64,000 nucleotides of DNA from an uncultured Paracoccaceae bacterium (GTDB lineage Bacteria > Pseudomonadota > Alphaproteobacteria > Rhodobacterales > Rhodobacteraceae), in assembly GCA_905182105.1 (NCBI GenBank), contig CAJJAR010000001.1, positions 124,001-188,000 of the forward strand, in the 5' to 3' direction. Within the stretch, counting starts at the first letter, position 1; every line of letters begins with the position of its first letter. Below the pieces are notes generated by a model. That model was not told the origin of the DNA. It made no database searches and saw only the letters and a list, made by a program, of their open reading frames with translations. Made by a program: the position numbers and the translations under genes. This document shows positions 1 to 64,000 of this stretch, piece by piece.

Positions 1-623
1 CGATATTCTGGAATGTCTTCGATGCGTTTTGCCAAAATGTCCCATGCCCCACCCGGACCTGTCAACACACCTTGACGCACTGCTTTGGACACATCGTTTT
101 CAGAAAAATGTCCTGCCATTTCATCAGCTGACAACACTGGGAACATGGTTTGCGCGGACAGCAGCGTTGCAAAGCCACTTTCCATTTCGCCACCCAAAGG
201 TGTGCGAATACCAGAGGCGCGGGTCTTATCAACCTCAAGACGTCCATCATGAAAGAAGCTAACAAATTCAGCAGCACCCAAGTTGAACAACGCAGGTGCA
301 TTGCGCGGAATGCGTTTTTCTGGCAGGTTCGCAGCATCAATTACACGTTCCGTGCCAAGACCAACACCACCATCACCAATACCAAGGGATAGTCCATCGG
401 CAGTGTTAAACCTTGGGTGATGACAGGTCGCACATGAAACTGATTTGTTGCCTGAGAGGATTGGATCAAAAAACAGTAATTGTCCCAACGCAATTTGTGG
501 CGGATTGATCTCAGGAAAATCAACATCAGCAGATGGCAAAGGATTGGCAAAGCCAGTGCTGGTTGTCAGCGCAAGGATTGCGCCAACGCATACACATGAT
601 AATTTTGTTGGAGACAAATTCAT
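1..623 (-). CDS. Cytochrome c peroxidase family protein (CCP/MauG-like), 3' part truncated at window edge
   Basis: Manual minus-strand translation from ATG at 621-623: MNLSPTKLSCVCVGAILALTTSTGFANPLPSADVDFPEINPPQIALGQLLFFDPILSGNKSVSCATCHHPRFNTADGLSLGIGDGGVGLG...; signal peptide plus CxxCH heme motif; absent from ORF track because it runs off the window. Confidence 0.8.
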   Translation of the reverse strand, partial: MNLSPTKLSCVCVGAILALTTSTGFANPLPSADVDFPEINPPQIALGQLLFFDPILSGNKSVSCATCHHPRFNTADGLSLGIGDGGVGLGTERVIDAANLPEKRIPRNAPALFNLGAAEFVSFFHDGRLEVDKTRASGIRTPLGGEMESGFATLLSAQTMFPVLSADEMAGHFSENDVSKAVRQGVLTGPGGAWDILAKRIEDIPEY

Positions 624-637
624 CTAAAATTCCATTC

Positions 638-2089
638 TTACTGTATCGTTTTCCACGCAGGGAAATTGTTGTGAAATTGATCGTAACGCAATTGGTAAGC
701 TTCCAGCATCGTAGCATTTGGAACAATTGTTTTGTCTACTGGTGGCTTCGTCATTACATCCTCAATGGAAGCACCTGTCACCCCACAGATAGCCAACCTT
801 GCCGCGCCAAGCGCTGCACCGAAGTCACCTTGTTCAGGTAACTCAAGCTTTAAGTTCAGAACAGTCGCCAACATTTCCACCCAATAGGAGGAGCGCGCAC
901 CACCTCCAATTGCCAAAATTGTATCAAGCTTAGCACCCGTCAGGCGCAACGCCTCAAGACTATCACGCATCGCAAAGCTCACCCCTTGAAGAACCGCTTG
1001 GGTCATCTCGGCGCGGTCGGTGGCAACGTCCAATCCAACAAAACCCGCACGCACTGAGCTGTCGTTATGAGGTGTCCGTTCACCCGAAAGGTAGGGATAG
1101 AATTGCACTTTCGTTGGGGCACGCAGGGCATCGCCCAGCTCTGCAGTAAGTGCGGCAGGGCTTTGCCCTGTAATGCGACTAAGCCAATTAAGGCTGTCAG
1201 TCGCTGCCAAAACAACACCCATCTGATACCACTGGTCTGGAACTGCATGACAAAACGTATGCACAGCACTGTCTGACATTGGGGAGAAACCATCACGCCC
1301 AGCCAGCAAAACACCTGATGTGCCCAATGACACAAATCCTGTTCCTTCAGACATTGCACCGACACCGCATGCAGCAACCGCGTTGTCCCCACCGCCTGCC
1401 ACGACTTGAACACCGCTTGGCAGACCGTATTCCTCAGCAACGACTTGGCGCAATTCACCAACCACTTGCGAACCCTCAAAGAGCGTTGGCATCTGTGACC
1501 GTGATATACCTGTCGCAGCAAGTAAATCATCAGACCAATCACGCGCACCGACATCGAGCCAAGAGGTTCCCGCACTGTCAGACATATCTGCAGAATAGAT
1601 CCCCGTTAACCAAAAGCTCATGTAATCTTTTGGAAGCAAGACCATTGCTGTTTTGGCGAAAAATTCCGGCTCATGTTTAGCGACCCAACTTACCTTAGGC
1701 GCAGTAAAGCCGGGGAAAACGATATTACCGGTAAGGGCACGAAACATTGGCATCGCATCAAGTGCTGCTGCCTCAACATGGCTGCGCGTGTCATTCCATA
1801 AAATGCTAGGGCGCAGCACTGTTCCATTCTGATCTAACAACGTTGCACCATGCATATGCCCTGAAATACCAATGCCGCGCACCGCCCCAAATGCCTTGGG
1901 ATCGGCGTCACGCAAGCCTGCCATCACCGTCTTGCACGCCAGTGTCCAATCGCTAGGGTCTTGCTCAGACCAACCAATATTGGGGTGTGCCACGTCATAG
2001 GTTGAATCTGCATCGCCCACCGCACGACCTGCCTCATCAACCAACAGAGCCCGTAACCCCGACGTTCCCAAATCTAATCCGATGAACAT
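638..2089 (-). CDS. xylB: Xylulokinase (FGGY family)
   Basis: MFIGLDLGTSGLRALLVDEAGRAV N-terminus and FGGY-family motifs (GGGDNAVAACGVG, GGGARSSYWVEMLA). Confidence 0.9.
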   Translation of the reverse strand: MFIGLDLGTSGLRALLVDEAGRAVGDADSTYDVAHPNIGWSEQDPSDWTLACKTVMAGLRDADPKAFGAVRGIGISGHMHGATLLDQNGTVLRPSILWNDTRSHVEAAALDAMPMFRALTGNIVFPGFTAPKVSWVAKHEPEFFAKTAMVLLPKDYMSFWLTGIYSADMSDSAGTSWLDVGARDWSDDLLAATGISRSQMPTLFEGSQVVGELRQVVAEEYGLPSGVQVVAGGGDNAVAACGVGAMSEGTGFVSLGTSGVLLAGRDGFSPMSDSAVHTFCHAVPDQWYQMGVVLAATDSLNWLSRITGQSPAALTAELGDALRAPTKVQFYPYLSGERTPHNDSSVRAGFVGLDVATDRAEMTQAVLQGVSFAMRDSLEALRLTGAKLDTILAIGGGARSSYWVEMLATVLNLKLELPEQGDFGAALGAARLAICGVTGASIEDVMTKPPVDKTIVPNATMLEAYQLRYDQFHNNFPAWKTIQ

Positions 2090-2278
2090 ATGCTTCCTTC
2101 TCCACGATCAAATCAACTTTGACCTACATTTAATTCATAAGTCAAAATAAAAAGAACGCTCCGCCATGTCTAGCGTTTGGCATTGTTTTACGGCACAGTA
2201 CATCAATCAAACTCCCAACGGAGGCTCCCCACCTCAGTCGCAAGAAACAACCACAGTTATCAATAAAAAAGGTACGCT

Positions 2279-2971
2279 ATGACATTCAATCGCTCCCTCA
2301 AAATAGCCCCGTCTATACTAGCCGCTGATTTCGCCAATTTTGGTGCTGAATGCGAAGCGATCGAAGACCAGGGGGCCGATTGGGTCCACGTTGATGTCAT
2401 GGACGGTCATTTCGTGCCCAACATCACATTTGGGCCAGCGACTTGTGCAGCTATTCGGCCCCACATCAAAGGCGTCATGGATGTCCATTTGATGATCTCG
2501 CCCGTCGACAGTTACATTGAAGCCTTTGCTGATTCAGGTGCGGACGTCATCACCGCGCACGTAGAAGCAACACCACACATTCACCGCACGATGCAAGCCA
2601 TCCGCGGGAGTGGTGCAAAGGCTGGGATCGCCCTTAATCCCGCAACACCAGCTTCTTCGATCGAATACCTATTAGACATGGTCGATTTGGTCTGTGTGAT
2701 GACGGTCAACCCCGGTTTTGGTGGTCAAAAATTCATTTATTCTCAAGTGGAAAAAGTGCGGCAAATCCGTTCCATGATCGGCGATCGCCCGATCCACATT
2801 CAGATCGATGGTGGTGTTGATCCAAAAACCGCTCCTTTGGTTGCCAATGCGGGTGCAGACGTGCTCGTTGCTGGCTCTGCAGTGTTCCGTGGTGGCTCTG
2901 TCACTAATCCTGCGCCATACGGGGAAAATATCCGCAATATCCGCGCCACAGCTGTCTCGGCAGAAGTTTGA
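2279..2971 (+). CDS. rpe: Ribulose-phosphate 3-epimerase
   Basis: APSILAADFANFG, VDVMDGHFVPNITFGP, MTVNPGFGGQKFI motifs. Confidence 0.97.
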   Translation: MTFNRSLKIAPSILAADFANFGAECEAIEDQGADWVHVDVMDGHFVPNITFGPATCAAIRPHIKGVMDVHLMISPVDSYIEAFADSGADVITAHVEATPHIHRTMQAIRGSGAKAGIALNPATPASSIEYLLDMVDLVCVMTVNPGFGGQKFIYSQVEKVRQIRSMIGDRPIHIQIDGGVDPKTAPLVANAGADVLVAGSAVFRGGSVTNPAPYGENIRNIRATAVSAEV

Positions 2972-2975
2972 GTTT

Positions 2976-2996
2976 AGGGCGGGGTTATCCCGCCCT
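2976..2996. terminator. Inverted repeat AGGGCGGG-N5-CCCGCCCT between convergent rpe and acyl-CoA ligase genes
   Basis: Perfect 8-bp arms. Confidence 0.6.
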
Positions 2997-3001
2997 AACG
3001 C

Positions 3002-4495
3002 TCAGTTCAACAGATCAGAAAATGTAACCAGCAACTTATGCTTTAGAATTTTTCCCGTAGGTGCGGCAGGCAATGCTTCAACCAAGATAAACTGTTTAGG
3101 GCGTTTGTATGCCGTCAAACGTTGCGCCACGAAGTCTTGTAATTCCTTAACCAAAATACCTTTCAGGTCGGCCACCTGCACAAAGGCAAGCACCTCCTCG
3201 TCGCCGTCTCTGGGCCGCCCAATTACAGCCGCCTGAACGACCAGAGGATGATCGTTCAACGCAGCCTCCACCTCAGGCGGATAGACATTAAAACCACCGT
3301 GAATAATCAGCTCTTTGGAACGCCCCAAGATGTGCAGCAAACCCTGTTCGTCGATCTGCCCCAAATCTCCTGTGTGCATCCAGCCATCAACATCCAACAC
3401 TTTGGCTGTCTCTTCAGGGTTCCTGTAGTACCCTTTCATCACATGTGGCCCGCGCGACAACACCTCCCCCATGTTGGCATTCCCGCCCTCAACGTTGTGA
3501 TCAATCGCGATTTCAACACCGGGCAGCGCAGGACCAACCGACGTATCAACCGCCCCAATGCCATTGCGCGTCGCAGAGACACCAGCCGTGGTTTCCGTCA
3601 TGCCATATCCGTTCTGAAGGGCGACGCCGTAAAATGCTTCAGCCTCACGCTTCCATGTCGGATCCAAGGGGGCAGCCCCCGAAGAGACATAGCGCAACGT
3701 CTTTGATCCAAGGGCCTTCAAACCTTGTTCTTTTGTATACTGCATCAACAACGCGTGCATTTGTGGAACGCCTGAAAACAAAGTCACTCCGGCGCGCAAT
3801 GCCGCATACACTTTGGCCACCTCAAATCGCGGGGCAAGCAAAACAGGTGCGCCAGCATAGACAGCAGCAACAACCACTGAACAAAGTCCAAAAACATGCG
3901 TTGTTGGCAAAACGCCATAAACAACATCAGCATGCGTCATGTCACGCAAATTGGCCGAAGTTAGCCCGCCAAATCGAACGTTTCCATGGGTTAACATGAC
4001 ACCTTTGGGATCACCCGTAGTGCCCGTCGTATACAGCAAAACAGAAACATCACCCGCCATTTCAGAAGGGCCACCGACCGATGCCACGACATGAATTGAA
4101 CCATAGCTGCCTGTGAACTCAGCTCCATTCAACCGCACAGCGTGGTGCTCAGCATCAATCGAGACACGGGTCGTCATTATAATAATGGATGGCTCACAGT
4201 GCCCGATAACACGCGCAACCTCTGCCTCTGTCTGGCGCGCATTCACAGGAACCACGCAGGCTCCTATTTTCCAAGCGGCGAATAGAACTGCAACGGCTGC
4301 AACGCAATTCTCAGACAGTAGTAAAACACGATCGCCTGGCTGCACACCGTTGGCTATGAGAATTTCTGCGACTTCATCACATGCCGCGCCCAACGCACCA
4401 TAGTTTAGATTGATGCTAGTGCTGTCAGACATAGCTGGTGCATCAGCACGCGTGGCGATTTGATGCGCCAGATAGTCATAGACGCTTTGGGTCAT
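3002..4495 (-). CDS. AMP-dependent acyl-CoA ligase (class I adenylate-forming)
   Basis: VLLYTTGTTGDPKGVMLTHGN, GYGMTETTAG, GWMHTGDLG, PTGKILKHKLL motifs. Confidence 0.9.
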   Translation of the reverse strand: MTQSVYDYLAHQIATRADAPAMSDSTSINLNYGALGAACDEVAEILIANGVQPGDRVLLLSENCVAAVAVLFAAWKIGACVVPVNARQTEAEVARVIGHCEPSIIIMTTRVSIDAEHHAVRLNGAEFTGSYGSIHVVASVGGPSEMAGDVSVLLYTTGTTGDPKGVMLTHGNVRFGGLTSANLRDMTHADVVYGVLPTTHVFGLCSVVVAAVYAGAPVLLAPRFEVAKVYAALRAGVTLFSGVPQMHALLMQYTKEQGLKALGSKTLRYVSSGAAPLDPTWKREAEAFYGVALQNGYGMTETTAGVSATRNGIGAVDTSVGPALPGVEIAIDHNVEGGNANMGEVLSRGPHVMKGYYRNPEETAKVLDVDGWMHTGDLGQIDEQGLLHILGRSKELIIHGGFNVYPPEVEAALNDHPLVVQAAVIGRPRDGDEEVLAFVQVADLKGILVKELQDFVAQRLTAYKRPKQFILVEALPAAPTGKILKHKLLVTFSDLLN

Positions 4496-5265
4496 CCGCC
4501 ATACTCAGGTTTGCGTTTTTCTAGGAAGGCGACGATCCCCTCAGCGGCTTCGTTTTCGCCAACTGCAAACGCCATAGCATCACGTTCCAAATCAAGCTGC
4601 ACCGCTTCTGAACAATCATAAGCCGTTGCGATCATCGATCGAATGCGACCTTGTGCTTCACGTGGGCCTTCGGCGACCACATCCGCCCACACATGCGCCT
4701 CACCTATGACTTGGTCACCATCAACGACCGCGTTTACTGCACCCAACGCCAGCATGCGCTCAGCAACCACAGGGCGGCCAAGAACACACATCTCCATAGC
4801 CAAAGGTCGAGGAATCATACGGGCAAGGGACGCAGTTAATCCGCCATCTGGTACCAATCCAGCTTTGACATAGGCGGCGGTGAATTTTGCTCCTGCCTCC
4901 ATAACAATAAAATCGCAAGCCAAGGCAATAGATGCCCCGGCCCCAGCAGCACCACCTTTAACAGCCGCAATCACAGGGACGGAGCACGCGCGAACAGCAC
5001 GGATCACATCATGCAACAGCTCCACTTTTTCGCGACGCTCTGGTTCTGGCAAACTACGGCGTTCGATCAACGCGTTCAAATCACCACCTGCGCAAAAGAA
5101 CCCACCTTGGGAAGTGATTATAATCGCGCGAATGCGACGATCTTTTGCCCTCTCAACCGCATCCAAAATAGTCTGATAAAATTCTGGAGTAAGTGCACCA
5201 CGCTTGCCAGCATTGCCGTTCCAAACAATCAGGCGGTCCTTTGCGTCTTCAACGTATGCGCTCAT
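4492..5265 (-). CDS. Enoyl-CoA hydratase/isomerase family protein
   Basis: Crotonase fold motifs (FFCAGGDLNALIE, AAVKGGAAGAGASIALACDF); internal ATG chosen as start; overlaps the ligase gene by 4 bp. Confidence 0.88.
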   Translation of the reverse strand: MSAYVEDAKDRLIVWNGNAGKRGALTPEFYQTILDAVERAKDRRIRAIIITSQGGFFCAGGDLNALIERRSLPEPERREKVELLHDVIRAVRACSVPVIAAVKGGAAGAGASIALACDFIVMEAGAKFTAAYVKAGLVPDGGLTASLARMIPRPLAMEMCVLGRPVVAERMLALGAVNAVVDGDQVIGEAHVWADVVAEGPREAQGRIRSMIATAYDCSEAVQLDLERDAMAFAVGENEAAEGIVAFLEKRKPEYGG

Positions 5266-5310
5266 TCGTGTTTCTCCATTCACATATCAGAAGGGTACGC
5301 TCTCCCCGTC

Positions 5311-6414
5311 TCAGGATTGTGTGAGCGCCATAAACTTCTCCAAGTGGTAATCCGTATCTCCAAACCGATGGTCTGCCATCGTGATCCGTTTAGCAATATG
5401 TGCCAGCTCGTACTCTTGGGTCATCGCGATACCGCCATGCATTTGAATTGACTCCTCAGCTATTAGTCGCCCAGCACGTCCCATGAGATTCTTTGCCGCG
5501 TGAATATTGATGTCGCGGGTGCGCTCATCACTTTCGAAATAACCCGCTGCGCGAATAACTGCGGAACGCGCCTGTTCCATTTCAATCAACATGTCGGACA
5601 TGCGATGCGCTAATGCCTGGAAGGTCGCAATAGGGCGCCCAAATTGCTGTCTGGTCACAAGATACTCCTGTGTCAGTTCAGTTGCCGCAGTCATCTCGCC
5701 TAAGGTTTCGGCACATTGCGCAACTGTCGCGATGGCATAAGCCTCTTTCAACAAAGCGAAACCTTTACCTTCTTCGCCGATCAAAGAACCTTGAACATTG
5801 TCCAGTGTAACCTCCGCCGCATGGCCGCCAGCGATCAAAGCGTAATCCTGTATATTTAATCCGGCAGCATCCTTTTCAACAAAGTAAAGTGAAATACCGG
5901 CTTCGTCATAAACCTTGCCACTGGTGCGGGCTGATACAATTAAAATGTCCGAAGCCAGCGCGTTTACAACCACGGCTTTGCGTCCGTTCAGGATACCATT
6001 CACCGAAGCTGTTCGCACATAATTCAAGTCATACCGGCTGGTTGGTTCACCGTGGGCCAAAGCCAACTGAAGGTCCCCACCGATAAGGTCTGCTACACGG
6101 TCCAATTCACCAGCCGCAGCCAGAACACGACCTGATAATAGCGCACTGTCCAGAAACGGACTCACGACATTTGCGCGGCCCAACTCTTCAAAAACTAACG
6201 CGATATCTGCGCCTGTCCCGCCGAAACCACCCTGTTCTTCGGTAAAAAACGCCCCTATTACTCCCATCTCCGCCATCGCATGCCAAAGGTCAGATGTTAC
6301 ACCAGTCTCAGAGCTAAGAGCCTCATTTCGCGTTTTCGAGTTGCAGGAGTATTTCAAAAACCGCCGAAGCGAGTCCTGAAGCATTTGGTGTTCGTCAGTC
6401 AGATCAAAATTCAT
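5311..6414 (-). CDS. Acyl-CoA dehydrogenase, pimeloyl-CoA dehydrogenase small-subunit-like
   Basis: ACAD family pattern; RQQFGRPIATFQALAHRMSDM, QMHGGIAMTQEYELAH; adjacent to a second, longer ACAD. Confidence 0.85.
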   Translation of the reverse strand: MNFDLTDEHQMLQDSLRRFLKYSCNSKTRNEALSSETGVTSDLWHAMAEMGVIGAFFTEEQGGFGGTGADIALVFEELGRANVVSPFLDSALLSGRVLAAAGELDRVADLIGGDLQLALAHGEPTSRYDLNYVRTASVNGILNGRKAVVVNALASDILIVSARTSGKVYDEAGISLYFVEKDAAGLNIQDYALIAGGHAAEVTLDNVQGSLIGEEGKGFALLKEAYAIATVAQCAETLGEMTAATELTQEYLVTRQQFGRPIATFQALAHRMSDMLIEMEQARSAVIRAAGYFESDERTRDINIHAAKNLMGRAGRLIAEESIQMHGGIAMTQEYELAHIAKRITMADHRFGDTDYHLEKFMALTQS

Positions 6415-6417
6415 AGA

Positions 6418-7611
6418 TCAGCCCCCCATCTTTACTTTGGCAATGATCCCACGCTGAATTTCATTTGAGCCGCCAAATATCGAGATTTTTCGATTATTGA
6501 AGTACTGTGCGGCAACGGGGCCAGCATCATGTGGATCTGGTAATGGTTCATTGCTGCCCTCCACCGCTTCAGAAACGAATGGCATAGCGTATGGGCCAAC
6601 CGCCCGCCTCGCTAGATCGTTAATCTCTTGACGGATAATGGTGCCCTTGACCTTCAACATCGATGCCTCAACACCCGGTGCACCACCCGCCGCAGCCTGT
6701 GAAACGATCCGCAAATTTGTAGTGTTCATTGCCATCAGATCAATTTCAACTTGCGCGACGCGTGCTGCAAAGAGCGGGTTCTGTATAAGCGGCTTGCCAC
6801 CCGACATCTCTGCCTTTGCAATACGTTTGACCGCAGCCAATCCGGCTGTAGAAAATCCAACACCCGCAATATTGGTACGCTCATGTGTCAGCAGATACTT
6901 GGCATAAGTCCATCCATCGTTTTCTTTACCAACAAGATTTTTAACAGGGACTTTAACATCCGTGAACCAAACCTCGTTTACCTCAGCAGAACCATCCAAC
7001 AAGATGATTGGTCGCACTTCGATTCCGGGGGTATTCATGTCGATCAGAAGAAACGAAATTCCCGCCTGTTGTTTGACCTTGCTGTCGGTGCGTACAAGGC
7101 AGAATATCATATTGGCGTGCTGGCCAAAGGTGGTCCACGTTTTTTGACCATTCACAATGTAATCATCGCCTTCTCGGACAGCTTTGGTTTTCAACGAAGC
7201 AAGGTCAGACCCAGCACCCGGTTCAGAGTAACCCTGACACCACCAATCCTCACCCGAAAGTATACGGGGTAACCAATGATCTTTTTGTAGCTGGTTGCCA
7301 AATTTTTGCAAGACGGGGGCAAGCATAGAGAGGCCAAATGGCACAACGCGCGGCGCATGCGAGCTGGCGCATTCATCGTCAAAAATATGGCGCTGAACAG
7401 CGTTCCATTCTGCACCGCCGTGTTCTTTGGGCCAATTGGGTGCAAGCCACCCTTGAGCGTTCAATATCGCGTGCCATCCTTCCATATCGTTCTTTGTCAA
7501 ATCACCGCCAAGGCGCACCTTTTCGGATAACTCCTTTGTTAGTTTCTCAGCCAAGAAGGCGCGAACCTCATCGCGAAAAGCTAGATCATCTTTGGAATAG
7601 TTCAGGTCCAT
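6418..7611 (-). CDS. Acyl-CoA dehydrogenase, pimeloyl-CoA dehydrogenase large-subunit-like
   Basis: CQGYSEPGAGSDLASLKTKA, NGQKTWTTFGQHAN, IFGGSNEIQRGIIAK. Confidence 0.88.
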   Translation of the reverse strand: MDLNYSKDDLAFRDEVRAFLAEKLTKELSEKVRLGGDLTKNDMEGWHAILNAQGWLAPNWPKEHGGAEWNAVQRHIFDDECASSHAPRVVPFGLSMLAPVLQKFGNQLQKDHWLPRILSGEDWWCQGYSEPGAGSDLASLKTKAVREGDDYIVNGQKTWTTFGQHANMIFCLVRTDSKVKQQAGISFLLIDMNTPGIEVRPIILLDGSAEVNEVWFTDVKVPVKNLVGKENDGWTYAKYLLTHERTNIAGVGFSTAGLAAVKRIAKAEMSGGKPLIQNPLFAARVAQVEIDLMAMNTTNLRIVSQAAAGGAPGVEASMLKVKGTIIRQEINDLARRAVGPYAMPFVSEAVEGSNEPLPDPHDAGPVAAQYFNNRKISIFGGSNEIQRGIIAKVKMGG

Positions 7612-7637
7612 GGAAGGTCCCCTTTCGCTTGAGCCAT

Positions 7638-9725
7638 TCAGCTCTCTTTGTTCAAACTGTCAAAACTCTTGCTCGTCGCTACTAGTTCCTTAAGTAACGG
7701 CGCCACCTCCCAAAAATTAGGATCATTTTTGGCATATGTCGCAATGTCTTCCAGAAGATCAGGCAATCCAACGATATCAGCCCACTTCAGCGGACCGCCC
7801 CAATGGCGTGGAAAACCGTATCCAAACAACAACGTCATATCTACATCTAGTGGGCGCCGCGCGATACCTTCACCCACAACCTTCGCGGCCTCATTCACCA
7901 TTGAAGCCATGTAACGGCGTATAATTTGCTCTGTGGTAAATATACGCTGAACAGTCCCCACAGCTGTTCTATCTGCAGCGATAAGGCCCATCACCTCCGG
8001 GTTAGGCACCCGTGCTTTGGCACCTGCAGCATAATCGTAATAACCCGTACCAGTCTTCTGCCCAAAGTTGCCCGCGTCACACATTTTGTCCGCATAGGTA
8101 CTGACACCTTCAATCCCCGCCTCAATCCGTTTGCGTTTGCGCACAGCCCAACCGATATCCAACCCAGCCAGATCAGCCACGGCAAACGGCCCCATCGCGA
8201 ATCCAAAGCCTTCAAGCGCAGCGTCAATGTCGTAGGGAGACGCACCTTCCATCACCATTTGATCAGCTGCATCGCGATATGTGGCAAGGATACGGTTGCC
8301 GATAAACCCATCGCAAACACCAGCACGCACGTTGATCTTTTTCATGCGTTTGCCTAGTTCAAACCCCGTTGCTACAACGTCGATTGCAGTCTTTTCGGCT
8401 ACAACCACCTCAAGTAGTTTCATCACATGGGCGGGTGAAAAGAAGTGCAGACCAATCACATCTTGGGGTCGCGAGGTGACCGCCGCAATCTCATCTACAT
8501 TTAGGTAGGACGTGTTGGAGGCAAGGATCGCACCCTGCTTACAAACTCTGTCCAATTGTGTGAAAACTTTTTTCTTAACGGCCATGTCTTCAAACACCGC
8601 TTCTATGACAAGGTCCGCATCTGACAAACCAGCATAGTCGTTCGTAACCGTCAGCGTTTCGTTCAAAATTGTCTCGTGCTGTTCGGCTGTGATCTTGCCA
8701 CGCTTCAACGCACCAGCAAGATTGCCTGCAATACGCCTATGGGCGGCCTCACAAGCGACAGGTGTCATTTCGATTAATGTCACCTGCAAGCTAGACAACA
8801 AAGCAGACGTTGCAATCCCAGCACCCATAGTGCCGCCGCCGATCACACCGATATGATCTAGCGGACGAGGTTTAACACCTTTCAACTCAGGCAAGCTGCC
8901 AACAGCGCGTTCAGAAAAGAACGAATGGATCATGCCTTTACTTTGATCAGACTTCAAAAGATCTGTGAAAATTTGACGCTCAGCGGCCAGCCCCTCAGAA
9001 AACGGCATTTCAACGCCAGCTTGGACTGCACGAACGCATTGCGCAGGTGAGATTTGTCCACGCCCACTTGCAAGGATCGCGTCATAGGCTGCGTCCCAAT
9101 CAATGGCTTCAGGAGCCGCGATTTCACTAACGGGACGGCAGGGTGCATCATTGGCCAACAGATCTGTGACATATGCCAAACCGTTCTCCAACGGATCACC
9201 ATCTTGCACCAAATCGACAACACCCATTTTGGCGGCCTCAGCAACACCAATTTGACGGCCCGTGGTCATAATATCCAGCGCCACATCCACACCTGTCAAA
9301 CGTGGAAGGCGTTGCGTGCCACCGGCACCTGGTATCAGCCCTAGGTTAACCTCTGGCAGGCCAATGCGCGCTGACGGCACCGCGATACGGTAATGACAGC
9401 CCAATGCGACCTCAAGCCCACCACCCAAAGAAACACCATGCATTGATGCGACGACGATCAATGGCGATGCCTCAATCCGATTGATGACATCAGGCAATGC
9501 TGGGGCCATCGGCGGCTTGCCAAATTCCGTGATATCCGCACCTGCGATAAAGGCGCGGCCTTCGCCCACAATCATCACCGCGCGCACACCACTGTCTGCC
9601 TCAGCCTGTTCCATGCGATCCATGAACCCTTGACGCACTGCTTGACTCAGTGCATTCACCGGTGGGTTTTGAATCGTAAGAACGGCGATATCACCGTGGC
9701 GCGAATAGGCAATCTTGTCAGACAT
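7638..9725 (-). CDS. 3-hydroxyacyl-CoA dehydrogenase/enoyl-CoA hydratase bifunctional protein (FadJ/PimF-like)
   Basis: N-terminal crotonase domain, then NAD-binding HADH domain ([18 protein letters not shown]) and 3HCDH C-terminal domain. Confidence 0.92.
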
Positions 9726-9880
9726 TATAGTGGCTCCCGAACAGAAAATATGAATCACAGCAATACCTTAATACTCGGTTGAATGACCCCAACTTGTACA
9801 GCTTCAGACTAGTGGCCAAAATCGCTTTGCCGCAAGCGGAACCTCTTACACTCGAACTTTGCGCCGTAGCGTAACAACGA

Positions 9881-9912
9881 AAAAGGCAGGATGCCGAAAC
9901 ATCCTGCCTTTT
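9881..9912 (-). terminator. Rho-independent terminator of the DEAD-box helicase gene
   Basis: AAAAGGCAGGATG-CCGAAA-CATCCTGCCTTTT, perfect 13-bp arms with U-tract. Confidence 0.85.
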
Positions 9913-9964
9913 CTATTTTCAACATTCAAAGTCGCGCAAGGGCGAGCCCAAGCAACCTTTGCTT

Positions 9965-12103
9965 TTACGTGCGCCGAGGAGCTTGACCGCCACCCTTACC
10001 AGTATCACCGGCAGCACGACGTGCTTTGTTCTTTTTGCTGTTTGGTTTTCCAACAGCAGGTGCACCACCTGGGCCAGTCTTAGGCTTACCACCAAACTTA
10101 CCCTTAGGCTTACCAGCATATGGTTTGCCGTCTGGCTTACCGCGTGGCTTGTACTCAGCTACGGCACCATCATCACGGGCACGATCCATTGTGGAACGTG
10201 GCTTTTCAAAACGCTTGGACGCAGGGTGCGCACCAGCAGGTTTGCCACCCTTGCTTTCTGGTTTTGGCTTACGCGCTTTTGGCGCTGGTGCGTCATCCCA
10301 TTCAACCGGCTGGCTGGCAGGCTTTGGGGCCACTGCTGGTTTGTAATCGTCTTGTGGCTTTGGCGCATAATTCGCTTTAGACTTGTGATCATAATCCTGC
10401 TTTGGTTTTTTGTCATAGCTTGGCTTGTCGCCGCGCGGGGCATCAGATTTTCCGTAGGATTTGCCCGATGGTTTTCCACCTGGCTTGCCGCCGAATGCTG
10501 GACGCGGGCTACTTGCTGCAGCTGGTGGTTTTGCCAATTCAGTCAGAACCAAACCACCTTCGACAGTCATCGAACTGCCCAAGGCTGCTTTGAAACCAAC
10601 GACGCTGCCTTCTTGCATCTCAACAAACGTCTCGTCGTTTTGAATGCGGATGGCACCAATATCATCTTTGGTGATACCACCACCATTGCAAAGGATCGGC
10701 AACAAACGACCAACAACGATACCTTGGTTACGGCCAGTGTTCACAGAGAACCACTTGCTTGGACCAAACGGTGCGCGTGCTTTAGGTGGCTTGTTGTCAC
10801 CCGCTTTTGATAACTCTTCAGGGGCAGATACGCGCGCTGCGTATAGACGCATATAAGCTGCTGCCATTTGTTCAGTGCTGAAATTTTCGACCAGTTTTGC
10901 GACCATGTCGGCTTCGTTTTCAGCAACTGGCTCATGCCACATTGGATCAGCCAAAAGACGTTCTTGATCTTTCGCACGAACATCATCAGCAGATGGCGCG
11001 CTGATCCAGTTTGCACTGACCTTTGCGCTTTGCAAAATGCGTTCTGCTTTGCGGCGCACCTTAGCGGTGACAATCAACGTGCTGACGCCCTTGCGTCCCG
11101 CGCGGCCTGTACGGCCAGAACGGTGCAACATGGTTTCGTGGTTGTTCGGAAGCTCAGCGTGCACAACCAGATCAAGCCCCGGAAGATCGATCCCGCGCGC
11201 CGCAACGTCGGTCGCTACGCAAACGCGAGCGCGTCCATCGCGCATTGCTTGCAAGGCGTGAGTACGTTCAGCCTGTGACAACTCACCAGACAGGGCCACA
11301 ACAGAGAAGCCACGGTTGGATAGACGGGTCGTGACGCGGTTCACCATTGCGCGTGTGTTACAGAACACGATCGCATTTGGCGCGTCATAAAAACGTAGGA
11401 TATTGATGATGGCGTTTTCGCCGTCATGATTGGCAACAGACATCGCGTTATATTCAATGTCAGCGTGCTGCTTATCTGCGGATTTTGTCTCAAGACGAAT
11501 TGCATCACGCTGATAGCTTTTGGCCAATGTAGCAATGGCTTTAGGAACGGTCGCCGAGAACATCAATGTACGACGGTCTTCGGGTGACTCACCCAAAATA
11601 AATTCAAGGTCTTCACGGAAACCCAGATCAAGCATCTCATCGGCTTCATCCATCACCACGCCACGAAGCTGTGACAGATCAATACTTTTACGCATGATAT
11701 GGTCGCGTAAACGACCTGGGGTCGCCACGACAATGTGGGCACCGCGGGCAAGCGTGCGACGCTCGTCGCGCATGTCCATACCGCCAACACAAGACGCCAT
11801 AACAACGCCCGCTTCTGCGTACAGCCACTCTAGCTCGCGCTTCACTTGCAATGCCAATTCGCGGGTCGGGGCAATAACCAAGGCCAAAGGAGATCCAGCG
11901 CGATCGAAGGCTTCTGCGTCGCCAAGCAACGTGTCACCAAGCGCAAGGCCAAAACCTACCGTCTTACCGGAACCGGTTTGGGCCGAAACCAACAGATCGG
12001 ATTCACCAAGTTTGGGATCCATACATGCGGTTTGAACGGGAGTTAGAGTTTCATATCCACGTTTGGATAGAGCATCGGCTAGAGCTTGTTTCACGGGCGT
12101 CAT
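9965..12103 (-). CDS. DEAD/DEAH-box ATP-dependent RNA helicase with DbpA-like RNA-binding domain and basic low-complexity C-terminus
   Basis: SAQTGSGKTVGFGLAL, VMDEADEMLDLGF, SATVPK, HRSGRTGRAGRKG; start set at internal ATG (MTPVKQALADAL). Confidence 0.92.
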   Translation of the reverse strand: MTPVKQALADALSKRGYETLTPVQTACMDPKLGESDLLVSAQTGSGKTVGFGLALGDTLLGDAEAFDRAGSPLALVIAPTRELALQVKRELEWLYAEAGVVMASCVGGMDMRDERRTLARGAHIVVATPGRLRDHIMRKSIDLSQLRGVVMDEADEMLDLGFREDLEFILGESPEDRRTLMFSATVPKAIATLAKSYQRDAIRLETKSADKQHADIEYNAMSVANHDGENAIINILRFYDAPNAIVFCNTRAMVNRVTTRLSNRGFSVVALSGELSQAERTHALQAMRDGRARVCVATDVAARGIDLPGLDLVVHAELPNNHETMLHRSGRTGRAGRKGVSTLIVTAKVRRKAERILQSAKVSANWISAPSADDVRAKDQERLLADPMWHEPVAENEADMVAKLVENFSTEQMAAAYMRLYAARVSAPEELSKAGDNKPPKARAPFGPSKWFSVNTGRNQGIVVGRLLPILCNGGGITKDDIGAIRIQNDETFVEMQEGSVVGFKAALGSSMTVEGGLVLTELAKPPAAASSPRPAFGGKPGGKPSGKSYGKSDAPRGDKPSYDKKPKQDYDHKSKANYAPKPQDDYKPAVAPKPASQPVEWDDAPAPKARKPKPESKGGKPAGAHPASKRFEKPRSTMDRARDDGAVAEYKPRGKPDGKPYAGKPKGKFGGKPKTGPGGAPAVGKPNSKKNKARRAAGDTGKGGGQAPRRT

Positions 12104-12263
12104 CTTTTCTGGTAATTGCGCGGGCAAATTACACCGCAAACCGCGCATCTAGGACGTTTAATCCCTTTTGTATAGGGGTTATATTGTCATAGCTGGTATC
12201 ACAAAAAGCGGGGGGCTCCTAGAAAAACCCTCATCAAACCACATAAAGCGCGCCAAAAACGGA

Positions 12264-12773
12264 TCAGCGCTTTTTGACGAACTCGGTAAGGATAACAATG
12301 CGTTGCCCCTCAACGCGGCCCTCGATGTGACCGGCATTATCTGCAACCAGTGAAATGCGGTGAACGGCGGTGCCGCGCTTGGCGGTGAAGCCACCACCCT
12401 TAACCGGTAAATCTTTAATTAAAACAACGGTATCTCCGGCAAAGAGCGGAACGTCGTTGCTGTCTTTGTGGCCCAAATCGGGGGCGACGTTTTCGGCCCA
12501 TGCGCGGGTTTCGTCGTCCAGATACAGCTGATCGGATAGATCACGGGCCCAGCCCTCGTCAGACAATTTGGTTAATGTCCGCGCTGCCAAAACCTGAACT
12601 TCAGGAACTTCTGACCACATAGTTGTTGCTAAACCACGGAAATGGTTGAGATTTGGCGCAGACAGCTGGGTAACACATTCTTCACAAATCTGAACAGATG
12701 CACCAAAGGGACCACCTTCAACTGGGGTGTCGATCAGGGCGTCAGTCGCAGCGGCGCAGAGTGGGCAAGTCAT
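12264..12773 (-). CDS. PhnA/YjdM-type zinc-ribbon protein
   Basis: CPLC...CEEC N-terminal zinc ribbon; DSNDVPLFAGDTVVLIKDLPVKG. Confidence 0.88.
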   Translation of the reverse strand: MTCPLCAAATDALIDTPVEGGPFGASVQICEECVTQLSAPNLNHFRGLATTMWSEVPEVQVLAARTLTKLSDEGWARDLSDQLYLDDETRAWAENVAPDLGHKDSNDVPLFAGDTVVLIKDLPVKGGGFTAKRGTAVHRISLVADNAGHIEGRVEGQRIVILTEFVKKR

Positions 12774-12886
12774 GGCAAATCCTTTGGCGGTTCACGGGGT
12801 CCATACGCCAAGAATCGGCGTGAGAACAGGATATTAAACGCACGCACGGTGGGTTAAGCACTCATTAAGCGGGAAAAAATAGTATA

Positions 12887-12995
12887 AAACTGTACAGAAC
12901 AGCGGACAAACTGTGCAGTTTCACGCCACCAAAAATAGCCGAATTTGACGGGTTTGGGGGCAACTGCACAGAACGGGGAGCAATCTGTACAGTTT
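12887..12995. promoter_or_regulatory. Cluster of four palindromic sites (CTGTACAG, CTGTGCAG, CTGCACAG, CTGTACAG) in two 21-bp-spaced pairs
   Basis: Sites at 12890-12897, 12911-12918, 12964-12971, 12985-12992; same architecture recurs at 58552-58653. Confidence 0.65.
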
Positions 12996-13453
12996 GAAAC
13001 CGACCAGAGCAGGAGCACAGCATGCTACCGCAAATTCGTGCAATTTCTTTTACAAATTTTCGCAACAACGCCGCGCAGTAGATAAATTACGTCTCTACCC
13101 ATCAGGCGCATCTGTGGATCATGAAGCATAGCGTTCCCATCACCTCTGTCATTTCGATGCGCGACGAGGACGTTTTATCACACATCCACGGATGTAATAT
13201 GGGGGAGATGATGGCACGGATGGAGGTGAATCAGGACCGGATAAAAGAGGCGATGATTACCTCAAAGGAATACCTGAAATACGAGGTGGTGGGCCAGGAA
13301 TGGACTTATCCAGTTTTTGGGTTGGGGTGAGGGCCGTCTTGGAAGCTGTCCAGTGGACAGTTTCAGGCCTGAACGGGCGGAGCCCAGGGGAAACAAGATT
13401 TGAACGAACCATTCGCTATGGAAACCAGCGGTCGAACCGAGGGTTAGAATCAA

Positions 13454-13504
13454 AGCGCCCGCCCCGTGGGGGCGGTTCGGGCGCTACCAAACCGAAGGTT
13501 TGGT
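13454..13504. repeat. Two adjacent intergenic inverted repeats (stem-loops)
   Basis: AGCGCCCG...CGGGCGCT (13454-13485) followed directly by ACCAAACC-GAA-GGTTTGGT (13486-13504). Confidence 0.7.
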
Positions 13505-13551
13505 ATGGAGAATTATCTTAAAACGCAGTCTGACATTAAAACTTCAAAATC

Positions 13552-14148
13552 TCAAAAACCGTGTTGGATTAGCATAAGCTCAATTTCTTCGATCGCAGCC
13601 GCACTCTTTGGACCACGAACAACACGTTCAATAGATCTTGCCGCATCATGCTCCCGATTTGTGTACTTTACAAAACTCAAAGGAACATAATTTATCGGCA
13701 GATCCGATACTCCGTCCCGCACTTGTACCGTTGAAAAGAACTCAGTTCCATCAGGATACTCAGCTGAAGGGATTTTAACCCCTTCGATTTCCACTCGAAC
13801 GTTATCAGGTGGTGCTGCATGACTTAACCGAATTTCATTTTCATAACTCCAACGGCTGTGCTTGATCGAAGCCATTTTAGCAGCAATTTCGCCGCACAAC
13901 GCGGCCACTTCCATTTGCTGTAGTGGTGGACTCGAAAACAGAGGTTTATCGAGGAGCTCGCCCAATAGATCAAAAAATTCTTCTGCGGTTTCAGAACCAA
14001 TATAGTGCACCTGAGAAATCCGCAGCGGCATGTCTTTCAGAGCACGAGGCCTAAACCCAATTGAGACTCCCACTCCATTGTCAGCGTACTCACGCCACAT
14101 CGAAAGTGTGTCGCCAAGAAAAGTTGTTGAGCAAGAAAAGTGGCGCTT
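13552..14148 (-). pseudogene. DUF2971-like protein, 5'-disrupted by an in-frame TAA at 14149-14151
   Basis: Annotated ORF starts mid-domain (MWREYADNGVGVSIGF); the frame upstream of the ATG reads KRHFSCSTTFLGDTLS, continuing the domain, with no start codon before the TAA. Confidence 0.6.
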
Positions 14149-14558
14149 TTACGCCAAATAACGTTCTATTTGACGAGCTATTTGTGATATCAAGAAACTA
14201 CGCACACCAACGAAGCGTTCACACCCAAGCCTTAACATCACTTCGAAAACGATCTCCGATCCCAAAACCATTTCGCGCGGATCTTTCGTCATTGATAGAT
14301 CTGAAAGTCACAGCGTTTTAGATTCAATAATTCCTTTGAACCCAAGAATACTTGAGTAATGATATAGAAACTTTTGTGGATCAAAATCCTAATACGCCAT
14401 TCAGAAATTTCCATTGTATAAAATCAAACAAGCCATACACGACAATAACCCTCTACGCATCCCTCCGCACCCTCTGTGCTTTCACGCATCCTCTAAATAG
14501 TCACCTTTAATCCAAATCATCTGTTAGGGTCCCCTGTTATTCAAAAAGGGATTTGAAA

Positions 14559-14903
14559 ATGAAGTATGTAGTTTGGGCAGCAATGGCGATTGTTACGCTG
14601 ATGATACTTATGGGCAGCGTTACGAAATTGATGGGCAATCCTGCGGCGACAACCCGTTTTGCCACGCGGGGCTTTCCAGCCTTATTCGCCACATTCATCG
14701 GCGTTTGTGAAATTGCGGGTGCCTTTGGCATCTGGTTCCGCCGCACCAGCATGTATGCGGCAGGCGGCATCGCGACAATCATGTTCAGTGCTGTTTATTA
14801 CCACCTGATGCACACACCAGTGGCCAAGGCCATTCCTGCCTTTGTTGTTCTGATCTGCTGTGGTTTGATCGTGAACCGTCGCGACACAAGCATCATTGGC
14901 TAA
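14559..14903 (+). CDS. DoxX-like family membrane protein
   Basis: Four hydrophobic segments; G-S-V-TKLMGNP, GVCEIAGAFGIWF pattern. Confidence 0.75.
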   Translation: MKYVVWAAMAIVTLMILMGSVTKLMGNPAATTRFATRGFPALFATFIGVCEIAGAFGIWFRRTSMYAAGGIATIMFSAVYYHLMHTPVAKAIPAFVVLICCGLIVNRRDTSIIG

Positions 14904-15046
14904 GTGATCCACTAGGGTTCCAAGACAAAATTTAGGCGCGCGATGGGGTGAACCGATTACACGCCTTTTTTGTGGAGTGTGTTGTGTGTGTGGAGTAGCT
15001 TCTGTGTGGGACCGAGCATGACTGCGTCATACTCTTGTCCCACCGT

Positions 15047-15083
15047 CACTTGCTCTCGGCAGCAGATCTGCCAAGAGTAAGTG
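15047..15083. terminator. Stem-loop 3' of lepA
   Basis: CACTTGCTCTCGGCAG / CTGCCAAGAGTAAGTG (two mismatched positions, G-U compatible on one strand); T-run follows on + strand. Confidence 0.55.
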
Positions 15084-15087
15084 CTTT

Positions 15088-16884
15088 TTAAGAATCCATT
15101 TTCAACGCTGAGATAAACGCTTCTTGAGGGATATCGACACGACCAAATTGGCGCATCTTCTTCTTACCGGCTTTTTGCTTATCCAGTAGTTTGCGCTTAC
15201 GTGACGCATCCCCGCCGTAACATTTCGCCGTCACGTCTTTGCGCATCGCAGACAGTGTTTCGCGTGCGATCACTTTGCCACCAATCGCCGCTTGGATTGG
15301 GATTTTAAACATGTGGCGCGGGATCAGGTCTTTTAGCTTTTCAACCATCGCACGGCCTCGCGTTTCGGCGCGATCACGGTGCACCATCATGGATAGCGCA
15401 TCCACAGGTTCGTCGTTCACCAGCACTGACATTTTCACAAGGTTGTCGGTTTGGTAGCCCGTCATTTGGTAATCGAAAGACGCATACCCTTTGGTCACGG
15501 ATTTCAGGCGGTCGTAGAAGTCGAACACCACCTCGTTGAGCGGCAGGTCATAGACCGTCATCGCCCGTGAACCCGCATAGGTCAGATCGATCTGCACGCC
15601 GCGCCGCTCTTGGCACAGTTTCAGGACGTCGCCCAAGTATTCGTCTGGCACAAGGATTGTCGCCTTGATCCGTGGTTCTTCGATGTGATCGACCAGCGTG
15701 AGGTCGGGCATGTCTGCAGGATTGTGCAGTTCGATCATTGAACCGTCGCGTTGGAACACGTTGTAGACCACCGATGGGGCCGTCGTGATCAGGTCAATGT
15801 CATACTCGCGTTCGATCCGGTCACGGATCACTTCGAGGTGCAATAGTCCAAGGAAGCCACAGCGGAAGCCAAAGCCCAGCGCCGCTGATGTTTCCATCTC
15901 GTAGCTGAAGGAGGCGTCGTTGAGGGCAAGCTTTTCAATCGCGTCACGCATATCTTCAAACAGGGCGGTGTCCACGGGGAACAGGCCACAGAACACAACC
16001 GGTTGCGCAGGCTTAAAGCCGGGCAACGCTTCGACGGTTTTATTGCTGTGCGTGATTGTATCCCCAACGCGAGTGTCGCGGACCTGTTTGATGGATGCGG
16101 TTAGGAAACCTATCTCACCTGGGCCGAGCGAGTCGATCATGTCCATCTGCGGGCGGAACACGCCGATGCGGTCTACGCTGTGGACAGTGTCGTTGGACAG
16201 GAATTTGACCTTGTCGCCCTTCTTCAGGCGGCCGTCGATGATACGGACCAAGACGATAACGCCGAGGTAGCTGTCATACCATGAATCCACCAACATCGCT
16301 TTGAGGTCTTTGTCCTCGTCGCCAATCGGCGCGGGTAGATCGTGGACGATGGATTCCAATGTCTCGTGGATACCAACACCAGTTTTGGCAGACACTTGGA
16401 TCGCATTCTTGGCTTCGATGCCAATCACATCTTCGATCTGTTCGGCCACACGGACGCAGTCAGAGGCGGGCAGATCGATCTTGTTTAGGATCGGGACAAT
16501 CTCATGATCCGCGTCCAAAGCGTGGTACACGTTGGCCAATGTCTGGGCCTCGACACCTTGAGAGGAATCAACCACCAGCAAAGAGCCTTCAACCGCGCGC
16601 ATAGAGCGGGAGACCTCATAGGCGAAATCGACGTGGCCGGGGGTGTCGATCAGGTTCAAAACGTAATCTTCGCCGTTGTCCGCTTTATAGTCGATGCGGA
16701 CTGTGTTGGCTTTGATGGTGATGCCACGCTCACGTTCGATGTCCATGGTGTCAAGCATCTGAGCCTGCATGTCACGATCTTTAACGGTACCAGTCTCTTG
16801 AATGAGCCGATCTGCGAGGGTCGATTTCCCATGGTCAATGTGCGCGACGATGGAGAAATTGCGGATATGTGAGAGTGGTATCAT
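15088..16884 (-). CDS. lepA: Elongation factor 4 (LepA)
   Basis: [40 protein letters not shown]-terminal [23 protein letters not shown]. Confidence 0.98.
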
Positions 16885-17813
16885 GTTGTGGGTATTAGCG
16901 GGTTTTGAGGGTTGGTCAATGGTTACAGAACATAGTGAGGCAATAAACACTCAAGATGATTTTGAAGACGGTATTCAACGGCTAGGCTGGTTGTCAGCAT
17001 ATTCGCAGCAAGTACTGATATCTCGGTACCTATTGAGGAACTTAGCAACAATTGATGACGACGCCCACGTGCCGTACGAAATTCCATAAGAATATACCCT
17101 TGTGTGTTTTCGTGCCGTAGTCACAATGCTTAGTGGCGTGAATAAGGACACCCGCCAATATTCCAGCCCTTATTCCTCTCAAATCAGCTAGAAACACATT
17201 TTTTAGCTCTAAACTGAGAAGAACAAATCTATGAAACATTATCTGGAAGCGGCCTCCCTTCAATTAGCTTCTATTTCCCCAATGGCTTTTTAAGGTGTTA
17301 TGAGAATACTCATCACACGATTGCCGACAAAATTTTCTCATCAAAATAAGGACCATAGGAAAAAGTGTTACCTTATCTACGAAAAACTTGGCAGACGAAA
17401 GAATACTCCAGCTTGTGATTCATCCGCTCTGGCGAGGTGTTAAAACAAAAAAGAAAGCAAATGCACTTGGCTTTTTGAACGCTTTGTTGAAGTTGGGTCC
17501 AAGGCATTCGATAGCAAGGCGTTTAAGACAGCGCGGTTCGGATTTACTGTGGTTTCAATGCTATCCACTCTTGTCAGTCTTGGACTATTCTTGTTTGGCG
17601 TCATCTGAGGGTTGGTGGAGTGAACCCCGCCCTACGGGTTTTGGGTCTCTGCCCGCCCCCCTCATCACCCTTCTGCGACCCATCGTCATGGGTGATTGAA
17701 ACAAATCCTAACCTACGTCATGTTGTCCCCGAGCAAGGTCTCAGCGTGGGACCACAGTATTGGGCATCAAGATGGGGCAAATCCCACAGTGTCCATTTGG
17801 TATGAGGCAAAAC

Positions 17814-18221
17814 ATGGTACGTATTTTCACAGCGTTATTCATCATGGCATTTTTGGCGTCTTGTGGTGGGTCCCGTTATTCCAGCAGCAATGCATCTGGT
17901 GCGCGTGCCTCTGCCTCATCCGCGACCCTACATGCCTCTGGCCCTATCGCATCCGCCTCATCCACGACCCTATATGCCTCTGGCCCTATCGCATCCGCCT
18001 GTCGCGCGGCTGGGCGCAAAGAAGCGTCGCGTGCCCGTTGTGGATGTGTCCAAGCAGTCGCCAATCGCAGCCTGTCCTCAAGCGAACAACAGCGCGGTGT
18101 GCCGTTTTTTAACAACCCGCAACGCTCCCAAGATGTGCGTCAGTCTGGCAATGCATCAAACGAGCGGTTCTGGAAAAAATGGAAAACCTTTAGCACGCAA
18201 GTGGGTCGTATGTGCACCTAA
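17814..18221 (+). CDS. Putative small lipoprotein with 14-aa repeat
   Basis: MVRIFTALFIMAFLASCGGS, lipobox LASC; followed by 42-bp tandem repeat; competing ORF in another frame lowers confidence. Confidence 0.35.
   Translation: MVRIFTALFIMAFLASCGGSRYSSSNASGARASASSATLHASGPIASASSTTLYASGPIASACRAAGRKEASRARCGCVQAVANRSLSSSEQQRGVPFFNNPQRSQDVRQSGNASNERFWKKWKTFSTQVGRMCT
17915..17998 (+). repeat. 42-bp imperfect tandem duplication
   Basis: Two copies of CTCATCC[G/A]CGACCCTA[C/T]ATGCCTCTGGCCCTATCGCATCCGC differing at two positions. Confidence 0.9.
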
Positions 18222-18223
18222 CC

Positions 18224-18688
18224 CTATTTGGGGATATGCGTTGGGTCGCCCCAGCGTTCTTGCAGTCGTTCAATAATCTGATCACGCGCTTGGCGATAGC
18301 TAGCCAGTTTCGCCTCGCGTGTTTCGCCCAGTCCCGTTGGATCTAGGATCGGCCAGTATTCCACATCGATGTGATAGAACCGCGTCAGTTCCAGCGCCCG
18401 TCGTTGGCTGGCTGGTGACAGTGCCAGCACAAGATCAAATGAGCTAAGGTCTTCGCCCCACTCTTCCATCTCGTCAAAGCTGCGCGAGCGGTGGCGTGAC
18501 AGTTCCACATTCAGTTCTTGGCAGACCGCGATAGAGAACCCGTCGATTTCAAGGTCGTTCTTAACCCCGACCGATTGCACGTAGGTGTCTGTTCCATAGA
18601 ATTGCTTCATGATCCCTTCGGCCATGGGAGAGCGCACTGCGTTATGATCGCAGCAAAACAGAACCGATTGTGGAAGCTGTTCGCTCAT
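18224..18688 (-). CDS. Low-molecular-weight protein-tyrosine-phosphatase / ArsC-type phosphatase family
   Basis: SVLFCCDHNAVRSPMAEGIMKQ (CX5R-like loop). Confidence 0.8.
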   Translation of the reverse strand: MSEQLPQSVLFCCDHNAVRSPMAEGIMKQFYGTDTYVQSVGVKNDLEIDGFSIAVCQELNVELSRHRSRSFDEMEEWGEDLSSFDLVLALSPASQRRALELTRFYHIDVEYWPILDPTGLGETREAKLASYRQARDQIIERLQERWGDPTHIPK

Positions 18689-19168
18689 TTACGCTCCGAA
18701 ATGTAGGACGCAGATCAGGGTGAACAGACGGCGCGCCGTGTCGGTGTCGATCTCAGCTTTGCCCTCTAGTCGTTCTTGCAGGACGCGGCTGCCCTCGTTG
18801 TGGATACCGCGCCGCGCCATGTCGATGGTTTCGATCTGGCTGGGCGGCATATTCTTCACCGCATCGAAATAGCTTTCGCAAATTTGGAAGTAGTCTTTGA
18901 CCACTTGGCGGAATGGCCCCAGTGACAGGTGGAACTCTGCCGCCTTCTCTGCCGCTTCGGTTGTGACATCAAACACAAGACGCTTTTCACGAATGGACAG
19001 CCCAACGTGGTACGGCCCTGCGGGCATTTCGCGACCATCGCGCGTTGGTAAGACAAAGGTGTTTTGCTCTAACAGGTCGAACATGGCGACTTTGCGCTCT
19101 TGCTCAATCTCCGGCGTGGGAGGGGGCAAGTTCGCGTCGTCTAGAGCGATATGGCTGATGCTGGGCAT
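18689..19168 (-). CDS. UPF0262 family protein
   Basis: Conserved Rhodobacterales position between hisD and an LMW-PTP gene; HIALDDANLPPPTPEIEQERKVAMFDLLEQN. Confidence 0.85.
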   Translation of the reverse strand: MPSISHIALDDANLPPPTPEIEQERKVAMFDLLEQNTFVLPTRDGREMPAGPYHVGLSIREKRLVFDVTTEAAEKAAEFHLSLGPFRQVVKDYFQICESYFDAVKNMPPSQIETIDMARRGIHNEGSRVLQERLEGKAEIDTDTARRLFTLICVLHFGA

Positions 19169-19240
19169 TGGTGTTGGATCCCGTTCAGTTTGTCACATGC
19201 TAGACCAGCCCCAAATCAAGGGCAACATCACTGGATGGGT

Positions 19241-20542
19241 CTAATCGTTCAGTTTGCGCAAACGTGCCGTGACGGAAAGGCCGTGCGCTTCAAGGCTCTC
19301 GGATTTCGCGAGGGCTTCGGCACCAGGGCCAATGGCGCGCAGGCTGGCAGGTGTCATCTGCGCCAATGTAGTCCGTTTCACAAAGTCCATGACTGAGAGG
19401 CCAGAGGAGAAGCGCGCAGACCGCGCCGTTGGCAGCACGTGGTTTGGTCCGCCGATGTAGTCACCGATGGCTTCGGGAGTCCATTGACCCAAGAAGATCG
19501 CACCAGCGTGGGTGATGTCCTTGGACAAGGCGACCGGATCAGCGACGCACAGCTCTAGGTGCTCTGGTGCGATGCGATCCGACAGGGCCGCAGCGGTGGC
19601 CAGATCGGGCACGGTGATAATGGCCCCAAAGTCACGCCAGCTGGCACCCGCAATCGCGCGCCGTTCAAGGGTTTCCAGACGTTTATCAACCGCATCTGCC
19701 ACAGCCTGACCAAAGGCGGCGTCCGTGGTGATCAAAAGCGATTGGGCGCTTTCGTCGTGTTCCGCTTGGGACAATAGATCCAGCGCAATCCAGTCTGGGT
19801 CGTTGTCACCATCTGCAATCACCAAAATCTCGGATGGTCCTGCGATCATGTCGATCCCGACCTTGCCAAAGACACGCCGTTTGGCGGCGGCGACGAATGC
19901 GTTGCCCGGGCCAGTGATTTTATCTACGGGCGCGATTGTGTTGGTGCCGTAAGCAAGGGCCGCGATGGCTTGGGCGCCACCGATGCGGTAAATCTCATCA
20001 ACGCCAGCAAGTTTCGCGGCTAATAGAACGGCAGGGTTCAGGATGCCATCGGGGGTTGGCACGGTAATCGCGAGACGCTGAACGCCCGCCACTTTGGCAG
20101 GGATCGCGTTCATCAAAACGGAAGACGGATAGCTGGCCAATCCGCCCGGCACATACAGACCAGCGGCAGACACAGGGGTCCAGCGCCAACCAAGGGTCGC
20201 GCCCACCTCGTCTGTCCACTTCGCATCTTCGGGCATTTGGCGGCTGTGGTAGGCGGTGATGCGTTCGGCGGCGAGTTCGAGGGCAGCACGTACATCTGGG
20301 GCCACTTGGGATGCGGCCTCTTCAACCTCATCGGCAGTGACGCGCATGGTGTCTGGGGTTAGGGCAATGCGATCAAATTTTTCGGTCAATTCCAACACGG
20401 CTTCGTCCCCGCGCGCACACACATCTGCGATGATACCCGCAACAATGGCGTCCACGTCAGGGCTGTCTTCGCGCTTGGCGTTCAGCAATGTGGTAAAGGT
20501 AGCTTCAAAGTCAGCAGCTTGGGCATCAAGAAATTGGGGCAT
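19241..20542 (-). CDS. hisD: Histidinol dehydrogenase
   Basis: VPGGLASYPSSVLMNAIPAKVAGV, GPGNAFVAAAKRRVFGKVGIDMIAGPSEI, GPNHVLPT. Confidence 0.98.
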   Translation of the reverse strand: MPQFLDAQAADFEATFTTLLNAKREDSPDVDAIVAGIIADVCARGDEAVLELTEKFDRIALTPDTMRVTADEVEEAASQVAPDVRAALELAAERITAYHSRQMPEDAKWTDEVGATLGWRWTPVSAAGLYVPGGLASYPSSVLMNAIPAKVAGVQRLAITVPTPDGILNPAVLLAAKLAGVDEIYRIGGAQAIAALAYGTNTIAPVDKITGPGNAFVAAAKRRVFGKVGIDMIAGPSEILVIADGDNDPDWIALDLLSQAEHDESAQSLLITTDAAFGQAVADAVDKRLETLERRAIAGASWRDFGAIITVPDLATAAALSDRIAPEHLELCVADPVALSKDITHAGAIFLGQWTPEAIGDYIGGPNHVLPTARSARFSSGLSVMDFVKRTTLAQMTPASLRAIGPGAEALAKSESLEAHGLSVTARLRKLND

Positions 20543-21093
20543 CAGGTCTCTCCGATTGACTGATGCTCACTTAGCGCGATGGCGGTTGGGTCTCAAGTGG
20601 GGTTGGGGAATTGGGGAGATGGCAAAAGTCGGCAACGAGCCCATATCTACTACAGCCAACAAAAGAGAATGCTGACCCCTTGTTGTAGGATGGGCGTCAA
20701 AGTATTCACTCGGGATGGATGTTATCTTTTAGCGTGACAGTGTTTGTGCAGGCGACGACGTTTCTACACCGAACCGCAGAACTGTAGAGTTCGATTACCT
20801 CCAGCTACTTAGCGAGCTGTGTGGTGGCAAACACGCTCTGAACTATTTGCCTTCTGTTTCAGGCGCTAGGACAAAATGGTCTATAGTTGTTAATGGTCAC
20901 ATTGTTGCGAATGTCTGGCATTCATACGCCTCCGTTCGAGAAATTAAAGTGGAATTGTTGGAACTAGGCAAGACGATCCACGCAGGACGAATATTTTTCA
21001 ATATGACAGCCAACAGCGGCATTTTTGAGTTCTTGAGGATTGTTGGTCCGAAAGTGAAGACCCACAAAGTCCGCTTAGCAGACAGTCCGTCTC

Positions 21094-21561
21094 CTACTCA
21101 GGATGCTTCGGTGCTTTCTTTGACGGTGCTTTGTAGGGCCGTGTTACGTCTTTCAACGTCATCTCGATTACTTCAACGCTAAGCCGAATTGCTCCGTCGC
21201 CTGCCAGTGTTAACACGATGTCCCCTGCCCCGTCGTTTCCTGCCTCAAACGTGGCAGACAGCACGGATAGGATCATGTCTCTTTCAGAGCGATTCACCCC
21301 TTGGCTGGCCACAGACATCACGTTGTCCACGACCAATATCGACTGCACACGCTCAGGGGCGGCTTGCCCGCGGGCGCCTTCTTCCCAGCGGAAGCGGTTG
21401 AGCAGCAGGCCAAAGCGTCTTTGCTTAGCCTGCCATGTCATTTCAGTAATTGGAAAGATCGCGTCTTGGATCAGGGCCGAAAGAACCTGCAGTTCTTCGG
21501 TGTCCTGTGCCCCTAGGTTCAGGGGCTTTTCACGTCCGTCTTCAAACCGTGCATCAGTCAT
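21094..21561 (-). CDS. DUF2948 family protein
   Basis: [30 protein letters not shown]; start overlaps murA end. Confidence 0.8.
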
Positions 21562-22826
21562 TCAGAAATCCGTTCGATCTGTGCGCCAACGGCTTGCAGC
21601 TTCCGCACCACTTTTTCGTAACCACGATCAAGGTGATACACGCGGCTCACTTTAGTTTCGCCTTCAGCCGCAAGGCCTGCAAGGATCAATGAGATGGATG
21701 CCCGAAGATCCGTCGCCATCACTGGCGCGCCTTTGAGTTTGTTGACACCCGTGACAGTGGCAGTACCACCAGCAACGTCGATTTTGGCCCCCATGCGCAC
21801 CAATTCTGGGGCGTGCATAAAGCGGTTTTCAAAGATTTTCTCTTCCAACACAGAGGTGCCGTTGGCGGTGCACAGCACGGCCATCATTTGCGCCTGTAGG
21901 TCGGTTGGGAAACCCGGGAACGGTTCGGTTGTGATGTTGATCGCTTTGATCTCATCTGTGCGGCGTTTTACTTTTAGGCCCTTGTCAGTCTCAGTGACTT
22001 CGATGCCCACCTCGTCCAGTTTTTCACAGAAAGACGTGAGCAGATCCATACGACCGCCCAAGCACTCGACCTCACCACCACAGAACGCAGGGGCCAACAT
22101 GTATGTGCCCAGCTCGATCCGGTCGGTCACAACAGGGTGGGTTGCCCCGCCCAAACGATCGACGCCTTGGATGGTGATTGTTGATGTGCCGTCGCCGTCA
22201 ATCTGTGCGCCCATTTTGCGCAGGCAGTCTGCCAGATCAACGATCTCTGGCTCGCGCGCGGCGTTGTTGATGACCGTGGTGCCTTTGGCCAAGGTCGCGG
22301 CCATCATGATGTTTTCGGTTGCGCCAACGGAAGCGAATGGGAAGTCGATGACAGCGCCCTTAAGACGGCCACCTTGTGCCTTGGCGTGCAAGTAACCGTC
22401 GCGCAATTCAATATCCGCACCCATCAGGGTCAGGCCATCGGTGTGAATATTCATCGGACGGGCGCCAATTGCGCAGCCGCCGGGCAGTGACACTTCGGCA
22501 ACGCCTTCGCGCGCTAGAAGCGGTCCAAGCACCAAATTGGAGGCGCGCATTTTGCGAACGATGTCATATTCGGCGCGTGTGTTGATTTCGCCGTGGCATG
22601 ACATGGCAAGTGTTTTGCCGTCCTGCATCGTGGCCACTTCGGACCCCAATGAACGCAAAAGTTCGGTCATTGTTTTGATGTCAGACAAGCGCGGCGCGTT
22701 GGTCAACGTCAGTGGCTCTTCGCTCAGCAATGTTGCTGGCATTAGGGTCAAACAAGCGTTTTTCGCGCCTGCTATGGGGATTTGCCCATTCAGCGGGCCA
22801 CCGCCTTGTACCAAAATAGAATCCAT
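21558..22826 (-). CDS. murA: UDP-N-acetylglucosamine 1-carboxyvinyltransferase
   Basis: [54 protein letters not shown]. Confidence 0.97.
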
Positions 22827-22984
22827 TACTGCTCGTCCTTCGCCTGTGTTTCATCCGTCGCAGCGCTGCGGGCCCGAGTTTGGGATTTGCGCCGTCCTAA
22901 ATTCGCCTTCAACGCTGCTTTCAATCGCAGTTCGCGAGCAGAAGGCGTTTTGGGCGCGGATTTTGATGTGTTTTTGTCTGACAT
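22826..22984 (-). CDS. Small basic protein (52 aa), translationally coupled to murA
   Basis: Manual translation [52 protein letters not shown]; stop overlaps murA start (TAATG). Confidence 0.65.
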
Positions 22985-23068
22985 GTTGCCTGTCTAGCGT
23001 AGGCTTGCGATATGGTCCAGAATAGGCTTGCGCGTTTACGAAATTGGGTCTAACCACGCGGCGATCAT

Positions 23069-23143
23069 GCTGTAGTAGCTCAGTGGTAGAGCGCGTCATT
23101 GGTAATGACGAGGTCGGGAGTTCAATCCTCCCCTACAGCACCA
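23069..23143 (+). tRNA. tRNA-Thr (anticodon GGT), CCA encoded
   Basis: GCTGTAG/CTACAGC acceptor, CGTCA-TTGGTAA-TGACG anticodon arm, GTTCAATCC T-loop, ACCA end. Confidence 0.96.
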
Positions 23144-23392
23144 GATTGCCCCAATGAATTTGACGTTAGACATATGGCATGATGGCAGCTATTTTCGGTG
23201 TTATGAAAACTGCATGCTAAGCTGTTAAGCTAATGGTCCTATGCGGACTTTGTTGCCGTTCGTTGCTAATGTGCAAATGACCGCTTCCGATGATCGTATG
23301 ACCATTGTAGGTCATTATGTTTACCAAAAACTTCTACCACTGCAAAAAAACAAAGCGAGCGCAGTACTTGGAAGAAATATGGAGGTCTTCCC

Positions 23393-24187
23393 GTGATCCA
23401 TCTTATTGACTTGAAGAAATATCCGATCGACTGCCCCGAAAGTGCGGGTTACGCGGAACTTGTTGAAAGCTGTAAGGCACGCCTACTGCAGGAAGGTATG
23501 TTCGACCTGCCGGGTTTTTTGCTCGCGGATGTGACTAAAGCCTCTGTGAAGGCCATCCAGCCCGCAATGAAGACGGATTCTTATCGCCACGCGCGCAGTC
23601 ACAATGTTTATTTCCGCGACAAAGTGGACGGTTTGTCAGCAGGTCACCCGGCGCTGCGAAAAGTTGAAACAGTGAACCACACGCTGTGCGCCGACCAGTT
23701 GGGGCAGAACACAGTTGTTCAGCTTTACGACTGGGTACCGTTCGCGGCATTCCTCGCAGCGACAATGGGCAAGCCCAAAATTCATAGGATGGACGATCCG
23801 ATGGCGCGTGTGAATGTTCAGGCCAGTTATGCGGGTGAGGCGTTGAACTGGCATTTCGATCGATCCGAATTCACGACGACGATCCTATTGCAGGCACCAG
23901 AAGAAGGTGGAGAACTTGAGTATCGCAAGGACCTCAGGTCTGCGGATGAACCGAACTATGAAGGCGTCGCTGAGTTATTGCGGGGAACCGATCCCTTTGT
24001 GAAACGCTCAAAGTTATCTGAAGGTGCGCTGAATGTATTCCAAGGGGTAAACACCTTGCACCGTGTGGTTCCCGTGAAAGGTGACAAGGAAAGGCTGGTC
24101 GCCATTTTCGCATTCTTTGATCGGCCCGGTGTGACCATGACAACGCAAGAACAGGTCGGTTTTTACGGACGGGCGTTCGCGGTTTAG
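23393..24187 (+). CDS. Fe(II)/2-oxoglutarate-dependent oxygenase, BesD/HalD-like family with HxD motif
   Basis: LNWHFDRSEFTTTILLQAPEEGGELEY, VFQGVNTLHRVVPV (distal H), RLVAIFAF, C-terminal FYGR; GTG start. Confidence 0.72.
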   Translation: MIHLIDLKKYPIDCPESAGYAELVESCKARLLQEGMFDLPGFLLADVTKASVKAIQPAMKTDSYRHARSHNVYFRDKVDGLSAGHPALRKVETVNHTLCADQLGQNTVVQLYDWVPFAAFLAATMGKPKIHRMDDPMARVNVQASYAGEALNWHFDRSEFTTTILLQAPEEGGELEYRKDLRSADEPNYEGVAELLRGTDPFVKRSKLSEGALNVFQGVNTLHRVVPVKGDKERLVAIFAFFDRPGVTMTTQEQVGFYGRAFAV

Positions 24188-24479
24188 GGAAACAGACGCA
24201 AAGGCTGCAGGAAGTTTACAACATAGAAAGCATTAATTTTGTTCTGATACGCTCTGGTATTCTGCCTTCGTAAAAGCGGGCGTTGGTTCAGCTTGCAGCG
24301 TTAGGTTAAAGAGGGTTCACAGCCGACCTTCGCCATTTTTGGGCCGCTGGGTTACAACATTCTGCTGTTAGTCCTTTACCCCTTCACACCCAATATCTTC
24401 GTGACACCTCACACCTCGAATGCTAGGTAAGGACAAAGCGGGAATGACGCCCAATGTAGCCAAGTGAGACCAGCAGCCG

Positions 24480-25628
24480 ATGTTCAATTTCTATGAGTTC
24501 TTTGCTGGGGGCGGTATGGCCCGGGCAGGCCTTGGGACCGATTGGACCTGTTTATTTGCCAACGACTTTGATCTCAAGAAAGGCGCAACCTACCAGCGCA
24601 ATTGGGGCAAAGGCACGATGGTGGTTGATGATCTGCGCAATATTTCCCCGACGGATTTACCTGAAACCCCCAATTTGATCTGGGGTTCGTTCCCCTGTCA
24701 GGACCTGTCCGTTGCGGGCAATGGCGCGGGATTGCAGGGCAATCGCTCCGGCACCTTCTGGCCTTTTATGTCGCTGATTGCTGAGTTGAAAGCGGATGGT
24801 CGTGCGCCAGAAATGATCGCATTGGAAAATGTGGTTGGCACGCTGACCTCACATTCTGGTGCTGATTTCACCGCGATTTGTACCGCGTTGAAGGAATTAG
24901 GCTATCGCTTTGGCGCGATGGTGGTGGATGCCGCATTGTTCTTGCCCCAATCGCGTGCCCGCCTGTTTGTCGTTGCTGTGCGCGAAGATTTGGCTGTGAT
25001 GGGATCAGCCGATGGGCCGCAAAAGCCGTGGCACACCACTGCGTTGAAACGTGCGCATGATAGATTGCAAAGCGACCTCGCAGCCTCATGGATTTGGTGG
25101 AATATGCCGGAACCTGCAAAACGCGAGATGCGGTTTGCAGATGTGATCGAAGACAAACCAAAGTGTGTCAAATGGCACACCGCCGCTGAAACCCGCGCGT
25201 TGCTGTCGATGATGAGTGACGTGAATTTGGCCAAGGTCGAAACCGCCAAGGCGGCAGGTGTTCGCATGGTGGGTGGGTTATACAAACGCACGCGGCTGCA
25301 TCACGGGATCAAGGTGCAGCGCGCTGAAGTACGCTTTGACGATATTGCTGGCTGTTTGCGCACGCCCAGCGGCGGATCATCACGCCAATTGATTTTGGTG
25401 GTTGAGGGCGACAAAATTCGGTCCCGTCTTTTGTCTGCGCGTGAAACAGCGCGCCTGATGGGATTGCCTGACAGTTATGTTTTGCCGAAGGTTTACAACG
25501 AGGCCTATCACCTGACGGGCGACGGTGTTGCCGTGCCCGTGGTAAGCTATATCGCCAAACAAATTTTAGAGCCTAATTTGGCTTCCATGCGCAGTGCGCT
25601 GGATCAAAGCACTGAAAAAGCTAATTAA
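24480..25628 (+). CDS. DNA (cytosine-5-)-methyltransferase
   Basis: FYEFFAGGGMARAGLG, WGSFPCQDLSVAGNGAGL (PCQ motif IV), ALENV (motif VI), QSRARLFVVAVRED (motif VIII). Confidence 0.93.
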   Translation: MFNFYEFFAGGGMARAGLGTDWTCLFANDFDLKKGATYQRNWGKGTMVVDDLRNISPTDLPETPNLIWGSFPCQDLSVAGNGAGLQGNRSGTFWPFMSLIAELKADGRAPEMIALENVVGTLTSHSGADFTAICTALKELGYRFGAMVVDAALFLPQSRARLFVVAVREDLAVMGSADGPQKPWHTTALKRAHDRLQSDLAASWIWWNMPEPAKREMRFADVIEDKPKCVKWHTAAETRALLSMMSDVNLAKVETAKAAGVRMVGGLYKRTRLHHGIKVQRAEVRFDDIAGCLRTPSGGSSRQLILVVEGDKIRSRLLSARETARLMGLPDSYVLPKVYNEAYHLTGDGVAVPVVSYIAKQILEPNLASMRSALDQSTEKAN

Positions 25629-25629
25629 G

Positions 25630-26187
25630 TTACTTGTCCTGCAGTTTGATCAGCGTCTTATGGTAGCGTTGCAACCGATCAAAATGCGCCTCAATCGCGC
25701 GCAAAATTTCGGTTGAATTTTTCACGTTCAAGAAGTGATCAACCATCTGCGTATAGTGCGCTGATTGGCGCGGCAAACGTTGCACCGGGTCGCTTTTGTC
25801 CGCGATTTCAGCATCTGACATGACCTGAACGATCTGCGCAGGTTCGGGCAGTTCCATCACAGCTTCGAGTCGCGGTGGTACGGTGCCGTTCATCAGGGGC
25901 GATACATCGTTAAATTGGTGATACAGCCGATCTTCGAGCGGTGTAATATCGGCGCGATCCTCCACGGGATAGGCCATCACATAGGCAATTTCCCAAACGT
26001 CAATCTGGCGGTTGGCGATAATATCCGAGCGCGCAGATGTGAGGTGACGGCGCACACGGCTGCGGATGCCATCCTTGGATTGGCCCACGTACATCGGCGT
26101 TTTGTCTAGATCGCACAGGACATACACCCCAATTTCACTGATCAGACTGCCACAGGCTTTATCACGAAAATCGAAATTTGTAGCCAT
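25630..26187 (-). CDS. GIY-YIG nuclease family protein
   Basis: GVYVLCDLDKTPMYVGQSKDGIRSRVRRHL, downstream TPLEDRLYHQFN (candidate catalytic E). Confidence 0.82.
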   Translation of the reverse strand: MATNFDFRDKACGSLISEIGVYVLCDLDKTPMYVGQSKDGIRSRVRRHLTSARSDIIANRQIDVWEIAYVMAYPVEDRADITPLEDRLYHQFNDVSPLMNGTVPPRLEAVMELPEPAQIVQVMSDAEIADKSDPVQRLPRQSAHYTQMVDHFLNVKNSTEILRAIEAHFDRLQRYHKTLIKLQDK

Positions 26188-26313
26188 GGTGTGCTTTCAT
26201 ACTGGTTGCGTGATCTATACCTGATCCAACGCAACTGTGCCAACCACCCCATTTTCTTGCGTCAGGGCGACAGACCCAGCAGCATTTGAGAAATCAAATT
26301 TTACGGTCCTGTC

Positions 26314-26784
26314 ATGTTTGAAAAGCTAATTGCGTTTTTCTCGAACCCGAGCACGTACGAAAAGCCGATGCCCAAAGCGGATAGGGATAATGTTATTGGC
26401 GCATTGATGGTTCAGACGGCCAAGGCGGATCGCGCATATTTTTTTGAAGAAACTGAAACCATCCACCGCGTGCTATCGGAACGTCACAACATCGGTCCAA
26501 TAGACGCCGCCAAGATGTGCGCCACCTGTGAACGCCTTGAAGAAGTCATGCCAGACACAGTTGAATTGGCCGCAATTTTGCGCGAAGCGGTTGGCACGGA
26601 CGAGTTGGAAGATGCATTGCGTGCCTTGTGGCGGATCGCATTTGCCTACGGTATCGAACGCGATGAACAAGACGCATTTTTGCACAAGGTTGAGGCCATG
26701 TTGGGCGTTACGCCAGAGCGTGCAAAAGCGCTGCATGATGAGGTGATCAGCACCAAACTAGATTTGGTCAAAATTCATTCCTAA
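26314..26784 (+). CDS. TerB-like family protein
   Basis: ALMVQTAKADRAYFFEETETIHRVL, LWRIAFAYGIERDEQDAFLHKVEAMLGV. Confidence 0.8.
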   Translation: MFEKLIAFFSNPSTYEKPMPKADRDNVIGALMVQTAKADRAYFFEETETIHRVLSERHNIGPIDAAKMCATCERLEEVMPDTVELAAILREAVGTDELEDALRALWRIAFAYGIERDEQDAFLHKVEAMLGVTPERAKALHDEVISTKLDLVKIHS

Positions 26785-26807
26785 AAAAGGGGCGCGTCCC
26801 CCTTTTT
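26784..26807 (+). terminator. Rho-independent terminator
   Basis: AAAAAGGGG...CCCCTTTTT. Confidence 0.8.
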
Positions 26808-27069
26808 ATTATACCTCGTTTCACATGGTTTGGTCCTATTGACCTGCCCCCCAGACTCCCCCTATACGGAGCGAGTTTGGAAGACTTAATGAGTCGGCCG
26901 GACCTTTTGTAGTGTGGCCGCTTCTTCGCGGCGTATAGAGCATCCAAAAGTTTATAAGGAATGTTGACGTTATTCTCTGGCGGGCACCACGGTGGACCCG
27001 ATGAAGGCACAGAGCTCTGACATCACGCACAATCAGTGGGCAAACCACGTAATTTAGGAGAAGCGTCAG

Positions 27070-27444
27070 ATGAACCTGATCGCACAAATCGAGGCGGAAC
27101 AAATTGCCGCCCTAGGGAAAGACATCCCTGACTTTAAAGCTGGCGATACCATTCGCGTAGGTTTTAAAGTAACCGAGGGTACACGTACCCGTGTTCAGAA
27201 CTATGAAGGTGTGTGCATCGCGCGCAACAACGGCAAAGGCATCGCCGGCTCTTTTACTGTTCGTAAGATTTCTTTTGGTGAAGGCGTTGAGCGTGTATTC
27301 CCGTTGCACTCCACCAACATCGACGAAATCGCAGTTGTTCGTCGCGGTCGCGTTCGTCGCGCCAAATTGTATTATCTTCGTGATCGTCGCGGTAAATCTG
27401 CGCGTATCGTTGAGAATACAAACTACAAGCCACTTAAAGCGTAA
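27070..27444 (+). CDS. rplS: 50S ribosomal protein L19
   Basis: [54 protein letters not shown]. Confidence 0.98.
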
Positions 27445-27455
27445 GGACTGGGTAG

Positions 27456-27677
27456 ATGAAAACAGATACACATCCCGATTACCACATGATCAACGTCAAA
27501 ATGACCGACGGTACGATCTTTCAAATGAAATCCACTTGGGGCGCAGAAGGCGACCAATTGGCTTTGGATATCGATCCAACAGTACACCCTGCGTGGACTG
27601 GTGGCGGCGGTCGTTTGCTTGATACTGGCGGACGCGTTTCCAAGTTCAAAAACAAATATGCTGGTCTTGGCTTCTAA
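27456..27677 (+). CDS. rpmE: 50S ribosomal protein L31
   Basis: [24 protein letters not shown]...[14 protein letters not shown]. Confidence 0.97.
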
Positions 27678-27700
27678 GCTTTTACCACTTTGTTAGTTTA

Positions 27701-27732
27701 AGGGCGTTACCTGCGAGGGTAGCGCCCTTTTT
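27701..27732 (+). terminator. Rho-independent terminator after rpmE
   Basis: AGGGCGTTACC-N6-GGTAGCGCCCT + TTTT. Confidence 0.85.
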
Positions 27733-27898
27733 CTTTGTCAGCACCAATTTCCGTTTCTCCATGTGCAGCCCAACGGCAACGTCATAAATCGGCTTCTTAT
27801 CAGAGCACTACGTGCCACTTCCCAATCCATGATCTGCGCCATATACTCTTTTTAAATAGACCCACTACCGATTATCTCGTGGGCGAAGGGGACTAAAA

Positions 27899-28708
27899 AT
27901 GGCGCATATAATTGTTGTGGGCAACGAAAAAGGCGGCGCGGGTAAATCCACCGTGTCTATGCACGTGGCAACTGCCCTTTCGCGTATGGGCCATAAGGTT
28001 AGCGCGCTAGACCTTGATCTGCGCCAACGCACCTTTGGTCGCTACATTGAGAACCGAGCCGAGTTCCTTGAAGCCTCTGACCTGAACCTACCCAGCCCAC
28101 AAGTGCATGAGTTGCCAGAGATCGATCCGAAGGCGTTAAAGCCTGGTGAGACCATTTATGGCTACCGTCTGTCTGCCGCGGTTGCGTCCCTTGAAGCTGA
28201 CAACGATTTTATCTTGATCGATTGCCCAGGATCCCACACCCGTCTTAGCCAAGTTGCCCACTCAATGGCCGACACCTTGGTCACGCCGCTGAACGACAGC
28301 TTTGTAGATTTTGATTTGCTGGCGCGCATCGATGCATCGGGCGATAAGATCAAAGGCCCATCCGTTTATTCAGAGATGGTGTGGAATGCCCGTCAACTGC
28401 GAGCCCAAGCCAGGCTAAAGCCAATTGACTGGATCGTTGTGCGCAACCGTATCGGTGCGCAGCGCATGACCAACAAAGAAAAGATGGAACGCGCCATCGA
28501 GATGTTGGCCAAGCGGATCGGTTTTCGCGTTGGGACAGGCTTTAGCGAGCGCGTCATTTTCCGCGAGTTGTTCCCACGCGGTCTGACATTGCTGGACCTC
28601 AAAGACATCGGCGTTAAGCAACTCAACATCTCAAACGTTGCCGCCCGCCAAGAGCTGCGCGATCTGATGAAGTCCCTGAAACTACCTGGCGTCAACGTCG
28701 ACTTTTGA
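27899..28708 (+). CDS. mipZ: Division plane positioning ATPase MipZ (ParA family)
   Basis: IIVVGNEKGGAGKSTVSMHVATALSRMGHKV; alphaproteobacterial MipZ-type sequence. Confidence 0.93.
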   Translation: MAHIIVVGNEKGGAGKSTVSMHVATALSRMGHKVSALDLDLRQRTFGRYIENRAEFLEASDLNLPSPQVHELPEIDPKALKPGETIYGYRLSAAVASLEADNDFILIDCPGSHTRLSQVAHSMADTLVTPLNDSFVDFDLLARIDASGDKIKGPSVYSEMVWNARQLRAQARLKPIDWIVVRNRIGAQRMTNKEKMERAIEMLAKRIGFRVGTGFSERVIFRELFPRGLTLLDLKDIGVKQLNISNVAARQELRDLMKSLKLPGVNVDF

Positions 28709-29082
28709 TTTACGAAACTCAGATCATCTTGACGACGTGTTAGTTGAATCTCTGACTGCTGAAAAACGGAAACATCTATTAAGGATTCCCAAATAAGTGA
28801 TCTGACTGGGTAAGGCTGCCCTCCACAGTTGGCTGAGCGGCCAAACAGACGGCCCCTCACCCACAAACTCCCAAAACCAACCTATAATCTCAGATTCCAT
28901 TCACGATCCCATACGCTTTGAGCCGCGTCATGGGGTTGACCTAGAGCGTTTGCTTGTCAACACTACCAACATCCTCAGCATGAGGAACATAACAAAGCAG
29001 AAAAACCTGCAAAGATCAGTGTAGCAAACGATTGCACAACAAAGCCACGCACAATCTCGTGGCGACAACAGAGAGGAAGAAT

Positions 29083-30741
29083 ATGACCTTTTTAACAAGC
29101 ACCGGTAAGCCGCTACCACAACACGTCGTGGATTCAGCGAAAGCCGCTGGGGACTCCGAAGTAAGCCGCCGCGAATTTCTAGCTATCGCAAGTGCCTTTG
29201 GCGCGACTGCTGCAACTGCCTATGGCATGTTGGGCATGTCATCTCCTGCAATGGCTGCTGGCCACAAAATGGGCGGCACGCTGCGTTACCAAACAGAAGT
29301 TCGCGGACTAAAAGACCCACGCACATATGACTGGTCCCAAATAGCCAACTTCTCACGTGGTTGGCTTGAGTATCTTGTTCACTACGAGAACGATGGTACC
29401 TTTGAGGGCCGTCTTCTAGAAAGCTGGGAAATCTCAGCCGACGCTAAAATCTATACATTGAACGTACGCAAAGGCGTGAAATGGAACGACGGTTCTGACT
29501 TTACGGCTGAAGACGTTGCACGCAACATCACCGGCTGGTGTGACAAGAGCCTTGAAGGCAACTCGATGGCCGGTCGTTTCGCGACACTCATCGATGCCGA
29601 CACTGAGCAAGCCCTTGAAGGTGCGATCGAAGTTGTTGATTCACACACCGTACGTTTGAACCTACCAGCAGCTGACATTTCGTTGATCCCAGGCATGGCC
29701 GACTATCCAGCGGCAATTGTTCCAGCGTCATACACAGCTGAAACTGCGCTTAGCAATCCAGTTGGTACTGGCCCTTATCTTCCAGAGTCGTTGGAAGTTG
29801 GCGTTAAGGCTGTCTTGGTTCGTAACGAAGATCACGCATGGTGGAACGCTGGCAACGGCGCATACATGGATCGTATCGAATACATCGATTACGGCACTGA
29901 TCCATCAGCATGGGTTGCGGCAGCGGAAGCTGACGAAATCGACATGACCTATGAGATGAACGGCGAATTCGTTGACATCTTTGATACGCTCGATGGCTGG
30001 AGCACCAACGACGTTGTGACGGGTGCAACTGTTGTTGTACGTCCAAACCAATTGGCCGAAGTTGATGGCAAGAAACCGTATGCGGACAAACGCGTTCGTC
30101 AGGCGATTGCTATGGCTGTCGACAACGAAATCTTGCTTGAGCTTGGTATTGCTGGTCGAGGCGTAACTGCTGAAAACCACCACGTTGGTCCTGTGCACCC
30201 TGAGTACGCAGAACTGCCACCACGCAAGTATGATCCAGTTGCGGCCAAGGCCCTGATGGATGAAGCAGGCATGGGCGACTATGAGCACGAGTTGATTTCG
30301 ATCGACGACGCGTACCGCAAGGACACAACCGATGCGGTAGCTGCGCAATTGCGTGATGCTGGCATCAAAGTGAAACGGACCATTCTACCAGGCTCTACGT
30401 TCTGGAATGACTGGGCGAAATATCCGTTCTCGTGCACCAACTGGAACCACCGTCCATTGGGCGTTCAGGTTTGGGCTTTGGCTTATCGTTCTGATGAGGC
30501 ATGGAACGAATTTGGTTGGTCCAACGCAGAGTTTGACGGCATCCTTGCCGAAGCGCTTGCAACACCTGATCTAGAAGCACGTCGCGCATTGATGGCCAAA
30601 GGCCAGGCGATTGTTCAAGGTGAAGGCGTTACGATCCAGCCGTACTGGCGTTCCCTGTACAACAACACCCGCGAAGGTATTGTTGGTGGTGATATGCACA
30701 TCTCGTTCGAGTTCCGCCCAGAGCGCGTTGCTTGGACCTAA
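29083..30741 (+). CDS. ABC transporter substrate-binding protein, family 5 (peptide/nickel type), Tat-type signal
   Basis: [41 protein letters not shown]; no permease/ATPase genes adjacent. Confidence 0.88.
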
Positions 30742-30760
30742 GATAGGTTTGCGAGACTAT

Positions 30761-30790
30761 GAGGGGCTGCGTTTTCGCGGCCCCTTTTTT
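30761..30790 (+). terminator. Rho-independent terminator
   Basis: GGGGCTGCG-TTTT-CGCGGCCCC-TTTTTT. Confidence 0.85.
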
Positions 30791-30795
30791 GTTGG

Positions 30796-31296
30796 CTAAA
30801 GAGTTGCAACTTTGGCGGCAGGGAAGTGCAGGCGTTCAATTGCTAAGGCGATCATGTCCCCTCGATCTGCGCCGTTTGAAACGGCATCTTCAATCGATTG
30901 TGCCAATGCCGCGTTGAGATGTTCCACCAAAGCACCATCATCCATTGCTGTGCGTATTTGTTTCGCAAAGTACGCTTCTTCAAGGATCAAATCTTCGATC
31001 AAAGGGTCAATGACTGCACCACCGCCACCGGGATAGCGGTAATGCCCTACTCCACCGATTTTGCCCATCCGCCCCTCGGCCACCATGCGCCTTAGTATGG
31101 TTGATCCAGCGCCTGCGCGTCGTTCTAAGACGATATATAGCCCAAGGTGGTCCATCACTTCGCAGGGGCCCGTGGCATAGCCCCATTCACACAGCCCTTC
31201 GTCTAATTCCCAAGGGTTTGTGTGGCACATCAACAAGTGATCACAGGCCAGCCAAAACACGTCTTGAAGCGCATCGCCCAAATCATCTGTCGCCAC
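30796..31296 (-). CDS. Stand-alone 3-hydroxyacyl-CoA dehydrogenase C-terminal (3HCDH) domain protein
   Basis: GYATGPCEVMDHLGLYIVLERRAG...GKIGGVGHYRYPGGG resembles the 3HCDH C-terminal domain; no NAD-binding domain. Confidence 0.7.
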   Translation of the reverse strand: MATDDLGDALQDVFWLACDHLLMCHTNPWELDEGLCEWGYATGPCEVMDHLGLYIVLERRAGAGSTILRRMVAEGRMGKIGGVGHYRYPGGGGAVIDPLIEDLILEEAYFAKQIRTAMDDGALVEHLNAALAQSIEDAVSNGADRGDMIALAIERLHFPAAKVATL

Positions 31297-31298
31297 GT

Positions 31299-32183
31299 TT
31301 ATGGGCCCGGCTTATCGATAAACCGATGCTTAGCAATCACCGCCAGCACATCGTTGATAGAAGACTGTTTGGGACGGTTAGAGGTGTTCACCTGCGCCAG
31401 CGCTTGCTCGTACAATGGCGTGCGCGCCTGAAGAAGTGACTTCAACTGATCCATCGCCGCTGGATTGCCTTCCATCGGGCGCAAGTCGCCTTGTTCGCGT
31501 ACCCGTTGCATGTGTTCTGCTGGGGTCGCGCTGATCCAGATTGTATGGAAATAGGCGCGCAAATTTGCATAGGTTTCGGTGTCATTCACAAGTCCACCAC
31601 CAACAGCCATGATGACGCGTGAATGATCTTTGATCACCGAATTCAGCGCCTCGTTTTCCATCGCACGAAATCCGTCTTGACCGTACAGACCATGGATTTC
31701 AGACATCGGCATACCGACCTGTTCCTCGATCACATTATTTAGTTCGACATAGGGCAATCGCAGCGCCTTGGCCGTGCTTTTGCCCAGTGTCGATTTACCT
31801 GCACCGCGCAAGCCAATCAGACATACGCGTTGCGCACGCTGCGCCGTTTGAATTTGTGGTGCCAGCAGGTTGCGGATTTTACCCTGCACCTCGCTGTGCG
31901 CCCCTTGATACAATCGCGCGACGCGTTGTGTGTCTTCAGAAAACGGTGTGCCAAAGACAAGGAAATCTTCAATCCGAAGTTCAAGCGCACTCGCCACACG
32001 TTCCAACAATAGAACTGAGATATTGCCCTCACCCGCTTCCAGCTGCGCAAGGTAGCGCGGTGATACGCCGGACAGCTCAGACAATTCACGGCGCGGCATT
32101 CCTGCCTTGCTGCGGGCTGCGCGAACGCGTTTTGCCAACCGCATGATCAATTCGGATGGCTCATGGATTGGTGTAACCTTCAT
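31299..32183 (-). CDS. boxR: BoxR: XRE-family HTH plus shikimate-kinase-like regulator of the benzoyl-CoA box pathway
   Basis: N-terminal HTH (MPRRELSELSGVSPRYLAQLEAGEGNISVLLLERVA) fused to Walker-A shikimate kinase domain (LIGLRGAGKSTLGKSTA). Confidence 0.93.
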   Translation of the reverse strand: MKVTPIHEPSELIMRLAKRVRAARSKAGMPRRELSELSGVSPRYLAQLEAGEGNISVLLLERVASALELRIEDFLVFGTPFSEDTQRVARLYQGAHSEVQGKIRNLLAPQIQTAQRAQRVCLIGLRGAGKSTLGKSTAKALRLPYVELNNVIEEQVGMPMSEIHGLYGQDGFRAMENEALNSVIKDHSRVIMAVGGGLVNDTETYANLRAYFHTIWISATPAEHMQRVREQGDLRPMEGNPAAMDQLKSLLQARTPLYEQALAQVNTSNRPKQSSINDVLAVIAKHRFIDKPGP

Positions 32184-32213
32184 GGTGCCACCGCAAAACG
32201 GAGAGGCAATTTA

Positions 32214-32229
32214 ACTAAATTCATTTAGT
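32214..32229. promoter_or_regulatory. Palindrome ACTAAAT-TC-ATTTAGT at boxA stop / boxR upstream
   Basis: Perfect 7-bp arms separated by 2 bp. Confidence 0.45.
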
Positions 32230-33409
32230 ACGTTTCCAAGTGATAGCGGCCATCTTCACGCATTGTGTCGCGCACCTCGGTCCATTCAAGTCCTGCAGAA
32301 CGCGCAATGTCTGACAGGGCTTCTTCCACCCCGACTTCCATCGCTTTTAGACCACAAACGTAGATATAGCCATTTGGGTCTTTCAGCAGAGCCGCAACGC
32401 TATCGGCATCCTCGCGCAATTTGTCTTGGACGTATTGTTTGGGCGTATCGTCCTGACGACTAAAAGCGAACGCCTTTTTCAAAAACGCATCAGGGACTTT
32501 TTTGAGTGGACCAAAGTATGGCAGATCACGCGGGGACCGCGCGCCAAACACCAGTGACAGCGCATCGTTGACTGATGGCATCTCGCGTTGGCGGTGCATC
32601 GTCATGCCACGAAACGGGGCAGACCCCGTACCTGTGCAAATCATCAAAATATGCGCAGCTGGATCAGAAGGCAGCAGGAATGTTGCGCCAAATGGACCCG
32701 TCAGTTGAACACTGTCACCCTTGTTCAAATCACAAACAAAGTTGGAGCAGACGCCCCCTTCATCCCGCTTGACCGTAAGGGACAGATTATTGAAACCCGC
32801 GCGTTCGCCATCACGCGGACTAGACACCGAATAAAGACGTGGCAGATGTGGATTGCCATCACTGTCTACGCCCGGTGGGATGATGCCTACGCTTTGCCCT
32901 TCCAACACAGGAAATGGGAGGCTGCCCAGATCAAGGATGATGTGACGTACATCGCTGCCGCTGTCGGCGTCTGTCAGGCGATAGTTACCCTGAACCAATG
33001 CGGCAGCAGGCTTGCCCAAGTTGTACATGTTGATGGTGGGCTTAGCCGCTGTTGCTGGGGCCTTGGCCTTACCGCCTGCCCCTGCATGGGCTTGGGCAAA
33101 CAGTTGGGTGATCACGTCGTCTTGGTCGTCGTCCCCATCTGCGGCTGCTACAATGTCTCCTTGGTCTGGCAGTTCTTCCCAACCAAATTGTTCTTCGACG
33201 GTGTACGCCGTATTCACCACCCGCCATTCATCAATCGAACCCGTCGGGCAGACCGAAATACAGTCCATGCACATGTTGCAGATGTCTGCGTTGACCACCA
33301 CGTTATCATCGTTGTGTACGATTGCCTCAATCGGGCAGCTCATTTCGCAGGTGTAACACCTGATGCAAATCTCTGGGTCGATGAGGTGCTGTTTAAACGG
33401 CTGGTTCAT
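32225..33409 (-). CDS. boxA: Benzoyl-CoA 2,3-epoxidase reductase component BoxA
   Basis: CIRCYTCEMSCPIEAI...CNMCMDCISVCPTGSIDEWRVV (two 4Fe-4S) plus FNR-like domain, in box cluster. Confidence 0.95.
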   Translation of the reverse strand: MNQPFKQHLIDPEICIRCYTCEMSCPIEAIVHNDDNVVVNADICNMCMDCISVCPTGSIDEWRVVNTAYTVEEQFGWEELPDQGDIVAAADGDDDQDDVITQLFAQAHAGAGGKAKAPATAAKPTINMYNLGKPAAALVQGNYRLTDADSGSDVRHIILDLGSLPFPVLEGQSVGIIPPGVDSDGNPHLPRLYSVSSPRDGERAGFNNLSLTVKRDEGGVCSNFVCDLNKGDSVQLTGPFGATFLLPSDPAAHILMICTGTGSAPFRGMTMHRQREMPSVNDALSLVFGARSPRDLPYFGPLKKVPDAFLKKAFAFSRQDDTPKQYVQDKLREDADSVAALLKDPNGYIYVCGLKAMEVGVEEALSDIARSAGLEWTEVRDTMREDGRYHLETY

Positions 33410-33469
33410 ATGCGATCCTTTGGCGGAGCACTGGGCCCCGCTTTGGTACTTGGCTTAGATGGTGAAGCG

Positions 33470-34924
33470 TTACGCCATGTGCAATTTGACGTACTCAAAA
33501 TCACCCGGCTTGTTGTCGATCCCAACCTTTGGTGGTGCGATCCACGTGGCATATTTGCCCGGCTCATAGCACGGCTTCATCAAGGACTGGATGAAGGCAC
33601 CGTCTTCTTTTGTCGGCAACCATTCGTCCTGACGTTTCGCCCATTCTTCAGCCGAAACAATTGCGCCATCTGGGTCGACTGCGACGGATGAGAACACACC
33701 GATCTGACGGTGGAACCCTTCGTGGGGCATTTTGAATTCAAACTGAACGCCCGATTTGGCGATCAGTTTGTTCCAACGCCCAACACCACCCGATGCGTCA
33801 CGCACATAGTCGTCGCGCAAACGCATGTTGATCGCGGTCAGCGCCGGTACGTCCTCAGTCAGGATTTTACCGTCTTTGATAGAGGTCACAGGATAGGTGT
33901 CATTTTGCAGCTTGTGATCATCATCAATGCGCTGTTCCATGTAGCGCCCTTTGATGCCGTAGTTGAAAGCGTTGGCCGCATTCGTCGACACTTCTTGACC
34001 AAACAGATCAAGGGAAAGGGTATAGTGCAGGTTCAATTTCTTCTGGATCGTTGGTAGGTCGATGACACCAAGATCACGTATTTTCGCGATGTCATATGGA
34101 TCAGTGATCCCTGCCTTGTTCATCGCATCCAAGGTTGCTTGGATCGTACGGCCAACACCCGTTTCGCCCACAAACATGTGGTGGGCTTCTTCGGTCAGCA
34201 TAAAGCGCACGGTGCGCGATAGTGGATCAAAGCCGGACTGTGCCAATGATTCCAGCTGCATTTTCCCGTCACGGTCGGTGAAGTATGTGAACATGAAGAA
34301 GGACAACCAATCTGGCGTTTCCTCGTTAAACGCACCCAACATACGCGGGGAGTCATCAGACCCTGATGAACGCACCAACATGTCATCCGCTTCTTCACGG
34401 CCATCTTTGCCAAAATACTTTTGCAGCAGATAAACCATCGCCCAAAGGTGACGACCTTCTTCCACGTTAACCTGAAACAGGTTGCGCATGTCGTATAGGG
34501 ACGGTGCAGTCAGACCAAGGAACCGTTGTTGTTCAACTGATCCCGGTTCAGTATCGCCTTGGATCACGATCAAGCGTTTGAGCATGTTGCGGTATTCGCC
34601 CGGCACTTCCTGCCACGCAGGTTCGCCCAAGTGTTCGCCCATCGGAATGGTGCGCCCCTCAACTGCAGGTGCCAACAAGATACCCCACCGATAGTCAGGC
34701 ATTTTAACGTAGTCGAATTTGGCCCAACCCTTGGGATCAACAGAAACCGCAGTGCGCAAATAAACCATGCTGTCTTGGAAGTTTTGCGGGATCAGATCGT
34801 TCCACCAGTTGATGTAACCGGGGTGCCATTTCTCAAGCGCCTTCAGCACTTTCTTATCACTGCTGAGGCCCACATTATTAGGGATTTGGCTGTCGTAACT
34901 TACGTTGATCAAGTCCATCTTCAT
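33470..34924 (-). CDS. boxB: Benzoyl-CoA 2,3-epoxidase oxygenase component BoxB
   Basis: Di-iron family sequence (NVEEGRHLWAMVYLL, EEAHHMFVGETGVGR) in box cluster. Confidence 0.95.
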   Translation of the reverse strand: MKMDLINVSYDSQIPNNVGLSSDKKVLKALEKWHPGYINWWNDLIPQNFQDSMVYLRTAVSVDPKGWAKFDYVKMPDYRWGILLAPAVEGRTIPMGEHLGEPAWQEVPGEYRNMLKRLIVIQGDTEPGSVEQQRFLGLTAPSLYDMRNLFQVNVEEGRHLWAMVYLLQKYFGKDGREEADDMLVRSSGSDDSPRMLGAFNEETPDWLSFFMFTYFTDRDGKMQLESLAQSGFDPLSRTVRFMLTEEAHHMFVGETGVGRTIQATLDAMNKAGITDPYDIAKIRDLGVIDLPTIQKKLNLHYTLSLDLFGQEVSTNAANAFNYGIKGRYMEQRIDDDHKLQNDTYPVTSIKDGKILTEDVPALTAINMRLRDDYVRDASGGVGRWNKLIAKSGVQFEFKMPHEGFHRQIGVFSSVAVDPDGAIVSAEEWAKRQDEWLPTKEDGAFIQSLMKPCYEPGKYATWIAPPKVGIDNKPGDFEYVKLHMA

Positions 34925-34998
34925 CTCCTATAAGGCCATTTGGTTGAGCATGGCCGAAACATTTCACTGCTCAGGGCGTTGCCCCACGCGATCAAAAA

Positions 34999-36657
34999 TC
35001 AAACACGTTCCATATTGTATTTGCCGCGCACACCCGTGCCATAGCGCTGCAATGCACCTTCTTCGCCAACCGCGTTCGGGCGCTGGAAGATCCAGTTTTG
35101 CCATGCAGTCAGACGACCAAAGATGCGCGTTTCCATTGTCTCGGGTCCCGCAAAGCGCAGGTTGGCTTCCATGCCCGTCATCGCATCAGGACTAAAGCTG
35201 GCGCGTTCTTCCATGAACAGGCGCACTTCGTCTTCCCAATCAATGTCATCATAAGCGTAAGTGACAAGGCCCAGTTCTTCGGCCTCCTCGGCCTCAAGGG
35301 CCTCACCAATCCGCGTTTGCGCAGTGTCGACATCCTCAGGCGTGCCAAGGAAGCGGGTTTGCAAACGGGTTAAATCATTGCCCATTGGGTAGCTGCCAAA
35401 GTTACCAGCACTTAGCGTCAAACTTGCCATCGGGCGATTGTCGCCATCAAATTCTTCAAGCATCATATAACTCCGATCAACAGACCACAGCAGTTCAGCC
35501 AATGGACCCGCAAAACAGCTGCCATGCTCGACAGTGGCGACCAAGCTGCGCGATGTCATGTCGACGCGTTTCAAAACGCGTTTCCAATATTTCAGCACCT
35601 CATTGGACAACCAATGATCTGGATTGTTCAGCATCAGGGCCTCATGCGCGATCACCAATTCAGGATCGCCTTGGGTTTGAAACTCCATCAAACCCAAGGT
35701 GATCTCGTTCAAACGAAGGTGCAAGATCGCGTCATCCAATTCACGCGCACAGCGCAGCATCCATGACTGATCGCCCATCGACTCAAGTGCAGCCATATCG
35801 GCAGGGGCCGCATCTGTTGGCCCTTTGATCAAGATTGTGCAACGACGGCCCGCGCGATCCAACGTCACTTCAACCGTGGAATAGATCACGGCGTCTTCTG
35901 AAATTTCGCGGGTCAATGGCGTTAAGTTGATCCCTTTGGCCACAACAGACTTGGCTGAATTTTCTGCCATCTCTTGGGCACGTGCAACAACCGCCTCGTC
36001 GAATTTGGAGTTCGGAATAACCTCGTCAACCAAACGCCACGTGAGCGCGCGTTTGCCTTTAACGCCCTCCTCAACAGAGCAGAATACATCGGCCAAATCA
36101 CGGCGCACTTTGCGTTTGTCCGTAACACGCGTCAGGCCACCTGTTCCTGGAAGAACCGCCAACAATGGCACCTCAGGTAAAGACACCGATGACGCGCTGT
36201 CGTCGGTCAACATGATGTGATTGCACGCCAACGCCAGTTCGTAACCGCCACCCGCACAGGCCCCTTTGACTGCACAGATATAGTTCTGCGCACTGTCGGC
36301 CAATGCCGCCTCATAGGTGTTGCGTGTCTCGTTGGTGAATTTACAAAAATTCACTTTGTGGCTGTGCGCCGCGCCACCCAGCATCCGAATATTCGCCCCT
36401 GCGCAGAACACCTTGTCCTTCGCTGATTGCATCACCACGACTTTGACTTCGGGGTGTTCAAAGCGCATCCGCTGCACCACGTCTGCCAATTCAATATCTA
36501 CGCCAAGATCATATGAATTCAGTTTCAGCTGATAGCCATCGAACAGACCGCCATCTTCATCAACGTCCATGAACAGATTTGCGACCGCGCCGTCATATTC
36601 GACCTTCCAGTGTTTGTATTGGGAGGGATCAGTTTGAAAATTGATAATCTTAGTCAT
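34999..36657 (-). CDS. boxC: 2,3-epoxybenzoyl-CoA dihydrolase BoxC
   Basis: Long crotonase-family protein (KDKVFCAGANIRMLGG, GACAGGGYELALAC), position next to boxB; start at MTKIINFQTDPSQY. Confidence 0.94.
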   Translation of the reverse strand: MTKIINFQTDPSQYKHWKVEYDGAVANLFMDVDEDGGLFDGYQLKLNSYDLGVDIELADVVQRMRFEHPEVKVVVMQSAKDKVFCAGANIRMLGGAAHSHKVNFCKFTNETRNTYEAALADSAQNYICAVKGACAGGGYELALACNHIMLTDDSASSVSLPEVPLLAVLPGTGGLTRVTDKRKVRRDLADVFCSVEEGVKGKRALTWRLVDEVIPNSKFDEAVVARAQEMAENSAKSVVAKGINLTPLTREISEDAVIYSTVEVTLDRAGRRCTILIKGPTDAAPADMAALESMGDQSWMLRCARELDDAILHLRLNEITLGLMEFQTQGDPELVIAHEALMLNNPDHWLSNEVLKYWKRVLKRVDMTSRSLVATVEHGSCFAGPLAELLWSVDRSYMMLEEFDGDNRPMASLTLSAGNFGSYPMGNDLTRLQTRFLGTPEDVDTAQTRIGEALEAEEAEELGLVTYAYDDIDWEDEVRLFMEERASFSPDAMTGMEANLRFAGPETMETRIFGRLTAWQNWIFQRPNAVGEEGALQRYGTGVRGKYNMERV

Positions 36658-36784
36658 GTCATTCTCCTTCAACGGCGCGCAGCGGTGGCCCATCAATTTG
36701 GAATGATAGTACGCAAAAGCATTCAGATCGGGAGATACTTGTGCATAATGATGCGTAATTTGACCAAAAAATGCAATTTAATGC

Positions 36785-37315
36785 CTATTCGGACTGAATA
36801 CGCAGCTCATTGGTCCAGCGCGTTACGTCCTCAACTGGAATTCCCAGAATCGAACCGCTGTGAGATCGCAGTAATTCAGCAACGATACCGCACAACCGAA
36901 GGGTGGCTTTGGGACGCTTCATTTTGACCTTAAGACGTGCATTGGCCAATTGAATGATCGCCTGGGTCATGTCTCGCTCAGCTGATGGGTCAGGCAGCGA
37001 CAACCACACCGCTTCAAGAACCTCATGACATTCCCAGAAATAACCCGCGTGCAGATAGGCCAATCCAACCTGCCAAGCCTGCGTGTCTTGAACCGCGACA
37101 TCAGGCATGACGCTGGATTTGATATGATCAAACCGATCCTCAGGATGGCGCGCATTTTGTCCCGGCACATAGGCGTGGCTGGGGCGAAGGGCGTCAGGCA
37201 GACTCAAGCAAAACCTCTGCCTGTTCCAAACGGACCAGAGTTGCGCAGAATTCAACGATCGCCGCTGTTGTTTGGTCGGGTTGCTCAAGATGGGGCGCGT
37301 GGCCACATCCGTCAA
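36785..37315 (-). CDS. DUF309 domain-containing protein
   Basis: AYLHAGYFWECHEVLEAVWL core; true start probably internal (overlap with upstream hydrolase gene). Confidence 0.75.
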   Translation of the reverse strand: MTDVATRPILSNPTKQQRRSLNSAQLWSVWNRQRFCLSLPDALRPSHAYVPGQNARHPEDRFDHIKSSVMPDVAVQDTQAWQVGLAYLHAGYFWECHEVLEAVWLSLPDPSAERDMTQAIIQLANARLKVKMKRPKATLRLCGIVAELLRSHSGSILGIPVEDVTRWTNELRIQSE

Positions 37316-38024
37316 CGATCAGCGTCTCAAGGGGTGAATAGATGCGTTCATCAATCTCTGAAATTTGGGCCATCGTGCCATAGGGATCGTCTGACCCTTG
37401 AATGGCCAACACAGGAATACGCCAGTGGTCGATGTTATCTGCGACCGTCCATTTGGCGAAATCAGGATGGGTCCAGCTGTCGTACCAACCATGGAATGTG
37501 CCGTCAGGATCGTCATGATATTTTGACAGTTTGGATTTCAAATCACCGTTTTGATACTGCGCCAAAGTCTCTTTGATGGTCGCGACACCTGATGTTTCAA
37601 CGAAGAAATGTGGGGCCATCAGGACCAAGCCACGCACGCGTTGATCCGAAACACTGCCCGCGTAAATCGCCGCAATCGTTGCGCCATCACTGTGCCCTAA
37701 CAGGATGGCCTGCGTGACGCCCAGTTCTGTCATCACGTCCCCAAGGACATCTGTTGCCTCATCCGTCATGTAATCAAGCGAACGCGGCAACTTAATCGTT
37801 GAAGACCGTCCATAGCCGGCGCGTGAATATGCCACGACGCCAAGGCCTGTTTGATCGGCAAGCTGCTTTAGGAAATCGCGCCACAGTTCAGTGCAGCCCA
37901 ATCCTTCGTGCAGTAAAACGAGTGTTGGCGCGCCGCTAGGCGCGGGGCCAAAACAAGCGTATTCGAGCGTCGCATCACCGATGTTCAGCCTTTGCGCTGC
38001 TGCATTGTTCCATGCTGCGGTCAT
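37194..38024 (-). CDS. Alpha/beta hydrolase
   Basis: LVLLHEGLGCTELWRDF, AILLGHSDGATIAAIYAG, GCGHAPHLEQP. Confidence 0.9.
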   Translation of the reverse strand: MTAAWNNAAAQRLNIGDATLEYACFGPAPSGAPTLVLLHEGLGCTELWRDFLKQLADQTGLGVVAYSRAGYGRSSTIKLPRSLDYMTDEATDVLGDVMTELGVTQAILLGHSDGATIAAIYAGSVSDQRVRGLVLMAPHFFVETSGVATIKETLAQYQNGDLKSKLSKYHDDPDGTFHGWYDSWTHPDFAKWTVADNIDHWRIPVLAIQGSDDPYGTMAQISEIDERIYSPLETLIVDGCGHAPHLEQPDQTTAAIVEFCATLVRLEQAEVLLESA

Positions 38025-39550
38025 GCGTCTGGCCCTCTTAATTTGAAACGTTGAATTTTACCGGTTGCAGTCTTTGGCAACTCATCGACGCACTCGATCC
38101 AGCGCGGGTATTTCCATTTACCGATCTTATCTTTGACGTGTTCTTTTAACATCTCGGCCAACCCGTCGTCATTCACACCCTCATTCAAGACAACAAAAGC
38201 CTTGGGTTTTTCCAGACCTTCGGGATCACGTGCCGCCACCACTGCGGCCTCTAGAATAGCGGGATGTGCAATCAAGGCGGACTCAACCTCAAACGGAGAG
38301 ACCCAAATGCCAGACACTTTGAACATATCATCGGTGCGACCACAGTAGACATACCGTCCATCTGAGCGTTGTTCATATTTGTCGCCCGTATGTGTCCAAA
38401 CGCCTGCAAACGTTGCGCGTGTCTTTTCGCGTTGGTTCCAATAGCCGCTGGCCGCAGACGCGCCATTCACTACCAATTCGCCCACTTCGCCGCTTGGCAC
38501 ATCATTGCCCGCATCATCCACAAGTCGCATTTCATAACCCGGTACAGCCGTACCGGAGGTGCCGTAAATAACATCACCGTCCGCGTTGCTGAGAAAGATG
38601 TGCAGCATTTCGGTTGAGCCGACACCGTCTAAAATGTCCACGCCAATCATCTGGGCCCAGCGTTGCCCAACATCTTCGGGCAATGCCTCCCCCGCTGAAA
38701 TGCAGCGGTGCAATGGGGCTTTGGCCACGCCGTTGGCATCCATGTAAGCCAGTATCGCAGCATATAGCGTAGGCACCCCACAAAAGACGGTTGGAGATTG
38801 TGTGTTCAGGATATTAACAACAACATCAGGGGTTGGCCGCCCAGAAAACAGCACGACAGTGGCACCGACTGACATTGGGAAACTCATCTCATTGCCCAAG
38901 CCATAGGCAAAGAAAAACTTGGCCGCTGAATAGACGACATCGTCCTCTTTGATCTTCAAGACATGCGCACCGTAGGTATCTGCGGTTGCCTGCATACTGG
39001 AATGAATGTGGTGGACGCCCTTGGGCAGGCCTGTTGAACCTGATGAGTACAGCCAAAACGCGGTTTCATCGTCACTGGCCTCAACCGCCGCACTTGGTTT
39101 CGCACCTGTTGTGAAGGCTTCAAGCGAAGTTGCTCCTGCGGGCGCGTCACCAATCACTACGATCTGACGCAGGTAGGGGTTGTCGGCCAAGACGGGTTTC
39201 ACCATCGCATATAACGCCTCCGAAATGAACAGGATCGTTGCACGGCTGTCGCGCAAAATCACGTCATAAACTGGAGCAGCCAAAAGAGTGTTAAGCGGGA
39301 CAGGAACCACGCCTGCTTTGATCGCGCCCCAAAAGATTTGAGGGAATTCGATACAGTCTAAAACTAACATCGCAGCGCGTTCTTCGCGCGCGATCCCCAC
39401 TTGGCCAAATGCACCAGCAATCTTGTCAGAGGTTGCCGCCAACATTCCATAGCTTAGCGCGCGTCCATTTGGATATTCGCGAAAGGCAACCTTGTCCCCG
39501 CGTCCTTCGTGTACGTGGCGATCTACAAAGTAGAGTGCTGCGTTGGCCAT
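38021..39550 (-). CDS. Benzoate-CoA ligase family protein
   Basis: FWLYSSGSTGLPKGVHHIHSSMQATADTYGAHVL, GVGSTEMLHIFLSN, CGRTDDMFKVSGIWVSPFEVE. Confidence 0.93.
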   Translation of the reverse strand: MANAALYFVDRHVHEGRGDKVAFREYPNGRALSYGMLAATSDKIAGAFGQVGIAREERAAMLVLDCIEFPQIFWGAIKAGVVPVPLNTLLAAPVYDVILRDSRATILFISEALYAMVKPVLADNPYLRQIVVIGDAPAGATSLEAFTTGAKPSAAVEASDDETAFWLYSSGSTGLPKGVHHIHSSMQATADTYGAHVLKIKEDDVVYSAAKFFFAYGLGNEMSFPMSVGATVVLFSGRPTPDVVVNILNTQSPTVFCGVPTLYAAILAYMDANGVAKAPLHRCISAGEALPEDVGQRWAQMIGVDILDGVGSTEMLHIFLSNADGDVIYGTSGTAVPGYEMRLVDDAGNDVPSGEVGELVVNGASAASGYWNQREKTRATFAGVWTHTGDKYEQRSDGRYVYCGRTDDMFKVSGIWVSPFEVESALIAHPAILEAAVVAARDPEGLEKPKAFVVLNEGVNDDGLAEMLKEHVKDKIGKWKYPRWIECVDELPKTATGKIQRFKLRGPDA

Positions 39551-39625
39551 TATCCCCTCCCAAGGCAATGTATTGACTGTACCCTGCACCATGCCCTCAA
39601 TAGCGCAACTTTGACCCTTAGGTTG

Positions 39626-39639
39626 TGCAGTTTACTGCA
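39626..39639. promoter_or_regulatory. Candidate operator TGCAGT-TT-ACTGCA upstream of benzoate-CoA ligase
   Basis: 6-bp inverted half-sites around a 2-bp centre. Confidence 0.45.
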
Positions 39640-39655
39640 TCAATTTGTCGCACCT

Positions 39656-41008
39656 TTAGGGGATCAGGAACAGTGTGATTGCAGGGAAAGCAACCAAAAT
39701 CGCGACCCGTACAATATCTGACCCAACAAAAAACATGACCGCTTTGTAGGTCTCTGTGATCTTGGTTTCACGGTCCATGGCATTGATGATGAACAGGTTC
39801 ATTCCAACGGGCGGCGTAATCAGCCCCACCTCAACAACAATCAGAACCAAGATACCAAACCAGATCGCAACGTGTTCTGGGCTAAGGTCGAAATCCATTG
39901 CGGAGATGACCGGAAAGAAGATCGGGACCGTCAGCAGGATCATGGACAGACTGTCCATCACACATCCAAAGACCAAGTAGAATGTCAGGATGATGATCAA
40001 TACAAACCAAGGGCTAAACCCTTGGGCCAAAACATAGTCGGCCATGATTTGCGGCACGCCAGACAGTGCAAGGAAGCCGTTATAAAAACTAGCACCCAAC
40101 ACGATGAAAAAGATCATCGCGGTGGTTTTGCCCGTTTCCATTAGCGCAATTTTGAAGACTGGCCATTTTAGGTTTCCTGACAACATGGCAACAATACCCG
40201 TGCCCGCTGCACCAATCGCGGCCCCTTCAGTAGGTGTGAACCAACCTGCGTAAATACCACCTACAACCAGACCAAAGATAGTGAGAACCGGCCAAGTGTT
40301 TCCCAGTGCTTTCCAGCGCTCAGCCATCGGCACAGCAGGACGTGTACCCGCAGAGTTTGGATAAAGCCGGACGTAAAGTGAGATGGTCAGGACATACCCA
40401 ATTGCGGCTAGGATGCCCGGAATGAACGCCGCCAAAAACAGTTTGGCGATGTTTTGTTCAGTAATGATCGCATAAAGCACAAGGATCACTGAGGGCGGAA
40501 TGAGGATGCCAAGCGTCCCACCAGCAGCCAATGTGGCCGTGGAAAACCCACCTGAATAACCATAGCGGCGCAATTCTGGCAGCGCGACTTTGCCCATCGT
40601 GGCAGCCGTGGCCAAAGATGATCCACAGATCGCACCAAAACCAGCACACGCACCAACTGCCGCCATCGCAACACCGCCGCGACGATGCCCAAGAAAGCTT
40701 TCAGCCGCTTTGAACAGTGCTGTGGACATGCCAGACAAGGTTGCGAACTGCCCCATCAACAGGAACAGCGGAATGATCGTCAGCGAATAACTGGAAAAGG
40801 TCGTATAGGTTTCAGACTTTAGCTTGGCCAACAACGGAACAGGATTGCCGTTCATCGCATAGTACCAACCACCAAAACCACACAACAGCATCGCCAATCC
40901 GATGGGTGCGCGCAGAAAGATAAGGAACAACAGAACCACAAAAGACCAAAAGCCCAATTCAAGTCGCGACATGTCCGCAAATGGCAGAAGATCAAGGAAG
41001 GCGGTCAT
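39656..41008 (-). CDS. TRAP transporter large permease (DctM)
   Basis: SSLATAATMGKVALPELRRYGYSGGFSTATLAAGGTLGILIPPSVILVLYAI. Confidence 0.95.
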   Translation of the reverse strand: MTAFLDLLPFADMSRLELGFWSFVVLLFLIFLRAPIGLAMLLCGFGGWYYAMNGNPVPLLAKLKSETYTTFSSYSLTIIPLFLLMGQFATLSGMSTALFKAAESFLGHRRGGVAMAAVGACAGFGAICGSSLATAATMGKVALPELRRYGYSGGFSTATLAAGGTLGILIPPSVILVLYAIITEQNIAKLFLAAFIPGILAAIGYVLTISLYVRLYPNSAGTRPAVPMAERWKALGNTWPVLTIFGLVVGGIYAGWFTPTEGAAIGAAGTGIVAMLSGNLKWPVFKIALMETGKTTAMIFFIVLGASFYNGFLALSGVPQIMADYVLAQGFSPWFVLIIILTFYLVFGCVMDSLSMILLTVPIFFPVISAMDFDLSPEHVAIWFGILVLIVVEVGLITPPVGMNLFIINAMDRETKITETYKAVMFFVGSDIVRVAILVAFPAITLFLIP

Positions 41009-41019
41009 GCTGTGACCCT

Positions 41020-41589
41020 TTATTTTTCAGGAAGAATTGCGCGGCCAGTTGCCGCCTCGCCCACACGCATGATTGCGCAGTAAGCTGCGATAATACAGGC
41101 AACAAAAGCAGCGGTTAAACTGGCAGCATAGGACCACCACAGTGGCATCTGTAGAAACAGCGTTGTTTCTCCGTTGCCAATGTAGCGCTGCATGCCCTCA
41201 TACAAACGCCATGTTATGAAGATGATTGTTACGCTTAGAACCACCTCCCAGAAGGCACGCAAAATGCTCAGCGCTTTGGGAGACATGCCCGATGTGAAAA
41301 CATCAACAGTCGCGTGTTCGTTATAAAGCTGACAGATCGGAAAGAACGAGAATATGGCAAAGGCCACCCCCGCCTCAAGCAGTTCATAGTTACCATTGAT
41401 TTCGCCAACACCCAAATCGATGATCCAATGCGAGAGGGATCCAAAACTCGACAACGCAAAGTCTGAATGAAACATTTTGCTTAGTGTGCGACCGATGATG
41501 GACAACGTGGTCATTGCGACCAAAACCATCAGGACGAACCCACCAAGAATGGCTGTCACACGGGCCAGCCATATAATGAAACGGTGCAT
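41020..41589 (-). CDS. TRAP transporter small permease (DctQ)
   Basis: Four TM segments, position between DctP and DctM. Confidence 0.88.
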   Translation of the reverse strand: MHRFIIWLARVTAILGGFVLMVLVAMTTLSIIGRTLSKMFHSDFALSSFGSLSHWIIDLGVGEINGNYELLEAGVAFAIFSFFPICQLYNEHATVDVFTSGMSPKALSILRAFWEVVLSVTIIFITWRLYEGMQRYIGNGETTLFLQMPLWWSYAASLTAAFVACIIAAYCAIMRVGEAATGRAILPEK

Positions 41590-41632
41590 ACCATTCCCGC
41601 CTTTTAATATTAATAGCAAAAACTGCGGCGCA

Positions 41633-41649
41633 TCAAATGTACGCCGCAG
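41633..41649 (-). terminator. Intercistronic hairpin after dctP (box-linked TRAP)
   Basis: CTGCGGCG-N-CGCCGCAG short-loop pairing, part of CTGCGGCGCATCAAATGTACGCCGCAG (arms 41633-41640 and 41652-41659 or adjacent depending on line registration); T-run follows on minus strand. Confidence 0.6.
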
Positions 41650-41666
41650 CCAATTTCAAAACCTGA

Positions 41667-42710
41667 TTAGTTCGAGTATTTTTCGATCAGTGCACGGGCC
41701 TCATCGATCAAAGCCTGACCGTCGATACCTTTGCTTTCCATATCAGCAACCCAACCCGCGTAGATTGGTTCTGCTGCTGTTCTCCATACATCAATATCAG
41801 CGCCGGAAACCGTAACGATATTGTTGCCACGATCCACGGCCAATTGACGGGCTGGGCCATCAGCTGCTTCTTGGGTTGCACCAGCGAATACAGAGAATTC
41901 CATGCCTGAATTGTCATCGATTATCTTTTGCAAATCTGCAGGCAAGCTTTCAAAGCGTGGTTTGTTCATCGCCAGAACGAAAGTCAGCGTATAAAGGGAC
42001 ACACCATCAAACTCTGTGTGGTTTGAAACCAATTCTGGAACTTTCAACGAAGCCGTAACTTCCCACGGAATTGTTGTTCCGTCGATAACGCCTTTTGAAA
42101 GAGCTTCAGGAACTGCAGGAACTGGCATCCCAACTGGCGTTGCGCTCAGCTCTTCTAGGAAGCTGTTGACCAAACGGGAACCGCCACGAATTTTCAGGCC
42201 GTCCATATCACCAGGCGATTTAACTTCTTTGTTTGTGTGCAACATGCCTGGTCCGTGAACCCATGTGCCCAGAATTTTGAGGTCTTTGAACTCACCATCT
42301 TTCATGTGTGTTTCAAACATATCCCAAAGCGCGTGGCTTGCAGGGCCCGCACCAGATTCTGTCATCATGAACGGAAGCTCAAAAACTTCAGTTGTTGGAT
42401 AGCGACCAGGGGTATAACCCACAACGGTCCAGACAATGTCTGCCACGCCATCAATCGCTTGGTCCATCAACTCTGGAGGACGGCCGCCCAATTGCATACC
42501 AGGGTAGCGATCAATTTTGATGCGACCACCGGAGTCAGCTTCGACTTTGTCAGCCCAAACATCCAAAATTTGCACAGGAACGTTAGCTTGTGCTGGAAGG
42601 AATTGGTGAAGTGACAGTGTCACCTCTTGCGCACTTGCAGGTGCACCGATGCCAATTGCCATTGCAGCAGCACCAGCCATGCCTAGAAATAATTTACGTG
42701 TCAGTGTCAT
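41667..42710 (-). CDS. TRAP transporter substrate-binding protein (DctP)
   Basis: Signal peptide; LKIRGGSRLVNSFLEELSATPVGMPVPAVPEALSKGVIDGTTIPWE. Confidence 0.94.
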   Translation of the reverse strand: MTLTRKLFLGMAGAAAMAIGIGAPASAQEVTLSLHQFLPAQANVPVQILDVWADKVEADSGGRIKIDRYPGMQLGGRPPELMDQAIDGVADIVWTVVGYTPGRYPTTEVFELPFMMTESGAGPASHALWDMFETHMKDGEFKDLKILGTWVHGPGMLHTNKEVKSPGDMDGLKIRGGSRLVNSFLEELSATPVGMPVPAVPEALSKGVIDGTTIPWEVTASLKVPELVSNHTEFDGVSLYTLTFVLAMNKPRFESLPADLQKIIDDNSGMEFSVFAGATQEAADGPARQLAVDRGNNIVTVSGADIDVWRTAAEPIYAGWVADMESKGIDGQALIDEARALIEKYSN

Positions 42711-42808
42711 ATTGTATTCTCCCTTATTCGCCGCACTAATTTAGCTGCGCGACTCAATGATAAGGAAATTGTAAGGTCAGAACGTGGGAAATGTCACCTC
42801 TTTGTATT

Positions 42809-42820
42809 TTATCGCGATAA
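42809..42820. promoter_or_regulatory. 12-bp perfect palindrome TTATCGCGATAA in divergent dctP / FAD-oxidoreductase intergenic region
   Basis: Seen in sequence. Confidence 0.45.
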
Positions 42821-42907
42821 CTGCTTTTTTTGCAGAATACGTTTGACAGTTACAATCAGCACTTGTTTGGCTGCATATAACGGAGCTGCAAAATGGATGG
42901 TCAATTT

Positions 42908-44161
42908 ATGAAGCATGTGCTTATTGCAGGGGCTGGGATCGTTGGGGTTTCATCTGCCATCTGGCTCCAACGTGCAGGATGTCGCGTCACTTTAGTAGAC
43001 CGTACAGGCCCAGCCAGCGGAACCAGTCATGGCAACGCAGGTGTCTTGGCCGCAGGTGCCATTGTCCCCGTAACTGTGCCCGGATTGATGCGTAAAGCAC
43101 CTTCAATGCTGTTCACGCCCTCGTCGCCCCTGTTTTTACGATGGTCTTATTTGCCCAAACTATTGCCCTTTTTGGCGAAATATATGTCCTATGCGAACGA
43201 CAAGCACGTGGATCACTATGCCAAATCCATGTCCAGCTTACTGCACGACTCGGTCGATCAACATCACGCATTGGCAAAAGGGACAGGTGCCGAACGTTTC
43301 GTAACTGAGGAAGATTATTGTTTTGGCTACCAAACACATGCCGCATTTGAAGCGGATGGATACGGTTGGTCCAAGCGCCAAGATCAGAACGTTCCTTACG
43401 AAGTTGTAAACGGAACAGAGTACGCAAAGTATGATTCGCTGTACGACGGACAATTTGAAACTGTCGTTCGGTGCAAATCCCATGGCCGTATTTCGGACCC
43501 CGGTGCATACGTCAAAGCGCTGGCTGATCACTTTGTGCAGCAAGGTGGTGAACTGATTATCACCAACATCACTGACGTTCAGATGGACGGCAATCAAATC
43601 ACTGCCTTGGTCACTGATGACGGTCTGATGTCTGCCGATACCGTACTGCTAGCAATGGGTCCTTGGTCAAAAAAGGTTGCGCACAAATTAGGCATTAAGG
43701 TGCCATTTGAATCAGAGCGCGGCTATCACATCGAACTCATGAACCCCTCTAAGATGCCCCGCGCGCCCATGATGGTGGCGTCTGGGAAATTTGTTATCAC
43801 CCCAATGCAGGGGCGAATTCGCGCGGCAGGCGTCATCGAATTTGGCGGGCTGGATGCACCAGCCAGCCGTACACCACTGGAGTTGTTGCGCACTCAAGTT
43901 GCTAATTTATTACCTGAAGTTGAATATGACGACGTCGTTGAATGGATGGGCCACCGCCCAGCACCTGCAGATTCTCTGCCTTTAATCGGGGCCAACGACG
44001 CATCAGGAAAAAGCTATAGCGCCTTCGGGCATCAGCATGTTGGCTTGACAGGTGGTCCTAAAACGGGTCGGATCATCGCAGATCTGATCACTCAGAAAAA
44101 GCCAAACATAGATTTGGCACCATTTGATCCAACTAAATACGATTCAAAAAACGGCCAATAA
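42908..44161 (+). CDS. FAD-dependent oxidoreductase, D-amino-acid dehydrogenase (DadA)-like
   Basis: VLIAGAGIVGVSSAIWLQRAGCRVTLVDR; MGHRPAPADSLPLIG; GHQHVGLTGGPKTGRIIADLI. Confidence 0.87.
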   Translation: MKHVLIAGAGIVGVSSAIWLQRAGCRVTLVDRTGPASGTSHGNAGVLAAGAIVPVTVPGLMRKAPSMLFTPSSPLFLRWSYLPKLLPFLAKYMSYANDKHVDHYAKSMSSLLHDSVDQHHALAKGTGAERFVTEEDYCFGYQTHAAFEADGYGWSKRQDQNVPYEVVNGTEYAKYDSLYDGQFETVVRCKSHGRISDPGAYVKALADHFVQQGGELIITNITDVQMDGNQITALVTDDGLMSADTVLLAMGPWSKKVAHKLGIKVPFESERGYHIELMNPSKMPRAPMMVASGKFVITPMQGRIRAAGVIEFGGLDAPASRTPLELLRTQVANLLPEVEYDDVVEWMGHRPAPADSLPLIGANDASGKSYSAFGHQHVGLTGGPKTGRIIADLITQKKPNIDLAPFDPTKYDSKNGQ

Positions 44162-44189
44162 TGGGCTGTACCAACCAGGGAGATTACCA

Positions 44190-45164
44190 ATGAAAACGAT
44201 TACAACACTTGCATGCACGGCGGCCATGACGGCTGGTGCAGCGTTTGCAGACGGACACACGCAAAACTGGGACATGCCGATGGCGTATTCCGCGACAAAC
44301 TTCCACTCAGAGCAAGGTGTGATGTTTGCTGAGCGTGTCAAAGAATACACCAACGGCGCTATTAACATCACAGTGCACCCAGGCGGTTCACTGTTTGGCG
44401 GCGGCGACATCAAACGCGCTGTTCAAACCGGTCAGGTCCCAATCGGCGAACGCTTTATGTCGGCACACGCGAACGAGGCACCACTTTTGGGCTGGGATAA
44501 CCTACCGTTCTTGGCAACCACATATGCAGACAACTCAAAACTATGGGAAGCGGCACGCGACACTGTAAACGCGCAATTGGCCGACCTAAACTTGGTCGCA
44601 CTCTATACGTGCCCATGGCCGGGTCAGGGTTTCTATTTTAACAAAGAAGTAAATTCCTCTGCTGACACCCAAGGTATCAAGTTCCGTTCATACAACTCTG
44701 CCACTGCAACTTTTGCCGAAGAATTGGGCATGATCCCAGTACAGGTTGAAGCTGCTGAATTATCCCAAGCCTTGGCAACTGGCGTTGCCTCTGCGTTCAT
44801 CTCTTCGGGCTCCACAGGTTATGACCGCAAAGTTTGGGAGCACCTAAGCCACTACTACAAAGTGAACGCATGGTTGCCACGCAACTACGTCATCGTGAAC
44901 TCACAATCGTGGGACGCCTTGGATGACGCAACACGCGCAGGCATGCAAAAAGCAGCAGACGAAACTGGTGCTGCTTGTGCTGCTAAGTCTGAAGAGCTGG
45001 CAGAATTCTACTTCGCTGAGCTTGCGAAAAACGGCATGACTGTTGAAGATGCTGGCCCTAAATTCTTGGCCGAGCTGAAAACAATCGGTGAGAAAATGAC
45101 CGCTGACTGGTTGGAAACAGCTGGCGCAGACGGACAAGCAATCATCGACGCTTACAACAACTAA
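44190..45164 (+). CDS. TRAP transporter substrate-binding protein (DctP)
   Basis: Signal peptide MKTITTLACTAAMTAGAAFADG; GGGDIKRAVQTGQVPIGERFMSA; GIKFRSYNSATATFAEELGMIPVQV. Confidence 0.92.
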   Translation: MKTITTLACTAAMTAGAAFADGHTQNWDMPMAYSATNFHSEQGVMFAERVKEYTNGAINITVHPGGSLFGGGDIKRAVQTGQVPIGERFMSAHANEAPLLGWDNLPFLATTYADNSKLWEAARDTVNAQLADLNLVALYTCPWPGQGFYFNKEVNSSADTQGIKFRSYNSATATFAEELGMIPVQVEAAELSQALATGVASAFISSGSTGYDRKVWEHLSHYYKVNAWLPRNYVIVNSQSWDALDDATRAGMQKAADETGAACAAKSEELAEFYFAELAKNGMTVEDAGPKFLAELKTIGEKMTADWLETAGADGQAIIDAYNN

Positions 45165-45181
45165 GCTTTACGCTGAATTGA

Positions 45182-45209
45182 CCAGCCCCTGCTTTCACAT
45201 AGGGGCTGG
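45182..45209 (+). terminator. Intercistronic hairpin between dctP and dctQ
   Basis: CCAGCCCCT-N10-AGGGGCTGG followed by TCTTTCTT. Confidence 0.75.
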
Positions 45210-45235
45210 TCTTTCTTATTTAGGGACTGAGAAAT

Positions 45236-45949
45236 ATGCGCGATTGGTCACCCGTTTTGGGAATGCCGCTGTGGGTTTGGCTGTTTGTTATGCCCACGCT
45301 GTTTGGAGCTGTCTGTATGTTTTATGGCAACCGGATTGAGGGATTCTTGCGTCCGATCTGGCGTTTTCTTGATAAGGTCTATGTGGCTGGTGGTATTCTG
45401 GCTGCGTGCTTCATGGTGACAATTCTGGGCTTGATCGTTGCAGGCATGATCGCGCGGTGGATCAGCGTCCCGCTACCCGGCACAACCGAATTTGCAGGCT
45501 ACGCGATGGCTGCCACGTCTTTCTTTGCGATGGCCCACGCCTTGACCCGCGGCGCACATATCCGCGTTTCGATTATTTTGAACATGAACCGCTTTCTAAA
45601 TCGCTGGCTCGATGCCTTTGCCGTTCTTGGCGCGGCAATCATTGCGACTTATTTCGCCCGCTACGCGATCAAGACAACCGTTTTTTCCGAAATGCTGAAC
45701 GACCGCACCCAAGGTCAGGATCAAATCCCTGCGTGGGTTGATGCAGGTTTGCGCATGATTGGCAGCAGCCCTTCAGATTGGGGCACCGTTTGGTCCAAAG
45801 CCTCATCTGAGCTGATTTATACACCCGTTTGGATCCCCCAGCTGGCCATGTGTATTGGCACCATTTTGTTGGCTGTCGCCCTTTGGGACACCTTGTACAG
45901 GATGCTTGTTACTGGTGTGAACCCAATAGTATCGGAGGCAGTAGAATGA
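45236..45949 (+). CDS. TRAP transporter small permease (DctQ)
   Basis: TM segments with FAMAHALTRGAHIRVSIIL motif. Confidence 0.88.
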   Translation: MRDWSPVLGMPLWVWLFVMPTLFGAVCMFYGNRIEGFLRPIWRFLDKVYVAGGILAACFMVTILGLIVAGMIARWISVPLPGTTEFAGYAMAATSFFAMAHALTRGAHIRVSIILNMNRFLNRWLDAFAVLGAAIIATYFARYAIKTTVFSEMLNDRTQGQDQIPAWVDAGLRMIGSSPSDWGTVWSKASSELIYTPVWIPQLAMCIGTILLAVALWDTLYRMLVTGVNPIVSEAVE

Positions 45950-47256
45950 CCGAGCTTTATGCGACACTGATCTTCCTGTTCGTTTTATTCACCTTGCTTG
46001 GCAGTTCCATCTGGATTGGTCTTGCCTTGATGGGCGTTGCCTTTGTTGGGATGGAGCTGTTCACGACGCGCCCTGCTGGCGATGCGATGATCACTACCAT
46101 TTGGACCAGCTCTAGCAGCTGGACCCTCACGGCCCTGCCCCTGTTCATTTGGATGGGCGAGATCCTCTATCGAACGCGACTGTCCCAAGACATGTTTCGT
46201 GGCCTTGCCCCTTGGATGCGTTGGTTACCCGGTGGCTTGCTGCACACCAACATCGCGGGCTGTACTATTTTTGCGGCGGTGTCTGGTTCATCCGCTGCAA
46301 CGCTCACAACGGTTGGCAAGATGTCGATCCCAGAGCTGCGCAAACGGGGTTATCCTGAATACATGATCGTTGGCACTCTCGCGGGCGCGGCGACCCTTGG
46401 ATTGATGATCCCACCGTCATTAACGCTGATCGTTTACGGCGTTTCAATCAACGAGAGCATCATTAAGCTGTTCATGGCTGGTATCTTTCCAGGCTTAGTA
46501 TTGGCTGCATTGTTCATGTCCTACATCGTTGCATGGCACTACATCCGCCCAGATGAGCGTCCAGAACCTGAACCACCCATGTCCTTTGGAACAATGCTGG
46601 CAGAAAGCCGTTTCTTGATACCAGTGCTCTGTTTGGTCTTTGCCGTCATCGGTTCAATGTATTTTGGCTGGGCCACCGCGACTGAAGCAGCGGCTGTCGG
46701 CGTCATTGGCGCACTTGTTCTGGCAAATTTTCAACGATCCCTAACGTGGGAAGCCTTCCGCGAAAGCCTGATGGGCGCAACGCGCACCTCAGCCATGATC
46801 GCACTGATCTTGATGGGAGCTGCGTTCTTGTCCCTGTCCATGGGGTTCACTGGTTTGCCACGCGCATTGGCTGCATGGATTGATGAGATGAACCTATCGC
46901 CGATCACGCTGATCGCTGCACTGACGGTGTTCTATATCATCCTTGGCATGTTCCTTGATGGGATTTCGTCCGTGGTACTGACCATGGCAATCGTCGAGCC
47001 GATGATACGCCAAGCAGGCATTGACGTCATCTGGTTTGGTATCTTCATCGTCGTCGTCGTTGAGATGGCACAAGTTACCCCGCCAATCGGGTTCAACCTG
47101 TTCGTTTTGCAAGGCATGACCAAACACGAGATTTCATACATTTCCAAAGTGGCACTCCCAATGGTTGGCCTAATGCTTTTGATGGTTGTGATCTTGGTTG
47201 TGTTCCCAGAACTAGCGACATGGCTGCCAAACAATCTACGCCAAGGGCCGACATAG
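45946..47256 (+). CDS. TRAP transporter large permease (DctM)
   Basis: GSSAATLTTVGKMSIPELRKRGYPEYMIVGTLAGAATLGLMIPPSLTLIVYGV; ATGA overlap with dctQ. Confidence 0.95.
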   Translation: MTELYATLIFLFVLFTLLGSSIWIGLALMGVAFVGMELFTTRPAGDAMITTIWTSSSSWTLTALPLFIWMGEILYRTRLSQDMFRGLAPWMRWLPGGLLHTNIAGCTIFAAVSGSSAATLTTVGKMSIPELRKRGYPEYMIVGTLAGAATLGLMIPPSLTLIVYGVSINESIIKLFMAGIFPGLVLAALFMSYIVAWHYIRPDERPEPEPPMSFGTMLAESRFLIPVLCLVFAVIGSMYFGWATATEAAAVGVIGALVLANFQRSLTWEAFRESLMGATRTSAMIALILMGAAFLSLSMGFTGLPRALAAWIDEMNLSPITLIAALTVFYIILGMFLDGISSVVLTMAIVEPMIRQAGIDVIWFGIFIVVVVEMAQVTPPIGFNLFVLQGMTKHEISYISKVALPMVGLMLLMVVILVVFPELATWLPNNLRQGPT

Positions 47257-47264
47257 GTTAGGCC

Positions 47265-47930
47265 ATGCGCCCCTCTGTCACCGTTCTACAGCTAGATACA
47301 CATTTCCCGCGCGTTGCAGGGGATGTTGGAGCAGCAGCCACCTATCTGAATGAGGTAGAAATCATTCGCGTCACAGGCACGTCAGTGGCAGGAATTGTAA
47401 CGGGCGATCCTGCATCGATTGATGTGGCACCTTTTGAGACTGCGCTAAAGGCCGCTAAGGGTGATGTCGTCGTCACATCTTGCGGGTTCCTAAGTTATTG
47501 GCAAAGCTACCTAGAGGGCCAAATTCAACGCCCATTTATCAGCTCGTCCTTGACCGCATTGGACCAGTTGTCGGATCACGACATTGACGCACTGTCGATC
47601 CTAACCTTTGATGCTGCAAAACTGGGTGTAGCGCATTTGGGAAACAACGCGCGCTTTGTGCCATCGATCATTGGCCTAAATCCAAACGCGCACCTGCGTG
47701 CGGTGATTGGTGGTGATAGGGCCAAGTTAGACATTGATCGTGCGGCGCGTGAAACCGTCGAAACTGTTGGGGCTGCAACGACGAACCAACTTGAAATACT
47801 GCTGTTGGAATGCACCAATTTACCCCCATACAAAGGCGCGTTGCGTCGCGCCTTTGATATAGAGATTATCGATATACTGACCCAGATTGAGCGCGTAAGG
47901 CCCCGCACAATCCAGCCTGATTTTCTTTAG
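47265..47930 (+). CDS. Aspartate/glutamate racemase-like family protein
   Basis: Two Cys-centred motifs VVVTSCGFLSY and LLLECTNLPPY. Confidence 0.75.
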   Translation: MRPSVTVLQLDTHFPRVAGDVGAAATYLNEVEIIRVTGTSVAGIVTGDPASIDVAPFETALKAAKGDVVVTSCGFLSYWQSYLEGQIQRPFISSSLTALDQLSDHDIDALSILTFDAAKLGVAHLGNNARFVPSIIGLNPNAHLRAVIGGDRAKLDIDRAARETVETVGAATTNQLEILLLECTNLPPYKGALRRAFDIEIIDILTQIERVRPRTIQPDFL

Positions 47931-48271
47931 TAAGCAGCCGTTACTAGAATTTCGACCTTCAGGCCTTTGCGCGCCAGTTTCGCTTCACCGCACGCACGTG
48001 CAGGGGCATGACCCTCTGGAACCCAAGCGTTCCAAACGCCGTTCATATCTGCAAAATACCCTATGTCGGACAACCAAACGGTCACCTGCAATAGCTGTTT
48101 GTTAGAGCTACCAGCTTCGGCCAATAACGCGTCGATTTTATCAAGACATTGTTGCGTCTGATCCTGAATGCTGTCGTCAGATGTGCCCACCTGGCCGGAC
48201 AAATATACTGTTCCGTTGTGCTTAACGATTTTGCTGGCGCGTTCGCCGGTGTGCATACGTTCAATGGTCAT
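47927..48271 (-). CDS. RidA family protein
   Basis: HNGTVYLSGQVGTSDDSIQDQTQQCLDKIDALLAEAGSS. Confidence 0.9.
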   Translation of the reverse strand: MTIERMHTGERASKIVKHNGTVYLSGQVGTSDDSIQDQTQQCLDKIDALLAEAGSSNKQLLQVTVWLSDIGYFADMNGVWNAWVPEGHAPARACGEAKLARKGLKVEILVTAAY

Positions 48272-48346
48272 GGCATTTCCCTTTTGTAAGTGTTGCACAA
48301 CTCATAGATCCTAAGATGGATGCGCACCAGACCTGTGGAGATGAGG

Positions 48347-48733
48347 TTACGCGGTGCCCTCACCGTCAAGTTCTGCCAACGTCGCCTTGGCCAGCTTGAT
48401 CGCGTGATTTGCCTTTGGCACACCTGCGTAAACAGCCACGTGCATGAACGCCTGCAAAATATCATCGGGGGACGCACCGGTGTTTTTACAGGCCCGCACA
48501 TGCATCGGGATTTCTTCAAAATTTCCCGTCGCAGCCAACAACGCCAATGTCAGCATCGAACGTTCACGACGGGTGATTGTATCATCAGCCCACAAAGTGC
48601 CCCATGCCCCTTCAGTGATCATGGATTGAAACGGTTGGTCAAAGGGCGTCTTGGCGGCCTCTGCACGATCAACATGTGCGTCGCCCAACACTTCGCGGCG
48701 CACAGCCATCCCTTGATCCAAACGGTTCGTCAT
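48347..48733 (-). CDS. Carboxymuconolactone decarboxylase family protein
   Basis: AWGTLWADDTITRRERSMLTLALLAATGNFEEIPMHVRACKNTGAS. Confidence 0.88.
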   Translation of the reverse strand: MTNRLDQGMAVRREVLGDAHVDRAEAAKTPFDQPFQSMITEGAWGTLWADDTITRRERSMLTLALLAATGNFEEIPMHVRACKNTGASPDDILQAFMHVAVYAGVPKANHAIKLAKATLAELDGEGTA

Positions 48734-48781
48734 TATGCTCTCCAAGTTTACCAGCCCGCGATGGGCATTTACAGAACATAG

Positions 48782-48940
48782 TTTACAGACAACGCCCTGT
48801 GCGCAAGTGGATTACTAGAAAACGGTGAAGTCCCCTTATCGGATACCTTGATCGCCTGTGGGTTTGGGTCTGCCGAAACCTTTCACAGAGAGTTCCGCAA
48901 AGTTGAAAATGCGACCAGAAAAACCCCTGATCCACGTCGC
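48782..48940 (+). pseudogene. Remnant of an AraC-type HTH DNA-binding domain
   Basis: In-frame ASGLLENGEVPLSDTLIACGFGSAETFHREFRKVENATRKTPDPRR; no start codon or N-terminal domain upstream (TAG at 48779-48781). Confidence 0.65.
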
Positions 48941-49000
48941 AAACTGGCAACCCATCCTGTGAAAACTACGCAAAGCTGTAGGTATTGGAGGAGTTTCACA

Positions 49001-50341
49001 ATGAACCAACACCACAGCGCCATCCGCAAAATCGACCCAACACGTGGTGCAACGTTGGGCGATGGTTCCCCCAATGACCAAGACCGGATTGAGATTGGCC
49101 CCACCCAACTTGCCATGTGCGAATGGGAGGCTGCGGGTCTGGTCCTACCCAATCTTGCAAATATGCGCAGCTATCGTCATGCGCGATTGATCCAACATAT
49201 TGTCGATCGGGGCTATGGTGGCCTTTTAATGTTTGACCCGCTGAACATCCGGTACGCAACAGACTCAACCAACATGCAGCTATGGAACACACACAACCCA
49301 TTCCGCGCTGTATTGCTGTGCGCAGATGGGTACATGGTAATCTGGGATTACAAAAACTCGCCATTCCTCAGCACGTTTAATCCATTGGTTGCAGAACAAA
49401 GATCTGGCGCTGATCTGTTTTATTTCGACCGTGGAGACAAGGTAGATGTCGCCGCCGATGTCTTTGCCAATGAGGTGCTAGCGCTGTTGCAAGAACACGC
49501 ACCCAACCATTCAAAACTGGCTGTCGACAAAATTATGTTGCACGGCTTGAAAGCGCTTCAGGCCCAAGGGCTCGAGATAATGGACGGCGAAGAGGTCACC
49601 GAAAAATCGCGGTCCATCAAAGGCCCCGATGAAATCCTAGCAATGCGCTGCGCCTCGCATGCATGTGAAACCAGCGTCAAAGCGATGGAGGACTTCGCCC
49701 GTGCCAACGTGGGAGATGGGAAGACGTCTGAAGACGACGTTTGGGCGATCCTGCACGCCGAAAATATCCGACGCGGCGGGGAATGGATAGAGACACGCCT
49801 GCTCACGTCAGGCCAGCGCACCAACCCATGGTTCCAAGAATGCGGACCACGGATTACGCAAAACAACGAGATCATCAGCTTTGACACCGACCTCGTTGGA
49901 TCATACGGAATCTGCGTTGATATCTCGCGCAGTTGGTGGATTGGGGATCAAAAACCACCTGCCGAAATGATCTATGCGATGCAACATTCCCATGAGCACA
50001 TCATGAACAACATGGAGATGTTAAAGCCAGGTGTCATGATCCCTGAGCTAAGCGCAAATTCGCATCGATTGGATGACAAGTATCAGGCCCAAAAATACGG
50101 GTGTCTGATGCACGGTGTTGGACTGTGTGATGAATGGCCCTTGGTCGCCTATCCAGATCAGGCTGTAGCTGGCGCGTTCGACTATCCGCTTGAGGCGGGC
50201 ATGGTGCTGTGTGTCGAGGCGGCAGTGGGCGAAGTTGGCGGTGCCTTTACCATCAAGCTGGAGGATCAGGTTTTGATCACCGAAGATGGATATGAAAACC
50301 TGACCAAGTATCCATTCGACACCGCCTTGATGGGGTTATGA
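49001..50341 (+). CDS. dddP: DMSP lyase DddP (M24 peptidase-fold)
   Basis: MNQHHSAIRKIDPTRGATLGDGSPNDQDRIEIGPTQLA...FDPLNIRYATDSTNMQLWNTHNPFRA...FDTDLVGSYGICVDISRSWWIGD...MHGVGLCDEWPLVAYPD; recognised as DddP-type. Confidence 0.95.
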   Translation: MNQHHSAIRKIDPTRGATLGDGSPNDQDRIEIGPTQLAMCEWEAAGLVLPNLANMRSYRHARLIQHIVDRGYGGLLMFDPLNIRYATDSTNMQLWNTHNPFRAVLLCADGYMVIWDYKNSPFLSTFNPLVAEQRSGADLFYFDRGDKVDVAADVFANEVLALLQEHAPNHSKLAVDKIMLHGLKALQAQGLEIMDGEEVTEKSRSIKGPDEILAMRCASHACETSVKAMEDFARANVGDGKTSEDDVWAILHAENIRRGGEWIETRLLTSGQRTNPWFQECGPRITQNNEIISFDTDLVGSYGICVDISRSWWIGDQKPPAEMIYAMQHSHEHIMNNMEMLKPGVMIPELSANSHRLDDKYQAQKYGCLMHGVGLCDEWPLVAYPDQAVAGAFDYPLEAGMVLCVEAAVGEVGGAFTIKLEDQVLITEDGYENLTKYPFDTALMGL

Positions 50342-50662
50342 TCCTCTATCAACCACACCCACAAGGCCACGAATTTATCTTCTCTCACCTAACGACTGAT
50401 ATGGCGGGGCTGAACAGTACAGAACAGCTTTTAGAACATTACCTACTCGTTTAAAGCGCCCCTGTTGGAACACCCTGCGCTCGTAAAATTCTAGAATAGC
50501 TTTACGATATAGCACCTATGGCAACGCTAAAACCGCAAACCTGTCTCCCATATCTATTGAACTATAGCGACCCTCTTTAGCGCGAAACCGTGCGACAAGA
50601 ATACTGCAATGTTTATTCTCTTCTTAAATATTTCGGAGCGCGAAGCAAAGCCTCACATAAAA

Positions 50663-50690
50663 AAACCGCACCTCGAAGGGCGCGGTTTCT
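50663..50690. terminator. Inverted repeat AAACCGC...GCGGTTT between convergent dddP and tauC
   Basis: Perfect 7-bp arms with flanking A/T runs. Confidence 0.7.
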
Positions 50691-50718
50691 AAATTCAGGT
50701 AAAGCCTAGAGTAGTTAA

Positions 50719-51987
50719 TTAGCTTTTGCCCTTCCATGGGACCAAGATCTTCTCAGCCCAACGCATCAGCAGATCGATCCCAAAACCAATCACACCAATC
50801 ATGATGATACCCATCACAACGATGTCCGTTTGTTGGAACTTAGCCGCGACCATAATCATCATGCCTGCGCCTTGGGATGCCGCAACCAATTCGGCCGCAA
50901 CAACGGTACCCCAGCAAACACCCATCGCAACACGTGCACCGGTAAAGATCTCAGGCAGTGAGTTAGGGATGATAACGTGGCGCATGATCTGTGGTTTGCT
51001 TGCACCCAACGAGTAGGCAGCGTGCACCTTAGCGATGTTCACACCTGACACACCGGAACGAGCAGCGATTGCCATGATCCAAAGAGCCGCTAGGAACAAC
51101 AAGATGATCTTACCTGTTTCGCCAATACCAAACCAAATGATGATCAATGGGATTAAAGCAAGTGGCGGCACAGGGCGCATGAATTCAACGATCGGATCGA
51201 ACCAACCACGGAACCAGTTGCTCAAGCCCATCGCATATCCAAGTGGGATACCGATGATCGCGCCAAAGAGGAAACCAACAACAACGCGGAACAATGAGTA
51301 ACCCACGTGCTCCCAAAGTGAGAAGTTGCGGTAGCCTTCGTTCGCGATCTCAAGCGTACGGGCCCAAACCTTTTCAGGAGGAGGCAAGTACAACGGTGCC
51401 ATCTGCCAACCTGTCTTTGCTTTAAAGTTAGGTGTGCCCTTGTCGGTCAACGTCACAGAGCCACCGTCAACCACAACGGTTGTACGCGCGACAACTGGTT
51501 CCCCATTAATCGCAACGACCTTGGCACCATCTGCTTTTTTCGCGTCATCATTGCCTTGAACAACAATAACCTTCGTGCCCCACTTGTTCACAATCGCCGT
51601 GTCATTTTTGGCGAAACCGTCGCCGGCCTCTACCTCTGGCTTAACCGCGTCTTCGCCTTGTGGACGGACCAAAACGGTAACTGTAGCATCGTCTTGTTCG
51701 CCAGCTGCATTTTCGACGGTGTAGTTAAAGGTCGTCGTACCTTCAAACGGACCAGGCATGTGCAAAAAGCTTGGGATCAAAGTAGAGCCCGTAAAGGTTG
51801 CCCACATGAAGAAGATAGATAGTACCGAAATGATCGATGCCGCACGGTTAGGGCGCACAGCACTTTCATCTCCAAACGTCACCGTCTTCAAAGATATGTA
51901 ATCTTTGGTACCACGGCCTTCAGAAACCATGCGAACCACAAAAAACGCTGCAACAAAAATGGCAACGTAAAGAATGAGAGGGATCAT
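50719..51987 (-). CDS. tauC: Taurine ABC transporter permease TauC, with extra approx. 114-aa inserted domain
   Basis: BPD-type permease core (GYSLFRVVVGFLFGAIIGIPLGYAMGLSNWFRGWFDPIVEFMRPVPPLALIPLIIIWFGIGETGK) adjacent to tauB/tauA; 422 aa because of insert at residues ~79-192. Confidence 0.9.
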   Translation of the reverse strand: MIPLILYVAIFVAAFFVVRMVSEGRGTKDYISLKTVTFGDESAVRPNRAASIISVLSIFFMWATFTGSTLIPSFLHMPGPFEGTTTFNYTVENAAGEQDDATVTVLVRPQGEDAVKPEVEAGDGFAKNDTAIVNKWGTKVIVVQGNDDAKKADGAKVVAINGEPVVARTTVVVDGGSVTLTDKGTPNFKAKTGWQMAPLYLPPPEKVWARTLEIANEGYRNFSLWEHVGYSLFRVVVGFLFGAIIGIPLGYAMGLSNWFRGWFDPIVEFMRPVPPLALIPLIIIWFGIGETGKIILLFLAALWIMAIAARSGVSGVNIAKVHAAYSLGASKPQIMRHVIIPNSLPEIFTGARVAMGVCWGTVVAAELVAASQGAGMMIMVAAKFQQTDIVVMGIIMIGVIGFGIDLLMRWAEKILVPWKGKS

Positions 51988-52790
51988 TTGCTTTCCTCCG
52001 TCCGGCCCATGATTTCTTCTTCCATGTCCCAGATCATTTCGAGGATTTCTTCACGCTTCACAGCAAAATCCGGATGTTTTTTAACTTCACGAAGATCGGC
52101 ATCAACGCCCATCTCAGCAAACGGCAGACGGTATTCTTTGTGAATACGACCAGGGCGCGGGGCCATAACAATCAGGCGTTCGCCCAACAGCAATGCTTCC
52201 TCAACCGAGTGGGTGATCAAGATGATCGTCTTGCCGGTTTCTTTCCACAACTTCAGAACCAGCCCTTGCATCTTTTCCCGCGTCAAAGCGTCCAAAGCAC
52301 CAAGTGGCTCATCCATCAAAATAACGTCAGGGTCGTTGGCAAGGCAGCGGGCCAAAGCCACACGTTGCTGCATACCACCAGACAGTTCGTAAACTGCCTT
52401 TTCCTTGAAATCCTGCAAACCAACAACGTCCAGCAGATGATCAACGATCTCTGCTTTATCCGCCTTTGGCATCCTTTTCATTGAAGGACCAAAGCCTACG
52501 TTTTCACGCACAGACATCCACTCAAACAAGGCACCTTGCTGGAAAACCATACCGCGGTCCGCATCCGGCCCACTGATCTGTTTTTCGTTTAATTCCATCT
52601 TGCCTTCAGTCGGAGCCAAAAAACCCGCAACAATATTCAGCAATGTTGTTTTACCACAGCCCGAAGGGCCAAGCACGCTCATCAACTCACCTGCTTTGAG
52701 GTTGAGCGAGATGTCTTTCAACGCTTGAACAGATCCGCCGTTTGGCAAATCGAACCGCATCGAGAGTTTGTCAATTGATAGTCCAGACAT
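51984..52790 (-). CDS. tauB: Taurine ABC transporter ATP-binding protein
   Basis: LGPSGCGKTTLLNIVAGFL, ELSGGMQQRVALARCLANDPDVILMDEPLGALDALTR. Confidence 0.93.
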   Translation of the reverse strand: MSGLSIDKLSMRFDLPNGGSVQALKDISLNLKAGELMSVLGPSGCGKTTLLNIVAGFLAPTEGKMELNEKQISGPDADRGMVFQQGALFEWMSVRENVGFGPSMKRMPKADKAEIVDHLLDVVGLQDFKEKAVYELSGGMQQRVALARCLANDPDVILMDEPLGALDALTREKMQGLVLKLWKETGKTIILITHSVEEALLLGERLIVMAPRPGRIHKEYRLPFAEMGVDADLREVKKHPDFAVKREEILEMIWDMEEEIMGRTEESK

Positions 52791-52874
52791 GTTCCCACCT
52801 GTCATTAAGGTCGCCGCTCAAATTTCAGCGTTTGCCCTTTGTAGCGGAATAAACCCGCTTCATGTCGAAAAAAT

Positions 52875-52900
52875 GCCCGCGCAGAGTGATCCGCGCGGGC
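52875..52900 (-). terminator. Intercistronic hairpin between tauA and tauB
   Basis: GCCCGCGC-N10-GCGCGGGC with T-run on minus strand. Confidence 0.75.
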
Positions 52901-52919
52901 AAGGATTAAGCCTTAAGGC

Positions 52920-53927
52920 TTACATACCTTTTACAGCCATCAATGGTGCAGTGTTTACTGTACCTGCATAGCTGTCGAGTGCTGCATCGATGTTACCTGA
53001 GTCTAGGAACACTGTAGCTACGCCACCCATGAAGTCTTGAGCGCCGCCACCGAGCCAAGCAGCACCAAGCTGTTCGTCTACAGTTGGGAACACAAAGCCA
53101 GCCAATGTTTCAGATGTCGCTGTTTCGTCCATACCCGCATCTTTTGCAATGATTGGAAGCATTTTAGCTTGGTTTGCTTCGTCAGCCCACATTGCGTTCG
53201 CGTCTGCAGTGACTTTTAGGAACTTAGCGAGCATGTCGCCTTCTTCAGCAACGAATGATGCAGGTGCTGTTGTCGCATCAAATACCAAGATGCCCAGCTC
53301 TGATTTCTCAGCGCCAGTCAACAATACGTTGCCGGATTCTTTCATGCGACGAAGCGCACCGCCCCAACCACAAGCCATGTCAACAGCGCCTTGAGATAGT
53401 GCAGCTGCACCTTCTGCTGGTGCCATGTCCACAACGTCCATGCCGCCTACGTCAACACCGAAGTGAGACATTTGCTTTAGGAAACCGTAGTGCGCTGCTG
53501 TGCCCAAAGGAACCGCAACTTTTTTGCCAGCCAATTCGCTAGCCGACATTTTGTCGATTTCTAGACCTGAAGCAACAACACAGTTGTCGTTGTCAGAGTA
53601 TGAAACCGCAACGTCAACAATTTGCAAATCTTGGCCACCAGAAACCGCGCCTACGAAAGGAGGAACGCCTTGAGATACAGAGATTTGAACGTCGCCAGAC
53701 GCCATAGCTGCGGACATCGCAACACCTGAGTCAAAGCTAACCCAGTTAATTTTTGCGCCCATAGCTTCTTCATACATGCCAGTCTCTTTGGCAAACTGGA
53801 ATGGCATTGGCCACTCAAGGAAGTACGCTACTGTGATTTCAGAGTGACCGCCTGCAGTCGCTGCTTGACCACCAGCGATCATCGCAACACCAGCTACAGC
53901 ACCCAGCAATTTGGATTTCAAAGTCAT
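52920..53927 (-). CDS. tauA: Taurine ABC transporter substrate-binding protein
   Basis: Signal peptide; EITVAYFLEWPMPFQFAKETGMYEEAMGAKINWVSFDSGVAMSAAMASGDVQIS; adjacent to tauBC and tpa. Confidence 0.92.
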   Translation of the reverse strand: MTLKSKLLGAVAGVAMIAGGQAATAGGHSEITVAYFLEWPMPFQFAKETGMYEEAMGAKINWVSFDSGVAMSAAMASGDVQISVSQGVPPFVGAVSGGQDLQIVDVAVSYSDNDNCVVASGLEIDKMSASELAGKKVAVPLGTAAHYGFLKQMSHFGVDVGGMDVVDMAPAEGAAALSQGAVDMACGWGGALRRMKESGNVLLTGAEKSELGILVFDATTAPASFVAEEGDMLAKFLKVTADANAMWADEANQAKMLPIIAKDAGMDETATSETLAGFVFPTVDEQLGAAWLGGGAQDFMGGVATVFLDSGNIDAALDSYAGTVNTAPLMAVKGM

Positions 53928-54331
53928 TTTATTCTCCCGTTGTGGCACCACATCATGTGATGCTCGTTATTTAACGCAGGTAATCATGCCACCATGCGCA
54001 GCCTCGCCCCAGACTTCAACACTGGGATCAGGGCAACGTCGTGATCCCACTCGAAATTCGCCTAAGGATCAACGGTTTTTATTCCAATTTTGAAAATATA
54101 ATTTGAACTTTTGTGTGCGTCTTGCTGCAAAAAACGACACCTCCCCATTGATAACTTGTAATAATTCCCACTTTGTCGCTTTTGAACTATCGAATCACAT
54201 CACATTCTGGCCTCATATCGAAAACTCAACTGGCCCTACTGGTTTGGGTGGAATCGCTGTCATCTAGTGAAAACGAGGCCCGACTCTGCCTTGATTTCAT
54301 GGAATTCGCATAAAACAATGGAGCATCCGCT

Positions 54332-55726
54332 ATGGACGGCACGTTTAACGAAAATGACCTAACCCGCGTTATCGAAGCGGATCGCGCAAATGTTTGGCAT
54401 CACCTCAGCCAGCATCAGCAATTTATCACCGGTGCTGACCCGAAAATCATCGTCGAAGGCAAAGGCATGCGTGTCTGGGACCAAAAAGGCATCGAACACC
54501 TTGATGCGGTTGCTGGTGGCGTTTGGACAGTAAACGTAGGCTACGGCCGTGAAACAATGGGCGACGCAGTGCGCGACGCCATTGTTAAGATGAACTTTTT
54601 CGGCGGCACAGTCGGCACGATCCCCGGCGCATTGTTCGCGGAAAAACTGATCTCGAAGATGCCAGGTATGGACCGCGTATATTACGCAAACTCCGGCTCT
54701 GAAGCGAACGAGAAAGCCTTTAAACTGGTTCGCCAAATCGCCCACAAAAAATACGGTGGCAAGAAGCACAAGATCCTTTACCGCGACCGCGACTACCACG
54801 GTTCAACAATCGCAACCATGTCCGCAGGTGGCCAAGACGAACGCAACGCACAATACGGTCCATTCACTCCGGGCTTCATCCGCGTGCCACACTGTCTTGA
54901 GTACCGCAAGCACGAACAAGATGGCGCACCTGTTGAGAACTACGGCGAATGGGCTGCGAATCAAATCGAAGAGATCATTTTGCGCGAAGGTGCCGACACG
55001 GTTGGCGCACTTTGCCTAGAACCAGTGACAGCTGGCGGCGGCGTGATCGAAGCACCGGAAGGATACTGGCCACGCGTTGCTGAGATCTGCAAGAAATACG
55101 ACATCCTGCTTCACATCGACGAAGTTGTTTGTGGCGTTGGCCGTACAGGCACATGGTTCGGCTATCAGCACTACGGCATCCAGCCAGACATGGTGACAAT
55201 GGCCAAAGGTGTGGCCTCTGGGTACGCCGCGATCTCATGCCTCGTTACAACAAACCAAGTGTTCGACATGTTCATGGACCCAACTGAGGACAACATGAAC
55301 TACTTCCGCGACATCTCAACTTTTGGTGGCTGTACTGCTGGCCCAGCGGCAGCAATGGAAAACATGCGCATCATCGAAGATGAGGGGCTGTTGCAGAATA
55401 CAATCGACATGGGCCACTACATGAAGGACCAGTTGAACGCACTAAAAGACAAACACGAAGTCATCGGCGACGTGCGCGGCAAAGGCCTGTTCTTGGGTGT
55501 TGAACTGGTCGCAGACCGTACAACACGCGAACCAGCAGCAGAGAAAATGGTCCAAGCGGTTGTTGGCGATTGCATGAAGAACGCAGTCATCATCGGCGCA
55601 ACAAACCGTTCGCTTCCTGGACGCAACAACACGCTGTGCTACTCACCTGCATTGATCACGACCAAAGACGACATTGATCAAATTGTGGCAGCCACATCCA
55701 ACGCATTGACCACCGTCTTCGGTTAA
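54332..55726 (+). CDS. tpa: Taurine-pyruvate aminotransferase
   Basis: Class III aminotransferase (HIDEVVCGVGRTGTWFGYQHYGIQPDMVTMAKGVASGYAA) in tau cluster. Confidence 0.93.
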   Translation: MDGTFNENDLTRVIEADRANVWHHLSQHQQFITGADPKIIVEGKGMRVWDQKGIEHLDAVAGGVWTVNVGYGRETMGDAVRDAIVKMNFFGGTVGTIPGALFAEKLISKMPGMDRVYYANSGSEANEKAFKLVRQIAHKKYGGKKHKILYRDRDYHGSTIATMSAGGQDERNAQYGPFTPGFIRVPHCLEYRKHEQDGAPVENYGEWAANQIEEIILREGADTVGALCLEPVTAGGGVIEAPEGYWPRVAEICKKYDILLHIDEVVCGVGRTGTWFGYQHYGIQPDMVTMAKGVASGYAAISCLVTTNQVFDMFMDPTEDNMNYFRDISTFGGCTAGPAAAMENMRIIEDEGLLQNTIDMGHYMKDQLNALKDKHEVIGDVRGKGLFLGVELVADRTTREPAAEKMVQAVVGDCMKNAVIIGATNRSLPGRNNTLCYSPALITTKDDIDQIVAATSNALTTVFG

Positions 55727-55746
55727 GTCGAGTTCACGTTGAATAC

Positions 55747-55777
55747 AAAAGACGGGCCGTCACGGTCCGCCTTTTTT
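55747..55777 (+). terminator. Rho-independent terminator after tpa
   Basis: AAAAGACGGGCCGTCACGGTCCGCCTTTTTT. Confidence 0.7.
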
Positions 55778-55921
55778 GTGTTTCATCAATGCTGTTACCT
55801 GACGCTCGCAGCCCGATAGCGACCCTTAAAAGTCATTGTTTGTCGTTATTTTATTTGACACGTGAAGAAGCCGCGACCTAGCGTCTAGAGCGTCAATGCC
55901 CTCTCACTTTAGAATCTATTT

Positions 55922-57080
55922 ATGCTCGAAGAAGCCAAGAACCGCACGCGCGCGCTGCAGCAATCAATGAAGGCACAGGGCATCAAATGTGCCGTGTTCA
56001 CCGATGAAAGCTCAATGGCTTATCTGGCGGGTTTCTGGGGCTACCTCGGCATCGAATTTGGTCGGCCATCCATGGTTGTAGTTAAGGCACAAGACGAACC
56101 GATCGTCATCACACCCTTAATGGAGTCCGAGATGGTCGCAGAGATGACATGGGGCGAAGATGTACGTGTTTGGGAAGACTTTGGCGCACGCACTTGGGGT
56201 GCTGTGATGGCAAGCGCGCTGGGTGAAAATCCGTCCGAAGTTTGGGTCGAACGCAACACAATCCCCACAATCGTGCGCAACTATTTGGATGACACCTACG
56301 TCGGCGTACCGATCAAAGACATCTCACTCGTGCTAGGTACATTGTGCATGATTAAATCCTCGTTCGAGATTAGTGTGATGAAAGAAGCTGGCCAAATCGC
56401 AGGTGCAATGATGGCTGCGGCCCACGGCAGCCTGCGCATCGGTGTCGCTGAGTATGAAAGCGCATTAGCTGTGATTGAAGCCGGATCGCGCAAGGCCGCA
56501 ACCTTCCTGACAGACAAAGGTTGGGACCGCTTCGTATCCCCCATGATCCACAACCTGCAGATCCTGCAAAGCGGCAAGGACACATCGATGTGTCCATCGC
56601 CGCGCCTCGGTCAAGCAATATGAATTGGCAGACCCCGTCTATTTCTGCTTCTGCAACATGGCGCAGTTCAAACAATACAAACTTGGCTTTGATCGCATGT
56701 TCCACGTGGGCGAAGTCAAAGACGATGCCGCCCGCGTGCAAGAATCCGCAATCGAAGCACAGCAGGCCGCAATCGCCGCGATCAAACCAGGTGTTCTGGC
56801 CCAAGACGTCGCCGCAGCTGCCAACGCAGTTTATGAAGCACGAGGATACGAGACCAGTTACCACACAGGGCGCTCCATCGGCGTGGCCTATCTAGAAGCG
56901 CCTGAACTGAAGGCTGGTGACATGACCGTGTTGCAAGCCGGTATGACCTTTGCGGTCGACGGCGGTATCTCAATCGATGGTGTGACGGCAGGGCGCATCG
57001 GCGACTCGGTCGTGGTGACGGAGACGGGGTTTGAATACATCACAAACTACCCTCGCGAATTACTGGTCACGGACGCCTAG
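55922..57080 (+). pseudogene. M24 family metallopeptidase, split by a single-base frameshift near 56591
   Basis: ORF 55922-56623 (…LQSGKDTSM) and frame of 56625-57080 join as …SGKDTSM/VHRRASVKQYELADPVYFCFCNMAQF if the T at ~56591 is removed. Confidence 0.82.
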
Positions 57081-57082
57081 AA

Positions 57083-57867
57083 ATGGGCGGCATCCTTCGT
57101 CTTTGCGTTGGCCAATCCCCTGCGGAACTTTCCACTACAACCGCTAGGCTAGAGTGGCTTAAAAGTGTTTTGTCAGAAGCTGCATTTAAACAAACCGATC
57201 TGCTGTTGCTGCCAGAGCTGTTTGCGACAGGCTATAATATCGGCGACCAAATCGCAGCCCGGGCAGAACTCGCAGACGGGCCAACCGCGCTAACGATTGC
57301 CACCCTAGCCAAGGCACATAACATCGCCATCCACTACGGTTTTGCTGAAACTGATGGCAACAACACATTCAACGCAGCGCAATGTTTCGGCCCAATGGGA
57401 TGCGCTTAGGCGGGCACCACAAACTGGCCATCCCCCCAGGATTTGAAGCTGACCATTTCAAACGCAGCGAAGGGTGCAGTCTTTTCATCTATAAAGGTCT
57501 GCAGATCGCGATCCTCATTTGCTATGATGCAGAATTCCCTGAAACGGCACGCCATGTTGCCAGTATGGGCGCGGAACTTATCTTGGTGCCCACAGCACTT
57601 GGGGCGCAGTGGGATTGGGTCTCTAAAACAATGGTCCCGACGCGGGCCTACGAAAACGGCGTCCTCCTCGCCTACGCCAATAGTGCGGGCATCGAGAATG
57701 GTATGGGTTTCTTAGGACAAAGCTTCATCGCCGCGCCTAATGGAAAAGAGCTGGCAAGGGCAGGTGCCTCACCGGAACTGATTTACGCAGAGCTAAAGCG
57801 GGAGCAGGTAACAAAAGCACAAAGCCGCTTGCCCTATTTGAACGATCTAAAGATGTTGAAAACTTAG
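57083..57867 (+). pseudogene. Carbon-nitrogen hydrolase (nitrilase superfamily), split by a single-base frameshift near 57393
   Basis: 57083-57409 (…LLLLPELFATGYNIGD…NTFNAAQCFGP) and 57382-57867 (NGMRLGGHHKLAIPPGFE…LICYDAEFPETARH) join with one base added. Confidence 0.82.
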
Positions 57868-57933
57868 ATAAGAGCAGAAGTCAGCTGGTTTCTGTCTTTT
57901 AGACAAAACCAATAATCACGCTAATGCCAGCCT

Positions 57934-58404
57934 CTAAATAAACTGCGGACGCATTGCCTGAAACACCACCGCTGCGGCCACGTTCGCTAAATTCAATGAC
58001 CGTACCCGTTTGTCCAACATCGGCAGGTTAAAGGTGCGATCTTCCATCCCGTCCAAAATCGACTTTGGCAGGCCCGCAGATTCACAGCCAAACACCAAAT
58101 ACGCATCGCGTTGATATTCGGGTGTGTAAAAGCTGTGCTCCCCGTGCTCTTCAAAAAAATGCAGGTTTTCACGCAGCGGGTTGCGCTGCGTTAGAAAGTC
58201 TTCCCAATTGTCGTATTCACTTAGATTGACGTGCTTCCAATAATCAGTGCCTGCGCGGCGCACAGATTTTTCATCCAATGAAAAGCCATAGGGCTTAATA
58301 AGGATCAGTTCCAAATTCAACGCCACACAGGTCCGCCCAATCGCCCCCGTGTTGTACGGAATTTCGGGCGTGACCAATACCATTTTCATATGTGGTTCTG
58401 ACAT
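57934..58404 (-). CDS. trmL: tRNA (cytidine(34)-2'-O)-methyltransferase
   Basis: SpoU-type: PEIPYNTGAIGRTCVALN, LVFGCESAGLPKSIL, RSLNLANVAAAVVFQAMRP. Confidence 0.92.
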   Translation of the reverse strand: MSEPHMKMVLVTPEIPYNTGAIGRTCVALNLELILIKPYGFSLDEKSVRRAGTDYWKHVNLSEYDNWEDFLTQRNPLRENLHFFEEHGEHSFYTPEYQRDAYLVFGCESAGLPKSILDGMEDRTFNLPMLDKRVRSLNLANVAAAVVFQAMRPQFI

Positions 58405-58551
58405 AGCTGTGGGGCTTTCTTATGCGCGGACACAGGTACGGTCCGCTGTTGGAAACCTGTTAGACGAAACGCGTCGGCAATACCAACGCCCACCATTATA
58501 ATTTCGCTGTGTTAACCTGATTCTCTAGTTTCTGACCTCAAACGCCGTGAA

Positions 58552-58653
58552 CTGTGCAATTCGGGCCCCATTCTGTACATTTCCCCGCAAAACCTCATTT
58601 TGCGACCTCTTTTGGCCCGTCAGACTGTACAATTCATGGCCCAAACTGTGCAA
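58552..58653. promoter_or_regulatory. Cluster of four CTGTRCA sites in two 21-bp-spaced pairs (trmL / tauR intergenic)
   Basis: CTGTGCAA 58552, CTGTACAT 58573, CTGTACAA 58625, CTGTGCAA 58646. Confidence 0.65.
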
Positions 58654-58828
58654 TATTCCCGTTATTTCACTGCTCAAGCACCCCGTTGGGGTATCGTTTG
58701 CAGGGTTAACACTGCGTCCCTCGACCAATTTTTATGTCAATAATTGCAAAATTGAGACATGCAGTCTCATTAAAAATGATCCAAACAGATGGTAAGTCAC
58801 GGATATTTGTGACATTTTCATCTATCTA

Positions 58829-58859
58829 TAAGTCCAGTTTGTGCTTCGGTTATATCCAG
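58829..58859. promoter_or_regulatory. Candidate TauR half-sites TAAGTCCAG / TATATCCAG upstream of tauR
   Basis: TAAGTCCAG is the reverse complement of CTGGACTTA (published Rhodobacter capsulatus TauR motif CTGGACTTAA); second weaker copy 22 bp away. Confidence 0.4.
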
Positions 58860-58873
58860 AGTATACGTGTTTT

Positions 58874-60412
58874 ATGGCCCTACCTGTCGAAACATTTTTC
58901 CTTCATCCCGATTATCAGGGAACGCTGCAAAGCCAGATCCAGCAGATGATTGCGCAGGGTATTCTATCAGGCCGTTTTCAGCCCGCTGAAAAGCTACCTT
59001 CGACCCGCAAACTTGCCACCCACCTTAGCGTCAGTCGCATCACCGTGACACTTGCATATAATGAATTGTTATCAAACGATTATCTGACCTCTCGTGGTCG
59101 ATCTGGGTACTACGTTTCACGCAATGCGCCCTCCCCACCCAACTTTAAATCCGTCGACCCGATTGAAGATGCCGTCGATTGGACCCGCGCCATTGGGCAA
59201 CGCTTTTCCGGGGGCCAAACGCCGCGAAAACCCCAGGAATGGGCCAAATACAAACACCCCTTCACCTACGGCCAGGCGGACCCAACCCTGTTCGACCACG
59301 CCAACTGGCGTTTGTGCGCTCTAAAGGCTCTTGGCCAACGCGACTTCACGCCCTTAACCACCGATTATTACGACCAAGATGACCCACAACTGATCGAGTT
59401 TATTGCCCGCCACACCCTACCCCGCCGCGGCATCTCTGCCCGTCCGGAACAGATCCTAATTACACTCGGTGCGCAGAACGCCTTGTGGCTGACCACGCAG
59501 GTGCTTTTGACCCAGCGCCGCACAGCCGCGTTTGAAGATCCGTGCTATCACGCCTTGCGCGATATTTTGACCCAATCGCGCTGCAATATGGCACCTGTGC
59601 GTGTAGACCAAGATGGCCTACCTCCAGACGCTATCCCCCCAGATGCAAACGTTATTTTCACAACGCCAAGCCATCAATGCCCCACAAACGGCACCATGCC
59701 GATGAACCGTCGCCGCGCCTTGCTAGAGCGCGCACGCGAGATGGATGCATTGATCGTTGAGGACGATTACGAGTTTGAAATGTCCTTCCTCAAGCCACCA
59801 TTTCCTGCTCTCAAATCCCTAGATGCGGATGGACGGGTTATCTATGTTGGCAGCTTCTCAAAATCGCTCTTTCCAGGTCTGCGGTTGGGGTATTTGGTTG
59901 GGTCTGAGCCCTTCATCAAAGAAGCCCGCGCCTTGCGTGCTTCCGTCCTGCGGCACCCACCCGGTCACATCCAACGCACCGCAGCATATTTCCTATCTTT
60001 AGGTCACTACGATGCCTTGGTCCGACGCATGGGCACAGCGTTTCACGAACGGCGTGAAGTGATGCAGCAAGCGATTGAGAACAATGGCCTACAGATCGCG
60101 GGTCAGGGGGCCTATGGCGGGTCGTCCTACTGGATGCGCGCACCAGAAAACGTAGACACTTCGGAACTTGAAAAAACCCTGCAATCCCAAGGCGTTTTGA
60201 TCGACCCAGGCGAATCCTTCTTTGGAGGTGAACAACGCCCCAAACACTTCTACCGCCTCGCGTATTCATCGATCCCTTCAAATCGGATCGCCAAGGGGAT
60301 TGAACTGGTTGCACAAGCCATCCGCGCATCCGAAGCATCTGGACCTACGCGGAAAGGCGATTTGGCCCTATCTGAGTCGCAAGCAAAACCCTATCATCTG
60401 CTCAAAGATTGA
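58874..60412 (+). CDS. tauR: MocR-family (GntR HTH + aminotransferase-like) transcriptional regulator, TauR
   Basis: N-terminal GntR HTH (GILSGRFQPAEKLPSTRKLATHLSVSRITVTLAYNEL) fused to class I aminotransferase fold (YVGSFSKSLFPGLRLGYLV), next to xsc. Confidence 0.88.
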   Translation: MALPVETFFLHPDYQGTLQSQIQQMIAQGILSGRFQPAEKLPSTRKLATHLSVSRITVTLAYNELLSNDYLTSRGRSGYYVSRNAPSPPNFKSVDPIEDAVDWTRAIGQRFSGGQTPRKPQEWAKYKHPFTYGQADPTLFDHANWRLCALKALGQRDFTPLTTDYYDQDDPQLIEFIARHTLPRRGISARPEQILITLGAQNALWLTTQVLLTQRRTAAFEDPCYHALRDILTQSRCNMAPVRVDQDGLPPDAIPPDANVIFTTPSHQCPTNGTMPMNRRRALLERAREMDALIVEDDYEFEMSFLKPPFPALKSLDADGRVIYVGSFSKSLFPGLRLGYLVGSEPFIKEARALRASVLRHPPGHIQRTAAYFLSLGHYDALVRRMGTAFHERREVMQQAIENNGLQIAGQGAYGGSSYWMRAPENVDTSELEKTLQSQGVLIDPGESFFGGEQRPKHFYRLAYSSIPSNRIAKGIELVAQAIRASEASGPTRKGDLALSESQAKPYHLLKD

Positions 60413-60449
60413 ATCACCTGTAAACTTACCGCACTCGGAGTCTCCCCCC

Positions 60450-62228
60450 ATGAAAATGACCACAGAAGAAGCTTTTGTAAAAACGCTACAGATGCACGGC
60501 ATCGACAATGCATTCGGGATCATCGGCTCTGCCATGATGCCAATCTCTGACATCTTCCCTGACGCGGGCATCACTTTCTGGGACTGTGCCCACGAAACAT
60601 CTGGCGGCATGATGGCTGATGGCTTTACACGCGCCACCGGCAAAATGTCCATGATGATCGCGCAAAACGGCCCAGGTATCACCAACTTTGTAACTGCTGT
60701 TAAGACAGCATACTGGAACCACACGCCTGTACTTTTGGTTACGCCACAGGCCGCCAACAAAACAATCGGTCAAGGCGGCTTCCAAGAGATGGAGCAGATG
60801 AACCTGTTTGCTGACTGTGTTGCGTACCAAGAAGAAGTACGTGACCCAACCCGCATCGCTGAAACGCTAAATCGCGTGATTATGCAGGCAAAGCGCGCAT
60901 CCGCACCGGCACAAATCAACGTGCCACGTGACTTCTGGACACAAGTGATCGATATCGATCTTCCAGTCATCGTTGATTTTGAATTGCCACAAGGCGGCGA
61001 AGTAGCAGTACAAGACGCAGCTGATCTTCTTTCAACTGCTAAGTTCCCAGTTATCTTAAACGGGGCAGGCGCGATCTTGTCCAAAGGCGGCATCGAAGCC
61101 TCTCGCGTTTTAGCTGAAGCACTCGACGCACCAGTATGCGTTGGCTACCAGCACAACGATGCGTTCCCGGGCAACCACCCTCTTTACGCAGGCCCATTGG
61201 GCTACAACGGTTCAAAAGCTGGCATGGAATTGATTTCCAAGGCTGATGTTGTTCTTTGCTTGGGTACACGTTTGAACCCGTTCTCAACTCTACCAGGCTA
61301 TGGCATTGATTACTGGCCGACAGAAGCCAAGATCATTCAGGTTGACCTGAACCCAGATCGCATTGGTTTAACTAAGAAAGTAACTGTTGGTATCGTTGGC
61401 GATGCAGCGAAAGTTGCAACTGCAATCTCCTCCAAGCTAGCAGACGGTGCTGGTGATATAGGCCGCGCAGATCGTAAAAACTTGGTTGCGCAAACCAAAT
61501 CTTCATGGGCTCAAGAGCTTACCTCCATGACAGAAGAGCAAGACGATCCAGGTACGGATTGGAACGTACGTGCACGTGCAGCGAAACCTGACTGGATGGC
61601 ACCACGCATGGCATGGCGCGCAATTCAGGCAGCATTGCCAGTTGAGGCGATCATCTCGTCTGACATCGGTAACAACTGTGCGATTGGTAACGCGTACCCG
61701 TCCTTCAATGAAGCACGTAAATATTTGGCACCGGGCCTGTTCGGTCCATGTGGTTACGGCCTTCCGTCCATCGTTGGCGCGAAAATCGGTCGTCCAGACG
61801 TGCCTGTTGTTGGTTTCGCTGGTGACGGCGCATTCGGCATCTCTGTGAACGAATTGACTGCGATTGGCCGCGGTGACTGGCCTGCGATCACACAGATCGT
61901 GTTCCGCAACTACCAGTGGGGTGCTGAAAAGCGTAACTCTACACTTTGGTTTGACGACAACTTCGTTGGCACTGAATTGGACGAAGGCGTTTCATACGCT
62001 GGCATCGCAAACGCTTGTGGTCTCAAAGGCGTTGTCGCTCGCACACAAGACGAGCTGACAGCGGCCCTTGCCCAAGCGATCAAAGATCAAATGGAAAACG
62101 GTATCACCACATTGATCGAAGCGATGATCAACCAAGAACTAGGTGACCCATTCCGTCGTGACGCAATGAAGAACCCTGTCGAAGTTGCAGGCATCAACAA
62201 AGACGACATGAAACAGCAAGTGGTCTAA
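60450..62228 (+). CDS. xsc: Sulfoacetaldehyde acetyltransferase
   Basis: TPP-enzyme; MKMTTEEAFVKTLQMHGIDNAFGIIGSAMMPISDIFPDAGITFWDCAHE. Confidence 0.97.
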   Translation: MKMTTEEAFVKTLQMHGIDNAFGIIGSAMMPISDIFPDAGITFWDCAHETSGGMMADGFTRATGKMSMMIAQNGPGITNFVTAVKTAYWNHTPVLLVTPQAANKTIGQGGFQEMEQMNLFADCVAYQEEVRDPTRIAETLNRVIMQAKRASAPAQINVPRDFWTQVIDIDLPVIVDFELPQGGEVAVQDAADLLSTAKFPVILNGAGAILSKGGIEASRVLAEALDAPVCVGYQHNDAFPGNHPLYAGPLGYNGSKAGMELISKADVVLCLGTRLNPFSTLPGYGIDYWPTEAKIIQVDLNPDRIGLTKKVTVGIVGDAAKVATAISSKLADGAGDIGRADRKNLVAQTKSSWAQELTSMTEEQDDPGTDWNVRARAAKPDWMAPRMAWRAIQAALPVEAIISSDIGNNCAIGNAYPSFNEARKYLAPGLFGPCGYGLPSIVGAKIGRPDVPVVGFAGDGAFGISVNELTAIGRGDWPAITQIVFRNYQWGAEKRNSTLWFDDNFVGTELDEGVSYAGIANACGLKGVVARTQDELTAALAQAIKDQMENGITTLIEAMINQELGDPFRRDAMKNPVEVAGINKDDMKQQVV

Positions 62229-62266
62229 CTGATCGCTGTTTCTATCAATAAGGCTAGGAACCCGTC

Positions 62267-63268
62267 ATGAGTGTTTTGGACAGTTTACAAACACGCGCGG
62301 CGGCCTCCCCTGCCCGTATCGTACTAAGCGAAGGCCACGATCCTAGGATCGTGGCTGCCGCCGTTTCTGCGGTTGCAGCAGGAATTGCGACGATCGTTCT
62401 TGTTGGCCCAACCGACGAGATCACAAAACAATTGTCAAATGCAGGAAGCGCACCAAGCGATGCCATCCGCATTGAAGACCCCGCCACATCGCCTTTGACT
62501 GCAGAAGTTGCCCAAACCTATTTTGAGTTACGCCAGCACAAAGGCGTCTCAATGGAAGTCGCCGAAAAGCAGGCCCTCGATCCGCTTGTGTTTGCAGCCA
62601 TGTTGGTGCGCAACGATCACGCTGACGGAACCGTCGGCGGCGCAGTTGCCACTACATCAGATACTGTGCGCGCAGCACTGCAGGTCATCGGCAAAGCAAA
62701 AGCCGCACCATTCGTGTCATCATTCTTTTTGATGGTTTTGCCAGAGGGGCACCCATCGGGGCGCGGCGGCATGATCTATTCTGACTGCGGATTAGTCATT
62801 GATCCATCAGCCAAAGAACTCGCGGCAATCGCCCAGCAATCCGCAGCCTCCTGCGTAGCATTGATGAATGAGACACCAAAGGTTGCGATGCTTTCGTTCT
62901 CTACCAGAGGCAGCGCCCGCCACCCAAACGTAGATAAAGTGACCCAAGCCGCCGCACTGGTAAAAGAACAAGCACCCGACCTTAACGTCGATGGCGAACT
63001 GCAATTTGATGCCGCCTTTGTCCCCTGCGTGGGCGACAGCAAGGCCGCTGGTTCATCTGTCGCAGGGCACGCTAATGTCATGATCTTTCCAAACCTTGAT
63101 GCTGGAAACATCGGCTACAAAATTACCCAACGCATTGGTGGCGCAACGGCTATCGGGCCAGTCCTTCAAGGTCTCGCCAAACCCGCAAACGACCTTTCCC
63201 GTGGCTGTGACGCAACCGACGTGTTGCACATGATCGCAGTTACCACTCTTCAGGCTGCACATGGTTGA
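62267..63268 (+). CDS. pta: Phosphate acetyltransferase
   Basis: PTA_PTB family (KAKAAPFVSSFFLMVLPEGHPSGRGGMIYSDCGLVIDP, FSTRGSARHP), directly downstream of xsc. Confidence 0.93.
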   Translation: MSVLDSLQTRAAASPARIVLSEGHDPRIVAAAVSAVAAGIATIVLVGPTDEITKQLSNAGSAPSDAIRIEDPATSPLTAEVAQTYFELRQHKGVSMEVAEKQALDPLVFAAMLVRNDHADGTVGGAVATTSDTVRAALQVIGKAKAAPFVSSFFLMVLPEGHPSGRGGMIYSDCGLVIDPSAKELAAIAQQSAASCVALMNETPKVAMLSFSTRGSARHPNVDKVTQAAALVKEQAPDLNVDGELQFDAAFVPCVGDSKAAGSSVAGHANVMIFPNLDAGNIGYKITQRIGGATAIGPVLQGLAKPANDLSRGCDATDVLHMIAVTTLQAAHG

Positions 63269-64000
63269 TCTCTGGTCCAACCTTTTTCTATCCCCCCCTC
63301 AAGCAATCGCATTCGTGATAATCTGCTTTGCTGCGGGATTGGTACGAGGTTTTACTGGTTTTGCCTTATCTGCTTTTGGACTTGCGCTTGCTGTCCTTAT
63401 TATTCCACCGGTTGAGCTGATCCCTGTAATGTGGTGGCTAGAAATGGCAGCTTCCGTTGTAATGTTACGCCACGGATGGGGCGGAGCGGACATGAAGACC
63501 GCAGCCACTTTGGTCGTGGGATCAACCTTTGGGCTTATTATTGGCTTAAATATTACGACAAACGTGGATGCTGAACTTTCTCAGCGCGTAGCACTATGCC
63601 TACTAATCAGCCTTGCCGTGCTTCAACTTGCAAAAATCCGCATTCCCCACTTGGCCAGCCGACCTGGCACCATTGCAACGGGCGTCCTTGCAGGGATTGC
63701 CACAGGGCTTGCGGGCGTTGGTGGCATGGTCGTGGCCCTATACGTTCTCTCCCGCAACGATGAACCCGCGAAAATGCGTGCCACATTGGTTGCCTTCCTC
63801 TTTATCAGCTCTGCAACATCAATGCTGACCCACATTTGGTTTGGCACGATGAACACCACATCCACCTTGCGTGGCTTAGTCTTTATTCTACCCTGCGTCA
63901 TCGGCGTCCTTATCGGACAACGCCTTTTCACGCCCCGCCTTCAGCCCTATTATCGCCCAACCTGTTTGACCTTGCTGATCGGCCTCGGGGCCGTATCGCT
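63261..64000 (+). CDS. TSUP family (TauE/SafE-type) sulfite exporter, truncated at window edge
   Basis: Manual translation MVDLWSNLFLSPPQAIAFVIICFAAGLVRGFTGFALSAFGLAL...GIATGLAGVGGMVVALYVLS; overlaps pta stop. Confidence 0.85.
   Translation, partial: MVDLWSNLFLSPPQAIAFVIICFAAGLVRGFTGFALSAFGLALAVLIIPPVELIPVMWWLEMAASVVMLRHGWGGADMKTAATLVVGSTFGLIIGLNITTNVDAELSQRVALCLLISLAVLQLAKIRIPHLASRPGTIATGVLAGIATGLAGVGGMVVALYVLSRNDEPAKMRATLVAFLFISSATSMLTHIWFGTMNTTSTLRGLVFILPCVIGVLIGQRLFTPRLQPYYRPTCLTLLIGLGAVS

Follow-up and report, generated by a model that had tools for sequence, protein, structure and literature searches.

An adhesin-type Big_9 repeat in permuted strand order within a TauC-like importer permease of Rhodobacteraceae

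The window, the whole 64,000-nucleotide stretch of DNA analysed here, comes from an uncultured Paracoccaceae bacterium and encodes on its minus strand, at positions 50719-51987, a TauC-like permease of an ABC importer. This permease differs from its ordinary relatives in that it bears, after its first family-typical transmembrane helix (TM1), an inserted domain that is almost certainly related to the tandem Big_9 repeats of giant surface adhesins, but in permuted order. The insert was gained once, and the permutation is better described as the out-of-register capture of one repeat length from a tandem array.

At 422 residues, with the open reading frame confirmed, the permease is indeed oversized, as the preliminary description had it: insertless sister permeases have about 280. 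It opens with an extra N-terminal transmembrane helix in the AlphaFold2 model (residues 2-23; 51919-51984, minus strand, as are all positions in this paragraph), which is absent from the sisters L206, L243, L245 and L247. Then follow the motif KTVTFGDESAV (residues 34-44; 51856-51888), predicted to be cytoplasmic and invariant at residues 34-41 in 63 of 63 sequences, and the AlphaFold2 helix TM1 (residues 48-66; 51790-51846). The insert lies after TM1 and before the motif QMxPLYLPPP, and is made up of part 1 (residues 79-110; 51658-51753), corresponding to Big_9 strands F and G; a linker (residues 111-123; 51619-51657), which alignment of the insert profile to tandem repeats equates with the inter-repeat linker of adhesin arrays; and part 2 (residues 124-194; 51406-51618), corresponding to strands A to E. 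The permease core, with QMxPLYLPPP at its start, occupies residues 195-422 (50722-51405), and it is to this portion only that models of TauC align: NCBIfam PRK10160 at residues 196-421 (241 bits, E 1.6e-71) and Pfam BPD_transp_1 at residues 246-412 (E 3.5e-28). The PRK10160 score is below the TauC equivalog cut-off of 342 bits, as is that of the insertless TauC found beside taurine genes in Paracoccus yeei (302). Residue 137 of the permease, within the insert (51577-51579), is the arginine of a WRS motif (R137) in 96% of inserts, and is glycine in the window protein.

Relative to insertless sister permeases, the surplus sequence comprises about residues 68-194 (51406-51786), which places some 127 additional residues after TM1 and ahead of the LPxP motif known from ordinary TauC. 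The segment first singled out as the insert, residues 79-192 (51412-51753), matches the reading frame exactly as quoted, and its location stands; its extent has had to be corrected to about residues 68-194, and the N-terminal helix at residues 2-23 is likewise extra. That the segment might be a normal part of all TauC/SsuC-type permeases is ruled out by the existence of insertless relatives with 50-68% identity in the core.

In native order, the Pfam model Big_9 (PF17963) matches the window insert only over profile positions 64-88 of 89, at residues 81-105. The isolated insert gives E 8.8e-5, with 23.8 and 27.0 bits against a gathering cut-off of 23.6, while the whole permease, at E 1.5e-4 and 23.0 bits, falls just under the gathering score. 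At E<=0.1, Big_9 recognises 61 of 63 related inserts (best E 1.6e-10), and 43 of the 63 full-length proteins at E<=0.01 in Pfam; the Big_9 domain in many such permeases is already recognisable to databases. What is found here is a single copy in a membrane permease, not the tandem copies of a secreted protein.

The two halves of the insert tile one repeat in swapped order. Against a local profile of 66 adhesin Big_9 repeats from related genomes, hhalign places part 2 on columns 6-65 and part 1 on columns 65-89, and the profile-profile score is 58.0 for the rejoined insert versus 42.5 for the native one. When residues 124-194 of the window insert are placed before residues 79-110, Big_9 matches over positions 6-88 of 89 (32.8 bits, E 1.3e-7), and 19 of 19 rejoined relatives also match, with a best E of 9.3e-13. 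A rotation scan of the 63 inserts peaks where the cut falls in the linker, at a mean of 22.5 bits versus 12.0 in native order, and the profile columns covered, mostly 64-88 natively, then typically run from about 31 to 88; if the A-E half is shuffled, the gain is on average lost (11.6 bits). In the rejoining test that gave the scores of 58.0 and 42.5, no fewer than three of the 63 inserts were split wrongly; they were conservatively kept there, and were excluded from the test on 19 relatives. A sequence search of the PDB with the native-order insert profile gave as its best match an RTX protein (E 0.037); this chain improves to E 0.00054 when the rejoined profile is used. A full-length Big_9 in canonical order was not seen in the native insert, though all strands of the domain are present, as judged by the tiling and by eight predicted strands. 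Both parts of the initial proposal, kinship with tandem surface-adhesin repeats and a phase-permuted strand order, are therefore upheld.

The likely origin of this order can be read from the adhesins themselves. With positions 5-117 of its 130, the native-order insert profile aligns to consecutive 103-residue repeats in adhesin open reading frames of 7,695 and 7,659 aa (genomes G252 and G255) at E about 1e-13, each match spanning strand F of one repeat, the inter-repeat linker, and strand E of the next. Besides permeases, the profile matched large reading frames only in a search of 398 genomes, with at least 528 aa among the matches listed. The native-order profile matches the repeats end to end and across the repeat boundary, so the insert corresponds to a single repeat length shifted in register. 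The captured stretch would have begun at strand F in one repeat and ended at strand E in the following one, to give the order F-G-linker-A-B-C-D-E. The two ends of the permuted domain would then be neighbours at the position of the former E-F turn, and this should allow it to fit into a loop without pushing TM1 away from the LPxP segment. On sequence comparison, the source was probably a tandem adhesin array of this kind. Proteins at three other Rhodobacteraceae loci (L162, L166 and L164) have the same Ig-like subtype in canonical order, present once, before an apparent Hint domain; these are possible alternative donors.

AlphaFold2 predicts that the insert folds as a confident all-beta domain, with strands at residues 83-92, 98-108, 129-134, 138-140, 156-160, 170-173, 176-180 and 186-190. 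The mean pLDDT of the isolated domain is 88.6, and blocks of the insert within the full protein mostly score 84-94. Comparison of the domain model with the PDB by Foldseek gave no match at E<=0.001 (best E 0.17), as may be expected of a small permuted beta domain; the full permease model matched permease cores only, with CmpB and NrtB among the nearest structures. The Ig/cadherin-like fold originally anticipated is thus favoured by the predicted all-beta architecture but not by any significant match to a solved structure. In the type I importer family, the site between TM1 and the LPxP motif is what we take to be the first periplasmic loop, and from the order of transmembrane helices and this family topology the insert would lie on the periplasmic side. 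The KTVTFGDESAV motif, between the first two transmembrane helices, is modelled with an AlphaFold2 confidence below 50 despite its invariance, and may be where the ATPase, or some other partner, makes contact.

A search of named genomes yielded 80 homologues with the same insert, from many Rhodobacteraceae, Stappiaceae (Labrenzia) and SUP05/Thioglobus. Roughly half of 298 sampled Rhodobacteraceae genomes contain a full-length copy, and across the phylum an insert in a permease-sized frame occurs in 13 of 398 genomes, all of them Rhodobacteraceae except for one other alphaproteobacterium. In the tree, the insert-bearing permeases form one clade (support 99/98), and their nearest relatives are insertless KTVxFGD permeases of about 280 aa (L206, L243-L247), the joint group having support of 98/97. 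The KTVxFGD motif is present in 136 of 136 insert-bearing permeases with core data and also in the insertless sisters, so the motif is older than the insert; the N-terminal transmembrane helix is confined to the insert-bearing clade. In G002 and G006, two copies of the insert-bearing permease, about 89-99% identical to that of the window, occur in one genome, and at a locus from the same genus (L211, G010:C5:1-10000) the permease matches in pieces over several frames and looks broken.

A separate group of TauC-like permeases of about 650 aa from other Alphaproteobacteria (L259, L261, L262, L263 and L265, in G929, G847, G943, G935 and G842), one of whose hosts has a genome of 1.2 Mb, has an unrelated, largely helical-looking insert of about 290 residues that follows TM1 and precedes an LPKP motif, close to where the Ig-like domain sits. 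The insert of L259 had no Pfam match above the curated cut-off. These proteins suggest that the loop after TM1 may gain accessory domains repeatedly.

The permease gene belongs to a set in the order binding protein, ATPase, permease. The ATP-binding subunit (51984-52805, minus strand) is TauB-like, scoring 280.6 bits with the NCBIfam model of the taurine ATP-binding subunit (cut-off 357), and the substrate-binding protein (52920-53951, minus strand), the presumed docking partner, is TauA-like, with 154 bits for TIGR01729 (cut-off 304.25). That model scores 160-169 in three other insert-bearing systems and 456 in the insertless P. yeei system. Where the flanking sequence is long enough, a binding protein of this TauA-like type almost always neighbours the insert-bearing permease. 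A divergent class III aminotransferase, probably a taurine-pyruvate aminotransferase (54332-55726, plus strand), lies beside the system in 36 of the 72 loci with enough upstream sequence. No xsc gene was found near the insert-bearing system in any of 97 loci examined; xsc does occur near the insertless TauC loci of P. yeei, P. ferrooxidans and Sinorhizobium meliloti. On the other side, convergent with the permease gene, is a gene for the DMSP lyase DddP (48848-50341; NCBIfam NF043017, 889 bits, cut-off 600). Ruegeria pomeroyi has tauABC (SPO0674-0676) after tpa (SPO0673) (PMC4334477), and its tauABC mutants show poor or lost growth on taurine (PMC10130141). The nearly complete TauC homologues in 54 genomes of one Ruegeria genus are all of the insert type, so SPO0676 is likely, though not certain, to carry the insert. 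It is plausible that taurine is the substrate of the insert-bearing importer.

As to what the domain does, the following course of events is proposed. The permease of a TauABC-type importer would have gained, once, a single Ig-like Big_9 repeat from a giant adhesin, and this would now stand in the first periplasmic loop of what is presumably a permease homodimer, so that two domains would flank the channel mouth. There they would most likely contact the substrate-binding protein, and so increase its concentration locally or orient its lobes. Such contact is preferred because of the position of the domain, and because of the contact of MalE with MalF-P2 and MalG-P1, as reported by Daus et al. 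(2007, 2009) and Grote et al. (2009), works cited in PMC3150292, PMC3328499 and PMC7756565. By analogy, a periplasmic docking role like that of MalF-P2 might be given an even chance. The more specific idea, that a natural out-of-register permutation, with its ends meeting, serves the homodimeric importer of these abundant marine bacteria as a pair of clamps on which the binding protein docks, is tentative and somewhat less likely than not.

A distance-correlation (Mantel) test of the insert against the binding protein gave a partial r of 0.17, as compared with 0.18 for TM1 and 0.16 for the N-terminus; because the insert scores no higher than other parts of the permease, the test speaks neither for nor against docking. 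The insertless sister importers presumably work without the domain, which counts against a need for it in docking. The distances of the insert follow those of the core (partial r 0.31) more than those of the binding protein, in correlations from which shared history is only partly removed, and this would suit a domain that mainly stabilises the permease homodimer, the Ig-like domains packing together or swapping their F-G hairpins above the channel. Such a swap between protomers is geometrically conceivable, F-G and A-E being joined by a linker. However, AlphaFold2 folds the single chain with confidence, and the sister permeases do without the domain altogether, so that homodimer stabilisation as its main role seems unlikely.

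Estimates of dN/dS from four within-genus pairs, with synonymous change near saturation in some, are 0.02-0.07 for the insert and 0.02-0.05 for the core: the insert is under purifying selection as strong as that on the permease core. A decayed gene or an assembly artefact is ruled out by these low values together with the presence of over 130 insert-bearing genes across independent assemblies. Between species the insert diverges much faster than the core, as would a spacer, and this counts against docking. Faster divergence, a single origin, and termini so close that insertion would have caused little disturbance would all be in keeping with a tolerated accident, later structurally needed for folding but with no transport role of its own. 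Against this stand the selection equal to that on the core, the retention of the insert throughout the clade as sampled (136 insert-bearing permeases, by profile search), and clade-specific conserved residues, among them R137 and K183; an accident of this kind is accordingly judged distinctly unlikely. It is very doubtful that the domain tethers the importer to peptidoglycan, outer-membrane or adhesin-like proteins of the envelope and so keeps it close to a pore, as its homology to surface-adhesin repeats might suggest, for no binding motif was found in it, the survey of loci revealed no constant neighbour gene besides the transporter's own subunits, and in the stalks of adhesins Big_9 repeats serve mainly as spacers.

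Within the open-licence literature searched, no paper was found that combines TauC with an Ig-like domain, nor, in the same literature, any on the insertion, permuted order or origin of this domain. The case represents a move, of single origin, from a surface adhesin to a nutrient importer, in which the donor family, the insertless sisters and the permuted order can all be read. Circular permutations are commonly attributed to duplication followed by trimming; cutting one repeat length out of register from a tandem array would be a simple and general way of producing them. Marine Rhodobacteraceae widely possess the importer and SUP05 bacteria have it too, so what the domain does in docking bears on the marine uptake of small organic compounds, probably organosulfur.

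Compared with the Big_9 repeats of adhesins (PF17963; also Cadherin_5), the insert, when its strands are put back in order, is homologous to the whole domain, and shares with them the core residues F87, Y89, D129, N146-D147, G162, G184 and position 190; it differs in being one circularly permuted copy in an inner-membrane permease, and in having largely lost the acidic residues of the adhesin DxDGD stretch. With TauC/SsuC-type permeases (PRK10160; the CmpB/NrtB structures) it is residues 195-422 that are held in common, as the ordinary core of that family, whose members have neither the insert nor the extra N-terminal helix nor the KTVTFGDES motif. The insertless KTVxFGD permeases of other Alphaproteobacteria are closer, with 62-68% core identity and the same cytoplasmic motif, but are likewise devoid of the insert and the extra helix. 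Type I importer permeases with an accessory periplasmic domain are known, and it is the source and topology of the domain that are unusual here. MalF P2, which has an Ig-like fold, sits between TM3 and TM4 in one subunit of a heterodimer, while the present domain follows TM1 of a presumed homodimer, derives from an adhesin repeat, and is permuted. MalF P2 of MalFGK2 is an extra folded periplasmic domain of a type I importer permease, as the present domain is predicted to be, and is reported to contact the binding protein.
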